Source of the DNA: Planctomycetaceae bacterium
GTDB taxonomy: Bacteria; Planctomycetota; Planctomycetia; Pirellulales; UBA1268
Assembly (NCBI GenBank): GCA_021300535.1
Contig: JAJTED010000009.1
Span: forward strand, 1 to 47,712
Reading direction: 5' to 3'
DNA length: 47,712 nt
This document shows, one piece after another, positions 1-47,712 of the stretch; positions within the stretch are counted from its first letter, which is position 1; each line of letters begins with the position of its first letter. Below the pieces are notes generated by a model. The model ran no database searches. It worked only from the letters and a program-made list of their open reading frames with translations, and had not been told where the DNA came from. The translations under genes and the position numbers were made by a program.

Positions 1-290
1 CAGGCATCTTCGAGCGAACGGAGCCCAGGATGGGCGCAGTGAGCGTCCGGCGACGGGGCACGGGCAGCCCCGACCCTCGCAAGACGTGGCGAGCACCTCC
101 GGCAACCCTCGTGCTGAACGGGATTGCCATGGAGGGCTTTGTCCACGGACAGCTAGCGGGCCAACCACCGGCCGCCACGGTGAACTTGCCAGCCCGCCCC
201 CCGCTGTTCTACAATTGAAACTCGTTCGATGAATGCAACTCATTCGGCACGCCCCGTTCGCAATCATCAGGAGGTCTGCGGCTCGCGTCC
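1..290. other. Non-coding 5' edge of window
   Basis: No convincing gene is seen here; the short open frames have no recognisable content. It contains one copy (126-153) of a 28-bp sequence that recurs exactly at 39103-39130. A comparatively AT-rich patch at about 208-245 lies upstream of the DUF1592 gene and could hold its promoter, but no clear -10/-35 pair is visible. Confidence 0.5.
126..153 (+). repeat. 28-bp repeat, copy 1
   Basis: These 28 bases are identical to 39103-39130. The sequence begins GCCATGGAGGGCTTTG and continues through GTCCACGGACAGC. In this copy the left arm of the hairpin found at the second copy is missing, so this may be a partial copy of a small dispersed element. 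Confidence 0.6.
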
Positions 291-341
291 TTGCCGACGG
301 GCGTGTTCCGGCAGTCAGGCCGGGGCTCTCCGGCGATTCGG

Positions 342-3300
342 ATGGCCCGCAGCGGTATGCAGCGTCATCGGCTCTTCCTGCTCGCGGCAGTCTGGACGCT
401 TGCAAACGCCGTCCCTGAAAGCGGACCGCGGCTCGCGCGAGCCGCCGAAAAGCCTCCCGCCGCCCTGCTCGATGACGCCGCCGCCGTAGGCCTGCTGCGG
501 CAGCACTGCGTCCGCTGCCACGACGCGGGCAAGGCGGAGGCGAACATGCGGCTCGATCAGGCGCCGCAGGCCTTTCCCGAGGAGACCTGGGAAAAGGTCG
601 TCGACGCCCTGCGGCACGCCGCCATGCCGCCGGAGGACGAGCCGCAGCCGGCGGCCGAGGTACGAGACCGGCTCGCCGCCTGGGCCGAGGCCCGCCGCGA
701 CCGCCTCGTGCTCGCCCGGGCCGGCGACCCTGGGAACGTTTCCGGTCGGCGGCTGACGATCCTGGAAATGGAGAACATGATTCGCGACCTGACCGGAAGC
801 GAGCTTCCGATCCGCGACCTGCTCGGGCAGGACACGGTCGGCGGCGAGGGGTTCACGAACATCGGTTCGGCGCAGAGTTCGATGACCGCGTCGCTGCTCG
901 ACAAATATCTCTCCGCGGCCGACAGGGTCGCGGAACACGCGCGGTTCGACGAGCAGGGCCGGCTCGTCTTCGACCCGCCCGGGCAGGTGGTCTCGCCGCG
1001 GGTGCGGGAGGACGCCTCGATCATCGAACTGATGGTGCTCAACGGCCGCGGCCTCGGCAGCGTCTTTCTCGGCAAGGGGCAGTCGACCACCCCGCCAGGT
1101 GCCTCCGATGAGCGCGGGGTCCGCAGCAATAATGAAAAGGTTGAAAAGGGATGGCAGGGCTTGGGTCGCTATCTCACGGCCATCTGGCTGGCGACCGCCG
1201 CCGCCGACCCGCCGGCCGTGCTGCCGCAGCTCGCCGCGCGGATGGAACTCAATCCCGTCTATCTCGGGAAGGTGTGGGAGCGGTGGCAGACCTGTCCGCC
1301 CGACAGCCTCGAGCATCGCCTGTGGGCGGCTTTTGTGCAGGCCTTGCCCAAGCCCGGGGCATGGACCGACGAGCCGCCCGAGGCGGTCCGCCGGACGCTC
1401 GATGTCGTGGGGGCGTCCTTCTGGCAAAGCCTCCGGGGCAAGGCCGACTTGCCGATGACGAAGAATCCGCTGGTCACGCTGGTGCCCTCCACGCTGCTCA
1501 CGAAACCGCCGGCTGTCAGGCCTCCGCTGCTCGAGCCGCCCTTGTTGGTTGCCGTGCAGGAGGCGTTCCTGCCGCGCTCCGCCGGCGGCCACCGTCTCGG
1601 ATGGCCGCAGATCCGGATCAGCGAGACCGCCACCAAGAACGTGGACGGCAAAAACCAGCCGGTGACGAACGTGTCGTATCGGCCGCTCCCGGCCGGTGCG
1701 GTGGAGGTGTTCATGCCACCGGCGGTCCAGTCGGGAGGCATTCCGGCCGCCGTCTCATCAGCCGCCTGGGAGCGGCACTCGTTCACGGGCTTGGGTCCGG
1801 AACCGTTGGCGTTGCCCGCCATCACGTTCGGGGCTCCCATCTATCTTCGAATACGTCTCACCGAACTCGCCCACCTGGATGTCTTCGACGCCGGCGGTAA
1901 GTTGCCGGCGGGCGTCACGGTGGACGTCGTGCTCCCGGTCGTGGCCGCCAACGACGACATCGTGCTCCGGGTCGGCATCTGCCGCAACCTGAGGGATGTG
2001 GACGTCGGCGGGCTCGCGGAGCGCATGCGGCTCGGCGTGGCGAAGGCCGATTCAGTCGAACTCTCGTGGCTGGCCGTTTCGCCCGCCGCCGCCGCCGCCT
2101 TCCAAACCGCGGCCGACCGCGACGATCCGGCCGCCGTGCAGAAGATTCTCGACGCCCGCCGGCCCGCGAAGGGCGAGCGGTATCGCGGCGAGCCGCCGCC
2201 GGGCATCGGCGTGGCCCCCTACGACCTCTTCGAGCGCTGGCAGTATTACCGCCGCGCGGCCGCCGAGGCCCGGGTTTTCTGGCGGGAGCGGACGCTCGCG
2301 GCCGTCGAAGAATTCGCCACGCGGGCCTGGCGTCGTCCGCTCACGAACGCCGACCGCGAAGCCCTCGCGGCGGCCTACGTCTCGACCGGTCAGCTGGCCC
2401 TGATGGACGCCGAGGGCGTGCTCCGGGCCCTGCTCACGCGGGTGCTGGTGTCGCCGCACTTTCTCTACCGCATGGAACAGGGTCAGGGTGAAGGCTCCGC
2501 CACGACCGCCGTCTCTCCCTGGGAGCTGGCCACCCGGCTAAGCCTCACGCTCTGGGCCTCGCTGCCCGACGAGGAACTGCGGCGGCACGCGGCCGACGGC
2601 AGCCTGCTCAAGGATGACGTGCTGCGGTCCCAGGTGCGGCGGATGCTCGCCGATCCACGGGCCGGCGGCACCGGCCTGGTGGAGCATTTCTTCGGCGAGT
2701 GGCTCGGCTTCGTCGGTTTCGGCACGAGCACCCGCGGCCCCGACGCCACGGTGTTTCCCGAGTTCACGCCGCAGGTCCGCCGGTCGCTGCACGGCGACGT
2801 ATTACCGGCCCGACGGCGAGCCCGGCTTCCGCTTCGCCGAAACGGCGGCCGCGGGCGGCGGTCTGCCCGCGGCCCTGGCCGCCGCGGCCCCGCCGCTCGC
2901 CGGATTTACAGTCACCGACATGCGGCCGGCCGGCCGTGGAGGCGCGTTGGGCCTGGGGGCGATCCTCGTGAACAACAGCCGCCAGAAGCGGACCAGCCCC
3001 ACCAACCGCGGCGCCTGGGTGGTGGAGAAACTTCTCGGCCGCCACATCCCGCCGCCGCCGCCGAACGTGCAGCCCCTGCCCGACGAGCCGGATTCGGCCG
3101 CGACCCTGAGCCTCCACGAGCAGCTGCAGCGACACAGCCGCGACGCCGCCTGCGCCGGCTGCCATCGGCGGATCGACCCCTACGGCTACGCCCTCGAGTC
3201 CTTCGAGGCCAGCGGCCGGCGCCGATCCCGCGAGCACCTGGCGTCGCTGGTCTCGCTCGAGGATCGTGACGGGCGGCGGATCGATGGGCTCGACGGCCTG

Positions 3301-3504
3301 CGGACCTACCTGCGGGACCACGAAGATGAGACGCTCCGCAGCCTGGTTCGCCATTTCCTGGGCTATGCCCTCAACCGGGGCGTGCTCCTCACCGACCGGC
3401 CGCTGATCGACGAGATCGTCGCGGCCCTGCCCCGAAGCGACTACCGGTTTTCCGCGGTCGTGGAACGGGTGGTTCTGAGCCAGCAGTTCCGCTTTCGGCG
3501 ATGA
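342..3504 (+). pseudogene. Cytochrome-type PSD / DUF1592-family protein, frame interrupted
   Basis: A large planctomycete secreted protein with a signal peptide (hydrophobic LFLLAAVWTLA just after the start) and an N-terminal cytochrome motif CVRCH. It then has a DUF1587-like segment (NMIRDLTGSELPIRDLLG), a DUF1595/DUF1592-like region (about 2280-2790) and DUF1588/DUF1585-like C-terminal parts with a second haem-type motif CAGCH. The reading frame changes near 2799: upstream coding ends with FPEFTPQVRRSLHGD and downstream coding resumes with YYRPDGEPGFRF. The roughly 40 residues usually found between DUF1592 and DUF1588 appear to be missing, so this looks like a deletion with frameshift and not a simple one-base error, although an assembly error cannot be excluded. 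Start alternatives are ATG 291 and ATG 357; 342 or 357 places the signal peptide best. Family role: probably extracytoplasmic redox or polysaccharide-related, not firmly known. It pairs with the DUF1552 gene downstream. Confidence 0.8.
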
Positions 3505-3583
3505 AAAAAACTGGAAATTGACGATATTTCAGCAGGGCCCCGCCGACCGCCGTGGCAGGTCGCCCAATCACGAAGGAGATTCC

Positions 3584-4930
3584 ATGACACCCGACGTTTC
3601 CTGCTCCACCGCACGCGTCCCCCGCCGCCGGGTGCTCCACGGACTGGGCGTGAGCCTCTGCCTGCCTTGGCTCGAGAGCCTGCCCGTCGCCGCCGCAGGC
3701 GACAAGGGCTCCTCGGCCGCCTCCGGGCCGCCGCAGCGGGTCGCCTTCTTCTACATCGCCAACGGCGTCCGCGGCTGGGACAAGACGCGACAGGCGGCCG
3801 ACGGCGGCATCGACTTCGACTTCGGCCTCGCGCCCCTGGCGGGCTTGGCGAAGGACGTCAACGTGGCCCACGGGCTCTATCACCCCGGCGGCGAGCAGAA
3901 CGGCACGCACGGGGCCAAGGCGGCGTCGATGCTCAGCGGAGCCAAGGCGAATCACAGCACGACCGAGGTGCGGATCGCCGAGAGCTTCGACCAGCTGCTC
4001 GCCCGGACCTGGGGCGGCGGCACCCACCTGCCGAGCCTCGACCTCAGCTGCGAGCCTCCCTGCCCCGGCAACGACGTGGGCTATGCGAGCGTCTACCTCA
4101 ACAACATCTCGTGGAAGACGGCGACGGTGCCGGTGCCGCGGGAGTTCAATCCGGCCCTCGCCTTCGACAGTGTCACCGGCCGCGGCGGTCGCGGGGCGTC
4201 GACGAAGAAGATCCTCGACCTCGTGCTCGGCGACGCCCGCGACCTGCGGCGGCGGGTGAGCACGGCCGATCAGCGGCGGCTCGACGACTATCTGGAGTCG
4301 GTCGGGGACCTCGAGCGGCGGATCGACCGGAGCTTCGTCACCGCCGCCGATGCCGCCTGGCACCCGGCCATTTCCGATCCCGACATGGACCGCCCGGCCG
4401 ACCGTCCCTACCCGGACATCGCCGAGCGGACGCAGCTGATGGTGGACGTCCTCGCACTGGCCTTCCGCATGGACCGCACCCGCATCGGCACCGTGATGCT
4501 CAACAACGAGCGGTCGGATGCGAGCTACCGCAAGGTCGTGGCGAAGGCGACCGCGGCCTATCACGACATCAGCCACGGCGGCGAGCATCCGCACGCCGAC
4601 ATCGTCGCCTACATCGCCACGGTGTTCGCGGGCTTCCTGCAGAAGCTCAAGGACACCCGCGAGGGCGAAACCTCGATCCTCGACAACAGCCAAATCCTCC
4701 TCGCCGGCTCGATGCTTTACGGGCCCTCGCACGACTCGAAACGGCTGCCGGTGCTGATGGCCGGACGGGCTGGCGGCCGCGTGAAGACGGGCCAGGTGCT
4801 CGACTTCGCCACGGCGGGCGACGAAAAGCGCCGGCTCAACCGCCTGTTCCTCTCCATGGCGCGGAACGTCGGCCTCGAACTCCCGCGGTTCGGCGACGCC
4901 GACAGCCCGCTCGAGGAGTTCTGCTCGTGA
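3584..4930 (+). CDS. DUF1552 domain protein, Tat-type signal
   Basis: A 448-residue protein of the DUF1552 family, which in planctomycetes is almost always encoded next to a DUF1592 cytochrome-type gene, as here. The N-terminus has a twin-arginine-like stretch (VPRRRVLHGLGVSLCLPWLE) followed by an alanine-rich cleavage region, so export is expected. Typical family segments include the early VAFFYIANGV and the late ILLAGSMLYGPSHDSKRLPV. The start was chosen at ATG 3584 because AAGGAGA lies a few bases upstream; the open frame extends further up without support. Its stop overlaps the GTG start of the IclR gene by four bases, so the two are probably translationally coupled. The biochemical function of DUF1552 is unknown to me. 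Confidence 0.9.
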   Translation: MTPDVSCSTARVPRRRVLHGLGVSLCLPWLESLPVAAAGDKGSSAASGPPQRVAFFYIANGVRGWDKTRQAADGGIDFDFGLAPLAGLAKDVNVAHGLYHPGGEQNGTHGAKAASMLSGAKANHSTTEVRIAESFDQLLARTWGGGTHLPSLDLSCEPPCPGNDVGYASVYLNNISWKTATVPVPREFNPALAFDSVTGRGGRGASTKKILDLVLGDARDLRRRVSTADQRRLDDYLESVGDLERRIDRSFVTAADAAWHPAISDPDMDRPADRPYPDIAERTQLMVDVLALAFRMDRTRIGTVMLNNERSDASYRKVVAKATAAYHDISHGGEHPHADIVAYIATVFAGFLQKLKDTREGETSILDNSQILLAGSMLYGPSHDSKRLPVLMAGRAGGRVKTGQVLDFATAGDEKRRLNRLFLSMARNVGLELPRFGDADSPLEEFCS

Positions 4931-5733
4931 GCGGATCCCATGCGGCCGCCAGACTCGCGGGCGGCCGCGGACAGGCCGGCGGGGTGCCCTCCGTCGAGCG
5001 GGCGCTCGACATCCTGGAGCGGCTGCGGGCGGCGGACCGGGGCCAGACGCTCTCGGAACTGAGCAAAGCCCTGCACCTTCCCAAGAACGCGGTGTTCCGC
5101 ATCACGCAGACCCTGCTGGCCCGCGGCTATCTGCTGCGGGATCCGGCGACGATGCGGTTCGAGCTGAGTCGGCAGGTGCTCGATCTCTGGCAGCCCAGGC
5201 TGGCAGGCGTATCCCTCACGGAGGCCGCCCTGGAGCCGATGCGGGCCCTCCGCGACCGCACCCGGGAGACGGTGCAGGTCGGCGTCCGCCTCGACGAGGG
5301 GGGTGTGGTCGTGGCGCACGCCGACGGGCTCGAACCGCTGCGGATCGCCGTCGATGTGGGCCTGCGGTTCAGATTCCACGACAACGCGCCCGGCAAGCTC
5401 CTGCTCGCCTGGATGCCCGAGCCGCAGCGGCAGGAGACGATCGACCGTCTCGAGCTCACGGCCAGCACCGACCGCACCATCACCAGTCCCGCCGAGCTCG
5501 TGCGGGAGTGCGACGCCATCCTGGCCCGTGGCTACGCGACCGACCATGCCGAGACCGAGCCGGGCATCCACTGCGTCGCGGCGCCGATCTGCGCAGCGGA
5601 TCGCGGCTGCGTGGCCACTATCTGGTTTTCGGCGCCGGCGCGACGGCTGCCGAAGGGGGCTTTTCGTGACGTCAGCGAACTCGTCGTCGAGGCCGGGAAG
5701 GCCATCGCGCGACGGCTGGATTCCCGCGGCTGA
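4927..5733 (+). CDS. IclR family transcriptional regulator
   Basis: A 268-residue IclR-type regulator. The N-terminal winged helix-turn-helix covers roughly residues 18-80 (VPSVERALDILERLRAADR, then the recognition region LPKNAVFRITQTLLARGYLL). The effector-binding domain follows, with FRFHDNAPGKLLLAWMPEP and a C-terminal GIHCVAAPI segment typical of the family. The start is GTG 4927, inside the stop region of the DUF1552 gene (GTGA overlap); no in-frame ATG lies near the domain start. The coupling suggests it may control the DUF1592/DUF1552 pair or a related catabolic locus, but the ligand cannot be read from the sequence. Confidence 0.92.
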   Translation: MSGSHAAARLAGGRGQAGGVPSVERALDILERLRAADRGQTLSELSKALHLPKNAVFRITQTLLARGYLLRDPATMRFELSRQVLDLWQPRLAGVSLTEAALEPMRALRDRTRETVQVGVRLDEGGVVVAHADGLEPLRIAVDVGLRFRFHDNAPGKLLLAWMPEPQRQETIDRLELTASTDRTITSPAELVRECDAILARGYATDHAETEPGIHCVAAPICAADRGCVATIWFSAPARRLPKGAFRDVSELVVEAGKAIARRLDSRG

Positions 5734-5799
5734 GGATGAAGCGGCCGGGCGTCGCCCGCGCCCCGCCGCCTGCGACTGGACACCACGCCCCCCGCCTCG

Positions 5800-6054
5800 T
5801 CACCGCGGCGACGATCGTGCCGCCAGCCGGTCCATGCAGGCCGCCAGCGTCGTCAGCGCCGCCGCCTCGCGATCCGCAATCTCAACGCCCAGGGCCTTCG
5901 TCAGCCCGATGAGGAAGTTCTGAAAGTCCACCGAGTCGAGGTCGAGCGCGCGGCGCAGGGGAACGTCGGCCCCGAGGGCCGTGAGGTCGGCCTCCGGGGC
6001 GATGCCGCCGAGGACCGCCACCGCCGCCGCCCGCACCTCCTCCCGCGTGGCCAT
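5800..6054 (-). CDS. Acyl carrier protein-like
   Basis: An 84-residue phosphopantetheine-binding protein. The serine expected to carry the prosthetic group is in LDLDSVDFQNFLIGL, a variant of the usual DSL motif. Its ATG shares one base with the stop of the upstream E2 gene (TGATG), so it is the last gene of the ligase/E1/E2 operon and probably co-translated. ACPs usually carry acyl chains as thioesters. Placement next to an E2 acyltransferase and an acetyl-CoA-synthetase-like ligase suggests it receives or supplies an acyl group from this complex and is not the general fatty-acid ACP. That role is inferred from context. Confidence 0.85.
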   Translation of the reverse strand: MATREEVRAAAVAVLGGIAPEADLTALGADVPLRRALDLDSVDFQNFLIGLTKALGVEIADREAAALTTLAACMDRLAARSSPR

Positions 6055-7310
6055 CAGAGCTTCTCCGGTTCCTGCAGCAGGCGATCGACCGCGTCGAGAA
6101 ACAGTCCGCCCCGATGGCCGTCGCTCACCCGGTGGTCGGCCGCGAGCGTCGCCGTGACCACCGGCCGCACGCAGAGGCCGCCGTTCACCACCCACGGACG
6201 GTCCGTGATCCTGCCGAAGCCCACGATCGCCACCTGCGGCGGGTAGATCACGCCATACACGGCCTCCACACCCCGGTCCCCGAGGCTGGTCACGGTGAGC
6301 GTCGAGTCGGCCAGTTCGGAACTCTTCATCCGGCCCGCCCGGGCCCGCACCGTGAGCTCGCAGACGGTGGTCATCAGCTCGGCGAGCGGCCGCGTGGCCG
6401 TGTCGTGGACCGCGAGGATCACCAGCCCCCCACCGCGCAGCGCGATCGCCACGCCGGCATGCACGGTCTCCCGCAGCACGACGCGTTCGCCATCCCACAC
6501 CGCGTTGAGCTCGGGCGCCTCGCGAACGGCCAGGGCCGCGGCCTTCAGCAGGAGCACCCCCGGCAGCAGCCGCTCGGCGACGGGCACGGCCGCGTTGCGG
6601 TCGGCCAGCCAGGCCATGGCCCGCCCGAGGTCGATCGTGGTCGCCAGATAGTAATGGGGAATCTCCCGCTTCGATCGGGCCATCGCGGCCGCGATCGTCC
6701 GCCGCATCCGCTCCTGACGATCGGCGGGCGGCGGCATGGGGACGGACGGTGGGGCTGCGATCGCCGCGGCGCGGGGTGCGGCCGCCGCCCGGGCCGCGGC
6801 CTGCTCCACGTCGACGAGCGTGATCGCGCCGCCGCGTCCAGTGCCCGTCACGGCGGCCGGATCGACGCCCAATTCCCGCGCCCGCCGCCGTGCGGCCGGG
6901 GAGATCTTCAGCCGGACGGCGGCGGCGAGGCCCGGAGCATAGATCGGGGCCGGCGGGATCGGGGCCGGGGTGGCCGGGGCCGGGGTGGCCGGGGCCGCGG
7001 GCGGCACGGGCCGCTCCTCTCCCGTCTCGGGCAGACCACGCGGTGGCGGGAGCGGCAAGGCCGCGGCCGGCTCTGCGCCGGCGCGGATCGTCGCCATCAC
7101 GGTGCCCACCGGCACCTTGGCACCGACGGGCACGACGATCGCTTCCAACACGCCCGCCGTGAACACCTCGACGTCAATGACCCCCTTCTCGGTATCCACC
7201 TCCGCGAGCGTGTCGCCACGCCGCAGCACGTCGCCGGGCTTCTTCAGCCAGGCTACGACGGTCCCGGCCTGCATGTCGGCCCCGAGCGTCGGCATGCGAA
7301 ACTCCGCCAT
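6054..7310 (-). CDS. Dihydrolipoamide acyltransferase (E2) of a 2-oxoacid dehydrogenase complex
   Basis: A 418-residue E2 subunit. Residues 1-75 form a lipoyl domain with the modified lysine in DTEKGVIDVEVF (about Lys42). An Ala/Pro-rich linker follows, then a peripheral subunit-binding domain (ISPAARRRARELGVDPAAV, with GTGRGG) and a catalytic acyltransferase domain with the His/Asp motif DHRVSDGHRGG near the C-terminus. It would transfer the acyl group made by E1 to CoA. It sits 3 nt after the E1beta gene and overlaps the ACP gene by one base. No E3 (dihydrolipoamide dehydrogenase) is found in the operon. Substrate (pyruvate, acetoin or branched-chain) cannot be decided from sequence. Confidence 0.93.
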   Translation of the reverse strand: MAEFRMPTLGADMQAGTVVAWLKKPGDVLRRGDTLAEVDTEKGVIDVEVFTAGVLEAIVVPVGAKVPVGTVMATIRAGAEPAAALPLPPPRGLPETGEERPVPPAAPATPAPATPAPIPPAPIYAPGLAAAVRLKISPAARRRARELGVDPAAVTGTGRGGAITLVDVEQAAARAAAAPRAAAIAAPPSVPMPPPADRQERMRRTIAAAMARSKREIPHYYLATTIDLGRAMAWLADRNAAVPVAERLLPGVLLLKAAALAVREAPELNAVWDGERVVLRETVHAGVAIALRGGGLVILAVHDTATRPLAELMTTVCELTVRARAGRMKSSELADSTLTVTSLGDRGVEAVYGVIYPPQVAIVGFGRITDRPWVVNGGLCVRPVVTATLAADHRVSDGHRGGLFLDAVDRLLQEPEKL

Positions 7311-7313
7311 GAC

Positions 7314-8324
7314 TCACTCCGCTCGTGGTGCCGCCGCGGCGGCGGTCTTGCCCGGCACCACGTCGCGGACCGCCGCCGCGATTCGCGCCGCACTCGGCAG
7401 CGCCGCGGTCTCGAGGTGCTGTGCATAGGGAATCGGCGCCTCCGCCGTGCAGACCCGCGCCACCGGCGCGTCGAGTTCGTACAGCCGCTCCTCCGCGATC
7501 GTCGCCGAGATCTCCGCCCCCAGCCCGCAGGTCTTCCAGCCCTCGTCCACGACCACGGCCCGGTGCGTCCGCGCCACCGATTCGAGCACGCAGCCGACGT
7601 CGAGCGGCCGCAGGCACCGCAGATCGACGACCTCGGCGTCGATGCCCTCCCCCGCCAGCGTCTCCGCCGCCGCCAGGCACTTGGGCAGCGAGCCGCCATA
7701 GGTGACGATCGTCGCATCGCGGCCCGGCCGGCGGATCGCCGCATGCCAGGGGTCGAAGCCGGCCGGCCGCGCGTCGACGTCGTCCTCCACCGGATAGAGC
7801 AGCGCGTGCTCGAAGAGGATCACCGGATTCGGGTCGGCCAGCGCCGCGGCGAGCATCCAGCGGGCGTCGGCTACGGTCGCGGCGGCGAGCACCTTGAGCC
7901 CCGGCACGTGGGCGTACCAGACTTCGAGGCTGTGCGAATGCTGGGCCGCCACCTGGCGGCCGGCTCCGGTGGCCATGCGGATCACGAGCGGCACGCTCAT
8001 CTGGCCGCCGCTCATGTGCCGCAGCGTGGCGGCGTTGTTCACGATCTGATCGAGGGCCAGGAGGCTGAAGTTGACCGTCATGATCTCGACGATCGGCAAG
8101 AGCCCGGCGAGAGCCGCACCGATCCCGGCCCCCACGAAGGCCGCCTCCGAGAGCGGCGCATCCCGCACCCGCTCGGCGCCGAACTCGTCGAGCAGCCCCT
8201 TGCTGCACGCATAGGCGCCGCCGTAGCGGCCCACGTCCTCGCCCACGAGCACCACGCGGTCGTCGGCCGCGAGCGCCTCCCGCAATCCCTGCCGCACCGC
8301 CTCGCGGTACGTGATCCGGGTCAT
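7314..8324 (-). CDS. 2-oxoacid dehydrogenase E1 component, beta subunit
   Basis: A 336-residue transketolase-like E1beta subunit (PdhB/AcoB type). It has the family opening [20 protein letters not shown], the [20 protein letters not shown] stretch, and a C-terminal transketolase domain with ATIVTYGG and [11 protein letters not shown]. With E1alpha it decarboxylates a 2-oxoacid using thiamine diphosphate and loads the acyl group on the lipoyl arm of E2. Its start overlaps the E1alpha stop by four bases (8321-8324), indicating translational coupling and equal expression of the two chains. Confidence 0.93.
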
Positions 8325-9339
8325 GTCTGCGGCTCCGGGCTCGACGGGGCGACCACGTCGCGGAGCAGGTCGGCGACCGGCTCGACGGCGGCGGCCTGCG
8401 CCGCGGCGACGGCGGCGTCGATCTCGGCGGCGACCTCGGCCTCGACCGCGGCCAGGGCGGCATCATCGAGCCGCCCCCCGTCCTGGAGCCGGGCGATGAA
8501 CAGCGGCAGCGGATCCCGCTGCTTCCAACGCTCGACCTCCTCCCGCGGGCGGTAGAGCTCGGCGTCGTACATCGAATGGGCCCGGAAGCGGTAGGTCCGC
8601 GCCTCGAGGAGGAACGGCCGCCCCGTGCCCCGCACCTGCTCCACGGCCCGCCGCACCGCCGCCTCGACGGCGAGCACGTCCATGCCGTCGACGACCGCGT
8701 GCGGCATCGCATAGGCGTCGCCCTTGCGATGGATGTCGGCCATCGCCTGGTGCCGATCGAGCCGCGTGCCCATCGCATACAGGTTGTTCTCGCACAGGAA
8801 GAGCACGGGCAGGACCCACAGGGCCGCCAGATTGAGCGACTCGTGAAACTCCCCCTCGGCCACCGCGCCATCGCCGAAGAAGCAGGCCGTGACGTGCGGC
8901 CGACCGAGAATCCGATCGGCCAGCGCCAGGCCGCAGGCCAGCGGCAGCCCGCCGGCGACGATGGCATTGCCGCCGTACAGCCGCCGCGCGGCGTCGAACA
9001 GGTGCATCGAGCCGCCGCGGCCGCGGCAGCAGCCGGTCGCCTTGCCGAACATCTCCGCCATCACGCTCGCCGCGGGCACGCCGCGGGCGAGGGCCTGGCC
9101 GTGCTCGCGATAGGCGGCCACGATCCGATCGTCGGGCTCGAGGGCCGCGATCGCCCCCACGGCGACGGCCTCCTGCCCGATGCCCAGATGAAGGAAGCCG
9201 CGAATCAACCCCTGCTGGTAGCACTCGGCGGCCCGCTCCTCGAACCGGCGCACGAGCAGCATCTGCCGCAGGAGCGCCAGGCATCGTTCCCGGGCCGGCC
9301 ACGCCTCGGCCTCGGGCACGGAGGCAATCGCTGCCTCGC

Positions 9340-9343
<4 letters not shown>
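8321..9343 (-). CDS. 2-oxoacid dehydrogenase E1 component, alpha subunit
   Basis: A 340-residue thiamine-diphosphate-dependent E1alpha. The TPP motif is clear: [17 protein letters not shown] followed at the usual distance by [10 protein letters not shown]. The N-terminal [21 protein letters not shown] and GQEAVAVG segments are typical of the PdhA/AcoA family. The gene overlaps the ligase gene upstream and E1beta downstream by four bases each, placing it in the middle of the operon. Length is normal for the short bacterial AcoA-like type. Confidence 0.93.
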
Positions 9344-11127
<1,784 letters not shown>

Positions 11128-11355
11128 GGACGGAACACCTCCCGCGGCCCGTCCATGCCGACATCAACCGGAGACCGCGTCATTATTCGCAGGCGGACGC
11201 GCGGAGCAAAGACAATCCTGGTCGCAGAGCAAGCCCCGGCTGGCGGCCGCTGCCGCCGTGGCGGCCGCGTCACGCCCGCGGCATAATCCAGGCCGCCGCC
11301 GGTGGGCGGCGACAGCGTGCGAATCACGGGTTTCAGTCCCCTTCCGGAGGTCTCG
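11128..11355. other. Divergent intergenic region
   Basis: A non-coding region between the ligase operon (-) and the serine hydrolase gene (+), expected to hold both promoters. No clear promoter hexamers are visible. The only distinct signal is the GGAGG ribosome-binding site just before ATG 11356. A 27-nt stretch at 11221 resembles 12788-12814 with two mismatches. Confidence 0.4.
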
Positions 11356-12702
11356 ATGACGACGCTCGTACTCCTTCTGATCGCGGTTTCAGCCACCGCC
11401 GCAGACCCGCCGCCGGCCCCGGAGCCGCCACCGCTGCGGTGGGACGCGCTCCAGCCCGGCCTGCCACCAAGCGAAGGCCTGTTCGCCGGCGAGTATGCCG
11501 CCGGCATGCTCCAGCGGCCGGCCGGGCTGACGCTCGACACCTGGTTTCACGACGGGTGGATGCGAGTCTACGCGTTGCTCCAGCTCGACCGCGTGGTGCG
11601 GTGCGCGGAGATCGGCCGCGGCTCGGGGCCGGTGTGGATGTTCGGCGGCGCCCGCCAGCCGGACCTGCTCGAGCGGACGCAGGTCACCATCCCCGACGAT
11701 ACCTTCCCGCACCGCGACGTGCCGCTGCCGGCCCGGCGGGTGTTCGACATCGGCAATGGCCAGGGCATCCTCGTCGTCCGGCACGGCAAGATCGTCTTCG
11801 AAGACTACCCCGGCATGGACCCGGCCCAGCGGCACCACTGGATGAGCATCTCGAAGTCGGCGGTCAACATGCTGATGGGCAGGCTGGTGATGGAGGGCAA
11901 ACTCGACCTCACCCGGAAGGTGGAGGACTACCTGCCGGAACTGAAGGGAAAGGGCTACGGGAGCTTCACGGTGCAGGAGCTGGCCGACATGGACGCCGAC
12001 GTCGACATGAACGAGTCGAATTACACCGCCCCCAACTCTCCGTTTTGGGACTGGGGGCGGGCCATCGGCTGGTTCGCCGACGACGGCCGGTGGCCGGGCG
12101 GCGTGAAGCAGCTGCTGCTCACCATCGAGCGGCGGCCCCGGCCCGACGGCGAGGCGGCGCAGAAGGTGCGGTACACGGGCTCCAACAGCCAGACGCTGGC
12201 CTGGATCATCGAGCGGCAGAGCGGTCGCCCGATGCAGCAATACTTCGAGGAGAGCATCTGGCGGCACATCGGGGCCGTGGCCGACGCCGTGGTGAGCGTC
12301 GACCGCCACGGCGTGCCGTTCGCCGGCGGCGGGATGAGCTCGACGCTCCGCGACCTGGCCCGCTACGGCACCATCTGGGCCAATCGCGGAGTGGCGCCGG
12401 ATGGCACGCGGGTCTTCGACGCGGCGTGGCTCGAGGAAAACACCTCCGGCAAGGGGCTGATCATCATGCGGGACTACCGCTACCACAACCACTCGTATTC
12501 CAAGAATGGCGCGATCGTCCACCAGGGCCATTCGGGACAGATGCTGTGGGTGCATCCCGGGCACGGAACGATCGTCGCCTGCTTCGGCTCGAACACGGAA
12601 CCGACGGGCCAGAAGCGGTGGTCCTCGCGGGCGTTGCTGCTCATGGCGGAGGCCATCGACCGGGAACTGACCGCGAACGGCGGCGCCCCCGCGACGCGGT
12701 AG
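11356..12702 (+). CDS. Secreted beta-lactamase / NylB-like serine hydrolase
   Basis: A 448-residue member of the class C beta-lactamase/penicillin-binding-protein-like serine hydrolase family. A signal peptide (MTTLVLLLIAVSATAADPP) directs export. The catalytic SxxK motif is S164-I-S-K167 in HHWMSISKSAVNMLMG. The tyrosine motif is RYTGSNSQTLAWIIERQSG (about Tyr273), which resembles 6-aminohexanoate-dimer hydrolases more than true beta-lactamases. A C-terminal GHSGQMLWVHPGH segment replaces the KTG box. The start was fixed by the CCGGAGG site five bases upstream of ATG 11356. A role in hydrolysing peptides, esters or amides outside the cytoplasm is likely; resistance to beta-lactams is not implied. 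Confidence 0.9.
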   Translation: MTTLVLLLIAVSATAADPPPAPEPPPLRWDALQPGLPPSEGLFAGEYAAGMLQRPAGLTLDTWFHDGWMRVYALLQLDRVVRCAEIGRGSGPVWMFGGARQPDLLERTQVTIPDDTFPHRDVPLPARRVFDIGNGQGILVVRHGKIVFEDYPGMDPAQRHHWMSISKSAVNMLMGRLVMEGKLDLTRKVEDYLPELKGKGYGSFTVQELADMDADVDMNESNYTAPNSPFWDWGRAIGWFADDGRWPGGVKQLLLTIERRPRPDGEAAQKVRYTGSNSQTLAWIIERQSGRPMQQYFEESIWRHIGAVADAVVSVDRHGVPFAGGGMSSTLRDLARYGTIWANRGVAPDGTRVFDAAWLEENTSGKGLIIMRDYRYHNHSYSKNGAIVHQGHSGQMLWVHPGHGTIVACFGSNTEPTGQKRWSSRALLLMAEAIDRELTANGGAPATR

Positions 12703-12741
12703 CGGTCGCGGGTCGTCGCGGCGGGCTCCTGGGGAGCGCCG

Positions 12742-12768
12742 CGCTTCCCGCCCCATCCCGGGGAAGCG
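12742..12768. terminator. Possible bidirectional hairpin terminator
   Basis: An 8-bp perfect inverted repeat (CGCTTCCC ... GGGAAGCG) with an 11-base loop, placed between two converging genes whose stops are 76 bases apart. No U-tract is present, so an intrinsic terminator is only a suggestion from position and structure. Confidence 0.35.
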
Positions 12769-12778
12769 TGGCGGAAAG

Positions 12779-14671
12779 TCACTCCTCGTCGCATAGGAAG
12801 CCCCGGCTGGCGGCGGCCGCGGACCAGAGCAGGGCCAGGCCGCCGTAGGCCGGCGCGAGGTGCCAGCCGTCCACGTAGCCCACGGCGTGGTGCACGGCGA
12901 TCGCCACCGCGTAGCCCACGGTGCCGGCGATCACGAGCGTCCACCACAGCCAGCCGGCCCCGCGCCGGAATCCCCACAGCGCCGCCAGGAGCATCGTCAG
13001 GCCGGCCACCATCAGCATGCCGCCGAACGTGCCCCGGTCGTGGGCCACCAGGGGCACGAGGCCGGGCACCGCCGCGAGGTCGGCGGCACACAGCTGCAGA
13101 AAGGTCAGGTCCTCGCGCACGAAGACCGCCGTCATGCCGATGATCGAGATCACGACACCGGCCAGCAGCACGACCGCGCCGTGAACGATGAATCCCAGTT
13201 GCCCCCACTGGGCCCGCAGCCAGGCGGCGTCGTTGACGCGGTCGGCCGCGGCACATGACTGCAGCCGGCTCGGCCGCCCCACGATCGCCAGGAGCATGAA
13301 CTGAAAGAGGATCGCCGTCACGAAGGCATGCAGCGGATCAAAGTAGCCGAAGCCCAGGAAGGAGAAGAACGAGAAGAAGCCGACCAGCGCCGGCACGATG
13401 ATCGCCTGTTCGGCCCAGTGCTGCCCCCGCCGGACGGCGAACCACGCCAGCCCCGCGAACAGGATGCCCACGCCCAGCATCGCCCCGGCGAGCGAGACGC
13501 GGTCGTGCGCCATGAAGGGGAGCAGCCGGGGGCTGACGGCGCCGATCGCCGCCCGGGTGAGCCCCGACATCGCCTCGTCGTAGGGCATGATCACGCGGGT
13601 GCAGGCGATGGCCAGCGCCATCAGGCCGCCGATGAACATGCTCGCGCCGATCACCAGCGCCCAGGGCCACTTCTCCCGCATGGCAGAGTCGTCGCCGGCG
13701 GCGACCGCCGCATCCGCGGCGAGCGTCAGTGCCAGGGCCAGCTCGTTGCACCGCTTCGCGAGCCCCGGCCCTGTGAACACCAGGCCGCTGTCGATCGCCA
13801 CGAGATCGGCCCCCAGGCCCATGAGCCGCTCCGCGTCGCCCGGCGCATGGATGCCGGCCGCCGCGATCAGGCAGGCCTCGGCGTCGAGTGTCTCACGCAG
13901 CCGCCGCGTCCACGACTCGGCAGCGTCCAGCCACGTGGCCCCCATCTCGACGCGGTCCGTGAACTCGGCCCGGCCGACGATCGCCCCGACCGCGCCCGCG
14001 TGCTGCGCCGCCGTGACCAAGCCGATCGTCTCCGGCGCCGCGTTCGCGGGCACCACGACGAACACCGGTCGCCCACCGGCCCGCTCCACGACGCGTCGCA
14101 CCCGTGCCACACAGGCCGCATCGGCATCGGCGCCACGGCCGGCCGGCATGGGAATGGAAAACACCGCCGCCTGCGCGGCGAGGGTGTCGATCACGGTTTG
14201 ATCGTCGGCCGCCGTGCCGTCAGCCGCGAGCCGCACGATGACCGCGGGCCGCGGTGTCTTCATCCGTCCAAGCGCGGCCTCGACAGCGGCGTGCCCGGGA
14301 CTCGCGTCGGGTGGCGCGATGCCGATCGTCTCCGTGGCGTCATCCCGCACGGTGCGCCGCTCGGGCACCGGCCCGACGGAGACCGGCCCGATCTCGACGA
14401 ACCCAAACCCGAATCGGCACAGTCCGGGCAGTCCCAGGAGCCGGGGGTCGATACCTGGCGCGAGCCCGACCGGCGCATCGATCTCCACCGCCCCGAGCCG
14501 CCGGCGCAGCGGCCGCGCCGGCCGCATGTGGCCCATGAACTCGATCACCCGTCGCCCCCACGGCAGCCGCGCCACCGTGCCGATCGCGGCCAGCGCCAGA
14601 TCACGCCCCACGGTCGTCGGCAAGCGAAACAGCGCTGGCCGAAAGACGGTGCGGTAAGTCCAGTCCGGCAT
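12779..14671 (-). CDS. Dihydroorotate-dehydrogenase-like domain fused to a duplicated membrane domain
   Basis: A 630-residue fusion. Residues 1-320 resemble class 2 dihydroorotate dehydrogenase (N-terminal FRPALFRL, APVGLAPGIDPRLLGLPGL, FGFGFVEIGPVSVGP, and the C-terminal phosphate-binding-like AAGIHAPGDAERLMGLGADL). However, the usual substrate motif NxSSPNT is not recognisable, so pyrimidine synthesis activity is doubtful. Residues about 335-630 are a polytopic membrane domain with two related halves, each with an AHDR motif (388-391 and 543-546) preceded by a similar LxPxxAHDR approach and followed by two or three hydrophobic helices. Start ATG 14671 gives the normal DHODH N-terminus; the frame stays open upstream through the repeat elements. 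The product could be a membrane-bound FMN protein of unknown role. The domain calls are from motifs and were not searched. Confidence 0.75.
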   Translation of the reverse strand: MPDWTYRTVFRPALFRLPTTVGRDLALAAIGTVARLPWGRRVIEFMGHMRPARPLRRRLGAVEIDAPVGLAPGIDPRLLGLPGLCRFGFGFVEIGPVSVGPVPERRTVRDDATETIGIAPPDASPGHAAVEAALGRMKTPRPAVIVRLAADGTAADDQTVIDTLAAQAAVFSIPMPAGRGADADAACVARVRRVVERAGGRPVFVVVPANAAPETIGLVTAAQHAGAVGAIVGRAEFTDRVEMGATWLDAAESWTRRLRETLDAEACLIAAAGIHAPGDAERLMGLGADLVAIDSGLVFTGPGLAKRCNELALALTLAADAAVAAGDDSAMREKWPWALVIGASMFIGGLMALAIACTRVIMPYDEAMSGLTRAAIGAVSPRLLPFMAHDRVSLAGAMLGVGILFAGLAWFAVRRGQHWAEQAIIVPALVGFFSFFSFLGFGYFDPLHAFVTAILFQFMLLAIVGRPSRLQSCAAADRVNDAAWLRAQWGQLGFIVHGAVVLLAGVVISIIGMTAVFVREDLTFLQLCAADLAAVPGLVPLVAHDRGTFGGMLMVAGLTMLLAALWGFRRGAGWLWWTLVIAGTVGYAVAIAVHHAVGYVDGWHLAPAYGGLALLWSAAAASRGFLCDEE

Positions 14672-14734
14672 GGCGACACATTCCTGCGAGACGAACCGGA
14701 GTCGGGCCGCGATTTTAACTGTCCGGCCCGGCCC

Positions 14735-14918
14735 AAGAAGCCCCGGGTGGAAACCCGGAGACTCCGGGCACGAACACCATCCCACCGTCCATGCCGCAAA
14801 CGCCCACCGTCCATGCCGCAAACGCCTCGCGCCACTGCTGCGCAACGTCCACATGCATGGCACGCGGGATCGCCATTCGACCCGGTGTCCCCCGGCTTCC
14901 GCCGGGGGCTTTTTGTGG
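14735..14918 (+). repeat. REPIN-like element E1
   Basis: This is a pair of inverted palindromic ends around a core. The left end has a CCCCGGGT-GGAA-ACCCGG hairpin and the right end a perfect CCCCCGGC-TTCC-GCCGGGGG hairpin followed by CTTTTT. The reverse complement of the right end aligns with the left end (AAgAAGCCCC...GGAAxCC...GGACwCCGGG). The core contains a 22-bp tandem duplication (14781-14802 and 14803-14824) that is absent from the other copies. Confidence 0.85.
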
Positions 14919-14938
14919 GAGCGTAGCGCGCGTGGCCC

Positions 14939-15098
14939 AAGAAGCCCCGGGTGGAAACCCGGGGACTCCGGGCATGAACACCATCCCACCGTCCATGCCG
15001 CAAACGCCCCGCGCCACTGCTGCGCAACGTCCACATGCATGGCACGCGGGATCGCCATTCGACCCGGTGTCCCCCGGCTCCCGCCGGGGGCTTTTTGT
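14939..15098 (+). repeat. REPIN-like element E2
   Basis: A second copy in the same orientation, 204 bp after E1. The left end is a perfect CCCCGGGT-GGAA-ACCCGGGG hairpin and the right end a CCCCCGGC-TCCC-GCCGGGGG hairpin with a CTTTTT tail. The core matches E1 except that it lacks the 22-bp duplication. It lies 25 bases downstream of the hypE stop and may also terminate that transcript, since the left end read on the - strand gives a GC-rich hairpin followed by CTTCTT. Confidence 0.88.
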
Positions 15099-15123
15099 GG
15101 ACAATGGCCGAGCAGGCGTGTCT

Positions 15124-16206
15124 TCAGCACATCCGCGGCAACTGCTCGCCGATCGGCATGGGCACGATTCGCGTGCCGCCGAGCGCCGTTCGCATGGCGA
15201 CCAGGCCCGGATGGGCGGCGACGACCCGCCCGAGCCGCACGGCATCGCGGCCATGCTCGTGTCGCCGCATCGCCCCCAGCACCGGGTCGGCATGGGTGGC
15301 GGGCACCACGGCGAGCAACTTGCCCTCGTTGGCGACGAGCAGCGGATCGAGGCCGAGCAGTTCGCAGGCCGCGGCCACCGGCGAGGCGACGGGGATCGCC
15401 TCCTCGTCGATCTCGATCCCCACCCGCGCGAGCGTCGCGATCTCCGCGAGGCTCGTCGCCACCCCACCGCGGGTCGGATCGCGGAGCATCTTCAAGTCGC
15501 GGCAGACGGAGAGCATGGCGGCGACGAGCCCATGCAGCGGGGCCGTGTCACTCGAGATCGGGGCGTCGAACTCGAGCCCGTCGCGCACGCTCATCACCGC
15601 CATGCCATGGTCGGCGAGCGTGCCGCTGACGAGCACGACGTCGCCGGGCCGCACCCGCTCGGGCCCGAGGGCCACTCCCGGCGGCACGATCCCGATGCCG
15701 GCGGTGTTCACGTAGCAGCCGTCGCCGTGACCACGTTCCACGACCTTCGTGTCGCCCGTCACGATCGCGACGCCGGCCGCCCGCGCCGCCCGCGCCATAC
15801 AGCCGGCAATCTCCGCGAGCTCGGCGATCGGCAATCCTTCCTCGATGATGAAGGCGGCGGTCAGCCACAACGGCCGGGCCCCGCTCATGGCGAGGTCGTT
15901 GACGGTGCCGTTGACTGCCAAATCGCCGATCGTGCCACCGGGAAACGTCAGCGGACGGACGACATAGGAGTCGGTGGAGATCGCCAGCCGGCCGCCGCCG
16001 GCGAGCAGGTCCGCCGCGTCGAGCACACACGAATCACCAAGCCGGTCGAGGACGGGATTCGCGAACGCCGGCAGGAACACCTGCTCGATCAGCTCGTGCG
16101 ACAGCGTCCCGCCCCCGCCATGCCCGAGAATTACCCGCTCCCGCTCGCGCACGGGCGTCGGACATACGAGTCTCGCCACGTCGATCGCACCGCCGGCGTC
16201 AGCCAT
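15124..16206 (-). CDS. hypE: Hydrogenase expression/formation protein HypE
   Basis: A 360-residue AIR-synthase-like HypE. It has the glycine-rich start ILGHGGGGTLSHELIEQVF, the ATP-binding region STDSYVVRPLTFPGGTIGDL, and the characteristic C-terminal PRMC, whose cysteine accepts the carbamoyl group from HypF and is dehydrated to thiocyanate. With HypF it produces the cyanide ligands of the [NiFe] active site. The start at ATG 16206 is supported by GAGAGGGTG just upstream. A 228-base gap separates it from hypD, so it could have its own promoter or follow read-through. Confidence 0.97.
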   Translation of the reverse strand: MADAGGAIDVARLVCPTPVRERERVILGHGGGGTLSHELIEQVFLPAFANPVLDRLGDSCVLDAADLLAGGGRLAISTDSYVVRPLTFPGGTIGDLAVNGTVNDLAMSGARPLWLTAAFIIEEGLPIAELAEIAGCMARAARAAGVAIVTGDTKVVERGHGDGCYVNTAGIGIVPPGVALGPERVRPGDVVLVSGTLADHGMAVMSVRDGLEFDAPISSDTAPLHGLVAAMLSVCRDLKMLRDPTRGGVATSLAEIATLARVGIEIDEEAIPVASPVAAACELLGLDPLLVANEGKLLAVVPATHADPVLGAMRRHEHGRDAVRLGRVVAAHPGLVAMRTALGGTRIVPMPIGEQLPRMC

Positions 16207-16434
16207 CGCTCACCCTCTCATTTCTCGTGCGCCAGCGCGGCCGGCTTCCCCACACGCAACCGTTGCCAAGGTCATGGAGCCACGCATCACCGATGGATCG
16301 CCACCGCACTCGCCACCGCCGCCGGGAGCCGACGGCATCGGCGGATGCTCGACGAGCGTGTGGCCCGGCCGCGGCCACAGCGAGGAGACATCTGCCGTCC
16401 CGGCGGCGGTGCGTCACCGCCGTGCACGCCCCGC
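16207..16434. other. Gap between hypD and hypE
   Basis: A 228-base non-coding spacer inside the hyp series, which otherwise has overlapping genes. Apart from the ribosome-binding site for hypE, nothing recognisable is seen. It may mark a lost gene or a separate hypE promoter. Confidence 0.4.
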
Positions 16435-17525
<1,091 letters not shown>

Positions 17526-17529
<4 letters not shown>

Positions 17530-17813
17530 GCGGAGGACGAGGCAGCGTCCGGATCGCTGGTGGCCCGGAGTTCGGCCAGTTCCTCCTCCAGGCGGCCGAT
17601 CTCGGCGAAGGTGCGGAGCGTGGCCCGGGCCGCGGCCTCGTCGAGCCGGCCAATGGCGAAGCCGACGTGGACGATGGCGTAGTCGCCGACGGCGATGCCG
17701 GGCACGGAGACCAGGCACACGTCCTTGAGCACGCCGCCGAAGTTCAGGCGGCCCATCCGCACGCCGGCCTCGACGCGGATCGATTCGACACGACCCGGCA
17801 CGGCGAGGCACAT
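17526..17813 (-). CDS. hypC: Hydrogenase assembly chaperone HypC
   Basis: A 95-residue HypC/HupF chaperone. The essential N-terminal cysteine is at position 2 (MCLAVPGRV), and the family segment [18 protein letters not shown] follows. ATG 17813 was chosen because HypC needs Met-Cys at the N-terminus; a GTG codon lies directly upstream. The ATG shares one base with the stop of the preceding small gene, and the stop overlaps hypD. HypC binds HypD and delivers the iron unit to the large-subunit precursor. The C-terminal tail (about 20 residues, acidic and Ala/Ser-rich) is longer than in typical HypC. Confidence 0.97.
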
Positions 17814-18163
17814 CACCGTCCCTCCGCCACGACCGGCAGGCGGATCTGGACGAGGTCGTGCCGTTCCTCGGCCGCGGCCGACGCCGCCGTGCGCACGATC
17901 CCGTGCATGGCAAACAGCACCCGCACCGCCGGTTCGGCGAGCAGTTCGAGCAGCAGTTCGAGGCCCCGGGGATCCGCCTTCAGCCGGCGGACGATCGCCA
18001 CCAGGCCGGCCCGATGAAAGGCCTCCACCGCCCGCTTCAAAGCGATCGCCCGCTCCCGACCGGCGGCATCCAGTTCATCGACCGCCTCGACCTCGGCATC
18101 GACCCGCTCCGCCAGCCGCTCCAACTCGTCTCCGTCCAGTGCCGCTCCGTCCGCCTGTGTCAT
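17813..18163 (-). CDS. Small hydrogenase-cluster protein
   Basis: A 116-residue, mostly helical, charged protein. It resembles, by eye, the helical N-terminal part of NifU-like proteins found in some uptake-hydrogenase operons (a helix with [20 protein letters not shown] and a later [15 protein letters not shown]). No cysteines are present, so it cannot bind an iron-sulfur cluster by itself. It is translationally coupled to hypC by a one-base overlap, and the maturation protease gene lies 56 bases upstream. A role in hydrogenase assembly is inferred from position only. Confidence 0.6.
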
Positions 18164-18219
18164 CGCTCATCCCTTCGTATATAAGGATGCAGATTGCGGC
18201 TCCGACCGCGGCTGCGTCG

Positions 18220-18705
18220 TCAGCATTTTCCGGCCGCGAGCGGGGCCAGCCGCGCGGCCAGCAGCTCGACCACGGCGTCGATGGCCCGATCGACCGCCGG
18301 CGACAGCTCCGCTCCCGCGTCGAACACCGCCCCTTCGATCAAAATCGCGGTCACCCGGTCCGGGCGGCCCTCGCGGAGCAACCAGCGGGCGAACGCCAGC
18401 GCATGGTCCCAGCGAAACGCGTGGAGGTTGATCCCCGCCGGCGGCGGCACGTTCGCCACCTCGGCCCCCGGCACCTCGAAGATCGCCCCGGGCTCGGCCC
18501 CCGTCTGACAGGCGTCGACGAGGATCACCTCCGGCACCCCCCGCATCTGGAACACCACGTCCATGCCCCCGGTGCCCCCGTCGGCACACCGCACCCCCTC
18601 CGGCAGGCCGCGGTTCCAGAGCCGGCGGACGAGCACCGGCCCGGCCGCGTCGTCGCCGCGCAGCGGGTTGCCGCAGCCGATCACGAGCACGCGGGTCGGC
18701 GGCAT
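18220..18705 (-). CDS. Hydrogenase maturation protease (M52, HyaD/HybD-like)
   Basis: A 161-residue nickel-dependent endopeptidase of the HyaD/HupD/HybD family. It has the N-terminal GCGNPLRGDDAAGP motif with the acidic metal ligand, a second aspartate in ILVDACQTGAEPG, and the histidine in GINLHAFRW. These three match the Ni-sensing residues known for HybD. It removes the C-terminal extension of the large subunit after nickel insertion. The gene starts 4 nt after the 49-codon gene carrying a hydrogenase C-terminal motif, which is therefore its obvious substrate in this locus. Confidence 0.94.
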   Translation of the reverse strand: MPPTRVLVIGCGNPLRGDDAAGPVLVRRLWNRGLPEGVRCADGGTGGMDVVFQMRGVPEVILVDACQTGAEPGAIFEVPGAEVANVPPPAGINLHAFRWDHALAFARWLLREGRPDRVTAILIEGAVFDAGAELSPAVDRAIDAVVELLAARLAPLAAGKC

Positions 18706-18709
18706 GGCA

Positions 18710-18859
18710 TCAGCCTCCCGTGCCCAGGCGAAAGGCCGGACGTGCGCGGCCGGTCTTGCCGTCGTCGGCGTGCGCCGTGCACACGAGGCACGAATCGAAC
18801 GACCGGGCCAGGTGCCCCATCTCGACGCCCAATGACGGGTGCCAGAGAAGGGTGGCCAT
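18710..18859 (-). CDS. 49-residue stand-alone C-terminus of a [NiFe]-hydrogenase large subunit
   Basis: The product contains the Ni-ligating C-terminal motif of large subunits in RSFDSCLVCTAH (residues 19-30; the usual DPCxxCxxH with serine in place of proline). A 19-residue tail follows (ADDGKTGRARPAFRLGTGG) that matches the extension removed by the protease. The rest of a large subunit (about 450 or more residues with the N-terminal RxCGxC motif) is missing here and is not found anywhere in the window. The gene has its own ATG with a GGAG site seven bases upstream, starts 28 bases after the UreH-like gene, and ends 4 nt before the protease gene. It may be a genuine split subunit, as known for VhuU in Methanococcus voltae, or the relic of a deletion that fused a start to the end of a lost gene. 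Confidence 0.75.
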   Translation of the reverse strand: MATLLWHPSLGVEMGHLARSFDSCLVCTAHADDGKTGRARPAFRLGTGG

Positions 18860-18866
18860 GGTCGTT

Positions 18867-18870
18867 CTCC
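18867..18870 (-). promoter_or_regulatory. Ribosome-binding site of the 49-codon gene
   Basis: GGAG on the - strand with a seven-base spacer before ATG 18859. It matters because it suggests the mini-gene is translated in its own right and is not an accidental frame remnant. Confidence 0.6.
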
Positions 18871-18887
18871 GCGTGAAGGGGTAGGCG

Positions 18888-19550
18888 TCAGAGCCCGAGC
18901 CGCACGAGCACGCCGCAGGCGAGGATCGCCAGGCCCGCGAGCACATCAGCGCAACGGGCCAGGCGCGGGAGCCGCACGAGGCCGGCGGCATGCCGCATCG
19001 CCCACACGGCCGCCACCATCGTGGCCAACGTCGCCGCACCGAAGGCCGCGATCACCGCCGCCACCGCCCCGCCGCTCGCCCGCGCGGCGGGGAGCATGAC
19101 CAGCGGGATCAGCGGCTCGCAGGGCCCGAAGACGAACACCAGAAACGCAGCCCACGGCGGCCAGACCGACGCGGCCGCCACGGCACCGGCAGCCGGGTCC
19201 CCGTCACGGTGCATGGCCGCCCGCCGCCAGCCCCAGGCGACCAGGACGACGCCGCCGAGAATCAGCAGCCAGGCCGCGACGGCGCCGCGCGCCGACTCGA
19301 TCGGCTCGAACCGCGCTGCCGCGAGCCCGAGGGCCAGGCCGGCGATGCCGAGCATGACGGAGCCGGTCAGGTGCCCCAGCCCACATGCGAGCGTCACCCG
19401 CAGTGTCTTCGCGGTCGACCAGCCGCCCGCCCTCGCCATCGCCACGAACGGCACGTAATGGTCGGGACCGAGGAGCGTGTGCATCGCGGCCACCGATCCG
19501 GCCGTCAGGCACAGCGCGGCGGTCTCGGTGGCGGCGACGGCGGCGGACAT
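18888..19550 (-). CDS. UreH/NicO-like membrane protein, probable nickel permease
   Basis: A 220-residue membrane protein with about six hydrophobic helices. The first helix carries AAMHTLLGPDHYVPFVAMA, similar to the HxxxxDH signature of NicO/UreH-type nickel transporters, and the second carries ACGLGHLTGSVMLG with another histidine. A further helix has FVFGPCEPLIPLVML. The family (sulfite exporter TauE/SafE-like, UreH branch) is often found beside urease or hydrogenase genes, so Ni2+ transport for the hydrogenase is the best guess. It is the first gene of the - strand maturation operon, divergent from hypA. Another cation or sulfur substrate remains possible. Confidence 0.75.
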   Translation of the reverse strand: MSAAVAATETAALCLTAGSVAAMHTLLGPDHYVPFVAMARAGGWSTAKTLRVTLACGLGHLTGSVMLGIAGLALGLAAARFEPIESARGAVAAWLLILGGVVLVAWGWRRAAMHRDGDPAAGAVAAASVWPPWAAFLVFVFGPCEPLIPLVMLPAARASGGAVAAVIAAFGAATLATMVAAVWAMRHAAGLVRLPRLARCADVLAGLAILACGVLVRLGL

Positions 19551-19789
19551 CGGGACGCGTGCTCCGGCCGCGTCCTGGCGAAGACCTGCGGATGGCCCCC
19601 CTGCCTCACCGTGTCACGACGGCGGTTCGCCCCCTGCGACTGCGGAAACGTTAGCCGCGGTACCGCTCCCGGGAAACCGCCCCTGCCCGTAGAATCGCTT
19701 TCCCCTTCACCCGCAGGCACGCGACGAGCCTGATCTCGGGGCCGGACACTTGGCCGCCCCCCGACTGGCGTCACCTCCGCGAGCCTGCC
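19551..19789. promoter_or_regulatory. Divergent control region of the two hydrogenase-maturation operons
   Basis: A 239-base non-coding region between the UreH-like gene (-) and hypA (+), which should contain the promoters of both maturation transcripts. A TAGAAT box near 19690 could be a -10 element for hypA, but no matching -35 is evident. No strong operator palindrome was noticed. Confidence 0.45.
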
Positions 19790-20167
19790 ATGCACGAACT
19801 GTCCATTGCCGCCAGCATCGTCGAGCAAGCCACCGAACACTGCCGCCGCGCGGGCGGCACGCGGGTGACCACGATCAGGCTGCGGATCGGCCGGCTGGCC
19901 GGCATTCACCCCGCGGCCCTCCGCTTCGGCTTCGATCTCGTCGCCGCCGACACGCCGCTGGCCGACGCCACGCTCGCGATCGTGGACGTGCCGGTCCGGG
20001 TCTGGTGCCCGGCCTGTTCCGCCGAGGTCGAGCTGCCGGGCCTGCAGCGGTTCGCATGCCCGGGGTGCGGCCTGCCTACCGGCGAGATCCGTGCGGGCCG
20101 GGAACTGGAGATCGAGTCGCTGACCCTCGAGGGCCACGGCCAACCCGCCCAGGAACCCGTCCGATGA
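19790..20167 (+). CDS. hypA: Hydrogenase nickel incorporation protein HypA
   Basis: A 125-residue HypA. The nickel site is the N-terminal MHELSIA (Met1, His2, Glu3). The structural zinc site is formed by two CxxC pairs, Cys73/Cys76 (CPAC) and Cys90/Cys93 (CPGC). It accepts nickel from HypB and inserts it in the large-subunit precursor. The stop overlaps the hypB start by four bases (ATGA at 20164-20167), so the two are coupled. Confidence 0.97.
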   Translation: MHELSIAASIVEQATEHCRRAGGTRVTTIRLRIGRLAGIHPAALRFGFDLVAADTPLADATLAIVDVPVRVWCPACSAEVELPGLQRFACPGCGLPTGEIRAGRELEIESLTLEGHGQPAQEPVR

Positions 20168-20847
20168 GCATCCCCCGGATCCTCGAGGTGCGCACGAGCA
20201 TCCTGAAACGCAATGACGCGGTCGCCCGCGACCTGCGGCGCGACTTCACCCGCCACGGCGTGCTCGTCGTGAACATGGTGTCGAGCCCGGGAACGGGGAA
20301 GACGGCGTTCCTGCTGGAAACGCTGCTGCTTCTACGGCGGCGCGGGGCGACCGTGGCGGCGGTCGTGGGCGACCTCGAGACCGACAACGACGCCCGTCGG
20401 CTAGCCGCCTCCGGTGCGCCGGTCCGCCAGATCAACACCCACGGCCTCTGTCACCTCGAGGCCGACATGATCCGCACGCACGTCGCCGACTGGGATCTCG
20501 CGGGGCTCGACTACCTGTTCATCGAGAACGTGGGCAACCTCGTCTGCCCGACGAGCTGGGACCTCGGCGAGTCGCTGCGGCTGGCCTTGCTCTCCGTAAC
20601 CGAGGGCGAGGACAAGCCGCTCAAGTACCCCGCCCTCTTCAACACGGCGGACGTCGCGGCGCTCACCAAGCTCGACCTCGCCGCAGCCTGCGGCTTCGAC
20701 GCCCCGCTCGCGCGGGCCAACATCGCCGCCGTGCGGCCCGGCATGCCGCTCGTGGAGACCTCGGCCCGCACCGGGGCGGGGCTCGACGCGTGGCTCGACC
20801 TGCTGACTGCCCGCCGCCACCGACTCCTGACCCCCGCGCGGGAATGA
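20164..20847 (+). CDS. hypB: Hydrogenase nickel incorporation GTPase HypB
   Basis: A 227-residue SIMIBI-class GTPase. The P-loop is SSPGTGKT (residues 40-47), the metal site between subunits is in THGLCHLEADM (Cys96, His97), and a TKLDL guanine-specificity motif follows. The N-terminal CxxCGC nickel site and His-rich storage stretch of some HypB proteins are both absent, so this is the short form. It releases nickel to HypA on GTP hydrolysis. The start was chosen at the ATGA overlap with hypA; the frame is open further upstream but only in shadow of hypA. Confidence 0.96.
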   Translation: MSIPRILEVRTSILKRNDAVARDLRRDFTRHGVLVVNMVSSPGTGKTAFLLETLLLLRRRGATVAAVVGDLETDNDARRLAASGAPVRQINTHGLCHLEADMIRTHVADWDLAGLDYLFIENVGNLVCPTSWDLGESLRLALLSVTEGEDKPLKYPALFNTADVAALTKLDLAAACGFDAPLARANIAAVRPGMPLVETSARTGAGLDAWLDLLTARRHRLLTPARE

Positions 20848-20971
20848 CTGCCCGTGCCCCACGCCTCTCCCGTGCCCCACGCCTCCAGGCGTCCGTCTTT
20901 CGATGGTTAGCGGAGGAGTTCAGCGGAGCGTCGCCGACCCGTGAACAGGGGATCGGTCCCGTCACCGGCCC

Positions 20972-21130
20972 AAGAAGCCCCGGGTGGCAACCCGGGGACT
21001 CCGGGCACGACAACCATCCCGCCGTCCATGCCGCATGACTCCCCGTGATTTCCGGTTCAAACCCACATCGCATGGCACCCGGGATGGAGATGCAACCCGG
21101 AGTCCCCCGGCTTCCGCCGGGGGCTTCTTG
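20972..21130 (+). repeat. REPIN-like element E3
   Basis: Same architecture and orientation as E1/E2. The left end is a perfect CCCCGGGT-GGCA-ACCCGGGG hairpin and the right end is CCCCCGGC-TTCC-GCCGGGGG followed by CTTCTTG. The core differs from E1/E2 but shares CCATGCCGCA and the CACATCGCATGGCACCCGGGA block. It lies after hypB and could terminate its transcript. Confidence 0.87.
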
Positions 21131-21143
21131 GGGACGGCGCGAC

Positions 21144-21302
21144 AAGAAGCCCCGGGTGGCAACCCGGGGACTCCGGGCACGACAACCAGCCCGCCGTCCA
21201 TGCCACATGACTCACCGTGATTTCCGGTTCAAACCCACATCGCATGGCACCCGGGATGGAGATGCAACCCAGAGTCCCCCGGCTTCCGCCGGGGGCTTCT
21301 TG
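21144..21302 (+). repeat. REPIN-like element E4
   Basis: Almost identical to E3 and 172 bp further on, so E3/E4 look like a recent tandem duplication. The right arm ends 82 bases downstream of the hypF stop (hypF runs on the - strand), so the element separates converging hypB and hypF transcripts. Confidence 0.87.
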
Positions 21303-21383
21303 TGCCGCTCGCACGTCTCGAGCCGAGCGCACGACTGGAGAACGTGCACCATCAAAACGTGCGAATGCGGGCCGGCCCCGCCA

Positions 21384-23756
21384 TCATCGCTTCACAAGCC
21401 CCGACAACGCCGCTGCGGGAACGTCCCCGCCCGCGACCGCCGCGCGGCCCAGCACAGCCTGCCCGAGGGCCAGGCCACCGTCATTGCAGGGCACGCGGTC
21501 GTGCATGAGCACGTCGCGGCCGATCGCCCGCAGCGCGTCGGCCGTGAGGCCAGCCAGCGCCGCATTCTGGAAGACGCCGCCGGTGAGCCCCACCACCCGC
21601 CCCGCCCCGCGGCCCTGCAGACGCCCGCACACGTCGGCGATCATCGCGGCCACGCCGCGGTGAAATCGCCCCGCAATCACAGCCGCCGGCACCCCGGCGC
21701 GGGCATCGGCGGCGACGCCCGCCACCACCCCGGCCCATTCCACCCGCAGCGGATCGCCGTTCCCGATCGCAAATGCGTATCCGCGGTCACTCCCGTCGGG
21801 ATCGGCCGCCGCCTCGAGCGCCAACGCCGCCTCCGCCTCGTACGTCACCGACTGCCGCAGGCCGGCGAGCGCCGCCACGCCGTCAAACAGCCGCCCCATG
21901 CTCGTCGTCGGCACGCAGCCGATGCCCGTCGCGAGCTGCCGCGCCAGCACGCGGCGCCCGGCCGCTCCCGCCGCCTGCACCGGTGCGAGCCGCTCGTCCC
22001 AGGGCACGCCGGCGGCGTGGAGCAGCGCCAGCGCCACCCGCCAGGGATGGCGGATCGCCGCATCACCGCCGGGCAGTGGAAACGCCTCCAGGTGCGCCAC
22101 CCGGCGCATCCCGTCGCGACCGGCGATGATGAACTCGCCTCCCTGGATCGTGCCGTCGCGGCCGTATCCGGTGCCGTCGCAGCAGACGCCGATCACGTCC
22201 GCCGCTGCGGCCGCGCGGTCTGCGAGCAGGGCCGCGAGGTGCGCCTCGTGGTGCTGCACCCGCACGAGCGGAATCCCGCGGGCAGCCGCGAACCGCGCGG
22301 CCCAGGCCGATGCCACTGATCCCGGGTGGAGGTCCGCGACCACCGCCTCCGGCTCGATCCGCAACAGCCCGAGCAGATGCCCGCTCGTGCGGGCGAGCGC
22401 CCCGAGCGTCGCGAGGCTGCCGGTGTCTCCAACGTGCTGCCCCATGAACGCCGTGTCGCCGCGGGTGACGCACGGCGCCGCCTTGAGATCACCTCCCACG
22501 GCGAGCACGTTCGGACCGTCGCCGCCGAGGCCGATCGGCAGCGGCGCCCGTCCCCGCGCAAGCCGCATGGGCACCGGTCGCCCCGCCACGCACCGCACCA
22601 CCGAGTCGTCGCACGCCACGTGGATGCGGCGATCGTGCAGCAAGAAGCCGTCGGCGATCGCCCCGAGCCGCGTCACGGCCGCCGCGTTGTCGGTCACGAT
22701 CGGCTCCTCCGCCACGTTGCCCGAAGTCATCACCAGTGGCGGCATGCCCGTGCAGAGCATGTGCTGCAGTGGCATGCAGGGCAGCATGATGCCGACCAGA
22801 TCGGTTCCCGGCGCCACTCCTGCGGCCAGGGACATGCTGCCGGCGACGGTCTTTCGCACGAGCACGATCGGCCGGTCGCGGGCCACGACCGCCTCGGCCT
22901 CGACCGCGTCGAACACACCGATCTCTCGCGCGGCTACGACGTCGGCCACGAGGACGGCGCAGGGTTTTCCCGGCCGCTGCTTGCCCGCGCGAAGCCGCGC
23001 CACCGTGGCGGCGCTGGTGGCGTCGCAGCACACATGAAACCCGCCGAGCCCCTTCACGGCCACGATCCCGCCCGCCCGCAGCAGCGCCCGCGCCGCGGCG
23101 ATCGCAGCGGCGTCATCGGGCGGACCGACGGGCCGCTCCGTCCGGCCGGCTGCCACCTCCCGCGTGGTGAACCACAGCCGCGGCCCGCAGGCCGGGCAGG
23201 CGATCGGCTGGGCGTGGAAGCGACGGTCGGCCGGGTCCGCATACTCCGCGGCACACCGCGGGCACATCGCGAAGGAACGCATCGTCGTCGCGGCGCGATC
23301 GTAGGGCAGGTCCTCGATGATCGTGTATCGCGGCCCGCAATCGGTGCAGTTGGTGAACGCGTAGCCGTTTCGCCGGCCCGTGGGAGCGGCGACCTCCGCG
23401 AGGCAGGCAGCACAGCTCGCCACGTCGGCCGGTGGCAGCGTGCCCGCACCGGGACCTTGGGCACTGGCGACGATCATGAAGCCGTCGCCCTCTCCTCCAT
23501 GGTCGTCGGCGTGCGGCGCGTCGCTGACCCGCACTTCTTGCACGGCCGCCAACGGCGGCGCGGCGGCAGCGAGCCCGTCGAGAAATGCGGCCACCGCGGC
23601 GGCCGGGCCGCGGACATCGATCACCACGCCGCCTGAGTCATTCGCCACCCAGCCGGCGAGGCCGAGCCGCGTAGCCCGCCGCCAGACGTACGGTCGGAAG
23701 CCTACGCCCTGCACGACGCCCGTCACCACCACCCGTCGCCGTTCCGCTGCCGCCAC
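21384..23756 (-). CDS. hypF: Carbamoyltransferase HypF
   Basis: A 790-residue HypF with all expected parts. These are an N-terminal acylphosphatase domain (VVVTGVVQGVGFRPYVWR), paired zinc-finger cysteines (CAACLAE, CTDCGPRYT, CPRCAAEY, CPACGPRLW), a YrdC-like domain (GIVAVKGLGGFHVCCDA, RKTVAGSM), and a Kae1-like carbamoyltransferase domain with VRVQHHEAHLAALLAD and the CCDGTGYGRDG nucleotide site. It makes carbamoyl-AMP from carbamoyl phosphate and transfers the group to the HypE cysteine. GTG 23756 was chosen as start because GGAGGT lies six bases upstream and the acylphosphatase domain begins directly after; the longer open frame adds 29 residues with no family match. Confidence 0.96.
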   Translation of the reverse strand: MAAAERRRVVVTGVVQGVGFRPYVWRRATRLGLAGWVANDSGGVVIDVRGPAAAVAAFLDGLAAAAPPLAAVQEVRVSDAPHADDHGGEGDGFMIVASAQGPGAGTLPPADVASCAACLAEVAAPTGRRNGYAFTNCTDCGPRYTIIEDLPYDRAATTMRSFAMCPRCAAEYADPADRRFHAQPIACPACGPRLWFTTREVAAGRTERPVGPPDDAAAIAAARALLRAGGIVAVKGLGGFHVCCDATSAATVARLRAGKQRPGKPCAVLVADVVAAREIGVFDAVEAEAVVARDRPIVLVRKTVAGSMSLAAGVAPGTDLVGIMLPCMPLQHMLCTGMPPLVMTSGNVAEEPIVTDNAAAVTRLGAIADGFLLHDRRIHVACDDSVVRCVAGRPVPMRLARGRAPLPIGLGGDGPNVLAVGGDLKAAPCVTRGDTAFMGQHVGDTGSLATLGALARTSGHLLGLLRIEPEAVVADLHPGSVASAWAARFAAARGIPLVRVQHHEAHLAALLADRAAAAADVIGVCCDGTGYGRDGTIQGGEFIIAGRDGMRRVAHLEAFPLPGGDAAIRHPWRVALALLHAAGVPWDERLAPVQAAGAAGRRVLARQLATGIGCVPTTSMGRLFDGVAALAGLRQSVTYEAEAALALEAAADPDGSDRGYAFAIGNGDPLRVEWAGVVAGVAADARAGVPAAVIAGRFHRGVAAMIADVCGRLQGRGAGRVVGLTGGVFQNAALAGLTADALRAIGRDVLMHDRVPCNDGGLALGQAVLGRAAVAGGDVPAAALSGLVKR

Positions 23757-23762
23757 GCGCGC

Positions 23763-23768
23763 ACCTCC
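23763..23768 (-). promoter_or_regulatory. Ribosome-binding site fixing the hypF GTG start
   Basis: GGAGGT on the - strand with a six-base spacer to GTG 23756. It decides the start in favour of GTG over the upstream ATG at 23843. Confidence 0.75.
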
Positions 23769-24017
23769 GCAGGGGAGGGGATCGTACGCAGCGAGCCTGG
23801 ACGAAGCACACTGCGCCCGGGAGGATGGTGGCCACGGAGGCACCCCTGCGGCCGGCAGACACAGGGCCTCCGCCGTGCCTGGCGACCACCGCCCGGACGT
23901 TCCCCGACAGCGACGTCCGCCCTGGTTTCCGAAAACCGCGATCCGGCGGCTACACTACGGGCCTCCGGCATCGCTCCGTGGTCTCACGCCGCCCTCGTCG
24001 CCGCTCGCAGGCCCGCC

Positions 24018-27000
24018 ATGTTCGCCAGCATCCCGGGCCGCATCGCCCTTGCCGTCATGATGTGCGGCATCGCAAGCGGTTTTGGGCGAGCCGCCGAGCC
24101 AGACTCGAGCGACACCGCGAAGACGGCCTACGCTTCGGCCGCCGCACTGCAGAATCGCGAAGCCTGGGACCTGGCCGCCGAGGAGTGGCAGGCCTTGATC
24201 GCGGCTCATCCCCAGGATCCGCTCGCCCTCAAGGGCCGTTACTATCTCGCCATCTGCCAGCTCAAAGCCGGCGACTGGCCGGCCGCCGCCAAGACACTCG
24301 ACGCGGTCGTGGCCAGCAAGGCCGACGCCGCCACGGTGGCGCTCGCTCGCTGGGAGCTTGGCCGCGGTGCGTTCGAGGCGGCGCAGCGGGCGCCATCCCC
24401 CGCCGCCTACGCCGCCGCCGCGGCGAACCTCCGCGGATTTCTCGACAACAGCCCCGGGCAGCCGCAGGCCGCCGACGCCACCCACTTCCTCGGCGAGTCG
24501 CTCTGGCAGGCGGGCAAGCGCGACGAGGCGATCGCCACCTGGCAGCGGTTCCTGAAGGAATACGCCGCGTCGCCCCGAACCCCCGAGGTGCTCTACGCAC
24601 TGGGCGTGGGCCAGGCCGAGACCGGCAAACGGGCCGAGGCGACAGCAACCCTCGAGCGGTTCGCGAAAGAGTTTCCGCAGCATGCGCTCGCGGCCGACGT
24701 GGCCCTGTGGCGGGCGGACGTGTCAGCCGGGGCTGGGCGGCACGCCGACGCAGAGCAGATCCTCGCCCCCTTGCTCGCCGCCAAGGGGCCGCGCACGCCC
24801 GACGCACTCGATCGGCTGGGCAACGCCCGGTGGAACCAGAAGAATTGGGCCGGCGCCGCGGAGGCGTTCGGCAGGCTCGCCACCGAGCATGCCGCATCGC
24901 CGCTGGCAGCGAAGGCCCGGGTGGCCGCCGGTCGGGCCCTCGTGGAGGCGGGTCGGCCGAACGACGCGCGGCCGCTCTTCGAGCAGGCGGCGGCCGGCCC
25001 CGGTCCGGAGGCGATCGACGCCGCGCATCGCCTCGCGCTGCTGGAACTCGAAGCCAAGCAGCCGGCCAAGGCGCTCGACGTGGCCACCAAGGCGCTCGCG
25101 GCCGTCGCCGGCAGACAGGGCGTCGACCCGGCACTGCTCCCGAAATTGGAACTCGACCGCGCCGACGCGTTGTGGGAGATTCCACATCGCCGCGCCGAGG
25201 CCGCACAGGCCTACGCAGCCCTGGCCGACAAGCATCCCCAGTCGCCGGCCGCCGCCGCGGCGTCGTCGATGACGGCCCTCGCCTTGCTCGAGGCAAAGCA
25301 GCCGGCCGAGGCCCTGAAGCAGGCCGACGCCTATCTTGCCAAGTACGCCCAGCAGGCCGACGCCAATGCCGTGCTCGACGTCCGCGCCATTCGCGCCGAG
25401 TGCCTGCTCGCGCTCGGCCGCCATGCCGATGCCGCCACCGCCTTCGCCGAGCTCGTGGCCGCCAATCCTCGGGCGGAGCGGCGTGGGGCCTGGCAGGTCC
25501 GCGAGGCCGCCGCGCTCGCCGCCGACCGGCAGTGGCAGCGGGTCCACGAGACGCTCGTGAAGGCCGTCGCGCAGCTCCAAGGCGAGCCACGGGCCGAGGC
25601 GTTCCTGCTCGACGCCTCCGCCCTCGTGGAGCTGAAGCAGCCGGCCGCGGCAGTCAAGCTGCTCGCGGAGATCGACACGAGCCTGCCGAAGTGGAGCCGC
25701 CGCGAAGAGGCGCTGCTGCTCCAGGTGCGGGCCCTCCGCGAGGCGGGCGACAAGGCCGCCGCCCTCGCGGTCGCGGAGCGGCTCGTGCAGGAGTTTCCGG
25801 CCGGCACGACCGCCGACGTCGCCTGGTATCGGCTCGGCCAACTGCGGCAAGACGCGGGCCAGCACGACGACGCGATCGCCGCCTTCGCACAGGCGGTCAA
25901 ACTCGCACCCCGGGGCAGCCGCGCACCGTGGGCGCTGCTGGCGAGCGGCTGGTGCCACGAGGCCAAGGGGCGGCTGCCCGATGCGCTCCGCGCCTGGAGC
26001 GAGCTGCTCGAAAAGCATCCGCAGTCGCCCGCGGCCGCGTCCGGCCTGCTCGCCCGCAGCGACGTGCGGCAGCGGACGGGCGACACAGCCGGTGGCCTGG
26101 CCGATGCCCAACGGCTCCTGCAGCAGGCCCGCGACGGCCAGGGCAAGTTCGACGCCGCGGTCCTCGGCGAGGCGCGGCTGCTCGAAGGCCTGTGCCTGGC
26201 CGGCGAAAAGAAGTTTGGCCAGGCCGCAGCTGCACTGCAGAGGCTTCTCCAGGAGCAGCCGCAGTTCTCCGCCGCTGACCGTGTCCTCTTCGAGCTCGGC
26301 GTCGTGCAGTCACGCGACGGCAAGGGGGCGGACGCGGCGGTCACGTTCCAGTCGCTCGCCGAGAAGTTTCCCACCAGCCCCTACGCAGCCGAGGCCTGGC
26401 TCGAGGTCGGTGAACACCGCTGGGGGCGGGAGCAATACGCGGAAGCGGCGCAGGCCTATGCGGCAGCCGTCGCGGCCAGCGGCACCGGCCAGGGGCGGAT
26501 GGCGCTGGTCGCCGAGCAGGCGCGGCACAAGCTCGGCTGGTCCCACGCGATGCGCAAGGACCACGCCGCCGCAGCCCGGGCCTTCACGGAGCAGCTCGCA
26601 GCCGCGCCGCAGGGCAGCTTCGCCAAGGACGCGCACGCCATGCTGGGCGAGTCGCTGCTCGCCCAGGGCAAGGCCGCCGAGGCGGCCCGGGCCTTCGCCC
26701 AGGCGCTCGCCGAGCCGATCGGCCTGTCGTCGGCGGCGCTCCGCGACGCCACCTTCCTCCGCGCCGCCGAGGCGGCCGCGCGGCAGGAGAAGTGGAACGA
26801 GAGCCTGGCGGTCGCCGAGCGGTTCCTGGCCGCCGCACCGCAGTCGCCCCAGGCCCCCGATGGCCGCTACGCCGCCGCCTGGGCGCGGCAGAACCTCGGC
26901 AATCTCGACGAGGCGCTCGCCGGCTATCGGGCCGTGGCCGACGGGCCGCGGACGGAGGTCGCCTGCCGCGCGCGTGTCATGGAGGGGGAGGTGCTGTTCG

Positions 27001-27263
27001 AGCAGGAACGGCACAAGGAAGCCATCAAGGCGTTCTTCAAGGCCGCCTACGGGTTCGGCGAGCAGCAGGCGCCGCCGGCCTTCCACCCTTGGCAGGCCCA
27101 GGCCACCTACGAGGCGGCGCGGTGCTTCGAGGTGCTGAAGCAGCCCGATCAGGCCCGCAAGTTGTATGCCGAGCTGGTGGCCCGATACCCCGATTCCCAG
27201 CAGATTCCCGCGGCCCGCAAGCGGCTCGAGGCGCTCGGCCCCGGCGGAGGCAAGGCACCATGA
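24018..27263 (+). CDS. Large secreted TPR-repeat protein
   Basis: A 1081-residue protein with a signal peptide (hydrophobic IALAVMMCGIASGFG, cleavage near AAEP) followed by tetratricopeptide-type helical repeats through the whole length. Typical repeat units are YYLAICQLKAGDWPAAAKTL and LGESLWQAGKRDEAIATWQR. It is likely a periplasmic scaffold similar in architecture to YbgF/CpoB-type TPR proteins of Tol systems. Its stop overlaps the ExbB start by four bases, and ExbD and a TonB-like fusion follow, so it is probably a structural partner of that energy-transducing complex. The exact target is unknown. Confidence 0.88.
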   Translation: MFASIPGRIALAVMMCGIASGFGRAAEPDSSDTAKTAYASAAALQNREAWDLAAEEWQALIAAHPQDPLALKGRYYLAICQLKAGDWPAAAKTLDAVVASKADAATVALARWELGRGAFEAAQRAPSPAAYAAAAANLRGFLDNSPGQPQAADATHFLGESLWQAGKRDEAIATWQRFLKEYAASPRTPEVLYALGVGQAETGKRAEATATLERFAKEFPQHALAADVALWRADVSAGAGRHADAEQILAPLLAAKGPRTPDALDRLGNARWNQKNWAGAAEAFGRLATEHAASPLAAKARVAAGRALVEAGRPNDARPLFEQAAAGPGPEAIDAAHRLALLELEAKQPAKALDVATKALAAVAGRQGVDPALLPKLELDRADALWEIPHRRAEAAQAYAALADKHPQSPAAAAASSMTALALLEAKQPAEALKQADAYLAKYAQQADANAVLDVRAIRAECLLALGRHADAATAFAELVAANPRAERRGAWQVREAAALAADRQWQRVHETLVKAVAQLQGEPRAEAFLLDASALVELKQPAAAVKLLAEIDTSLPKWSRREEALLLQVRALREAGDKAAALAVAERLVQEFPAGTTADVAWYRLGQLRQDAGQHDDAIAAFAQAVKLAPRGSRAPWALLASGWCHEAKGRLPDALRAWSELLEKHPQSPAAASGLLARSDVRQRTGDTAGGLADAQRLLQQARDGQGKFDAAVLGEARLLEGLCLAGEKKFGQAAAALQRLLQEQPQFSAADRVLFELGVVQSRDGKGADAAVTFQSLAEKFPTSPYAAEAWLEVGEHRWGREQYAEAAQAYAAAVAASGTGQGRMALVAEQARHKLGWSHAMRKDHAAAARAFTEQLAAAPQGSFAKDAHAMLGESLLAQGKAAEAARAFAQALAEPIGLSSAALRDATFLRAAEAAARQEKWNESLAVAERFLAAAPQSPQAPDGRYAAAWARQNLGNLDEALAGYRAVADGPRTEVACRARVMEGEVLFEQERHKEAIKAFFKAAYGFGEQQAPPAFHPWQAQATYEAARCFEVLKQPDQARKLYAELVARYPDSQQIPAARKRLEALGPGGGKAP

Positions 27264-27955
27264 GCGAACGCGTCCAGACCCTGTGGCAACTGTTCCTCGC
27301 GGGCGGCCTGCTGATGTGGCCGATCGTGGTCATGTCGCTGGTCGTCGTGACCTTCGGCATCGAGCGGCTCGTCGCCCTGCGGGGCGGCCGTTTCCTGCCC
27401 TCCGGCCTGCGCGACGGCATCGGCAAGCTCGTCACCGGCGGCTTCGATCCGCGGAAGGCCTACCGGCTGTGCCAAGAGTTTCCCTCCGCGGCCGCCGACG
27501 TGCTCGCGGCGATGCTCGAAAAGGTCGGCCGTCCGGTGCCGGAGATCGAGCGGGCGGCCGAGGTCGCCAAGGACCGCGAGGCTTCGCGACTGTATGCCAA
27601 CATCCGCCCCATCAGCCTGGCCGTCACGGTCACGCCGCTGCTCGGACTGCTGGGCACCGTGCAGGGCATGATCATGGCCTTCTACACCACGGCCAACCTG
27701 GAGGCCGGCGCGAACCGCGCCGCCGAGCTCGCCAGCGGCATTTATGTGGCCCTGATCACCACCTTCGCCGGCCTGTGCGTCGCCATCCCCGCCGCCATGA
27801 TCGCGCACTATCTCGAGGGGCGGATCCTGCGCGGGTTTCGCGGCGTAGACGACCTCGTGGCCGAGGTGCTGCCCCAGCTGGAGCGGTACGAGAACAAGGG
27901 CCGGCTCACCCCGGCCCAGCTGGCCGCCCTGCCGCCCGTGGTGCCCAAGAAATGA
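27260..27955 (+). CDS. MotA/TolQ/ExbB proton-channel protein
   Basis: A 231-residue ExbB/TolQ family protein with an N-terminal helix (LFLAGGLLMWPIVVMSLVVV) and two C-terminal helices around the conserved TPLLGLLGTVQGMIMAFYT and ALITTFAGLCVAIPAAM segments. It forms the inner-membrane channel that couples the proton gradient to a TonB/TolA-type protein. ATG 27260 overlaps the TPR gene stop and its own stop overlaps the ExbD start (ATGA at both ends). The length is at the short end for the family and lacks long cytoplasmic insertions. Confidence 0.95.
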   Translation: MSERVQTLWQLFLAGGLLMWPIVVMSLVVVTFGIERLVALRGGRFLPSGLRDGIGKLVTGGFDPRKAYRLCQEFPSAAADVLAAMLEKVGRPVPEIERAAEVAKDREASRLYANIRPISLAVTVTPLLGLLGTVQGMIMAFYTTANLEAGANRAAELASGIYVALITTFAGLCVAIPAAMIAHYLEGRILRGFRGVDDLVAEVLPQLERYENKGRLTPAQLAALPPVVPKK

Positions 27956-28368
27956 GCGTCCGCATCGACAAGGGCCGGCTCGCCGGCGGCCTGGAGCTGA
28001 CGCCGATGATCGACGTCGTGTTCCTGCTCATGATCTTCTTTCTCGTGGCCAGCAAGCTCGACGAGGCCGACCGGTCGATCGACGTCGTCCTCCCCCAGGC
28101 GAGCGCCGCCAAGCCGCTGACGAGCAAGCCCCGCGAGTTCGTCATCAACATCGACCGCGAGGGCAACTACTTCGCGGGCGCCCGTCCGGTGCGGCTCGAG
28201 GATCTGCAGCAGCTGCTGCGCCAGTCGGCGGCCGACAACCCGCAGCGGCAGACGGTGATCGTTCGGGCCGACGAGAACACCGCTCATAAGTTCGTGGTCG
28301 GGGCGATGGACGCGTGCGTCCAGGCGGGCATCGAGGACTACCAGGTGCAATCGGCGGGCGACCAGTAG
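27952..28368 (+). CDS. ExbD/TolR biopolymer transport protein
   Basis: A 138-residue ExbD/TolR protein. It has one N-terminal helix carrying the proton-path aspartate in LTPMIDVVFLLMIFFLVAS, followed by a periplasmic domain (TVIVRADENTAHKFVVGAMD) typical of the family. It pairs with the ExbB encoded directly upstream by overlapping codons. The downstream gene begins 24 bases later and is likely in the same transcript. Confidence 0.95.
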   Translation: MSVRIDKGRLAGGLELTPMIDVVFLLMIFFLVASKLDEADRSIDVVLPQASAAKPLTSKPREFVINIDREGNYFAGARPVRLEDLQQLLRQSAADNPQRQTVIVRADENTAHKFVVGAMDACVQAGIEDYQVQSAGDQ

Positions 28369-28392
28369 CCTGGGACGCGGAGGCGGAATCCG

Positions 28393-31161
28393 GTGAACAG
28401 CGATGCGGCCACGACGCGGCGTAGCGTGTACCGCAGGCGGCTGGCCCTCGCGGCCGTCGCCAGCGTGGTCATCCATCTGCTCCTCGCGAAGGGCCTGACG
28501 ATCACGCCTCTGGGCGTGGACGTCGCCCTCGATGCACCGGCGGCCGACAAGCCGCTCACACCGAAGCGCAAGGCCGATTTCCCGCTGGCCGTGCCGCGAT
28601 CGCCATCCACCGAACAGCCCGTCCACGAGCGGCCGCTCGAGGTCCGCATCCCCACGCCCGAGCGTCGGCAGCAGCCGCCCGCTCCCCGGCAGCCCGACCG
28701 CAACGTCGCCGAGCGACAGGCGGAGGAACGTGCGGAATGGATGCCGGCCGCCCAGGTCCAGGCAAAGCGGGAGCCGCCCCGCGACGTCGCGCTCGATCCG
28801 CAGGCCGCCGCGCCCGCCCGCGAGCAGGCCGTATCGTCCGCGGCGGCTGCCGCTGCCGCGGACATGGCGGCCATCGACCCCGCGGCAGCGGCCCCAGCGA
28901 CGCCCGCCCCGGCACCGGCGGTCGCCGCGCCCGTGCTGCGGACCGAGTCCGCCCCGATCGCCTCCCGGTGGCGGCCGCGCGAGGTGGCGCTCCTGCAACG
29001 GCTCACGGCGCCGAGCGCCGCCCCCGCGGCGCGGTCTGCCCGTGATCGCGAGGCTGCCGCTGCCGCCGTTGCGGCCACGACGTCACGTGTGGCTGCGGTC
29101 GCCGCCGATGCGGCCGCGGCCGACGCGACCGCCGACGAAGTCGCGATGTCGACGGCGGCCACAGCCACAGTCGCGGCGCTGACTCCGGCCAGCCGACAGC
29201 GGCCGGCGGCGGCACGCCCGACAATGGGAGCGGCGTCACCGTCATCGGCCGCGGCCGACGACGGTGCCTCGACACCGGCGCCGCCCACGACCGCCGTGGC
29301 TGTCGCCGGCGGACGCGTCGCTCGGCCTGCCACCGGCGACTCCGCGCCGAGCTCAAACGGCGGCTCACCGAGCCGCCGGCAGAGCGAAGCCACGGCGATG
29401 GCCGGCAGCGGCGTCGCAGCGATCGATCTGCCGGCGGCGACCACTGCTAAGCCTGCCTCCGGCGGCGGGGCCAAGCCCGCCGCCAGTGGTCGGCCGGCGG
29501 CCTCCGGTCCGTCATCTGCGCTCGCGGGTCGTGCGCGTGGGGCTGCCAGCGACGCCGACGATGCGCCGGCAGCGGGCGTCGGAAGCGTCGCCGTCGGTGG
29601 CGGTGGCGGTGTCTCACGCGGCGCGGCCGCCGGCCGAACAGGCGACATCGAGGCTCCGCGTGGCGGCGGATCGTCCCCGGGCCGCAGCCCGTCCGTCACC
29701 GCCGCCCCGGGAGCGGATGCCCCGGCGGTCGTGTCGATCACGGTGCCGACCGCCGCGCCAACCGCGGCACCGGGCGGCGGCAGGCCGATGCCGGCGGCGA
29801 TCGGCCGCTTCGCCGATGCCGGGGCCGCGGCGGCCGTCGGCACCGCGGTGGCGCGGCCGCGGAGTGCTGTCGCCGGTGGCGGAGACGATGACGAGGGGCT
29901 CTCTGTGTCGCCCGGTGACGCCGACCTGCCCGGCGGCGGAATCGCCGCCCGCCGGTCGGCATCCGGCGACGGCCCGGGGGCCGCGGAGACCTTGCCACCG
30001 GCCCGCGTCGCCGCGGCCGCGCTGCCGGCCGAGGGCCGGGTGCGCGACGTCGCCGCCGCCTTCGCCCGCCGCGTGCCGGGACGCCGCGGCACCGATCGGG
30101 AGGCCACGCCCGTCGCCGCGCGGGCGACGGCGATGGTGGACCGCGGTCTCGATTTCCTGGCCCGGTCGCAGCACAAGGACGGTCGCTGGTCTCTGGGCAC
30201 GTTCGCGGGCGGCACGCCGGCCGACGTCCCCAAGCTCCGCTCCGACACGGCGGCCACCGGACTTGCGCTGTTGAGTTTTCTCGGCGCCGGCCACGACCAC
30301 TTCGACGGCCCCCACCGCGACACCGTGCGCCGCGGCCTCGAGTTCCTGCTCGCGGCGCAGAAGCCCGACGGCGATCTCTACCTGCCGGCCGACGAGCTGT
30401 CGAACAGCTGCGCCTGGCTCTACAGCCACGGCATCGCGGCGATCGCGCTCTGCGAGGCGGTGGGCATGACCGGCGACCCGCTCGTGAAGCCCGCCGCCGA
30501 GAAGGCCTGCGGGTTCATCGCCGCCAGCCAGCATCCGACCCGCGGCGGCTGGCGGTACACGCCACGCAGCGATGCCGACCTCTCGGTGAGCGGATGGATG
30601 CTCGTGGCCGTGCGGTCGGGCGAGCTCGGCGGCGTGAAGACCGATCCGCGCACGCTCGACGGCGTGCGGAGGCTGCTCGAAGCCGCCTCCACAGCGACTG
30701 ATTCCACCCGCTACGCCTACAACCCGCTCAAGCCGGAGCAGCGGATGTCGCCGCTGTCTTCCGCCTGCATGACGGCCGTCGGCGGCCTGATGCGTCTGCA
30801 CACGGGGGCGACGGCCGACGATCCGCGGGTGATGCAGGCCGCCCGGCTGCTCGCCGCCATGCCGCCCGAGTACGGCACGGCCACCCGCAAAACCCGCGAC
30901 TCCTACCTCTGGTACTACGCCTCGCAGGTCCTCGTCCACACCGGCGGACCGGAATGGCAGACCTGGTACGGCCGGCTCGTCGACACGCTCGCCGCCACGC
31001 AGGAATCCGCCGGCCCGAAGGCGGGCAGCTGGGATCCACTGGGGCCGGCCCCCGACCGCTGGGGCATCTACGGCGGGCGGATCTACGTCACCGCGCTGCA
31101 TCTCCTCGCGCTCGAGGTGCCGGACCGGCGGCTGCCGACCTATTCGGCCGCGCGGCGTTGA
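28393..31161 (+). CDS. TonB-like membrane-anchored protein with C-terminal terpenoid-cyclase-like toroid
   Basis: A 922-residue protein with three parts. Residues 1-40 are a short cytoplasmic tail and one membrane helix (LALAAVASVVIHLLLAKGL), as in TonB. Residues about 45-570 are a low-complexity Ala/Pro/Gly-rich periplasmic stretch. Residues about 580-915 form an alpha/alpha-toroid like prenyltransferase or squalene-cyclase repeats (GLDFLARSQHKDGRWSLGTF, FIAASQHPTRGGWRYTP, WYYASQVLVHTGGPEW). The start is GTG 28393 with GGAGGCGG upstream. Position after TPR, ExbB and ExbD suggests it takes the TonB role, moving energy to an outer partner. The toroid shows no obvious DxDD catalytic motif, so binding is more likely than cyclisation. 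Confidence 0.85.
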   Translation: MNSDAATTRRSVYRRRLALAAVASVVIHLLLAKGLTITPLGVDVALDAPAADKPLTPKRKADFPLAVPRSPSTEQPVHERPLEVRIPTPERRQQPPAPRQPDRNVAERQAEERAEWMPAAQVQAKREPPRDVALDPQAAAPAREQAVSSAAAAAAADMAAIDPAAAAPATPAPAPAVAAPVLRTESAPIASRWRPREVALLQRLTAPSAAPAARSARDREAAAAAVAATTSRVAAVAADAAAADATADEVAMSTAATATVAALTPASRQRPAAARPTMGAASPSSAAADDGASTPAPPTTAVAVAGGRVARPATGDSAPSSNGGSPSRRQSEATAMAGSGVAAIDLPAATTAKPASGGGAKPAASGRPAASGPSSALAGRARGAASDADDAPAAGVGSVAVGGGGGVSRGAAAGRTGDIEAPRGGGSSPGRSPSVTAAPGADAPAVVSITVPTAAPTAAPGGGRPMPAAIGRFADAGAAAAVGTAVARPRSAVAGGGDDDEGLSVSPGDADLPGGGIAARRSASGDGPGAAETLPPARVAAAALPAEGRVRDVAAAFARRVPGRRGTDREATPVAARATAMVDRGLDFLARSQHKDGRWSLGTFAGGTPADVPKLRSDTAATGLALLSFLGAGHDHFDGPHRDTVRRGLEFLLAAQKPDGDLYLPADELSNSCAWLYSHGIAAIALCEAVGMTGDPLVKPAAEKACGFIAASQHPTRGGWRYTPRSDADLSVSGWMLVAVRSGELGGVKTDPRTLDGVRRLLEAASTATDSTRYAYNPLKPEQRMSPLSSACMTAVGGLMRLHTGATADDPRVMQAARLLAAMPPEYGTATRKTRDSYLWYYASQVLVHTGGPEWQTWYGRLVDTLAATQESAGPKAGSWDPLGPAPDRWGIYGGRIYVTALHLLALEVPDRRLPTYSAARR

Positions 31162-33777
31162 TCACCCCGCGGCGGGCTTGCGCAGGGCCCGAGGCTCCGG
31201 TGCGGGCTTGAGTTTCCACTGCCGGTAGGGGAGCGACTCGGACTCCGCCTCGATGGCGGTGCCGATCAGCAGCCGATCGATACGCTGCGTGTCGATCTCC
31301 GCCGGACCGATGGCCGGGCTGCGGCCCCGGACCTTCGCCCCCGCCACGCCCTCGGCCACCAGCGTCACGCGGCGTCCATCGACGGCGACACCCTGCACGA
31401 GCAGGCCGCCGTCCTTGGCCACAGGGGGCGGAGCGGCTTCGGCGAGTTCCTCGGGGTGCAGCCAGATCACGCGGGCCACCGTGTCCCGCGGCAGATCCTT
31501 CGCGGCGTCGCCCATGGCGAAGGTCACCGTTTGGGCGTCGAGGGCGACGATCCGGCCGCGCAGATAGTCACCATCGGCGAGCCGCAGCAGGTGCGTGGGC
31601 GGGTTGGCCCGCTGCATCCGTGGCAGCGTAAGCAGCCGCTCCAGGCGGGCTTTGTCGATGCCCCGGCTCGCGGCCGAGGGCATCAGCTCGACGGCCTGCA
31701 CGAGCGCGGCTGGCACGGCCACGACCTCGCGCCGCGACGCGTCGCCGAGCGGTGTCCGGACGCGGATTCCGTCTCCGTCGATCGCCTCCACGACGCAGGG
31801 CAGCACGTCCCCGCTGCGCAGGAACAAGAGCGCCGAAAAATCGGCGTCCTGCCCCTCAATGGACGACTCGCCGGGGGCCAGGCGGGCATGCGCCGTCAGG
31901 GCCGCCTTGAGCACTTCGGTGTCCACGACATGGATCGAGCGGCGGACGAGATTGACCTCCCGGGGGTCGGTGCCGTCGTTAGCGGTCACTTTGAGCCGCA
32001 GCGGCGTGCCGATCCGGCCGCGAAGCAGGTTCATCACCATCTCCACTTCGAGTCCCTTCGTCTCCACGAACCGCGATCCCTTTTCCGGCGCCACCGCCAC
32101 GATCCGGTCGCCCGGCTGAATCCGACCGTCGATTGCGGCCGCGCCGTCGTCGCGCATCATGACGATCACGAAGAAGCCGTCACCGTTCTCGTTCACCTGG
32201 GCGCCGAGCCCCCCCACCTCGCCCTCGTCGATGTTCTTGGCATCGTCTTGCCGCTCCACGTAGTCCAACACGCCTCCGGCTCCCGGTCCGGGCGTCAGGC
32301 CGCTCGCCGTGACGCTGCCCAGCGGCTGCCAGCCGATGCCGTCGGCCGCCGCAACGACGGCGCCGCGGGCGTCGAGTCCCGCGACTCGCAGCCGCCCCAC
32401 GCGGCCGGGCAACGGCCTCGGCTCCGCCCGCCGCTGTCGGCTCTCGAGAGCCGTGATTTCGGCCACCGGCACGCCGACCGGCTCGTCGATCCCGTCGCGC
32501 CGCAGCCAAACGGCCTCGTCGTCGATCCTCACGAGATCCCCGCCGAGCATGTCCCCGGCCCCGCACGTCGCCCGTACCACCGGCGGCCGTGCCGCCGCAG
32601 CCGCGGCCGAAAACAGCATCTCGCGCACGTCGGCGATCGGCACCGGCACGTCCCCGCTTGCGCCGCGCACGAGCACCTCGGCCGCACCGGCCGCCAGCGG
32701 TTCGAGGGTGCCGGCGATCCGCGTGCCGTCGCGGCGCACGACGACCGGCTGCTCGCGGCGCTCGAGCGCGGGCTGGTCACCGATCCACTCGGTCACCCGC
32801 AGGCTCTCCAATTCGATGTCGCCGCCGGACGCGAGCCGGAAGCGTCCCGACGGCCCGCGACCGGCGGCGGGGGCGATCGTGACGTCGGCTGCCGGCTCGG
32901 GTGACCGCTCCGGGAGCACGACCGCCAGGCGGCCCTTCTCCTGGTCGACGAACACGACGACCCGCATCCGCCGCGGCGCATCCGCGGCCGGCTCTGTCTC
33001 GGACACCGGCTCGCTCGCGGCCCGGTCGCCTTCCTCCCGCACCAACAGCAGCTCCGGCGCCGCATCCTCCGCGACGGAAAACATCTCCACCTGATAGGGC
33101 TCGGAATCGCCTGCCGCGCCCGCCGCCACGGCCACGCGGCACGCGGGCTGCCGCCGCCACGCGAGCACCATGTCGTAGACCGCCCGCGTCGCTCCCCCGA
33201 CATCGCGCGACACCTCCGCCCCGTGAACGCCGCTGCGGATGCCGCCGGCCCTCTCGGTCCACGCGTCCGCCGGCCGCTGCTCCCAGCCGGCCAGCCCGCC
33301 CGGCCCGACGAATCCCCCCGCCGCCCCGCGATCGACACGGACCAAGCGGTCGATGGCCGTCCGCTCGATCCGCAGCCGCTGCGGGCGGTGACCGCCGCCG
33401 AACTGCACCGTCACGCGTTCGCCGTCGATCGCCTCCAGGTCGGCGGTGAGCACGTCGCCGCCGTGCAGCATGATCCGCCAGGCTCCGTCAACCACTCGGC
33501 CCTTCGGCCGCGGGAAGAGGATGCCGACGATCTCGTCGAGATGAAACTCGAAGGGCGCCGTGAAGGCCGGCGACCGCCAGAGCAGCGTGGTCCGGCCGCC
33601 GATGGCGGTCGGCGGGGCGGGCACGAGGCTCCCGTCCATGGACCCGCCTCCGGGCAGATCGAGCATGCCGGCACGCCCGCCATGCTCGGCGGCGACCGCG
33701 TCGCACCGCAGTGCGGCGATCGCCACGGCGAGGACCGCGAACGGCAAAATGCGGCGGGCGACGGCGGGGCCATGCAT
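31162..33777 (-). CDS. Secreted PDZ-domain protein with small beta-barrel-like repeats
   Basis: An 871-residue secreted protein. A signal peptide (ILPFAVLAVAIAALRCDAVA) is followed by several segments with the pattern of Sm-like or SH3-like barrels (LHGGDVLTADLEAIDGERVT; RLADGDYLRGRIVALDAQTV), each pairing GDxLxGxV-type turns with long strands. A PDZ domain lies at about 520-615 (GFFVIVMMRDDGAAAIDG, IQPGDRIVAVAPEKG). Large multi-barrel PDZ proteins like this are common in planctomycetes, with no known function. Its stop codon directly abuts the stop of the TonB-like gene on the other strand (0 bases between). No protease catalytic triad is visible. Confidence 0.82.
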   Translation of the reverse strand: MHGPAVARRILPFAVLAVAIAALRCDAVAAEHGGRAGMLDLPGGGSMDGSLVPAPPTAIGGRTTLLWRSPAFTAPFEFHLDEIVGILFPRPKGRVVDGAWRIMLHGGDVLTADLEAIDGERVTVQFGGGHRPQRLRIERTAIDRLVRVDRGAAGGFVGPGGLAGWEQRPADAWTERAGGIRSGVHGAEVSRDVGGATRAVYDMVLAWRRQPACRVAVAAGAAGDSEPYQVEMFSVAEDAAPELLLVREEGDRAASEPVSETEPAADAPRRMRVVVFVDQEKGRLAVVLPERSPEPAADVTIAPAAGRGPSGRFRLASGGDIELESLRVTEWIGDQPALERREQPVVVRRDGTRIAGTLEPLAAGAAEVLVRGASGDVPVPIADVREMLFSAAAAAARPPVVRATCGAGDMLGGDLVRIDDEAVWLRRDGIDEPVGVPVAEITALESRQRRAEPRPLPGRVGRLRVAGLDARGAVVAAADGIGWQPLGSVTASGLTPGPGAGGVLDYVERQDDAKNIDEGEVGGLGAQVNENGDGFFVIVMMRDDGAAAIDGRIQPGDRIVAVAPEKGSRFVETKGLEVEMVMNLLRGRIGTPLRLKVTANDGTDPREVNLVRRSIHVVDTEVLKAALTAHARLAPGESSIEGQDADFSALLFLRSGDVLPCVVEAIDGDGIRVRTPLGDASRREVVAVPAALVQAVELMPSAASRGIDKARLERLLTLPRMQRANPPTHLLRLADGDYLRGRIVALDAQTVTFAMGDAAKDLPRDTVARVIWLHPEELAEAAPPPVAKDGGLLVQGVAVDGRRVTLVAEGVAGAKVRGRSPAIGPAEIDTQRIDRLLIGTAIEAESESLPYRQWKLKPAPEPRALRKPAAG

Positions 33778-33886
33778 GCCGAAAGTTTACCGGCCGGTCG
33801 CCACTTCTGAAAACCTCGCGCCGCCGTTCCCGCGTGGGAGGCACCGCCCCCACGCGGGAATCGTGCGGATCAAGATGCCCGATTGG

Positions 33887-34265
33887 CTACCGCTTGACGG
33901 CCACGGTCTTCAGCGCCGACCGCGTCGTCTCGGCGATCGGCGTCTCCGTCGGCCGGGCGGCCGCCGCCACGACGACGCCTTCGCAGCATGCGGGCGCAAC
34001 GCTGATGACGCACTCGTTCACGACCTGGTAGCTGCACGTGCGGGTGCAGCAGTTGGTGCACGGATCGCGGTAGGTGACGCACACCCGCTCGCACGCGGGC
34101 GCACACACGGTCGGGCAGGCAGCAGCAGGGATCGCAGCAGGAGGTCTCGTAGCAGCAGGCCCGCCGGTGATGCCAGCGGGCCGCTTCGGCATCCCAGCCG
34201 GCCGCGACCGCGGCAACACAGGTGACCGCCCCGACGAGGCGAACGAAGAGTTTGTGGCCGATCAT
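33887..34265 (-). pseudogene. Cys-rich small secreted protein, frameshifted
   Basis: A short exported protein (signal peptide MIGHKLFVRLVGAVTCVAAV, then AARWHHRRACCYETSCCDPC) continuing in another frame as PTVCAPACERVCVTYRDPC and TNCCTRTCSYQVVNECV, ending with TTRSALKTVAVKR. The two frames join at about 34119-34121 in a CTGC-rich stretch where one extra C breaks the frame; removing it gives a continuous Cys-rich protein of the kind common in planctomycetes. The Cys spacing and signal peptide support a real gene. The shift may be a sequencing indel in a low-complexity site or a true mutation. Function unknown; probably cell-envelope associated and disulfide-rich. Confidence 0.7.
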
Positions 34266-34711
34266 CGTGGATACCCTCTGTGAACCCCTCGGGCAAAAGC
34301 GGGGCACGGCCCACCATGGGCGGCCCCACCCGAAGGCCGCGAACCCTAGGAACCGACCGGCGCGGCGGGCAAGCCGCCCGCCGCCCCGTGCAGGCCCGGA
34401 ACACGCTGCGCAACCTGCTGGCCCGTCGCCTGTTGCGCGACACCGCCAGCAGCGGGCGGCGCTCCGGCAGCCGCGGCCCGGACAGTTCGTCGCCTCTCCG
34501 CCGGCGGCGCCGCCGACGCCGCTGTCGCCCTGGGGATTGTCCGCGTCACCATCGGCGTCACCGGCGCCGCACGTCGACCGCGACCAACTGTCCGCGGCCG
34601 CCGCCCGCGGGGCACCGTCCGCGCGGCCGTCTTCCGGGGCCCGGCCTAGAATCGGCCCGCTGCATGGACCGCCCGCACCCCGGCAGGCACGCCTGCCTTT
34701 GGGAGTCCGCC
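34266..34711. other. Intergenic region upstream of the glycosyltransferase
   Basis: A 446-base region between the divergent Cys-rich gene and the glycosyltransferase gene. The open frames seen are low-complexity Ala/Arg stretches without homology signs. It should hold both promoters; no specific motif was identified other than GGGAG before ATG 34712. Confidence 0.4.
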
Positions 34712-37021
34712 ATGCACGCCCCGCCACTGAACCGCATCGCCTGGATCGGCAACTACGTGCCGCGCCGCTGCGGCATCGCCACCTACACCCGCGATCTCCG
34801 CTGCGCCGTCGCGGAGCACCTGCGCGGCGTCGCCTGCCCCGTCGTCGCCATGAACGACGGCGGGCTGCGTCACGCCTATCCCGCGGAGGTCGGCTTCGCC
34901 TGCGCCGACCACGATCCGGCCGCCTACGGGCGGGCCGCGGAGTTCGTCAATCTGCTCGAAGCCGACGTCGTCTCCCTGCAGCACGAGTACGGCCTCTTCG
35001 GCGGCCCTGCGGGCAGTCACGTGCTCGACCTGCTCCGGCAGCTGCGGGCGCCGGTCCACACCACCCTGCACACCGTCCTCGCGAACCCGACCGCGGAGCA
35101 GCGCGAGGTGCTGGCCGGCATCGTCCGGCTCTCCACGCGGCTGGCCGTGATGACCGACCGCGGCCGGGCGCTGCTCCGCGACCTGTACGGCGTGCCGGAG
35201 GACCGCGTCGACGTCATCCCGCACGGCATCCCCGAGATGGAGTTCGTCGATCCGAACTTCCACAAGGATCGCTTCGGCGTCGAAGGCCGCCATGTGCTGC
35301 TCACCTTCGGCCTGCTCTCGCCGAGCAAAGGCATCGAACAGGCGATCGCCGCCCTGCCGGCGATCGTGGCCCAGCACCCCGACGCGGTGTACGTCGTGCT
35401 GGGCGCGACCCACCCGCACCTCGTCCGCAGCGAGGGGGAGCGGTATCGCACGTCGCTCCAACGGCTCGCGGCCGAGCTCGGCGTGGCACGGCACGTCGTG
35501 TTTCACGACCGCTACGTCGACATGCCCGAACTGCTCGCCTTCCTGGGCGCCGCCGACGTCTACATCACTCCCTACCTCAACGAGGACCAGATCACCTCCG
35601 GCACGCTGGCCTACGCCTTCGGCTGCGGCAAGGCGGTGCTCTCCACGCCCTACTGGCACGCCCGGGAACTGCTCGCCGACGACCGCGGCGTGCTCGTGCC
35701 GTTTCGTGATCCCGCCGCCATCGCGGCCGGCGTCACGAGCCTGCTCGCCGACCACGCCCGCCGGCACGCGATGCGGAAGCGGGCCTACCTGCTCGGCCGC
35801 GACATGGTGTGGCCCCGCGTCGCCGCCCGCTACGCCGAGGCGTTTCGCAGGACACGCGCCGGCGTGACGCTGAAGCCACGGGGTGGTGCCGCGGCCCGCC
35901 CGGTTCCGCCCCCGCGCCGCACGCTGCCACCGCTGGCCCTCGGTCACCTGTGGCGGATGACCGACTCGACCGGGCTCTTGCAGCACGCCGTCTACGACAT
36001 CCCGGATGCCGACCACGGCTACTGCACCGACGACAATGCGCGGGCATTGGAGCTGATGGTGGCCATCGAGGATCTCGGCTGCGAGACGGCCGACACCATC
36101 CGGGCGACCGCCGTGTATGCCACGATCCTCGGCCACGCCTTCGACCCGGCCACCGGCCGGTTTCGCAACCTGCTCGGTTTCGATCGTCGCTGGCGCGACG
36201 ATGCCGGCACCGACGACTGCCTGGGCCGGGCCGTGCTCGCGCTGGGCGCCTGCCTGGGCCGCTCGCGCCGGCCGGCGCTGCAGCGGTGGGCGATGCGGCT
36301 CTTCGCGCCGGCGGTCGCGGCCGTCGAGGCCTGCACGAGTCCCCGGGCGTGGGCGACCACCCTGATCGGCATCCACGACTATCTCGGCCGACTCGGCGGC
36401 GACCGTCCGATCACGGCGGCGGCCCGCCGGCTCACGGCCCGGCTGCTGCGGCTGCGGCGGGCCACGGCCGGCGCCGACTGGCCGTGGCTCGAAGACGCGC
36501 TCGCCTACGACAACGCCCGCATCTGCCAGGCCCTGATCGGCAGCGGCCGCGTGCTGGGCGCGGCCGCCGCCGGCGACGTCGGCCTGCGGATGCTCGCCTG
36601 GCTCGCGCAGCGGCAGCGCACCGCCACGGGCCGGTTCGCCCCGATCGGCTGCCGCGGTTTCCTGCGCCGCGGCGGGACCGCGGCGGCCTTCGACCAGCAG
36701 CCGCTCGAGGCCCACGGCATGGTGGCGGCCTGCGCGGAGGCGGCGCGGGCGACCGGCGATGCGTCGTGGATCGACGTCGCCTGGACGGCCTTCGACTGGT
36801 TCCAGGGCCACAACGTGCTCGGCCTGGCGCTGTGCGACCCGCGGACCGGCGGCTGCCGCGACGGGCTCCTCGAGGATCGCACCAACGACAACCAGGGCGC
36901 GGAGTCCACGCTCGCCTACCTGGCGGCCTTGGTGGAGATGAAGACGGTCGCGACCGCCGCGACGACGGGCGCCGGCAGCCGACACGCAGGCCGCCGCCGC
37001 ACCCGCCCCGAGGGAGTCTGA
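34712..37021 (+). CDS. GT4-type glycosyltransferase fused to an alpha/alpha-toroid domain
   Basis: A 769-residue two-domain protein. Residues 1-385 are a GT-B glycosyltransferase of the GT4 type (IAWIGNYVPRRCGIATYTRD, VDVIPHGIPE, the donor-site region NEDQITSGTLAYAFGCGKAV). Residues about 400-755 are an alpha/alpha-helical barrel-like domain (HGYCTDDNARALELMVAIED, WATTLIGIHDYLGRLGG, NDNQGAESTLAYLAAL) often found beside GH130 proteins. The start at ATG 34712 follows a GGGAG site. Its stop shares one base with the next ATG, so the GH130 gene is in the same operon. The likely role is handling of mannose- or glucose-containing oligosaccharides; the acceptor is unknown. Confidence 0.87.
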   Translation: MHAPPLNRIAWIGNYVPRRCGIATYTRDLRCAVAEHLRGVACPVVAMNDGGLRHAYPAEVGFACADHDPAAYGRAAEFVNLLEADVVSLQHEYGLFGGPAGSHVLDLLRQLRAPVHTTLHTVLANPTAEQREVLAGIVRLSTRLAVMTDRGRALLRDLYGVPEDRVDVIPHGIPEMEFVDPNFHKDRFGVEGRHVLLTFGLLSPSKGIEQAIAALPAIVAQHPDAVYVVLGATHPHLVRSEGERYRTSLQRLAAELGVARHVVFHDRYVDMPELLAFLGAADVYITPYLNEDQITSGTLAYAFGCGKAVLSTPYWHARELLADDRGVLVPFRDPAAIAAGVTSLLADHARRHAMRKRAYLLGRDMVWPRVAARYAEAFRRTRAGVTLKPRGGAAARPVPPPRRTLPPLALGHLWRMTDSTGLLQHAVYDIPDADHGYCTDDNARALELMVAIEDLGCETADTIRATAVYATILGHAFDPATGRFRNLLGFDRRWRDDAGTDDCLGRAVLALGACLGRSRRPALQRWAMRLFAPAVAAVEACTSPRAWATTLIGIHDYLGRLGGDRPITAAARRLTARLLRLRRATAGADWPWLEDALAYDNARICQALIGSGRVLGAAAAGDVGLRMLAWLAQRQRTATGRFAPIGCRGFLRRGGTAAAFDQQPLEAHGMVAACAEAARATGDASWIDVAWTAFDWFQGHNVLGLALCDPRTGGCRDGLLEDRTNDNQGAESTLAYLAALVEMKTVATAATTGAGSRHAGRRRTRPEGV

Positions 37022-38472
37022 TGCACGTCCGCCGCACCGGCATCCTGCTGCGGCCCAACAACGCCCGGGTGCTGTACCGTCCGTTCCACCCGCCCCATCC
37101 GCAGCGGGCGCCGCGGATCATCGGCCGGATCATGGAGCTCTCCGAGGCGGTGATCGAGGAACTGCTCGCCGGTGTGCTGGCGGAGTTTCACGGCCGCCAC
37201 CAGCGGCTCCTCGGCTTCTTCTTCGAGCGGTTCGAGGCCGTCCGCCACCACCTGCTCACCGACCGGCCGCTCTCCGAGGCCCGCCGGCTGGTGATCGGCT
37301 CCTACTTCACGCAGGAGTACGCCCTGGAGAGCGCCGCCCTCTTCAATCCCTCGATCGTCTGGCATCCCGACCAGTCGGGGCTCCCGTCGGGCACGCGCCG
37401 ATTCCTCATCAGCCTGCGGGCCATCGGCGAGGGGCACATCTCCAGCGTCGGCTTCCGGGCCGGCACGGTCGACGCGGCCGGCACGATCGCGCTCGCCGAG
37501 CCGACCGGGTTCGTGACCGCCCCGCGGGTCGTGGCCAATGCCACCTACGACAAGCCGCTGTTCTTGCGCAAGCTCGCCGAACTCGGGATCGTGGATGGCC
37601 TGGTGGAACTCGTCTTCGACGCGCTCGACGACCAGTTCACGCTCGGCGCGCTCGAAGCGGCCCTCGCCCAGGCCACCCGCCAGCAGCGGGCCCGTCGCAA
37701 GGAGTGGGAGCCGCTCGCCGGCGCGATCCTCGCCCTGGCCCGCGCCAACTACGAGATCGAGTGCGACCCAGCCTCCGACGTCTCGGAGCGGGTGATCTTC
37801 CCCTACTCGCCGGCCGAGACGAACGGCATCGAGGACGCCCGCTTCGTGCGGTTCGTCGACGACGACGGCTCCGTCCGCCACTTCGCCACCTACACGGCCT
37901 TCGACGGCAGCGTCACGCTGCCGCAGATCGTGGAGACCGACGACTTCATCCGCTTCCGCGTGAGCACGCTCAACGGCCCGGAGATCGCCAACAAGGGGAT
38001 GGCCTTGTTTCCGCGGCGGATCGGCGGCTGCTACGCGATGCTCTCCCGCCAGGACGGGGAGAACATCTACCTCATGCAGTCGGACATGCTCCACTTCTGG
38101 CATGCCAAGCGGCTCATCCTCCGGCCCACGCATGCCTGGGAGTTCGTGCAGATCGGCAACTGCGGTCCGCCCATCGAGACGCCCCGGGGCTGGCTCGTGC
38201 TCACCCACGGGGTCGGCCCGATGCGCAAGTATGCGATCGGCGCGGTCCTCCTCGACCGTGATGATCCCGCCCGCGTGCTCGCCCGGCTGCCCGAGCCCCT
38301 GCTCGCCCCCAACGCCAACGAGCGGGCCGGCTACGTGCCCAACGTCGTCTACACGTGCGGAGCCCTGCTGCACGACGGTCTGCTCGTCGTCCCCTACTCG
38401 ATGAGCGACTACGCGACGACGTTCGCCACGGTGCCGCTCGCCGATGTCTTCGCCGCGATGACGGCCACGTGA
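37021..38472 (+). CDS. GH130-family glycosidase / mannoside phosphorylase-like
   Basis: A 483-residue protein with GH130-like five-bladed propeller features: ALFNPSIVWHPDQSG, GIEDARFVRF with the catalytic-type acidic residue, TYTAFDGSVTLPQI, NKGMALFPRRIGGCYAMLSR and a late THGVGPMRKYAIGAVLLD. The N-terminal 150 residues are longer than in minimal GH130 enzymes. Family members phosphorolyse or hydrolyse beta-mannosides. It is coupled to the GT4-toroid gene by a one-base overlap. The last 64 bases overlap the 3' end of a small gene on the opposite strand. Confidence 0.87.
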   Translation: MHVRRTGILLRPNNARVLYRPFHPPHPQRAPRIIGRIMELSEAVIEELLAGVLAEFHGRHQRLLGFFFERFEAVRHHLLTDRPLSEARRLVIGSYFTQEYALESAALFNPSIVWHPDQSGLPSGTRRFLISLRAIGEGHISSVGFRAGTVDAAGTIALAEPTGFVTAPRVVANATYDKPLFLRKLAELGIVDGLVELVFDALDDQFTLGALEAALAQATRQQRARRKEWEPLAGAILALARANYEIECDPASDVSERVIFPYSPAETNGIEDARFVRFVDDDGSVRHFATYTAFDGSVTLPQIVETDDFIRFRVSTLNGPEIANKGMALFPRRIGGCYAMLSRQDGENIYLMQSDMLHFWHAKRLILRPTHAWEFVQIGNCGPPIETPRGWLVLTHGVGPMRKYAIGAVLLDRDDPARVLARLPEPLLAPNANERAGYVPNVVYTCGALLHDGLLVVPYSMSDYATTFATVPLADVFAAMTAT

Positions 38473-38705
38473 GGCCGCCGGCCGCGGTCGGGCACCGGCT
38501 CGCCGTCGCGGGCCAGGCGGGCGAGCAGTTCGTCGCGGCGGCGCACCGCCTCGTCGAGGGCATGCGTGCCCAGGGTGCGCCGCACCCGCCGCTTTCGATG
38601 GTCGAAGTGCAGCGTGTAGTGCACCCACCAGGTGCCGTTGTTGCACCACAGGTGATGCAGCGGGTTGGCGTCGTCCACGCGAATCGAGGGAAATCCGATC
38701 GTCAT
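38409..38705 (-). CDS. Small Arm-type DNA-binding-like protein
   Basis: A 98-residue protein starting at ATG 38705 behind a strong AGGAGAGGAG ribosome site. The core NGTWWVHYTLHFDHRKRRVR followed by RTLGTHALDEAVRRRDELLA has the pattern of the three-stranded Arm or AP2-like DNA-binding domain seen at the N-terminus of tyrosine integrases (strand, basic turn, then a helix with arginine repeats). No integrase catalytic domain is present. It overlaps the convergent GH130 gene by 64 bases at the 3' end. Function unknown; a DNA-binding role is an inference. Confidence 0.65.
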   Translation of the reverse strand: MTIGFPSIRVDDANPLHHLWCNNGTWWVHYTLHFDHRKRRVRRTLGTHALDEAVRRRDELLARLARDGEPVPDRGRRPHVAVIAAKTSASGTVANVVA

Positions 38706-39010
38706 GCTCCTCTCCTTTCTCCAGTGAAGAAAGGAAGGCGCCTCGGCGGACGCCCCGCGGCCGCCGGCCACGGATCATCCTCGAAAGCTTCGCCGCCGAC
38801 CGTCCCCGCCGCCTGCCGGCAGAGGGCGATCGTCGCCGCACATCCTCCTGAACCGTCGCCGGTTCAGGTCACCACCTTTGCTTTCGCGAGGTTGGGTCGG
38901 GCTGCCGCGTGGGCCGCCCGGTTCGAGCCGGATGTACCTTCCAACTATCGAACAGTATAGACGCCCGTCGGCGGGCCGTGGCCCGCCGGCAGTGATTTCC
39001 CGTGTCATAG

Positions 39011-39030
39011 CAGACTTTGGAATAAGTCTG
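39011..39030. promoter_or_regulatory. Perfect inverted repeat, possible operator
   Basis: CAGACTT-TGGAAT-AAGTCTG, a 7-bp perfect palindrome with a six-base spacer in one of the few AT-rich places of the window. It could be a regulator-binding site or a weak hairpin. The nearest gene start is about 300 bases away. Confidence 0.35.
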
Positions 39031-39092
39031 CCCGAATAGGATGCGAGGAATGCCGACCGTGGAAACCCGCGGCGTTTTCACCGGTGGGCCAA

Positions 39093-39130
39093 GTGGACAA
39101 AGGCCATGGAGGGCTTTGTCCACGGACAGC
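39093..39130 (+). repeat. Hairpin and 28-bp repeat, copy 2
   Basis: GTGGACAAAG at 39093-39102 pairs with CTTTGTCCAC at 39114-39123 (10-bp perfect stem, 11-base loop). Bases 39103-39130 are identical to 126-153 in the window. This copy is the fuller form, with both hairpin arms, suggesting a small dispersed element. Confidence 0.6.
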
Positions 39131-39156
39131 GAGCCGCGCCAGACGGTCCCCGCCCG

Positions 39157-39843
39157 TCAGGCGGACCGTGACTGCGGTGACGCCAGGGCCCGCGCCAGCG
39201 GGCAGGCCGGGGAGGCGGGTTCGCCGCGGCGATAGGCCGCCAGCAGTTCCTTCGACCGCTGGGCGAGCATCCGCCGCACTTCCCGCCGCTGGCCTTTGAC
39301 GCGGGCGATCTTCATCGCGTCGTAGCCGGTCGTCTGATGCCGCATCCAGGCGATCACCGCGGCCTCGGCCCGCCGCTCGATCGGGATCCGCTGCGTCCGC
39401 GCCACGGTGCCGCTGCCGACGGGCGTGGCATGCGCGGCCACGGCAGCGGCAAGTCCCCGTGCCAGTTCCGCGTGCCGTTCATGGAATGCGAGGAACGCCA
39501 GCACCGCCGCCTGGAAGTCCTCGACGTACTCCACCTGCCGGGCCGCACGGCGTCTCGTATCGGCCTCACGACGGCGGGCATGGGCCGCGGTGGCCCGCTC
39601 GGCCGCCAGGTCGTTTTCGATCCGCTCGATGGTCTCGCGCGGCGCCCAGACACCGCGGGAGAACACCCGCCGGCCGACCTTCTCCTGGACGAGCCAATGG
39701 TCTCCGGCCGCCTTCACGCGCCGCGTCAGGGCGGCGTCTCCGGGAGGCAGCAGCACCCAGCCGGCTGGCACCGGGAGCGTCTGACCCGCGGGCGTGCGGA
39801 CGGCATTGGCCGTGGGGCCGGGGAGATACGTCTGCGTGGGCAT
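39157..39843 (-). CDS. DUF2293 domain protein
   Basis: A 228-residue protein with a C-terminal DUF2293-like domain: EAAVIAWMRHQTTGYDAMKI followed by VKGQRREVRRMLAQRSKELL matches the family pattern of an IRHxxTxYD motif and a basic helix. The N-terminal half contains a possible small barrel (GWVLLPPGDAALTRRVKAAG) and a charged helix rich in Arg/Ala (residues about 75-110). ATG 39843 was chosen as the first methionine before the conserved part; the upstream open frame is in shadow of the methyltransferase-like gene. The function is unknown; a nucleic-acid-related role is a guess from its basic character. Confidence 0.72.
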   Translation of the reverse strand: MPTQTYLPGPTANAVRTPAGQTLPVPAGWVLLPPGDAALTRRVKAAGDHWLVQEKVGRRVFSRGVWAPRETIERIENDLAAERATAAHARRREADTRRRAARQVEYVEDFQAAVLAFLAFHERHAELARGLAAAVAAHATPVGSGTVARTQRIPIERRAEAAVIAWMRHQTTGYDAMKIARVKGQRREVRRMLAQRSKELLAAYRRGEPASPACPLARALASPQSRSA

Positions 39844-39978
39844 GGTGAAAGAGGGTATCGGCCGTGGGCAGGGCGGCGGTCGAACTGTGGCGGCACCATC
39901 CCTACGATCGGTTTTCGGGCGGCACGATGCGGGAATCGCTGGCTTCGCGCAGCCGAACTTCGCATACTGCCGGTCGCC

Positions 39979-40644
39979 ATGAAACCCACCCGGCTCCTCG
40001 ACAGCGCCGCCACGCCCGACGGCACGCCGATCACGCTCCACGAGCACGACGGCTCGCTCGCGATCCGCGTGGGCGGCGTGGAACTGATGTCCACGCGGCA
40101 GCATCACTCCGAGGAGCGGCTGGCGGAACTGGCCTGCGCCGGCCTGCGCGACCGCCGCCGTGCGGCCGTGCTCATCGGCGGGCTCGGCCTCGGCTTCACG
40201 CTCCGCGAGACGCTCCGGCACGTGGCGGCCGATGCGACGGTCGTGGTGGCCGAGCTGGTTCCGGCCGTGATCGCCTGGAACCGCAACCCCGCCTACGGGC
40301 TGGCGGCCGACGCGCTCGACGACCCACGGGTGGAGATCGTGGCCGACGACGTCGCCGAGGTGCTGGCCGAAAGCCGCGGCCGGTTCGATGCGATCATGCT
40401 CGACGTCGATAACGGCGCCCGCGGCCTGACAGCGGCCGCCAATGACGAGCTTTACGTGGCCACGGGCCTGGGGGCGGCCCGGGCGGCCCTCAAGCCGCGG
40501 GGCCGGCTGGCCGTCTGGTCGGCGGGGAGCGACCCGCGGTTCGCGGCCCGCATGGAGGAGGCGGGCTTCGCCGTGGAAGTGGTCAAGGCCCGCACGCATC
40601 CGACCGGCGGCAGTTGGAACTCCATTTTCGTGGGCACGCGTTAG
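39979..40644 (+). CDS. Spermidine-synthase-like protein
   Basis: A 221-residue protein with the Rossmann fold of the spermidine synthase/methyltransferase superfamily. The nucleotide loop is VLIGGLGLGFTLRETL, followed by the acidic VVVAELVPAVIAWN and FDAIMLDVDNG (the usual catalytic-type acidic residue region). It lacks the separate N-terminal beta domain of true SpeE and is shorter than it (about 280), so the activity may differ. It is divergent from the DUF2293 gene. Its 3' side is followed by REPIN-like element E5. Confidence 0.82.
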   Translation: MKPTRLLDSAATPDGTPITLHEHDGSLAIRVGGVELMSTRQHHSEERLAELACAGLRDRRRAAVLIGGLGLGFTLRETLRHVAADATVVVAELVPAVIAWNRNPAYGLAADALDDPRVEIVADDVAEVLAESRGRFDAIMLDVDNGARGLTAAANDELYVATGLGAARAALKPRGRLAVWSAGSDPRFAARMEEAGFAVEVVKARTHPTGGSWNSIFVGTR

Positions 40645-41008
40645 CCGGCGGTGGCTGTCCGTTGGCGAAACATCGCATCGTGCGATTTTTGCTGGTGCGG
40701 GCTCTCCAGTCTTGTCTGGCTCTCGGCTCATCACGCGAGAACCGCACAACAAGCCCCCGGCGGAAGCCGGGGGACTCTGGGTCGAATCTCTTCCCGCGTG
40801 CCATGCGATGTGGGGTTGAACCGGGAAAGCGCCGGCCGTCGTTCGGCATGGACGGCGAAGTGGTTTTCGTACCCGGTGTCCCCGGGCTCCCGCCCGGGGC
40901 TTCTTGGAACGATGACCGGACCAATTCCCTGTTCAATGAGCCTGAAAAACACGGTTCGCAGATGCATTCCTGCAGCTGCGATGCTCTGTCGGGCTGCTCG
41001 GCACCCCG
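40645..41008. other. Intergenic region with REPIN-like element
   Basis: A 364-base gap between the converging spermidine-synthase-like gene and the ABC-F gene. Apart from element E5 no gene-like feature is seen. Confidence 0.6.
40750..40906 (-). repeat. REPIN-like element E5 (reverse orientation)
   Basis: The fifth copy, inverted relative to E1-E4. One end reads AAGCCCCCGGCGGAAGCCGG (8-bp stem hairpin); the other reads CCCCGGGC-TCCC-GCCCGGGG then CTTCTTG. The reverse-complemented core contains the shared GGTTCAA and CACATCGCATGGCACGCGGGA blocks, close to E3/E4. It lies between converging genes, where such hairpins could end both transcripts. Confidence 0.85.
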
Positions 41009-42823
41009 TCATCCCGCGTCTGCTTCGAGGGCTTCCCAGCGGGTGAAGGCCGCGGCGAGCCGCGCTTCGAGATCCCGCAGGCGAGCCTGGTCGCGGGCAA
41101 GCACCTCGCCCGGCTGACGGAAGTAGTCGGACCCCGCCATCGCCGCGTGCAACGCGGCAATCTCGCTCTCGAGGGTCTCGATCAGCGCCGGCAGGGATTC
41201 CAGTTCCCGCTGCTCCTTGAAGGATCGCTTTTTCTTTGTGACGCCCGGCTCGGACGACGGCGCCGCAGCCGCGCGCGGCCGGACATCCGCCGCCGGGGGC
41301 GGCGGCGCGGGGGCCCGCTGCCGGAGCCAGTCGCTGAAGCCGCCCACGTATTCCTTGACGCGATACTCCGCGTCGCCTCCCGTCGGCTCGAACACGAGCG
41401 TGCTCGTCACCACGTTGTCGAGGAACGAGCGGTCGTGGCTCACCACCAGCACCGTGCCGGCGAAATCGACGAGCCGCTCCTCCAGCATCTCCAGCGTTTC
41501 CGCGTCGAGGTCGTTGGTGGGCTCGTCGAGCACGATCAGGTTGGCGGGCTTGGCGAACAGCCGGGCCAGCAGCACCCGGTTGCGCTCGCCGCCCGAGAGA
41601 AACTTCACCGGCGTGCGGGTGCGTTCGGGCGTGAACAGGAAGTCCTGGAGGTAGCCGATCACGTGCCGCGGCTGGCCGCCGATCTGCACCGTCTCGTAGC
41701 CGTCGGCCACGTTGTCGGCCACGGTCTTTTCGTCGTCCAACTGGTCGCGGAGCTGGTCGAAGAAGGCGATCCGCAGGCTGGTGCCGAGCCGCACGGAGCC
41801 CGTCGCGGCCGCGAGCTCGCCGAGCATGAGCCGCAGGAGCGTGGTCTTGCCCGATCCGTTGGGGCCGATGATGCCGATGCGATCGCCACGCATCACGGTG
41901 GTCGACAGGTCGCGGATGATCGGCCGCGTGCCGCGCAGGAACGACACCCCCTCGAGGGCCGCCACGAGCGCCCCGCTGCGTTCGGCCTCCTGGATCTCGA
42001 GCTTCACCCGGCCCACGGCGTCACGCCGCTGGCTGCGCTGGCGCCGCATCGCCTCCAGGGCCCGCACCCGACCCTCGTTGCGGGTCCGCCGGGCCTTGAT
42101 GCCGGTGCGAATCCAGACCTCCTCCTGGGCGAGCTTCTTGTCGAACAGCGCGTTCTGCTTCTCCTCGGCGGCGAGCGCCTCCTCCTTGCGCACGAGAAAC
42201 GTGTCGTAGTCGCACGACCAGTCAAAGATCCGCCCGCGGTCGATCTCGAGGATCCGGTCGGCCATGCGGCGGAGGAAGGTGCGGTCGTGGGTGACGAACA
42301 TCAACGTGCCCCGCCAGCGGCCCAGAAACTCCTCCAGCCACTCGACCGCCTCGATGTCGAGGTGGTTGGTCGGCTCGTCGAGCAACAGCAGGTCGGGCTG
42401 GCCGACGACCGCCCGCGCCAGCAGCACCCGCCGCTTCATGCCCGCCGACAGGGCCGCGAAGTCGGCGGCCCCGTCGAGCGCCATCCGGGCGAGGGTCTGG
42501 GCGACCGTCTGTTCCTGCTGCCAGGCAGCCTCGGCGGCCGGCGCCGGCGGCAGGCCGGCGGCGACGATGTCCTGCACGCGGCCGCCGAGATCCTGCGGCA
42601 CGTCCTGCTGCAGGAGGGCAACCGCCGCCCCCGGCGCGAAAACCACCGCCCCCGCATCGGGCTGCAGCGTGCCGGCGAGCAGACGCATGAGCGACGTCTT
42701 GCCGGCGCCGTTGCGGCCGAGCAGGCCGATTCGCTGCCCGGCCTCGACGTGGCAGGTCACGTCGTCGAGCAGCGGCGGGCCCCGAAACCGGAGCGTCAGG
42801 TTGCGAAGGGTGACGAGCGGCAT
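41009..42823 (-). CDS. ABC-F family ATPase (Uup-like)
   Basis: A 604-residue protein with two ABC ATPase domains and no membrane part. NBD1 has Walker A GLLGRNGAGKTSLMRLL, signature LSAGMKRRVLLARAV (alanine instead of the usual glycine) and Walker B LLLLDEPTNHLD. NBD2 has GIIGPNGSGKTTLLRLM, LSGGERNRVLLARLF and LIVLDEPTNDLD. The interdomain linker carries the charged KQNALFDKKLAQEEVWIRTG helix, and a C-terminal coiled-coil-like region (RSFKEQRELESLPALIETLE onward) is typical of Uup. ABC-F proteins act on the ribosome or in replication-linked DNA processes, not in transport. ATG 42823 gives the normal N-terminus; the frame is open further upstream without similarity. Confidence 0.92.
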   Translation of the reverse strand: MPLVTLRNLTLRFRGPPLLDDVTCHVEAGQRIGLLGRNGAGKTSLMRLLAGTLQPDAGAVVFAPGAAVALLQQDVPQDLGGRVQDIVAAGLPPAPAAEAAWQQEQTVAQTLARMALDGAADFAALSAGMKRRVLLARAVVGQPDLLLLDEPTNHLDIEAVEWLEEFLGRWRGTLMFVTHDRTFLRRMADRILEIDRGRIFDWSCDYDTFLVRKEEALAAEEKQNALFDKKLAQEEVWIRTGIKARRTRNEGRVRALEAMRRQRSQRRDAVGRVKLEIQEAERSGALVAALEGVSFLRGTRPIIRDLSTTVMRGDRIGIIGPNGSGKTTLLRLMLGELAAATGSVRLGTSLRIAFFDQLRDQLDDEKTVADNVADGYETVQIGGQPRHVIGYLQDFLFTPERTRTPVKFLSGGERNRVLLARLFAKPANLIVLDEPTNDLDAETLEMLEERLVDFAGTVLVVSHDRSFLDNVVTSTLVFEPTGGDAEYRVKEYVGGFSDWLRQRAPAPPPPAADVRPRAAAAPSSEPGVTKKKRSFKEQRELESLPALIETLESEIAALHAAMAGSDYFRQPGEVLARDQARLRDLEARLAAAFTRWEALEADAG

Positions 42824-43236
42824 CCGTTGATTCCAGCGATCGGCTCGCGCCGTGGCCGCCCATCGTAGCGGCCGCGGCCCGCTCGAGCGTGAGCCGCCCG
42901 TGCCGCGGAGCGAAAAACCCGTCCGGCCGCGGCTCTCTGTTCCTACGGAGTGTCTCCGGGGCGTGAACCGTCGCTCGACCGCAGGCGACGCACGATTCGG
43001 GCCGCCCCCGCCGTGAGTCGTAAGGTTGTGCAACAGGCGGCGTCCTGCATCGCGGCCGCACAACCGGCTCGGGCCGTGCGCACACCATGCATCCGATTCA
43101 CCACGACACGTCGGTCCCCCGGAATGGCGAGGTGGCCGCCATGATCGACGCGGAAGTCAACGAGGGCGGGCCACCTTCCCCGATTCCATGCGATACGCCG
43201 GCCACTGGCCCGGCGTGCCAGGAGGATCAGCCGGCC
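42824..43236. other. Intergenic region before the cupin gene
   Basis: A 413-base divergent region between the ABC-F gene (-) and the cupin gene (+). An open frame from ATG 43087 would add 50 residues to the cupin protein but has no family similarity. The AGGAGG site near 43220 supports the shorter start. Confidence 0.4.
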
Positions 43237-43617
43237 ATGCAAGACGAACCGCCGCCGATGGAAACCTGTCCGGCTTCCGGCCGCATCCTGCACCTGCCTC
43301 TGGGGCCGGCGATCCCTGCCGCCGCTTCCAAGACGTTGCTGAAGGCGGCCGGGCTCGAACTGATCCGCCTCGTGATTCCCGCCGGCAAGGAGATTCCGCC
43401 CCACCGGGCGGCCAGTGAAATCACGGTGCAGTGCCTCGAAGGCCATGTCTCGTTCGATCATGACGGACATGCGCTCGACCTCCACGCCGGCGACCTGGTC
43501 TATCTCTGCCCGCACGAAACCCATGCGCTCAAGGGCGTCACGAACTCCTCGGTGCTGGTGACCCGGCTGCGGCCCCACGCGGATGAGCTTCCCGAAACCT
43601 TCCCGGCGGTATCATGA
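43237..43617 (+). CDS. Cupin-domain protein
   Basis: A 126-residue single-domain cupin. The conserved barrel pattern is present: ELIRLVIPAGKEIPPHRAAS with the histidine metal ligand region, QCLEGHVSFDHDGHALDLHA and GDLVYLCPHETHALKGV with the second histidine set. Metal binding is likely; enzymatic role unknown. ATG 43237 was chosen because AGGAGG lies about ten bases upstream; starts at 43087 or 43141 are possible. The stop overlaps the next gene by four bases (ATGA at 43614). Confidence 0.8.
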   Translation: MQDEPPPMETCPASGRILHLPLGPAIPAAASKTLLKAAGLELIRLVIPAGKEIPPHRAASEITVQCLEGHVSFDHDGHALDLHAGDLVYLCPHETHALKGVTNSSVLVTRLRPHADELPETFPAVS

Positions 43618-43853
43618 CTGCCGCCATGAAGAAGAGGCCCAAGAAAAAACGCCGGCCTGCAGGCCGGTCGCCGCACGCCGAGGCGACGTACACCTGCGAC
43701 TCCTGCGGCGAGGAAATCGTCGTGCCGGTGGATCTGTCGGCCGGGGCCCGGCAAGACTACGTCGAAGACTGCCCGGTCTGCTGCCACCCGATGACGCTGC
43801 ACGTCGAGATCGACGATCACGGCGCGGCCCGCATCGAGGGTGAGCACGAGTAG
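43614..43853 (+). CDS. Small CPxCG-type zinc-ribbon protein
   Basis: A 79-residue protein with a basic N-terminus (KKRPKKKRRPAGR) and a two-CxxC zinc ribbon (TYTCDSCGEEIVVPV and VEDCPVCCHPMTLHVEID), matching the CPxCG-related small-protein family. It is translationally coupled to the cupin gene. Its last 37 bases overlap the 3' end of the flavodoxin-like gene on the opposite strand. Zinc binding is expected; function unknown. Confidence 0.85.
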   Translation: MTAAMKKRPKKKRRPAGRSPHAEATYTCDSCGEEIVVPVDLSAGARQDYVEDCPVCCHPMTLHVEIDDHGAARIEGEHE

Positions 43854-44329
43854 ACGGCCCGGCTGAGCCTGCCGGCAAACTCCCGGGCCCGCGCCAGGTC
43901 ACGGGCATCGGGGTGCTTCCGGTTCAGGCCGCCGGCGAACCACAGCGGCCCCCACGTATCGAATCCCCGACAGGCGAACTCCCCCACGACCGCGACACCC
44001 TTGCGGGCCAGGACTCGCTTCAGCGGCCAGTGCCAGAGCCTGGCCAGAAACGGCAGCCCCGAGGTGGAGAACACGAACGCCGGCATCGTCCGCTCGGGGA
44101 CTTCGGGCAGCCCGCATACCCACTCCTCGAGCACCGGATGCATCCGGCCGTAAAAGACACCGGAGCCGAGGCCCAGCAGGCCGTAGTCGCCGAGGCTCGT
44201 GGGCGACACGTCCTCGGGGGCGGCCATGACGGCGGCTTCCCCGAGCGCATCGGCCATCGCCCGGGCCACCCGGGCGGTGTTTCCATGATGCACCGACTTG
44301 CAGAGGATCAAGCACTGCGCACCGCTCAT
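43817..44329 (-). CDS. Flavodoxin-like protein
   Basis: A 170-residue flavodoxin-family protein. The FMN phosphate loop is clear in LILCKSVHHGNTARVARAMA, followed by the usual LGLGSGVFYGRMHPVLEEWV and AFVFSTSGLP segments. It probably acts as a small redox carrier or flavin reductase-like protein. The start at ATG 44329 gives a normal N-terminus; ATG 44347 adds six residues. The gene converges with the zinc-ribbon gene and overlaps it by 37 bases. Confidence 0.88.
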   Translation of the reverse strand: MSGAQCLILCKSVHHGNTARVARAMADALGEAAVMAAPEDVSPTSLGDYGLLGLGSGVFYGRMHPVLEEWVCGLPEVPERTMPAFVFSTSGLPFLARLWHWPLKRVLARKGVAVVGEFACRGFDTWGPLWFAGGLNRKHPDARDLARAREFAGRLSRAVYSCSPSMRAAP

Positions 44330-44417
44330 GCCCGATTCTACGCCCACGGGCCGCCGCGAAGCGTTTCCAGACGACCGGGCGCGCGTCGCGGCCCAGCGGC
44401 CGGCGACCGAGTCACGG

Positions 44418-45566
44418 TCAGGGCCTGGCGGCCGGCAGGGACCGGATCCGCTGCGTCACGACCTCGCCGACCTGCGTCTTGGCGGTCCCGGAGATGCCAC
44501 CACCTGACGACGGGCCGCTCGTCACCGTGAGCAGCTGCTCGCCGAGTGTCGCGAATGTCACCCGCACGAACGCCCGGCCGCCAACAAACCTCACCGCCGA
44601 CGGCAGCGTGGCCGCCGTGTCGGACGAGGCGAGCGTCGCGGTGCCAGAAAAACTCGGCACCGGCCGGCCCTGGGCGTCGACCGCCACGATCGACACGTTC
44701 ACCGGCACGCCGACCGCCACGGCCTTCGGCAGCAGGAAGGCAAACGCCGTCGCCACAGGAGTCGCGACGACCTCCGTGGCCGCCGTGGCGACGATGTCGC
44801 CGGCCGCGCCGCCCCGCACGGTGAGGCTCTGGCTGCCCGGCGTGGAAAACGTGACGCGGGCCACCGCCCGGCCGTTCACGAAGTTCACGGAGGCCGGCAG
44901 GGTCGCCGCGACATCGGAACTCGTGAGCATCGCGGCCCCGGAAAACCGCGGGATCGGCCGCAGGGCGGCGTCGACCGCCACGATCGTCACGTTCACAGGC
45001 CTGCCGACATCGACGCGCCGCGGCATGAGCACGAGGAACGACCCGAGCGTCGGCGGGGCCGTGACCGACGTCGACGCCGTCGCGGTCAAGGCTGCATCGG
45101 CGAGCGACGTCACCGTCACTGTCTGCGGACCCGCCGTGGCAAACGTCACGGCGAACGATGCGCGGCCATTCTTGAAAGACACCTCGATGAGCGGAAGGCT
45201 CGCCGCACCGTCGCTGCTGGACACGGTCGCCGACCCGTTGAACGAGGGCACCAGCCGCCCTACGGCGTCCAGCGCCACCACCGTCATCGACGTCGGCGCA
45301 CCGGCCCGCACCTGTGTCGGCATGGTGAGTCGCAGCCTCGCGGCGGCGACCGGCTGAATGACCGTGGTGGAGGCGATGGCGAAGGGGCTTGCATCGACAG
45401 CATCGACCACACCGCTCGAGGCGATCGGAGGCGGCAGCATGAGAGCGTTCTCCGCGGTCAGCACCGCCCGCGACTCGAGCCGCTCGACATGCTCGATCAC
45501 GTTACCGCGGCCGATCGATCCGCTCGGCTTCCGCACGGAACGTCGCCTGTTCAGAAAATGCCGCAT
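44418..45566 (-). CDS. Surface protein with three Ig-like repeats and LEPR-like N-terminus
   Basis: A 382-residue protein. The N-terminus has a basic stretch and the segment VIEHVERLESRAVLTAENAL, close to the LEPR-xLL motif that marks planctomycete extracellular proteins. After it come three repeats of about 95 residues with the same pattern (VxVGxPVNVTIVAVDAxxRP, then SGxAxLxSSDxAATLP, then VNGRAxxRVTFxTxGxQxLTV), typical of bacterial Ig-like (Big) domains. The first repeat is the most diverged. The start was set at ATG 45566; ATG 45596 is an alternative. A cell-surface structural or adhesive role is likely. Confidence 0.82.
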   Translation of the reverse strand: MRHFLNRRRSVRKPSGSIGRGNVIEHVERLESRAVLTAENALMLPPPIASSGVVDAVDASPFAIASTTVIQPVAAARLRLTMPTQVRAGAPTSMTVVALDAVGRLVPSFNGSATVSSSDGAASLPLIEVSFKNGRASFAVTFATAGPQTVTVTSLADAALTATASTSVTAPPTLGSFLVLMPRRVDVGRPVNVTIVAVDAALRPIPRFSGAAMLTSSDVAATLPASVNFVNGRAVARVTFSTPGSQSLTVRGGAAGDIVATAATEVVATPVATAFAFLLPKAVAVGVPVNVSIVAVDAQGRPVPSFSGTATLASSDTAATLPSAVRFVGGRAFVRVTFATLGEQLLTVTSGPSSGGGISGTAKTQVGEVVTQRIRSLPAARP

Positions 45567-45642
45567 GACTGCCTCCACGAGTCGTGGCCCTGCCACGAGT
45601 TATACGCGACCAAAGGCAGTGCAGCCAGCGAGAAAAACCGAC

Positions 45643-46307
45643 GTGTGGCCCGACGGTTCGCGCCGGCTGGATGCCGAACATGCCGGCGAACTGGCCCGGG
45701 CCGTCGACGAGGAGCTCCGTCGCGGCCATCACGCGATCGCCCTCGGCGCGGTCGCGGCTGCCGGGTCGCCCGCCGACCGGGCCGGCGAGATGCGCGCGGC
45801 CTGCGGCCCGGCCTTCCACCGCCGGCCGGAGCCCTTTTCCGCCGTCGACTGCCTGTCGGCCGCCGCCGATCTCAAACCGGAGATCGCAGTTGGGGTGGCA
45901 TCGGCGACATCTTCGTGGCCCGCGTCGCCGGAAACTTCGTCAACGAAGACATCCTCGGCAGCATGGAGTTTGGCTGCGGTGTCGCGGGGGCGAAATTGAT
46001 CATGGCGATCGGGCACACCAATTGCGGTGCCGTGAAGGCCACGATCGACGACGTGAAACTCGGCAACATCACGCCCATGCTCGCCAAGATTCGGCCGGCC
46101 ATCGAGAAGGGCAGGCCATTCGACGGCAGGCGGGGAAGCGACAACCCCGCCTATGTGGCACACGTCTGCCGTGAGAACGTGCGGCTCGCCGTCGAGACCG
46201 TCCGTGAACGCAGCGAGATCCTCCGCACGATGGAGGCCGAAGGCTCGATCAAGATCGTCGGGGCCTACTACGATCTCCGCTCCGGGCAAGTGACGCTGTT
46301 GCCGTGA
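45643..46307 (+). pseudogene. Beta-carbonic anhydrase, frameshifted and degraded
   Basis: The C-terminal 138 residues (from about 45893) are a good beta-carbonic anhydrase: GIGDIFVARVAGNFVNEDI, GSMEFGCGVAGAKLIMAIGH and the zinc-ligand motif HTNCGAVKATIDDVKLGN. The N-terminal part lies in another frame (about 45643-45890) and can be aligned only loosely (SPADRAGEMRAA, then EPFSAVDCLSAAADLKPEIA). The expected CxDSR zinc-ligand/catalytic motif has become CLSAA, and the frame shifts near 45890. The enzyme would lack its zinc cysteine-aspartate pair, so it is likely a pseudogene. If the loss is caused by assembly errors, at least two separate errors are needed. The start given is only a GTG candidate. 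Confidence 0.7.
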
Positions 46308-46876
46308 CGCGTGGCGCAGGCTGCGGTATGGCGGGCAACGACTACCAGGCGTCTCTCGCTAGGGGCGGTCTTCTTCGTCGTGCCGGCATTGGCAGCAGCG
46401 TCCCTCGACCTTCCACTCGACGGCCGGCACCTACCGCTGAACCTCTTTCTTGACGGGTCCCCGCCTGGTGATGACCTCCGCGCAGGTCGGCTTCCAGAGC
46501 CAGCAGGCCCAGCACCGGCAGTCATCCCGCTGGCAACGTGTTCCGCAGAAGATGCTCGGGCCCGCGATGCAGGCCTGCTCGCACCGGGCCGCCCGAGTCT
46601 GTGATCGCGGCCATGGCAACCGCACACGACTGGCAGCCGCCGGACGATAAGCCCGCGCCGACACGTCGATGCGACGTCTGGGGTGCCCGAATCCATTTGG
46701 CCGATATCCTCGCCGCACTGTCAGCCGCTTCACCCCTATGAATCGGCACGAACTCCCCGTGCAATCACTCAGCTCCGTCCGTGCAGGCCATCCAGTCGCC
46801 GCTGCCCGCCCTCGTCGATTCCGCCCCACACTATTGCCCTCATGCCCCCGGATCTCCCCTGCCCCGCGGCGAAGTC
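46308..46876. other. Region without a clear gene
   Basis: A 569-base stretch between the carbonic anhydrase relic and the antiporter gene. On the - strand, bases 46431-46590 encode a Cys/Trp-rich stretch (CEQACIAGPSIFCGTRC, then CRCWACWLWKPTC, ending TRRGPVKKEVQR) in an open frame. It resembles the composition of planctomycete Cys-rich proteins but has no signal peptide or plausible start. I treat it as a possible gene relic only. Confidence 0.4.
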
Positions 46877-47712
46877 ATGGCACACCTCCTGAACAACTGG
46901 ACGACACTCGCCCCAATCGCAGCCGCGGCGATTCTCCTTCTCATGGCCGCCGTCAGTGAGCAGCCCTGGGTGCTCGCGGGCTGCGGTGCGGCGCTCGTCG
47001 CGGCCGTGCTCGCCGCCGTGCACCATGCCGAGGTGATCGCCCACCGCGTCGGCGAGCCGCTTGGCACACTCGTCCTCGCCCTGGCCGTCACCGTGATTGA
47101 GGTGGCCCTGCTGCTGTCGCTGCTCGTCGCGGGCGGCACCGGCATGGAGACGTTGCCCCGTGACACGGTCTATGCCACCGTGATGATCATCACGACGGGC
47201 GTCGTCGGTCTCTGCACGCTGATCGGCGGCCTGGCCCACCGCGAGCAGTCGTTTCGCGTCGAGGGGGCGGGCGGCGCTGATCGTGCTCGCGGTCGTCACG
47301 CTCGTGCTCCCGCATTTCACGGTCACGACCGCCGTCGGCACCTACAGCCGTGCCCAGTCGCTCTTCGCGGCCGTCGTCTCGGCGGGGCTGTGGGGCATCT
47401 TCGTCTTCGTTCAGACCGTCCGGCACCGCGACTACTTTCTGCCGCACGACGACCACGCCCTTCCCGACGAGCATGCCGCGCCACCGTCACGTAGGCAGGC
47501 GGCGCTGAGCTTCCTGCTCCTCGTCGTCTCCCTTGTGGCGGTCGTCGGCCTTGCGAAGGTGCTTTCGCACCCGCTCGAGGAGTTCGTCAAGGCATGCCGG
47601 CTGCCGCGCAGCGTGGTTGGGATCGTCGTGGCGATGGTCGTGCTCCTGCCCGAGACCTGGGCCGCGATTCGGGCAGCGCATGCCAACCGGTTGCAGAGCA
47701 GCATGAACCTGG
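46877..47712 (+). pseudogene. ChaA-type Ca2+/H+ antiporter, frameshifted and cut by the window end
   Basis: The N-terminal part (from ATG 46877) matches ChaA/CaCA antiporters: EVIAHRVGEPLGTLVLALAV followed by TVIEVALLLSLLV carries the conserved alpha-1 repeat with its glutamate, and DTVYATVMIITTGVVGLCTL follows. Near 47261-47277, in a run of G and C, the frame changes. The protein continues in another frame with LIVLAVVTLVLPHFTVTTAV, then RAQSLFAAVVSAGLWGIFVF, then SVVGIVVAMVVLLPETWAAI, which is the alpha-2 repeat, still open at the window edge. A one-base error in the GGGGG run would explain the break. The antiporter would export Ca2+ or Na+ in exchange for protons. Confidence 0.8.

Follow-up and report, generated by a model that had tools for sequence, protein, structure and literature searches.

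A 49-codon reading frame with a hydrogenase nickel-binding motif is very probably a deletion relic of a Huc-type uptake hydrogenase

Described systems and layout of the locus

In eroding operons, structural genes are lost by deletions between short repeats and the downstream genes are kept. A C-terminal Ni-binding motif may also be carried by a short stand-alone open reading frame (ORF), as in Methanococcus voltae, where VhuU reportedly acts as a separate tiny C-terminal subunit. VhuU is described as a selenocysteine-containing subunit of Vhu (PMC2933860). Cleavage by hydrogenase maturation proteases is stated in a review to depend on Ni in the large subunit (PMC12134894). The group 2a hydrogenase Huc of M. 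smegmatis is represented by solved structures (7UTD, 7UUS, 7UUR) and provides the closest comparison for the locus described here.

The window analysed comprises 47,712 nucleotides of contig JAJTED010000009.1 of a Planctomycetaceae bacterium (assembly GCA_021300535.1; 4.01 Mb, 197 contigs, 86% complete). A sequence-only reading had described a mini-ORF at 18710-18859 with its own GGAG and ATG, a Ni-binding motif, a 19-residue tail, and spacings of 28 nt from the end of a transporter-like ORF and 4 nt to the start of an M52 protease gene. All of these features were confirmed, and the strand, absent from that description, is minus. The encoded peptide, MATLLWHPSLGVEMGHLARSFDSCLVCTAHADDGKTGRARPAFRLGTGG, starts from an ATG at 18859 and carries the motif RSFDSCLVCTAH followed by the tail ADDGKTGRARPAFRLGTGG. 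The locus is composed as follows, genomes of the genus being given G numbers (G000 for the window's own) and named loci L numbers:

19790..20847, plus strand: hypA and hypB, divergent; hypF lies beyond
18888..19550, minus strand: transporter-like membrane protein with a weak DsbD_2 match; a homologue lies just upstream of the G012 small-subunit gene, and it is also found in L087
18870-18867, minus strand: GGAG ribosome site of the mini-ORF, read as the small-subunit gene's own; GGAGGACGATCATGGCCACGCTTCTCTGG in G013 and G009
18859-18710, minus strand: probable relic ORF, 49 codons and TGA, two hucS-type small-subunit pieces fused to a hucL-type large-subunit 3' end
18220-18705, minus strand: M52 hydrogenase maturation protease (PF01750, E 3e-13), the only PF01750 match found in the genome
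17813..18163, minus strand: probable second relic, HucE-like N-terminal part of 116 residues, Rieske part missing; its stop overlaps the hypC start
17526..17813, minus strand: hypC, start ATG at 17813
16435..17529, minus strand: hypD, start read by eye
15124..16206, minus strand: hypE

The transporter-like protein, lying beside hydrogenase genes, is possibly a metal transporter. Repeats of 90-160 nt were also observed in the window at 14730-15100 and 20971-21302, the second pair with inverted arms. A 19-mer taken from contig C99, in sequence resembling these repeats by look, occurs 280 times in the 4.0 Mb genome (145 and 135, with up to one mismatch) and its reversed control not once; the repeats bearing it are possibly a dispersed REP-like family.

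Origin of the pieces and of their junctions

Profile searches gave little. A Pfam scan returned no match at E up to 1, and the NCBIfam matches, to the VhuU model and to two models of large subunits, were weak and fell far below the cut-offs. Among solved structures, the best match was the M. smegmatis Huc large subunit (7UTD, residues 12-30, E 8e-5 by phmmer), followed by the Huc small subunit (7UUR, residues 4-20, E 0.09), a match that is weak alone and is borne out by the small subunits of the genus, which start MATLLWLQGGACSGNT, then DVLWHPSLGMEMGDHV or close variants. The peptide was also matched in 8 of 21 other genomes of the genus (E 8.6e-15 to 6.7e-7), and a chance motif was rejected on these matches together with that to 7UTD. 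A plasmid search with the region gave 11 records at 66-82% identity, the matched stretches being annotated as proteases, a large subunit and a 'cytochrome-c3 hydrogenase'. In a scan of a contig collection with exact patterns from the 49-residue peptide, none of 356 pattern matches was confirmed; this negative carries little weight, as the relatives within the genus (64-67% identity) present in the same collection were missed.

Comparison with the genes of the genus resolved the mini-ORF into three pieces. Residues 1-7 and about 5-13 correspond to two separate places near the start of the Huc-type (group 2a) small subunit, and residues from about 11 to 49 to the end of the Huc large subunit:

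18841..18859, minus strand: small-subunit codons 1-7, 18 of 19 nt identical to G013 and G008; first junction within CTCTGGC
18822..18847, minus strand: small-subunit codons 39-47, 85% identity to G012; second junction within GAGATGGG
18713..18827, minus strand: 3' end of the large-subunit gene, codons from about 502 to the last, with RSFDSCLVCTAH and the 19-residue tail

From codon 502 of the large subunit onward, the DNA identity is 82-87%. About 13 small-subunit and 38 large-subunit residues are thus kept; set against a Huc large subunit (a chain of about 540 residues with a RICGIC motif and a C-terminal DSCxxCTxH), the C-terminal part only is present and the first ~500 codons are absent. 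The large subunit, with MATV at its own beginning, was considered as the source of the start and dropped, as residues 4-20 match the small subunit.

All three pieces share one reading phase and both junctions are in frame, so that the GGAG and ATG of the mini-ORF are the small-subunit gene's own and its stop is that of the large subunit. The ribosome site, which together with the orderly spacing had been read as favouring a functional gene, is explained by this inherited start. At the first junction, the 7 bases CTCTGGC are repeated within the small subunit of G009, and at the second, the 10 bases TGGAGATGGG are common to the G009 small and the G013 large subunit; such repeats in relatives are as expected from deletions between short direct repeats. 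Comparison shows the ancestral order to have been transporter, small subunit, large subunit and protease. One deletion occurred within the small-subunit gene between the CTCTGGC repeats and a second from the small-subunit gene to the end of the large-subunit gene, at GGAGATGGG, leaving 49 codons in one frame with the start of the first gene and the stop of the second.

The sequence-only reading had also held that the change from Pro to Ser in the DPC motif needed an explanation. The large subunits of G008, G012, G013 and G021 end RS[FY]DSCLVCTVH, followed by the tail, and that of M. smegmatis Huc ends RSFDSCLVCTVH, with Ser present. In a protease-anchored survey of named genomes, in which 80 of 128 confirmed loci were kept and 72 of the 80 had 450 or more of the 540 residues of the large subunit ahead of the protease, DSC was found in all 72 full-length large subunits. 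Ser is native to Huc-type large subunits and requires no special explanation.

States of the locus in related genomes

The genus contains intact, shortened and lost forms of the same genes. With its own genome included, 9 of 22 genomes match the mini-ORF at E <1e-5. The large subunit is full length in G008, G013 and G021, and that of G012 is cut by contig ends; the other five matching genomes (G000, G006, G009, G010 and G018) hold shortened Huc relics, with breakpoints that differ in all five. The G009 relic has kept its starts, with about 32 codons missing from the small subunit and two large gaps in the large subunit. No small subunit was found in G006, G010 or G018, and the native large-subunit start is also missing in all three; an in-frame ATG before the motif is lacking in G018, and in G010 and G006 the only ones are internal Met codons of the large subunit. 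The motif itself is changed from Asp to Glu in G010 and from His to Arg in G006. In G011, which gave no match to the mini-ORF at E up to 1e-3, a 17-codon ORF directly before the protease ends LHLFRIGEPA, which resembles the end of the large subunit, and its stop forms part of an ATGA overlap; we read this very short piece as a probable homolog of the large-subunit end.

Across the family, 10 of 72 genomes (own included) match the mini-ORF, among them a 551-residue frame in G032, from another genus, and the free 49-codon form with a small-subunit start occurs only in the window's. The mini-gene, whose conservation in related genomes had been put forward as a check on its function, is thus not conserved. 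Eight of the 80 named loci fall short of full length: L062, L068 and L072, which are shortened, together with L067, were taken as G018, G009, G010 and G006; L080 stops at a contig edge; and no large subunit precedes the protease in L083 (where just 538 nt lie upstream), L084 or L087. The gene order in L087 is as in the window, with a divergent hypA, the transporter and then the protease directly, so that the mini-ORF is not needed there. A synteny series can be drawn from transporter, small and large subunit in G012 (where the passage from large subunit to protease lies on a second contig and was read separately), through transporter, mini-ORF and protease in the window, to transporter and protease in L087. 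Pieces of the ancestral genes are thus found in ancestral order and place, and other stages of the same loss are seen in G006, G009, G010, G018 and L087, and probably in G011.

Two further departures were observed within the genus. The protease homologue of G012 (L026, 1138-1788) has about 195 extra bases mid-gene, in frame, beside a large subunit that looks intact. In G010 (L031, 2590-10164), about 7.5 kb lie between the protease and hypC, of which the queries recognised only the C-terminal part of a Rieske protein.

A misassembled junction, wrongly joining distant parts of a complete operon, might be suspected in a draft of 197 contigs. Usual assembly words are far longer than the 7-10 bp repeats at the junctions, and the relic carries substitutions of its own. 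Searches of the assembly (86% complete) with the G008 small and large subunits found no other Huc piece besides the mini-ORF. Such an artefact is already unlikely from the sister genomes, which appear to come from several projects and show other deletions with other breakpoints at the same locus; with all of this taken together, we regard it as very improbable.

It had further been proposed that the mini-ORF belongs to a split large subunit resembling the VhuU case, in which a large-subunit chain without its own end would receive two of its Ni cysteines from the separate peptide. The mini-ORF does have its own start and ribosome site, the Cys, Cys, His and tail are present, and a maturation protease adjoins it. 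However, a genome search for a large subunit lacking the C-terminal motif found none in the assembly (86% complete). The sole other large subunit matching PF00374, on contig C99, is complete at both ends and closes with its own motif (YDPCISCAAH and a 16-residue tail). In NCBIfam it comes closest to the models for sulfhydrogenase alpha subunits, without reaching their cut-offs, so that group 3b-like is a tentative label of ours; by eye the adjoining ORFs resemble small, flavin and iron-sulfur subunits. In addition, the N-terminus of the peptide is small-subunit sequence, the peptide reaches 14.5 bits with the VhuU model, whose cut-off is 70, and the sister relics lack starts or motif residues. 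A split subunit is therefore exceedingly improbable. The mini-ORF is, very probably, what deletions have left of a Huc-type (group 2a) uptake hydrogenase; that it could be the remnant of a deletion had also been suggested at the outset, and the small- and large-subunit pieces, the junction repeats and the differing relics of the genus bear this out.

Constraint and the genes retained around the relic

Over the last 37 codons, dN between the mini-ORF and five intact genomes (G008, G012, G013, G021 and G032) is 0.19-0.25, compared with 0.04-0.14 among those five. Hardly any change is seen in the relics of G009 and G010 (dN to G013 of 0.037 and 0.050, respectively), which are accordingly recent. 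The window protease has also evolved fast (dN 0.20-0.22 to intact genomes, compared with 0.09-0.15 between those genomes), and part of the excess in the mini-ORF may thus be lineage-wide. When dN is divided by that of the protease, using four intact genomes with G012 and G010 left out, the mini-ORF gives 0.97-1.14, the six intact pairs 0.32-0.66, G009 0.44-1.02, and G006 and G018 1.31-2.34. By these ratios the mini-ORF is under relaxed constraint relative to intact copies, less so than the worst relics, the counts being small. Ten residues differ from the intact consensus, one of them shared with G012; 2 of 18 lie up to the His and 8 of 19 in the tail (Fisher P 0.06), the motif half being less changed than the tail. 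Recent truncation or chance would account for this difference and for the two in-frame junctions, and at such small counts recent truncation and weak constraint on the mini-ORF cannot be told apart.

The 3' end of the large-subunit gene has a second content. In intact genomes the large-subunit and protease genes overlap at stop and start (TGATG in G013, ATGA in G021 and G012), as they also do in G006, so that the last large-subunit codons contain the protease initiation region. The window has lost the overlap, and a ribosome site lies inside the last relic codons, 8 nt before the protease ATG:

18714..18719, minus strand: GGGAGG, protease ribosome site, with a duplex energy of -13.1 kcal/mol compared with -6.1 in G013 and G021

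This architecture makes it quite possible that the ORF is kept because the amount of protease depends on its translation and that of its 3' end, irrespective of the peptide made, a role compatible with origin as a relic. The last large-subunit codons are kept before the protease in all six genomes of the genus (G000, G006, G009, G010, G011 and G018) that have lost Huc and have proteases at least 67% identical to that of the window, G011 being included by our own homology reading of a very short piece. Where the native start was kept, five of five junctions are in frame. Extended to every deletion in the genus, the in-frame pattern was weakened: 7 of 10 junctions are in frame among small- and large-subunit relics (P 0.02), and 8 of 14 (P 0.06) when the downstream genes of G009 are included, with 0 of 2 in G018, 0 of 1 in G006, 0 of 2 in the TPR gene and 0 of 1 in the 131-residue gene of G009. 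Moreover, the protease could be initiated from GGGAGG alone, an in-frame ATG is lacking in G018, and the only ones in G010 and G006 are internal. Large-subunit codons are also missing before the proteases of G014 and G019 (54% and 45% identical, respectively), and these two, with L087 and L084, manage without such a leader; L084, L087 and the relics without native starts show that it is not essential. A selected leader is a serious, if tentative, possibility. As a step in the loss of the operon, the 3' end would probably have been spared because it holds the protease ribosome site or the stop/start overlap, with the relic at most a translated leader, and taken on its own this step warrants similar caution. 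The 49-residue peptide itself would probably do nothing.

One protease each was matched by PF01750 in 12 of 22 genomes of the genus, own included, that of G012 falling below the cut-off. The window protease lies on a long branch together with that of G011 (support 0.875), intact Huc being absent from both genomes, and is perhaps adapting to another substrate. The long branch, with the Cys, Cys, His and tail kept, might suggest that the peptide has taken on a new role, for instance as a decoy substrate or in regulating the protease or Ni insertion. The Ni-motif peptide and its tail would then have been kept after loss of the enzyme to act on the protease, HypA or HypC, now serving only the group 3b-like hydrogenase, and would represent a step from enzyme subunit to maturation regulator. 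Since cleavage by such proteases is described as dependent on Ni in the large subunit (PMC12134894), the tail is the most diverged part, the sister relics are broken and L087 has no such ORF, both the general role and this specific form of it are highly doubtful.

The surrounding maturation genes were most likely retained for the remaining group 3b-like hydrogenase, which would need them. A second large subunit is present besides the relic in all of G006, G009, G010 and G018, which fits this proposal; G011 (94% complete) has the protease, hypC, hypD, hypE, hypA and hypB with no PF00374 match, which counts against it. The second scar lies on the other side of the protease. In G008, the protease is followed by a TPR protein, a 131-residue protein, a Rieske-domain protein and an NHL-repeat protein overlapping hypC, and the Rieske protein of G021 also has a NifU domain. 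A protein with Rieske and NifU domains resembles HucE of M. smegmatis (PMC6883350). The 116-residue HucE-like ORF of the window is 58% identical to that of G008 over about 104 residues, its N-terminal domain giving no Pfam match above cut-off, and the TPR, 131-residue and NHL genes are absent from the window locus. With the HucE-like gene cut down and these three gone, erosion has stripped the operon's structural part from around the maturation genes.

Comparison with known systems

As a lead the mini-ORF is ordinary, a real feature that reads as a well-resolved deletion relic of a known kind of hydrogenase. It illustrates that a deletion scar may come with a ribosome site, good spacing and an intact metal motif, all of them inherited, and that surveys of hydrogenase C-termini could wrongly include a relic of this kind. 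Within one genus, intact, partly deleted and fully or nearly fully deleted Huc-type states are found beside retained maturation genes, providing a case for the erosion of coupled operons.

VhuU of Methanococcus voltae shares with the mini-ORF a short stand-alone frame with a C-terminal Ni-binding motif; unlike VhuU, the relic has Cys rather than selenocysteine, has no end-less partner found in the assembly, is not conserved and falls below the VhuU cut-off. Huc of M. smegmatis is homologous to both kinds of relic piece and has the Ser natively, whereas the relic lacks the RICGIC motif and the rest of the enzyme. The pseudogenes of eroding operons show the same pattern as the mini-ORF, and the sole distinction found is that here the start of the first gene and the stop of the last have been fused in one frame.
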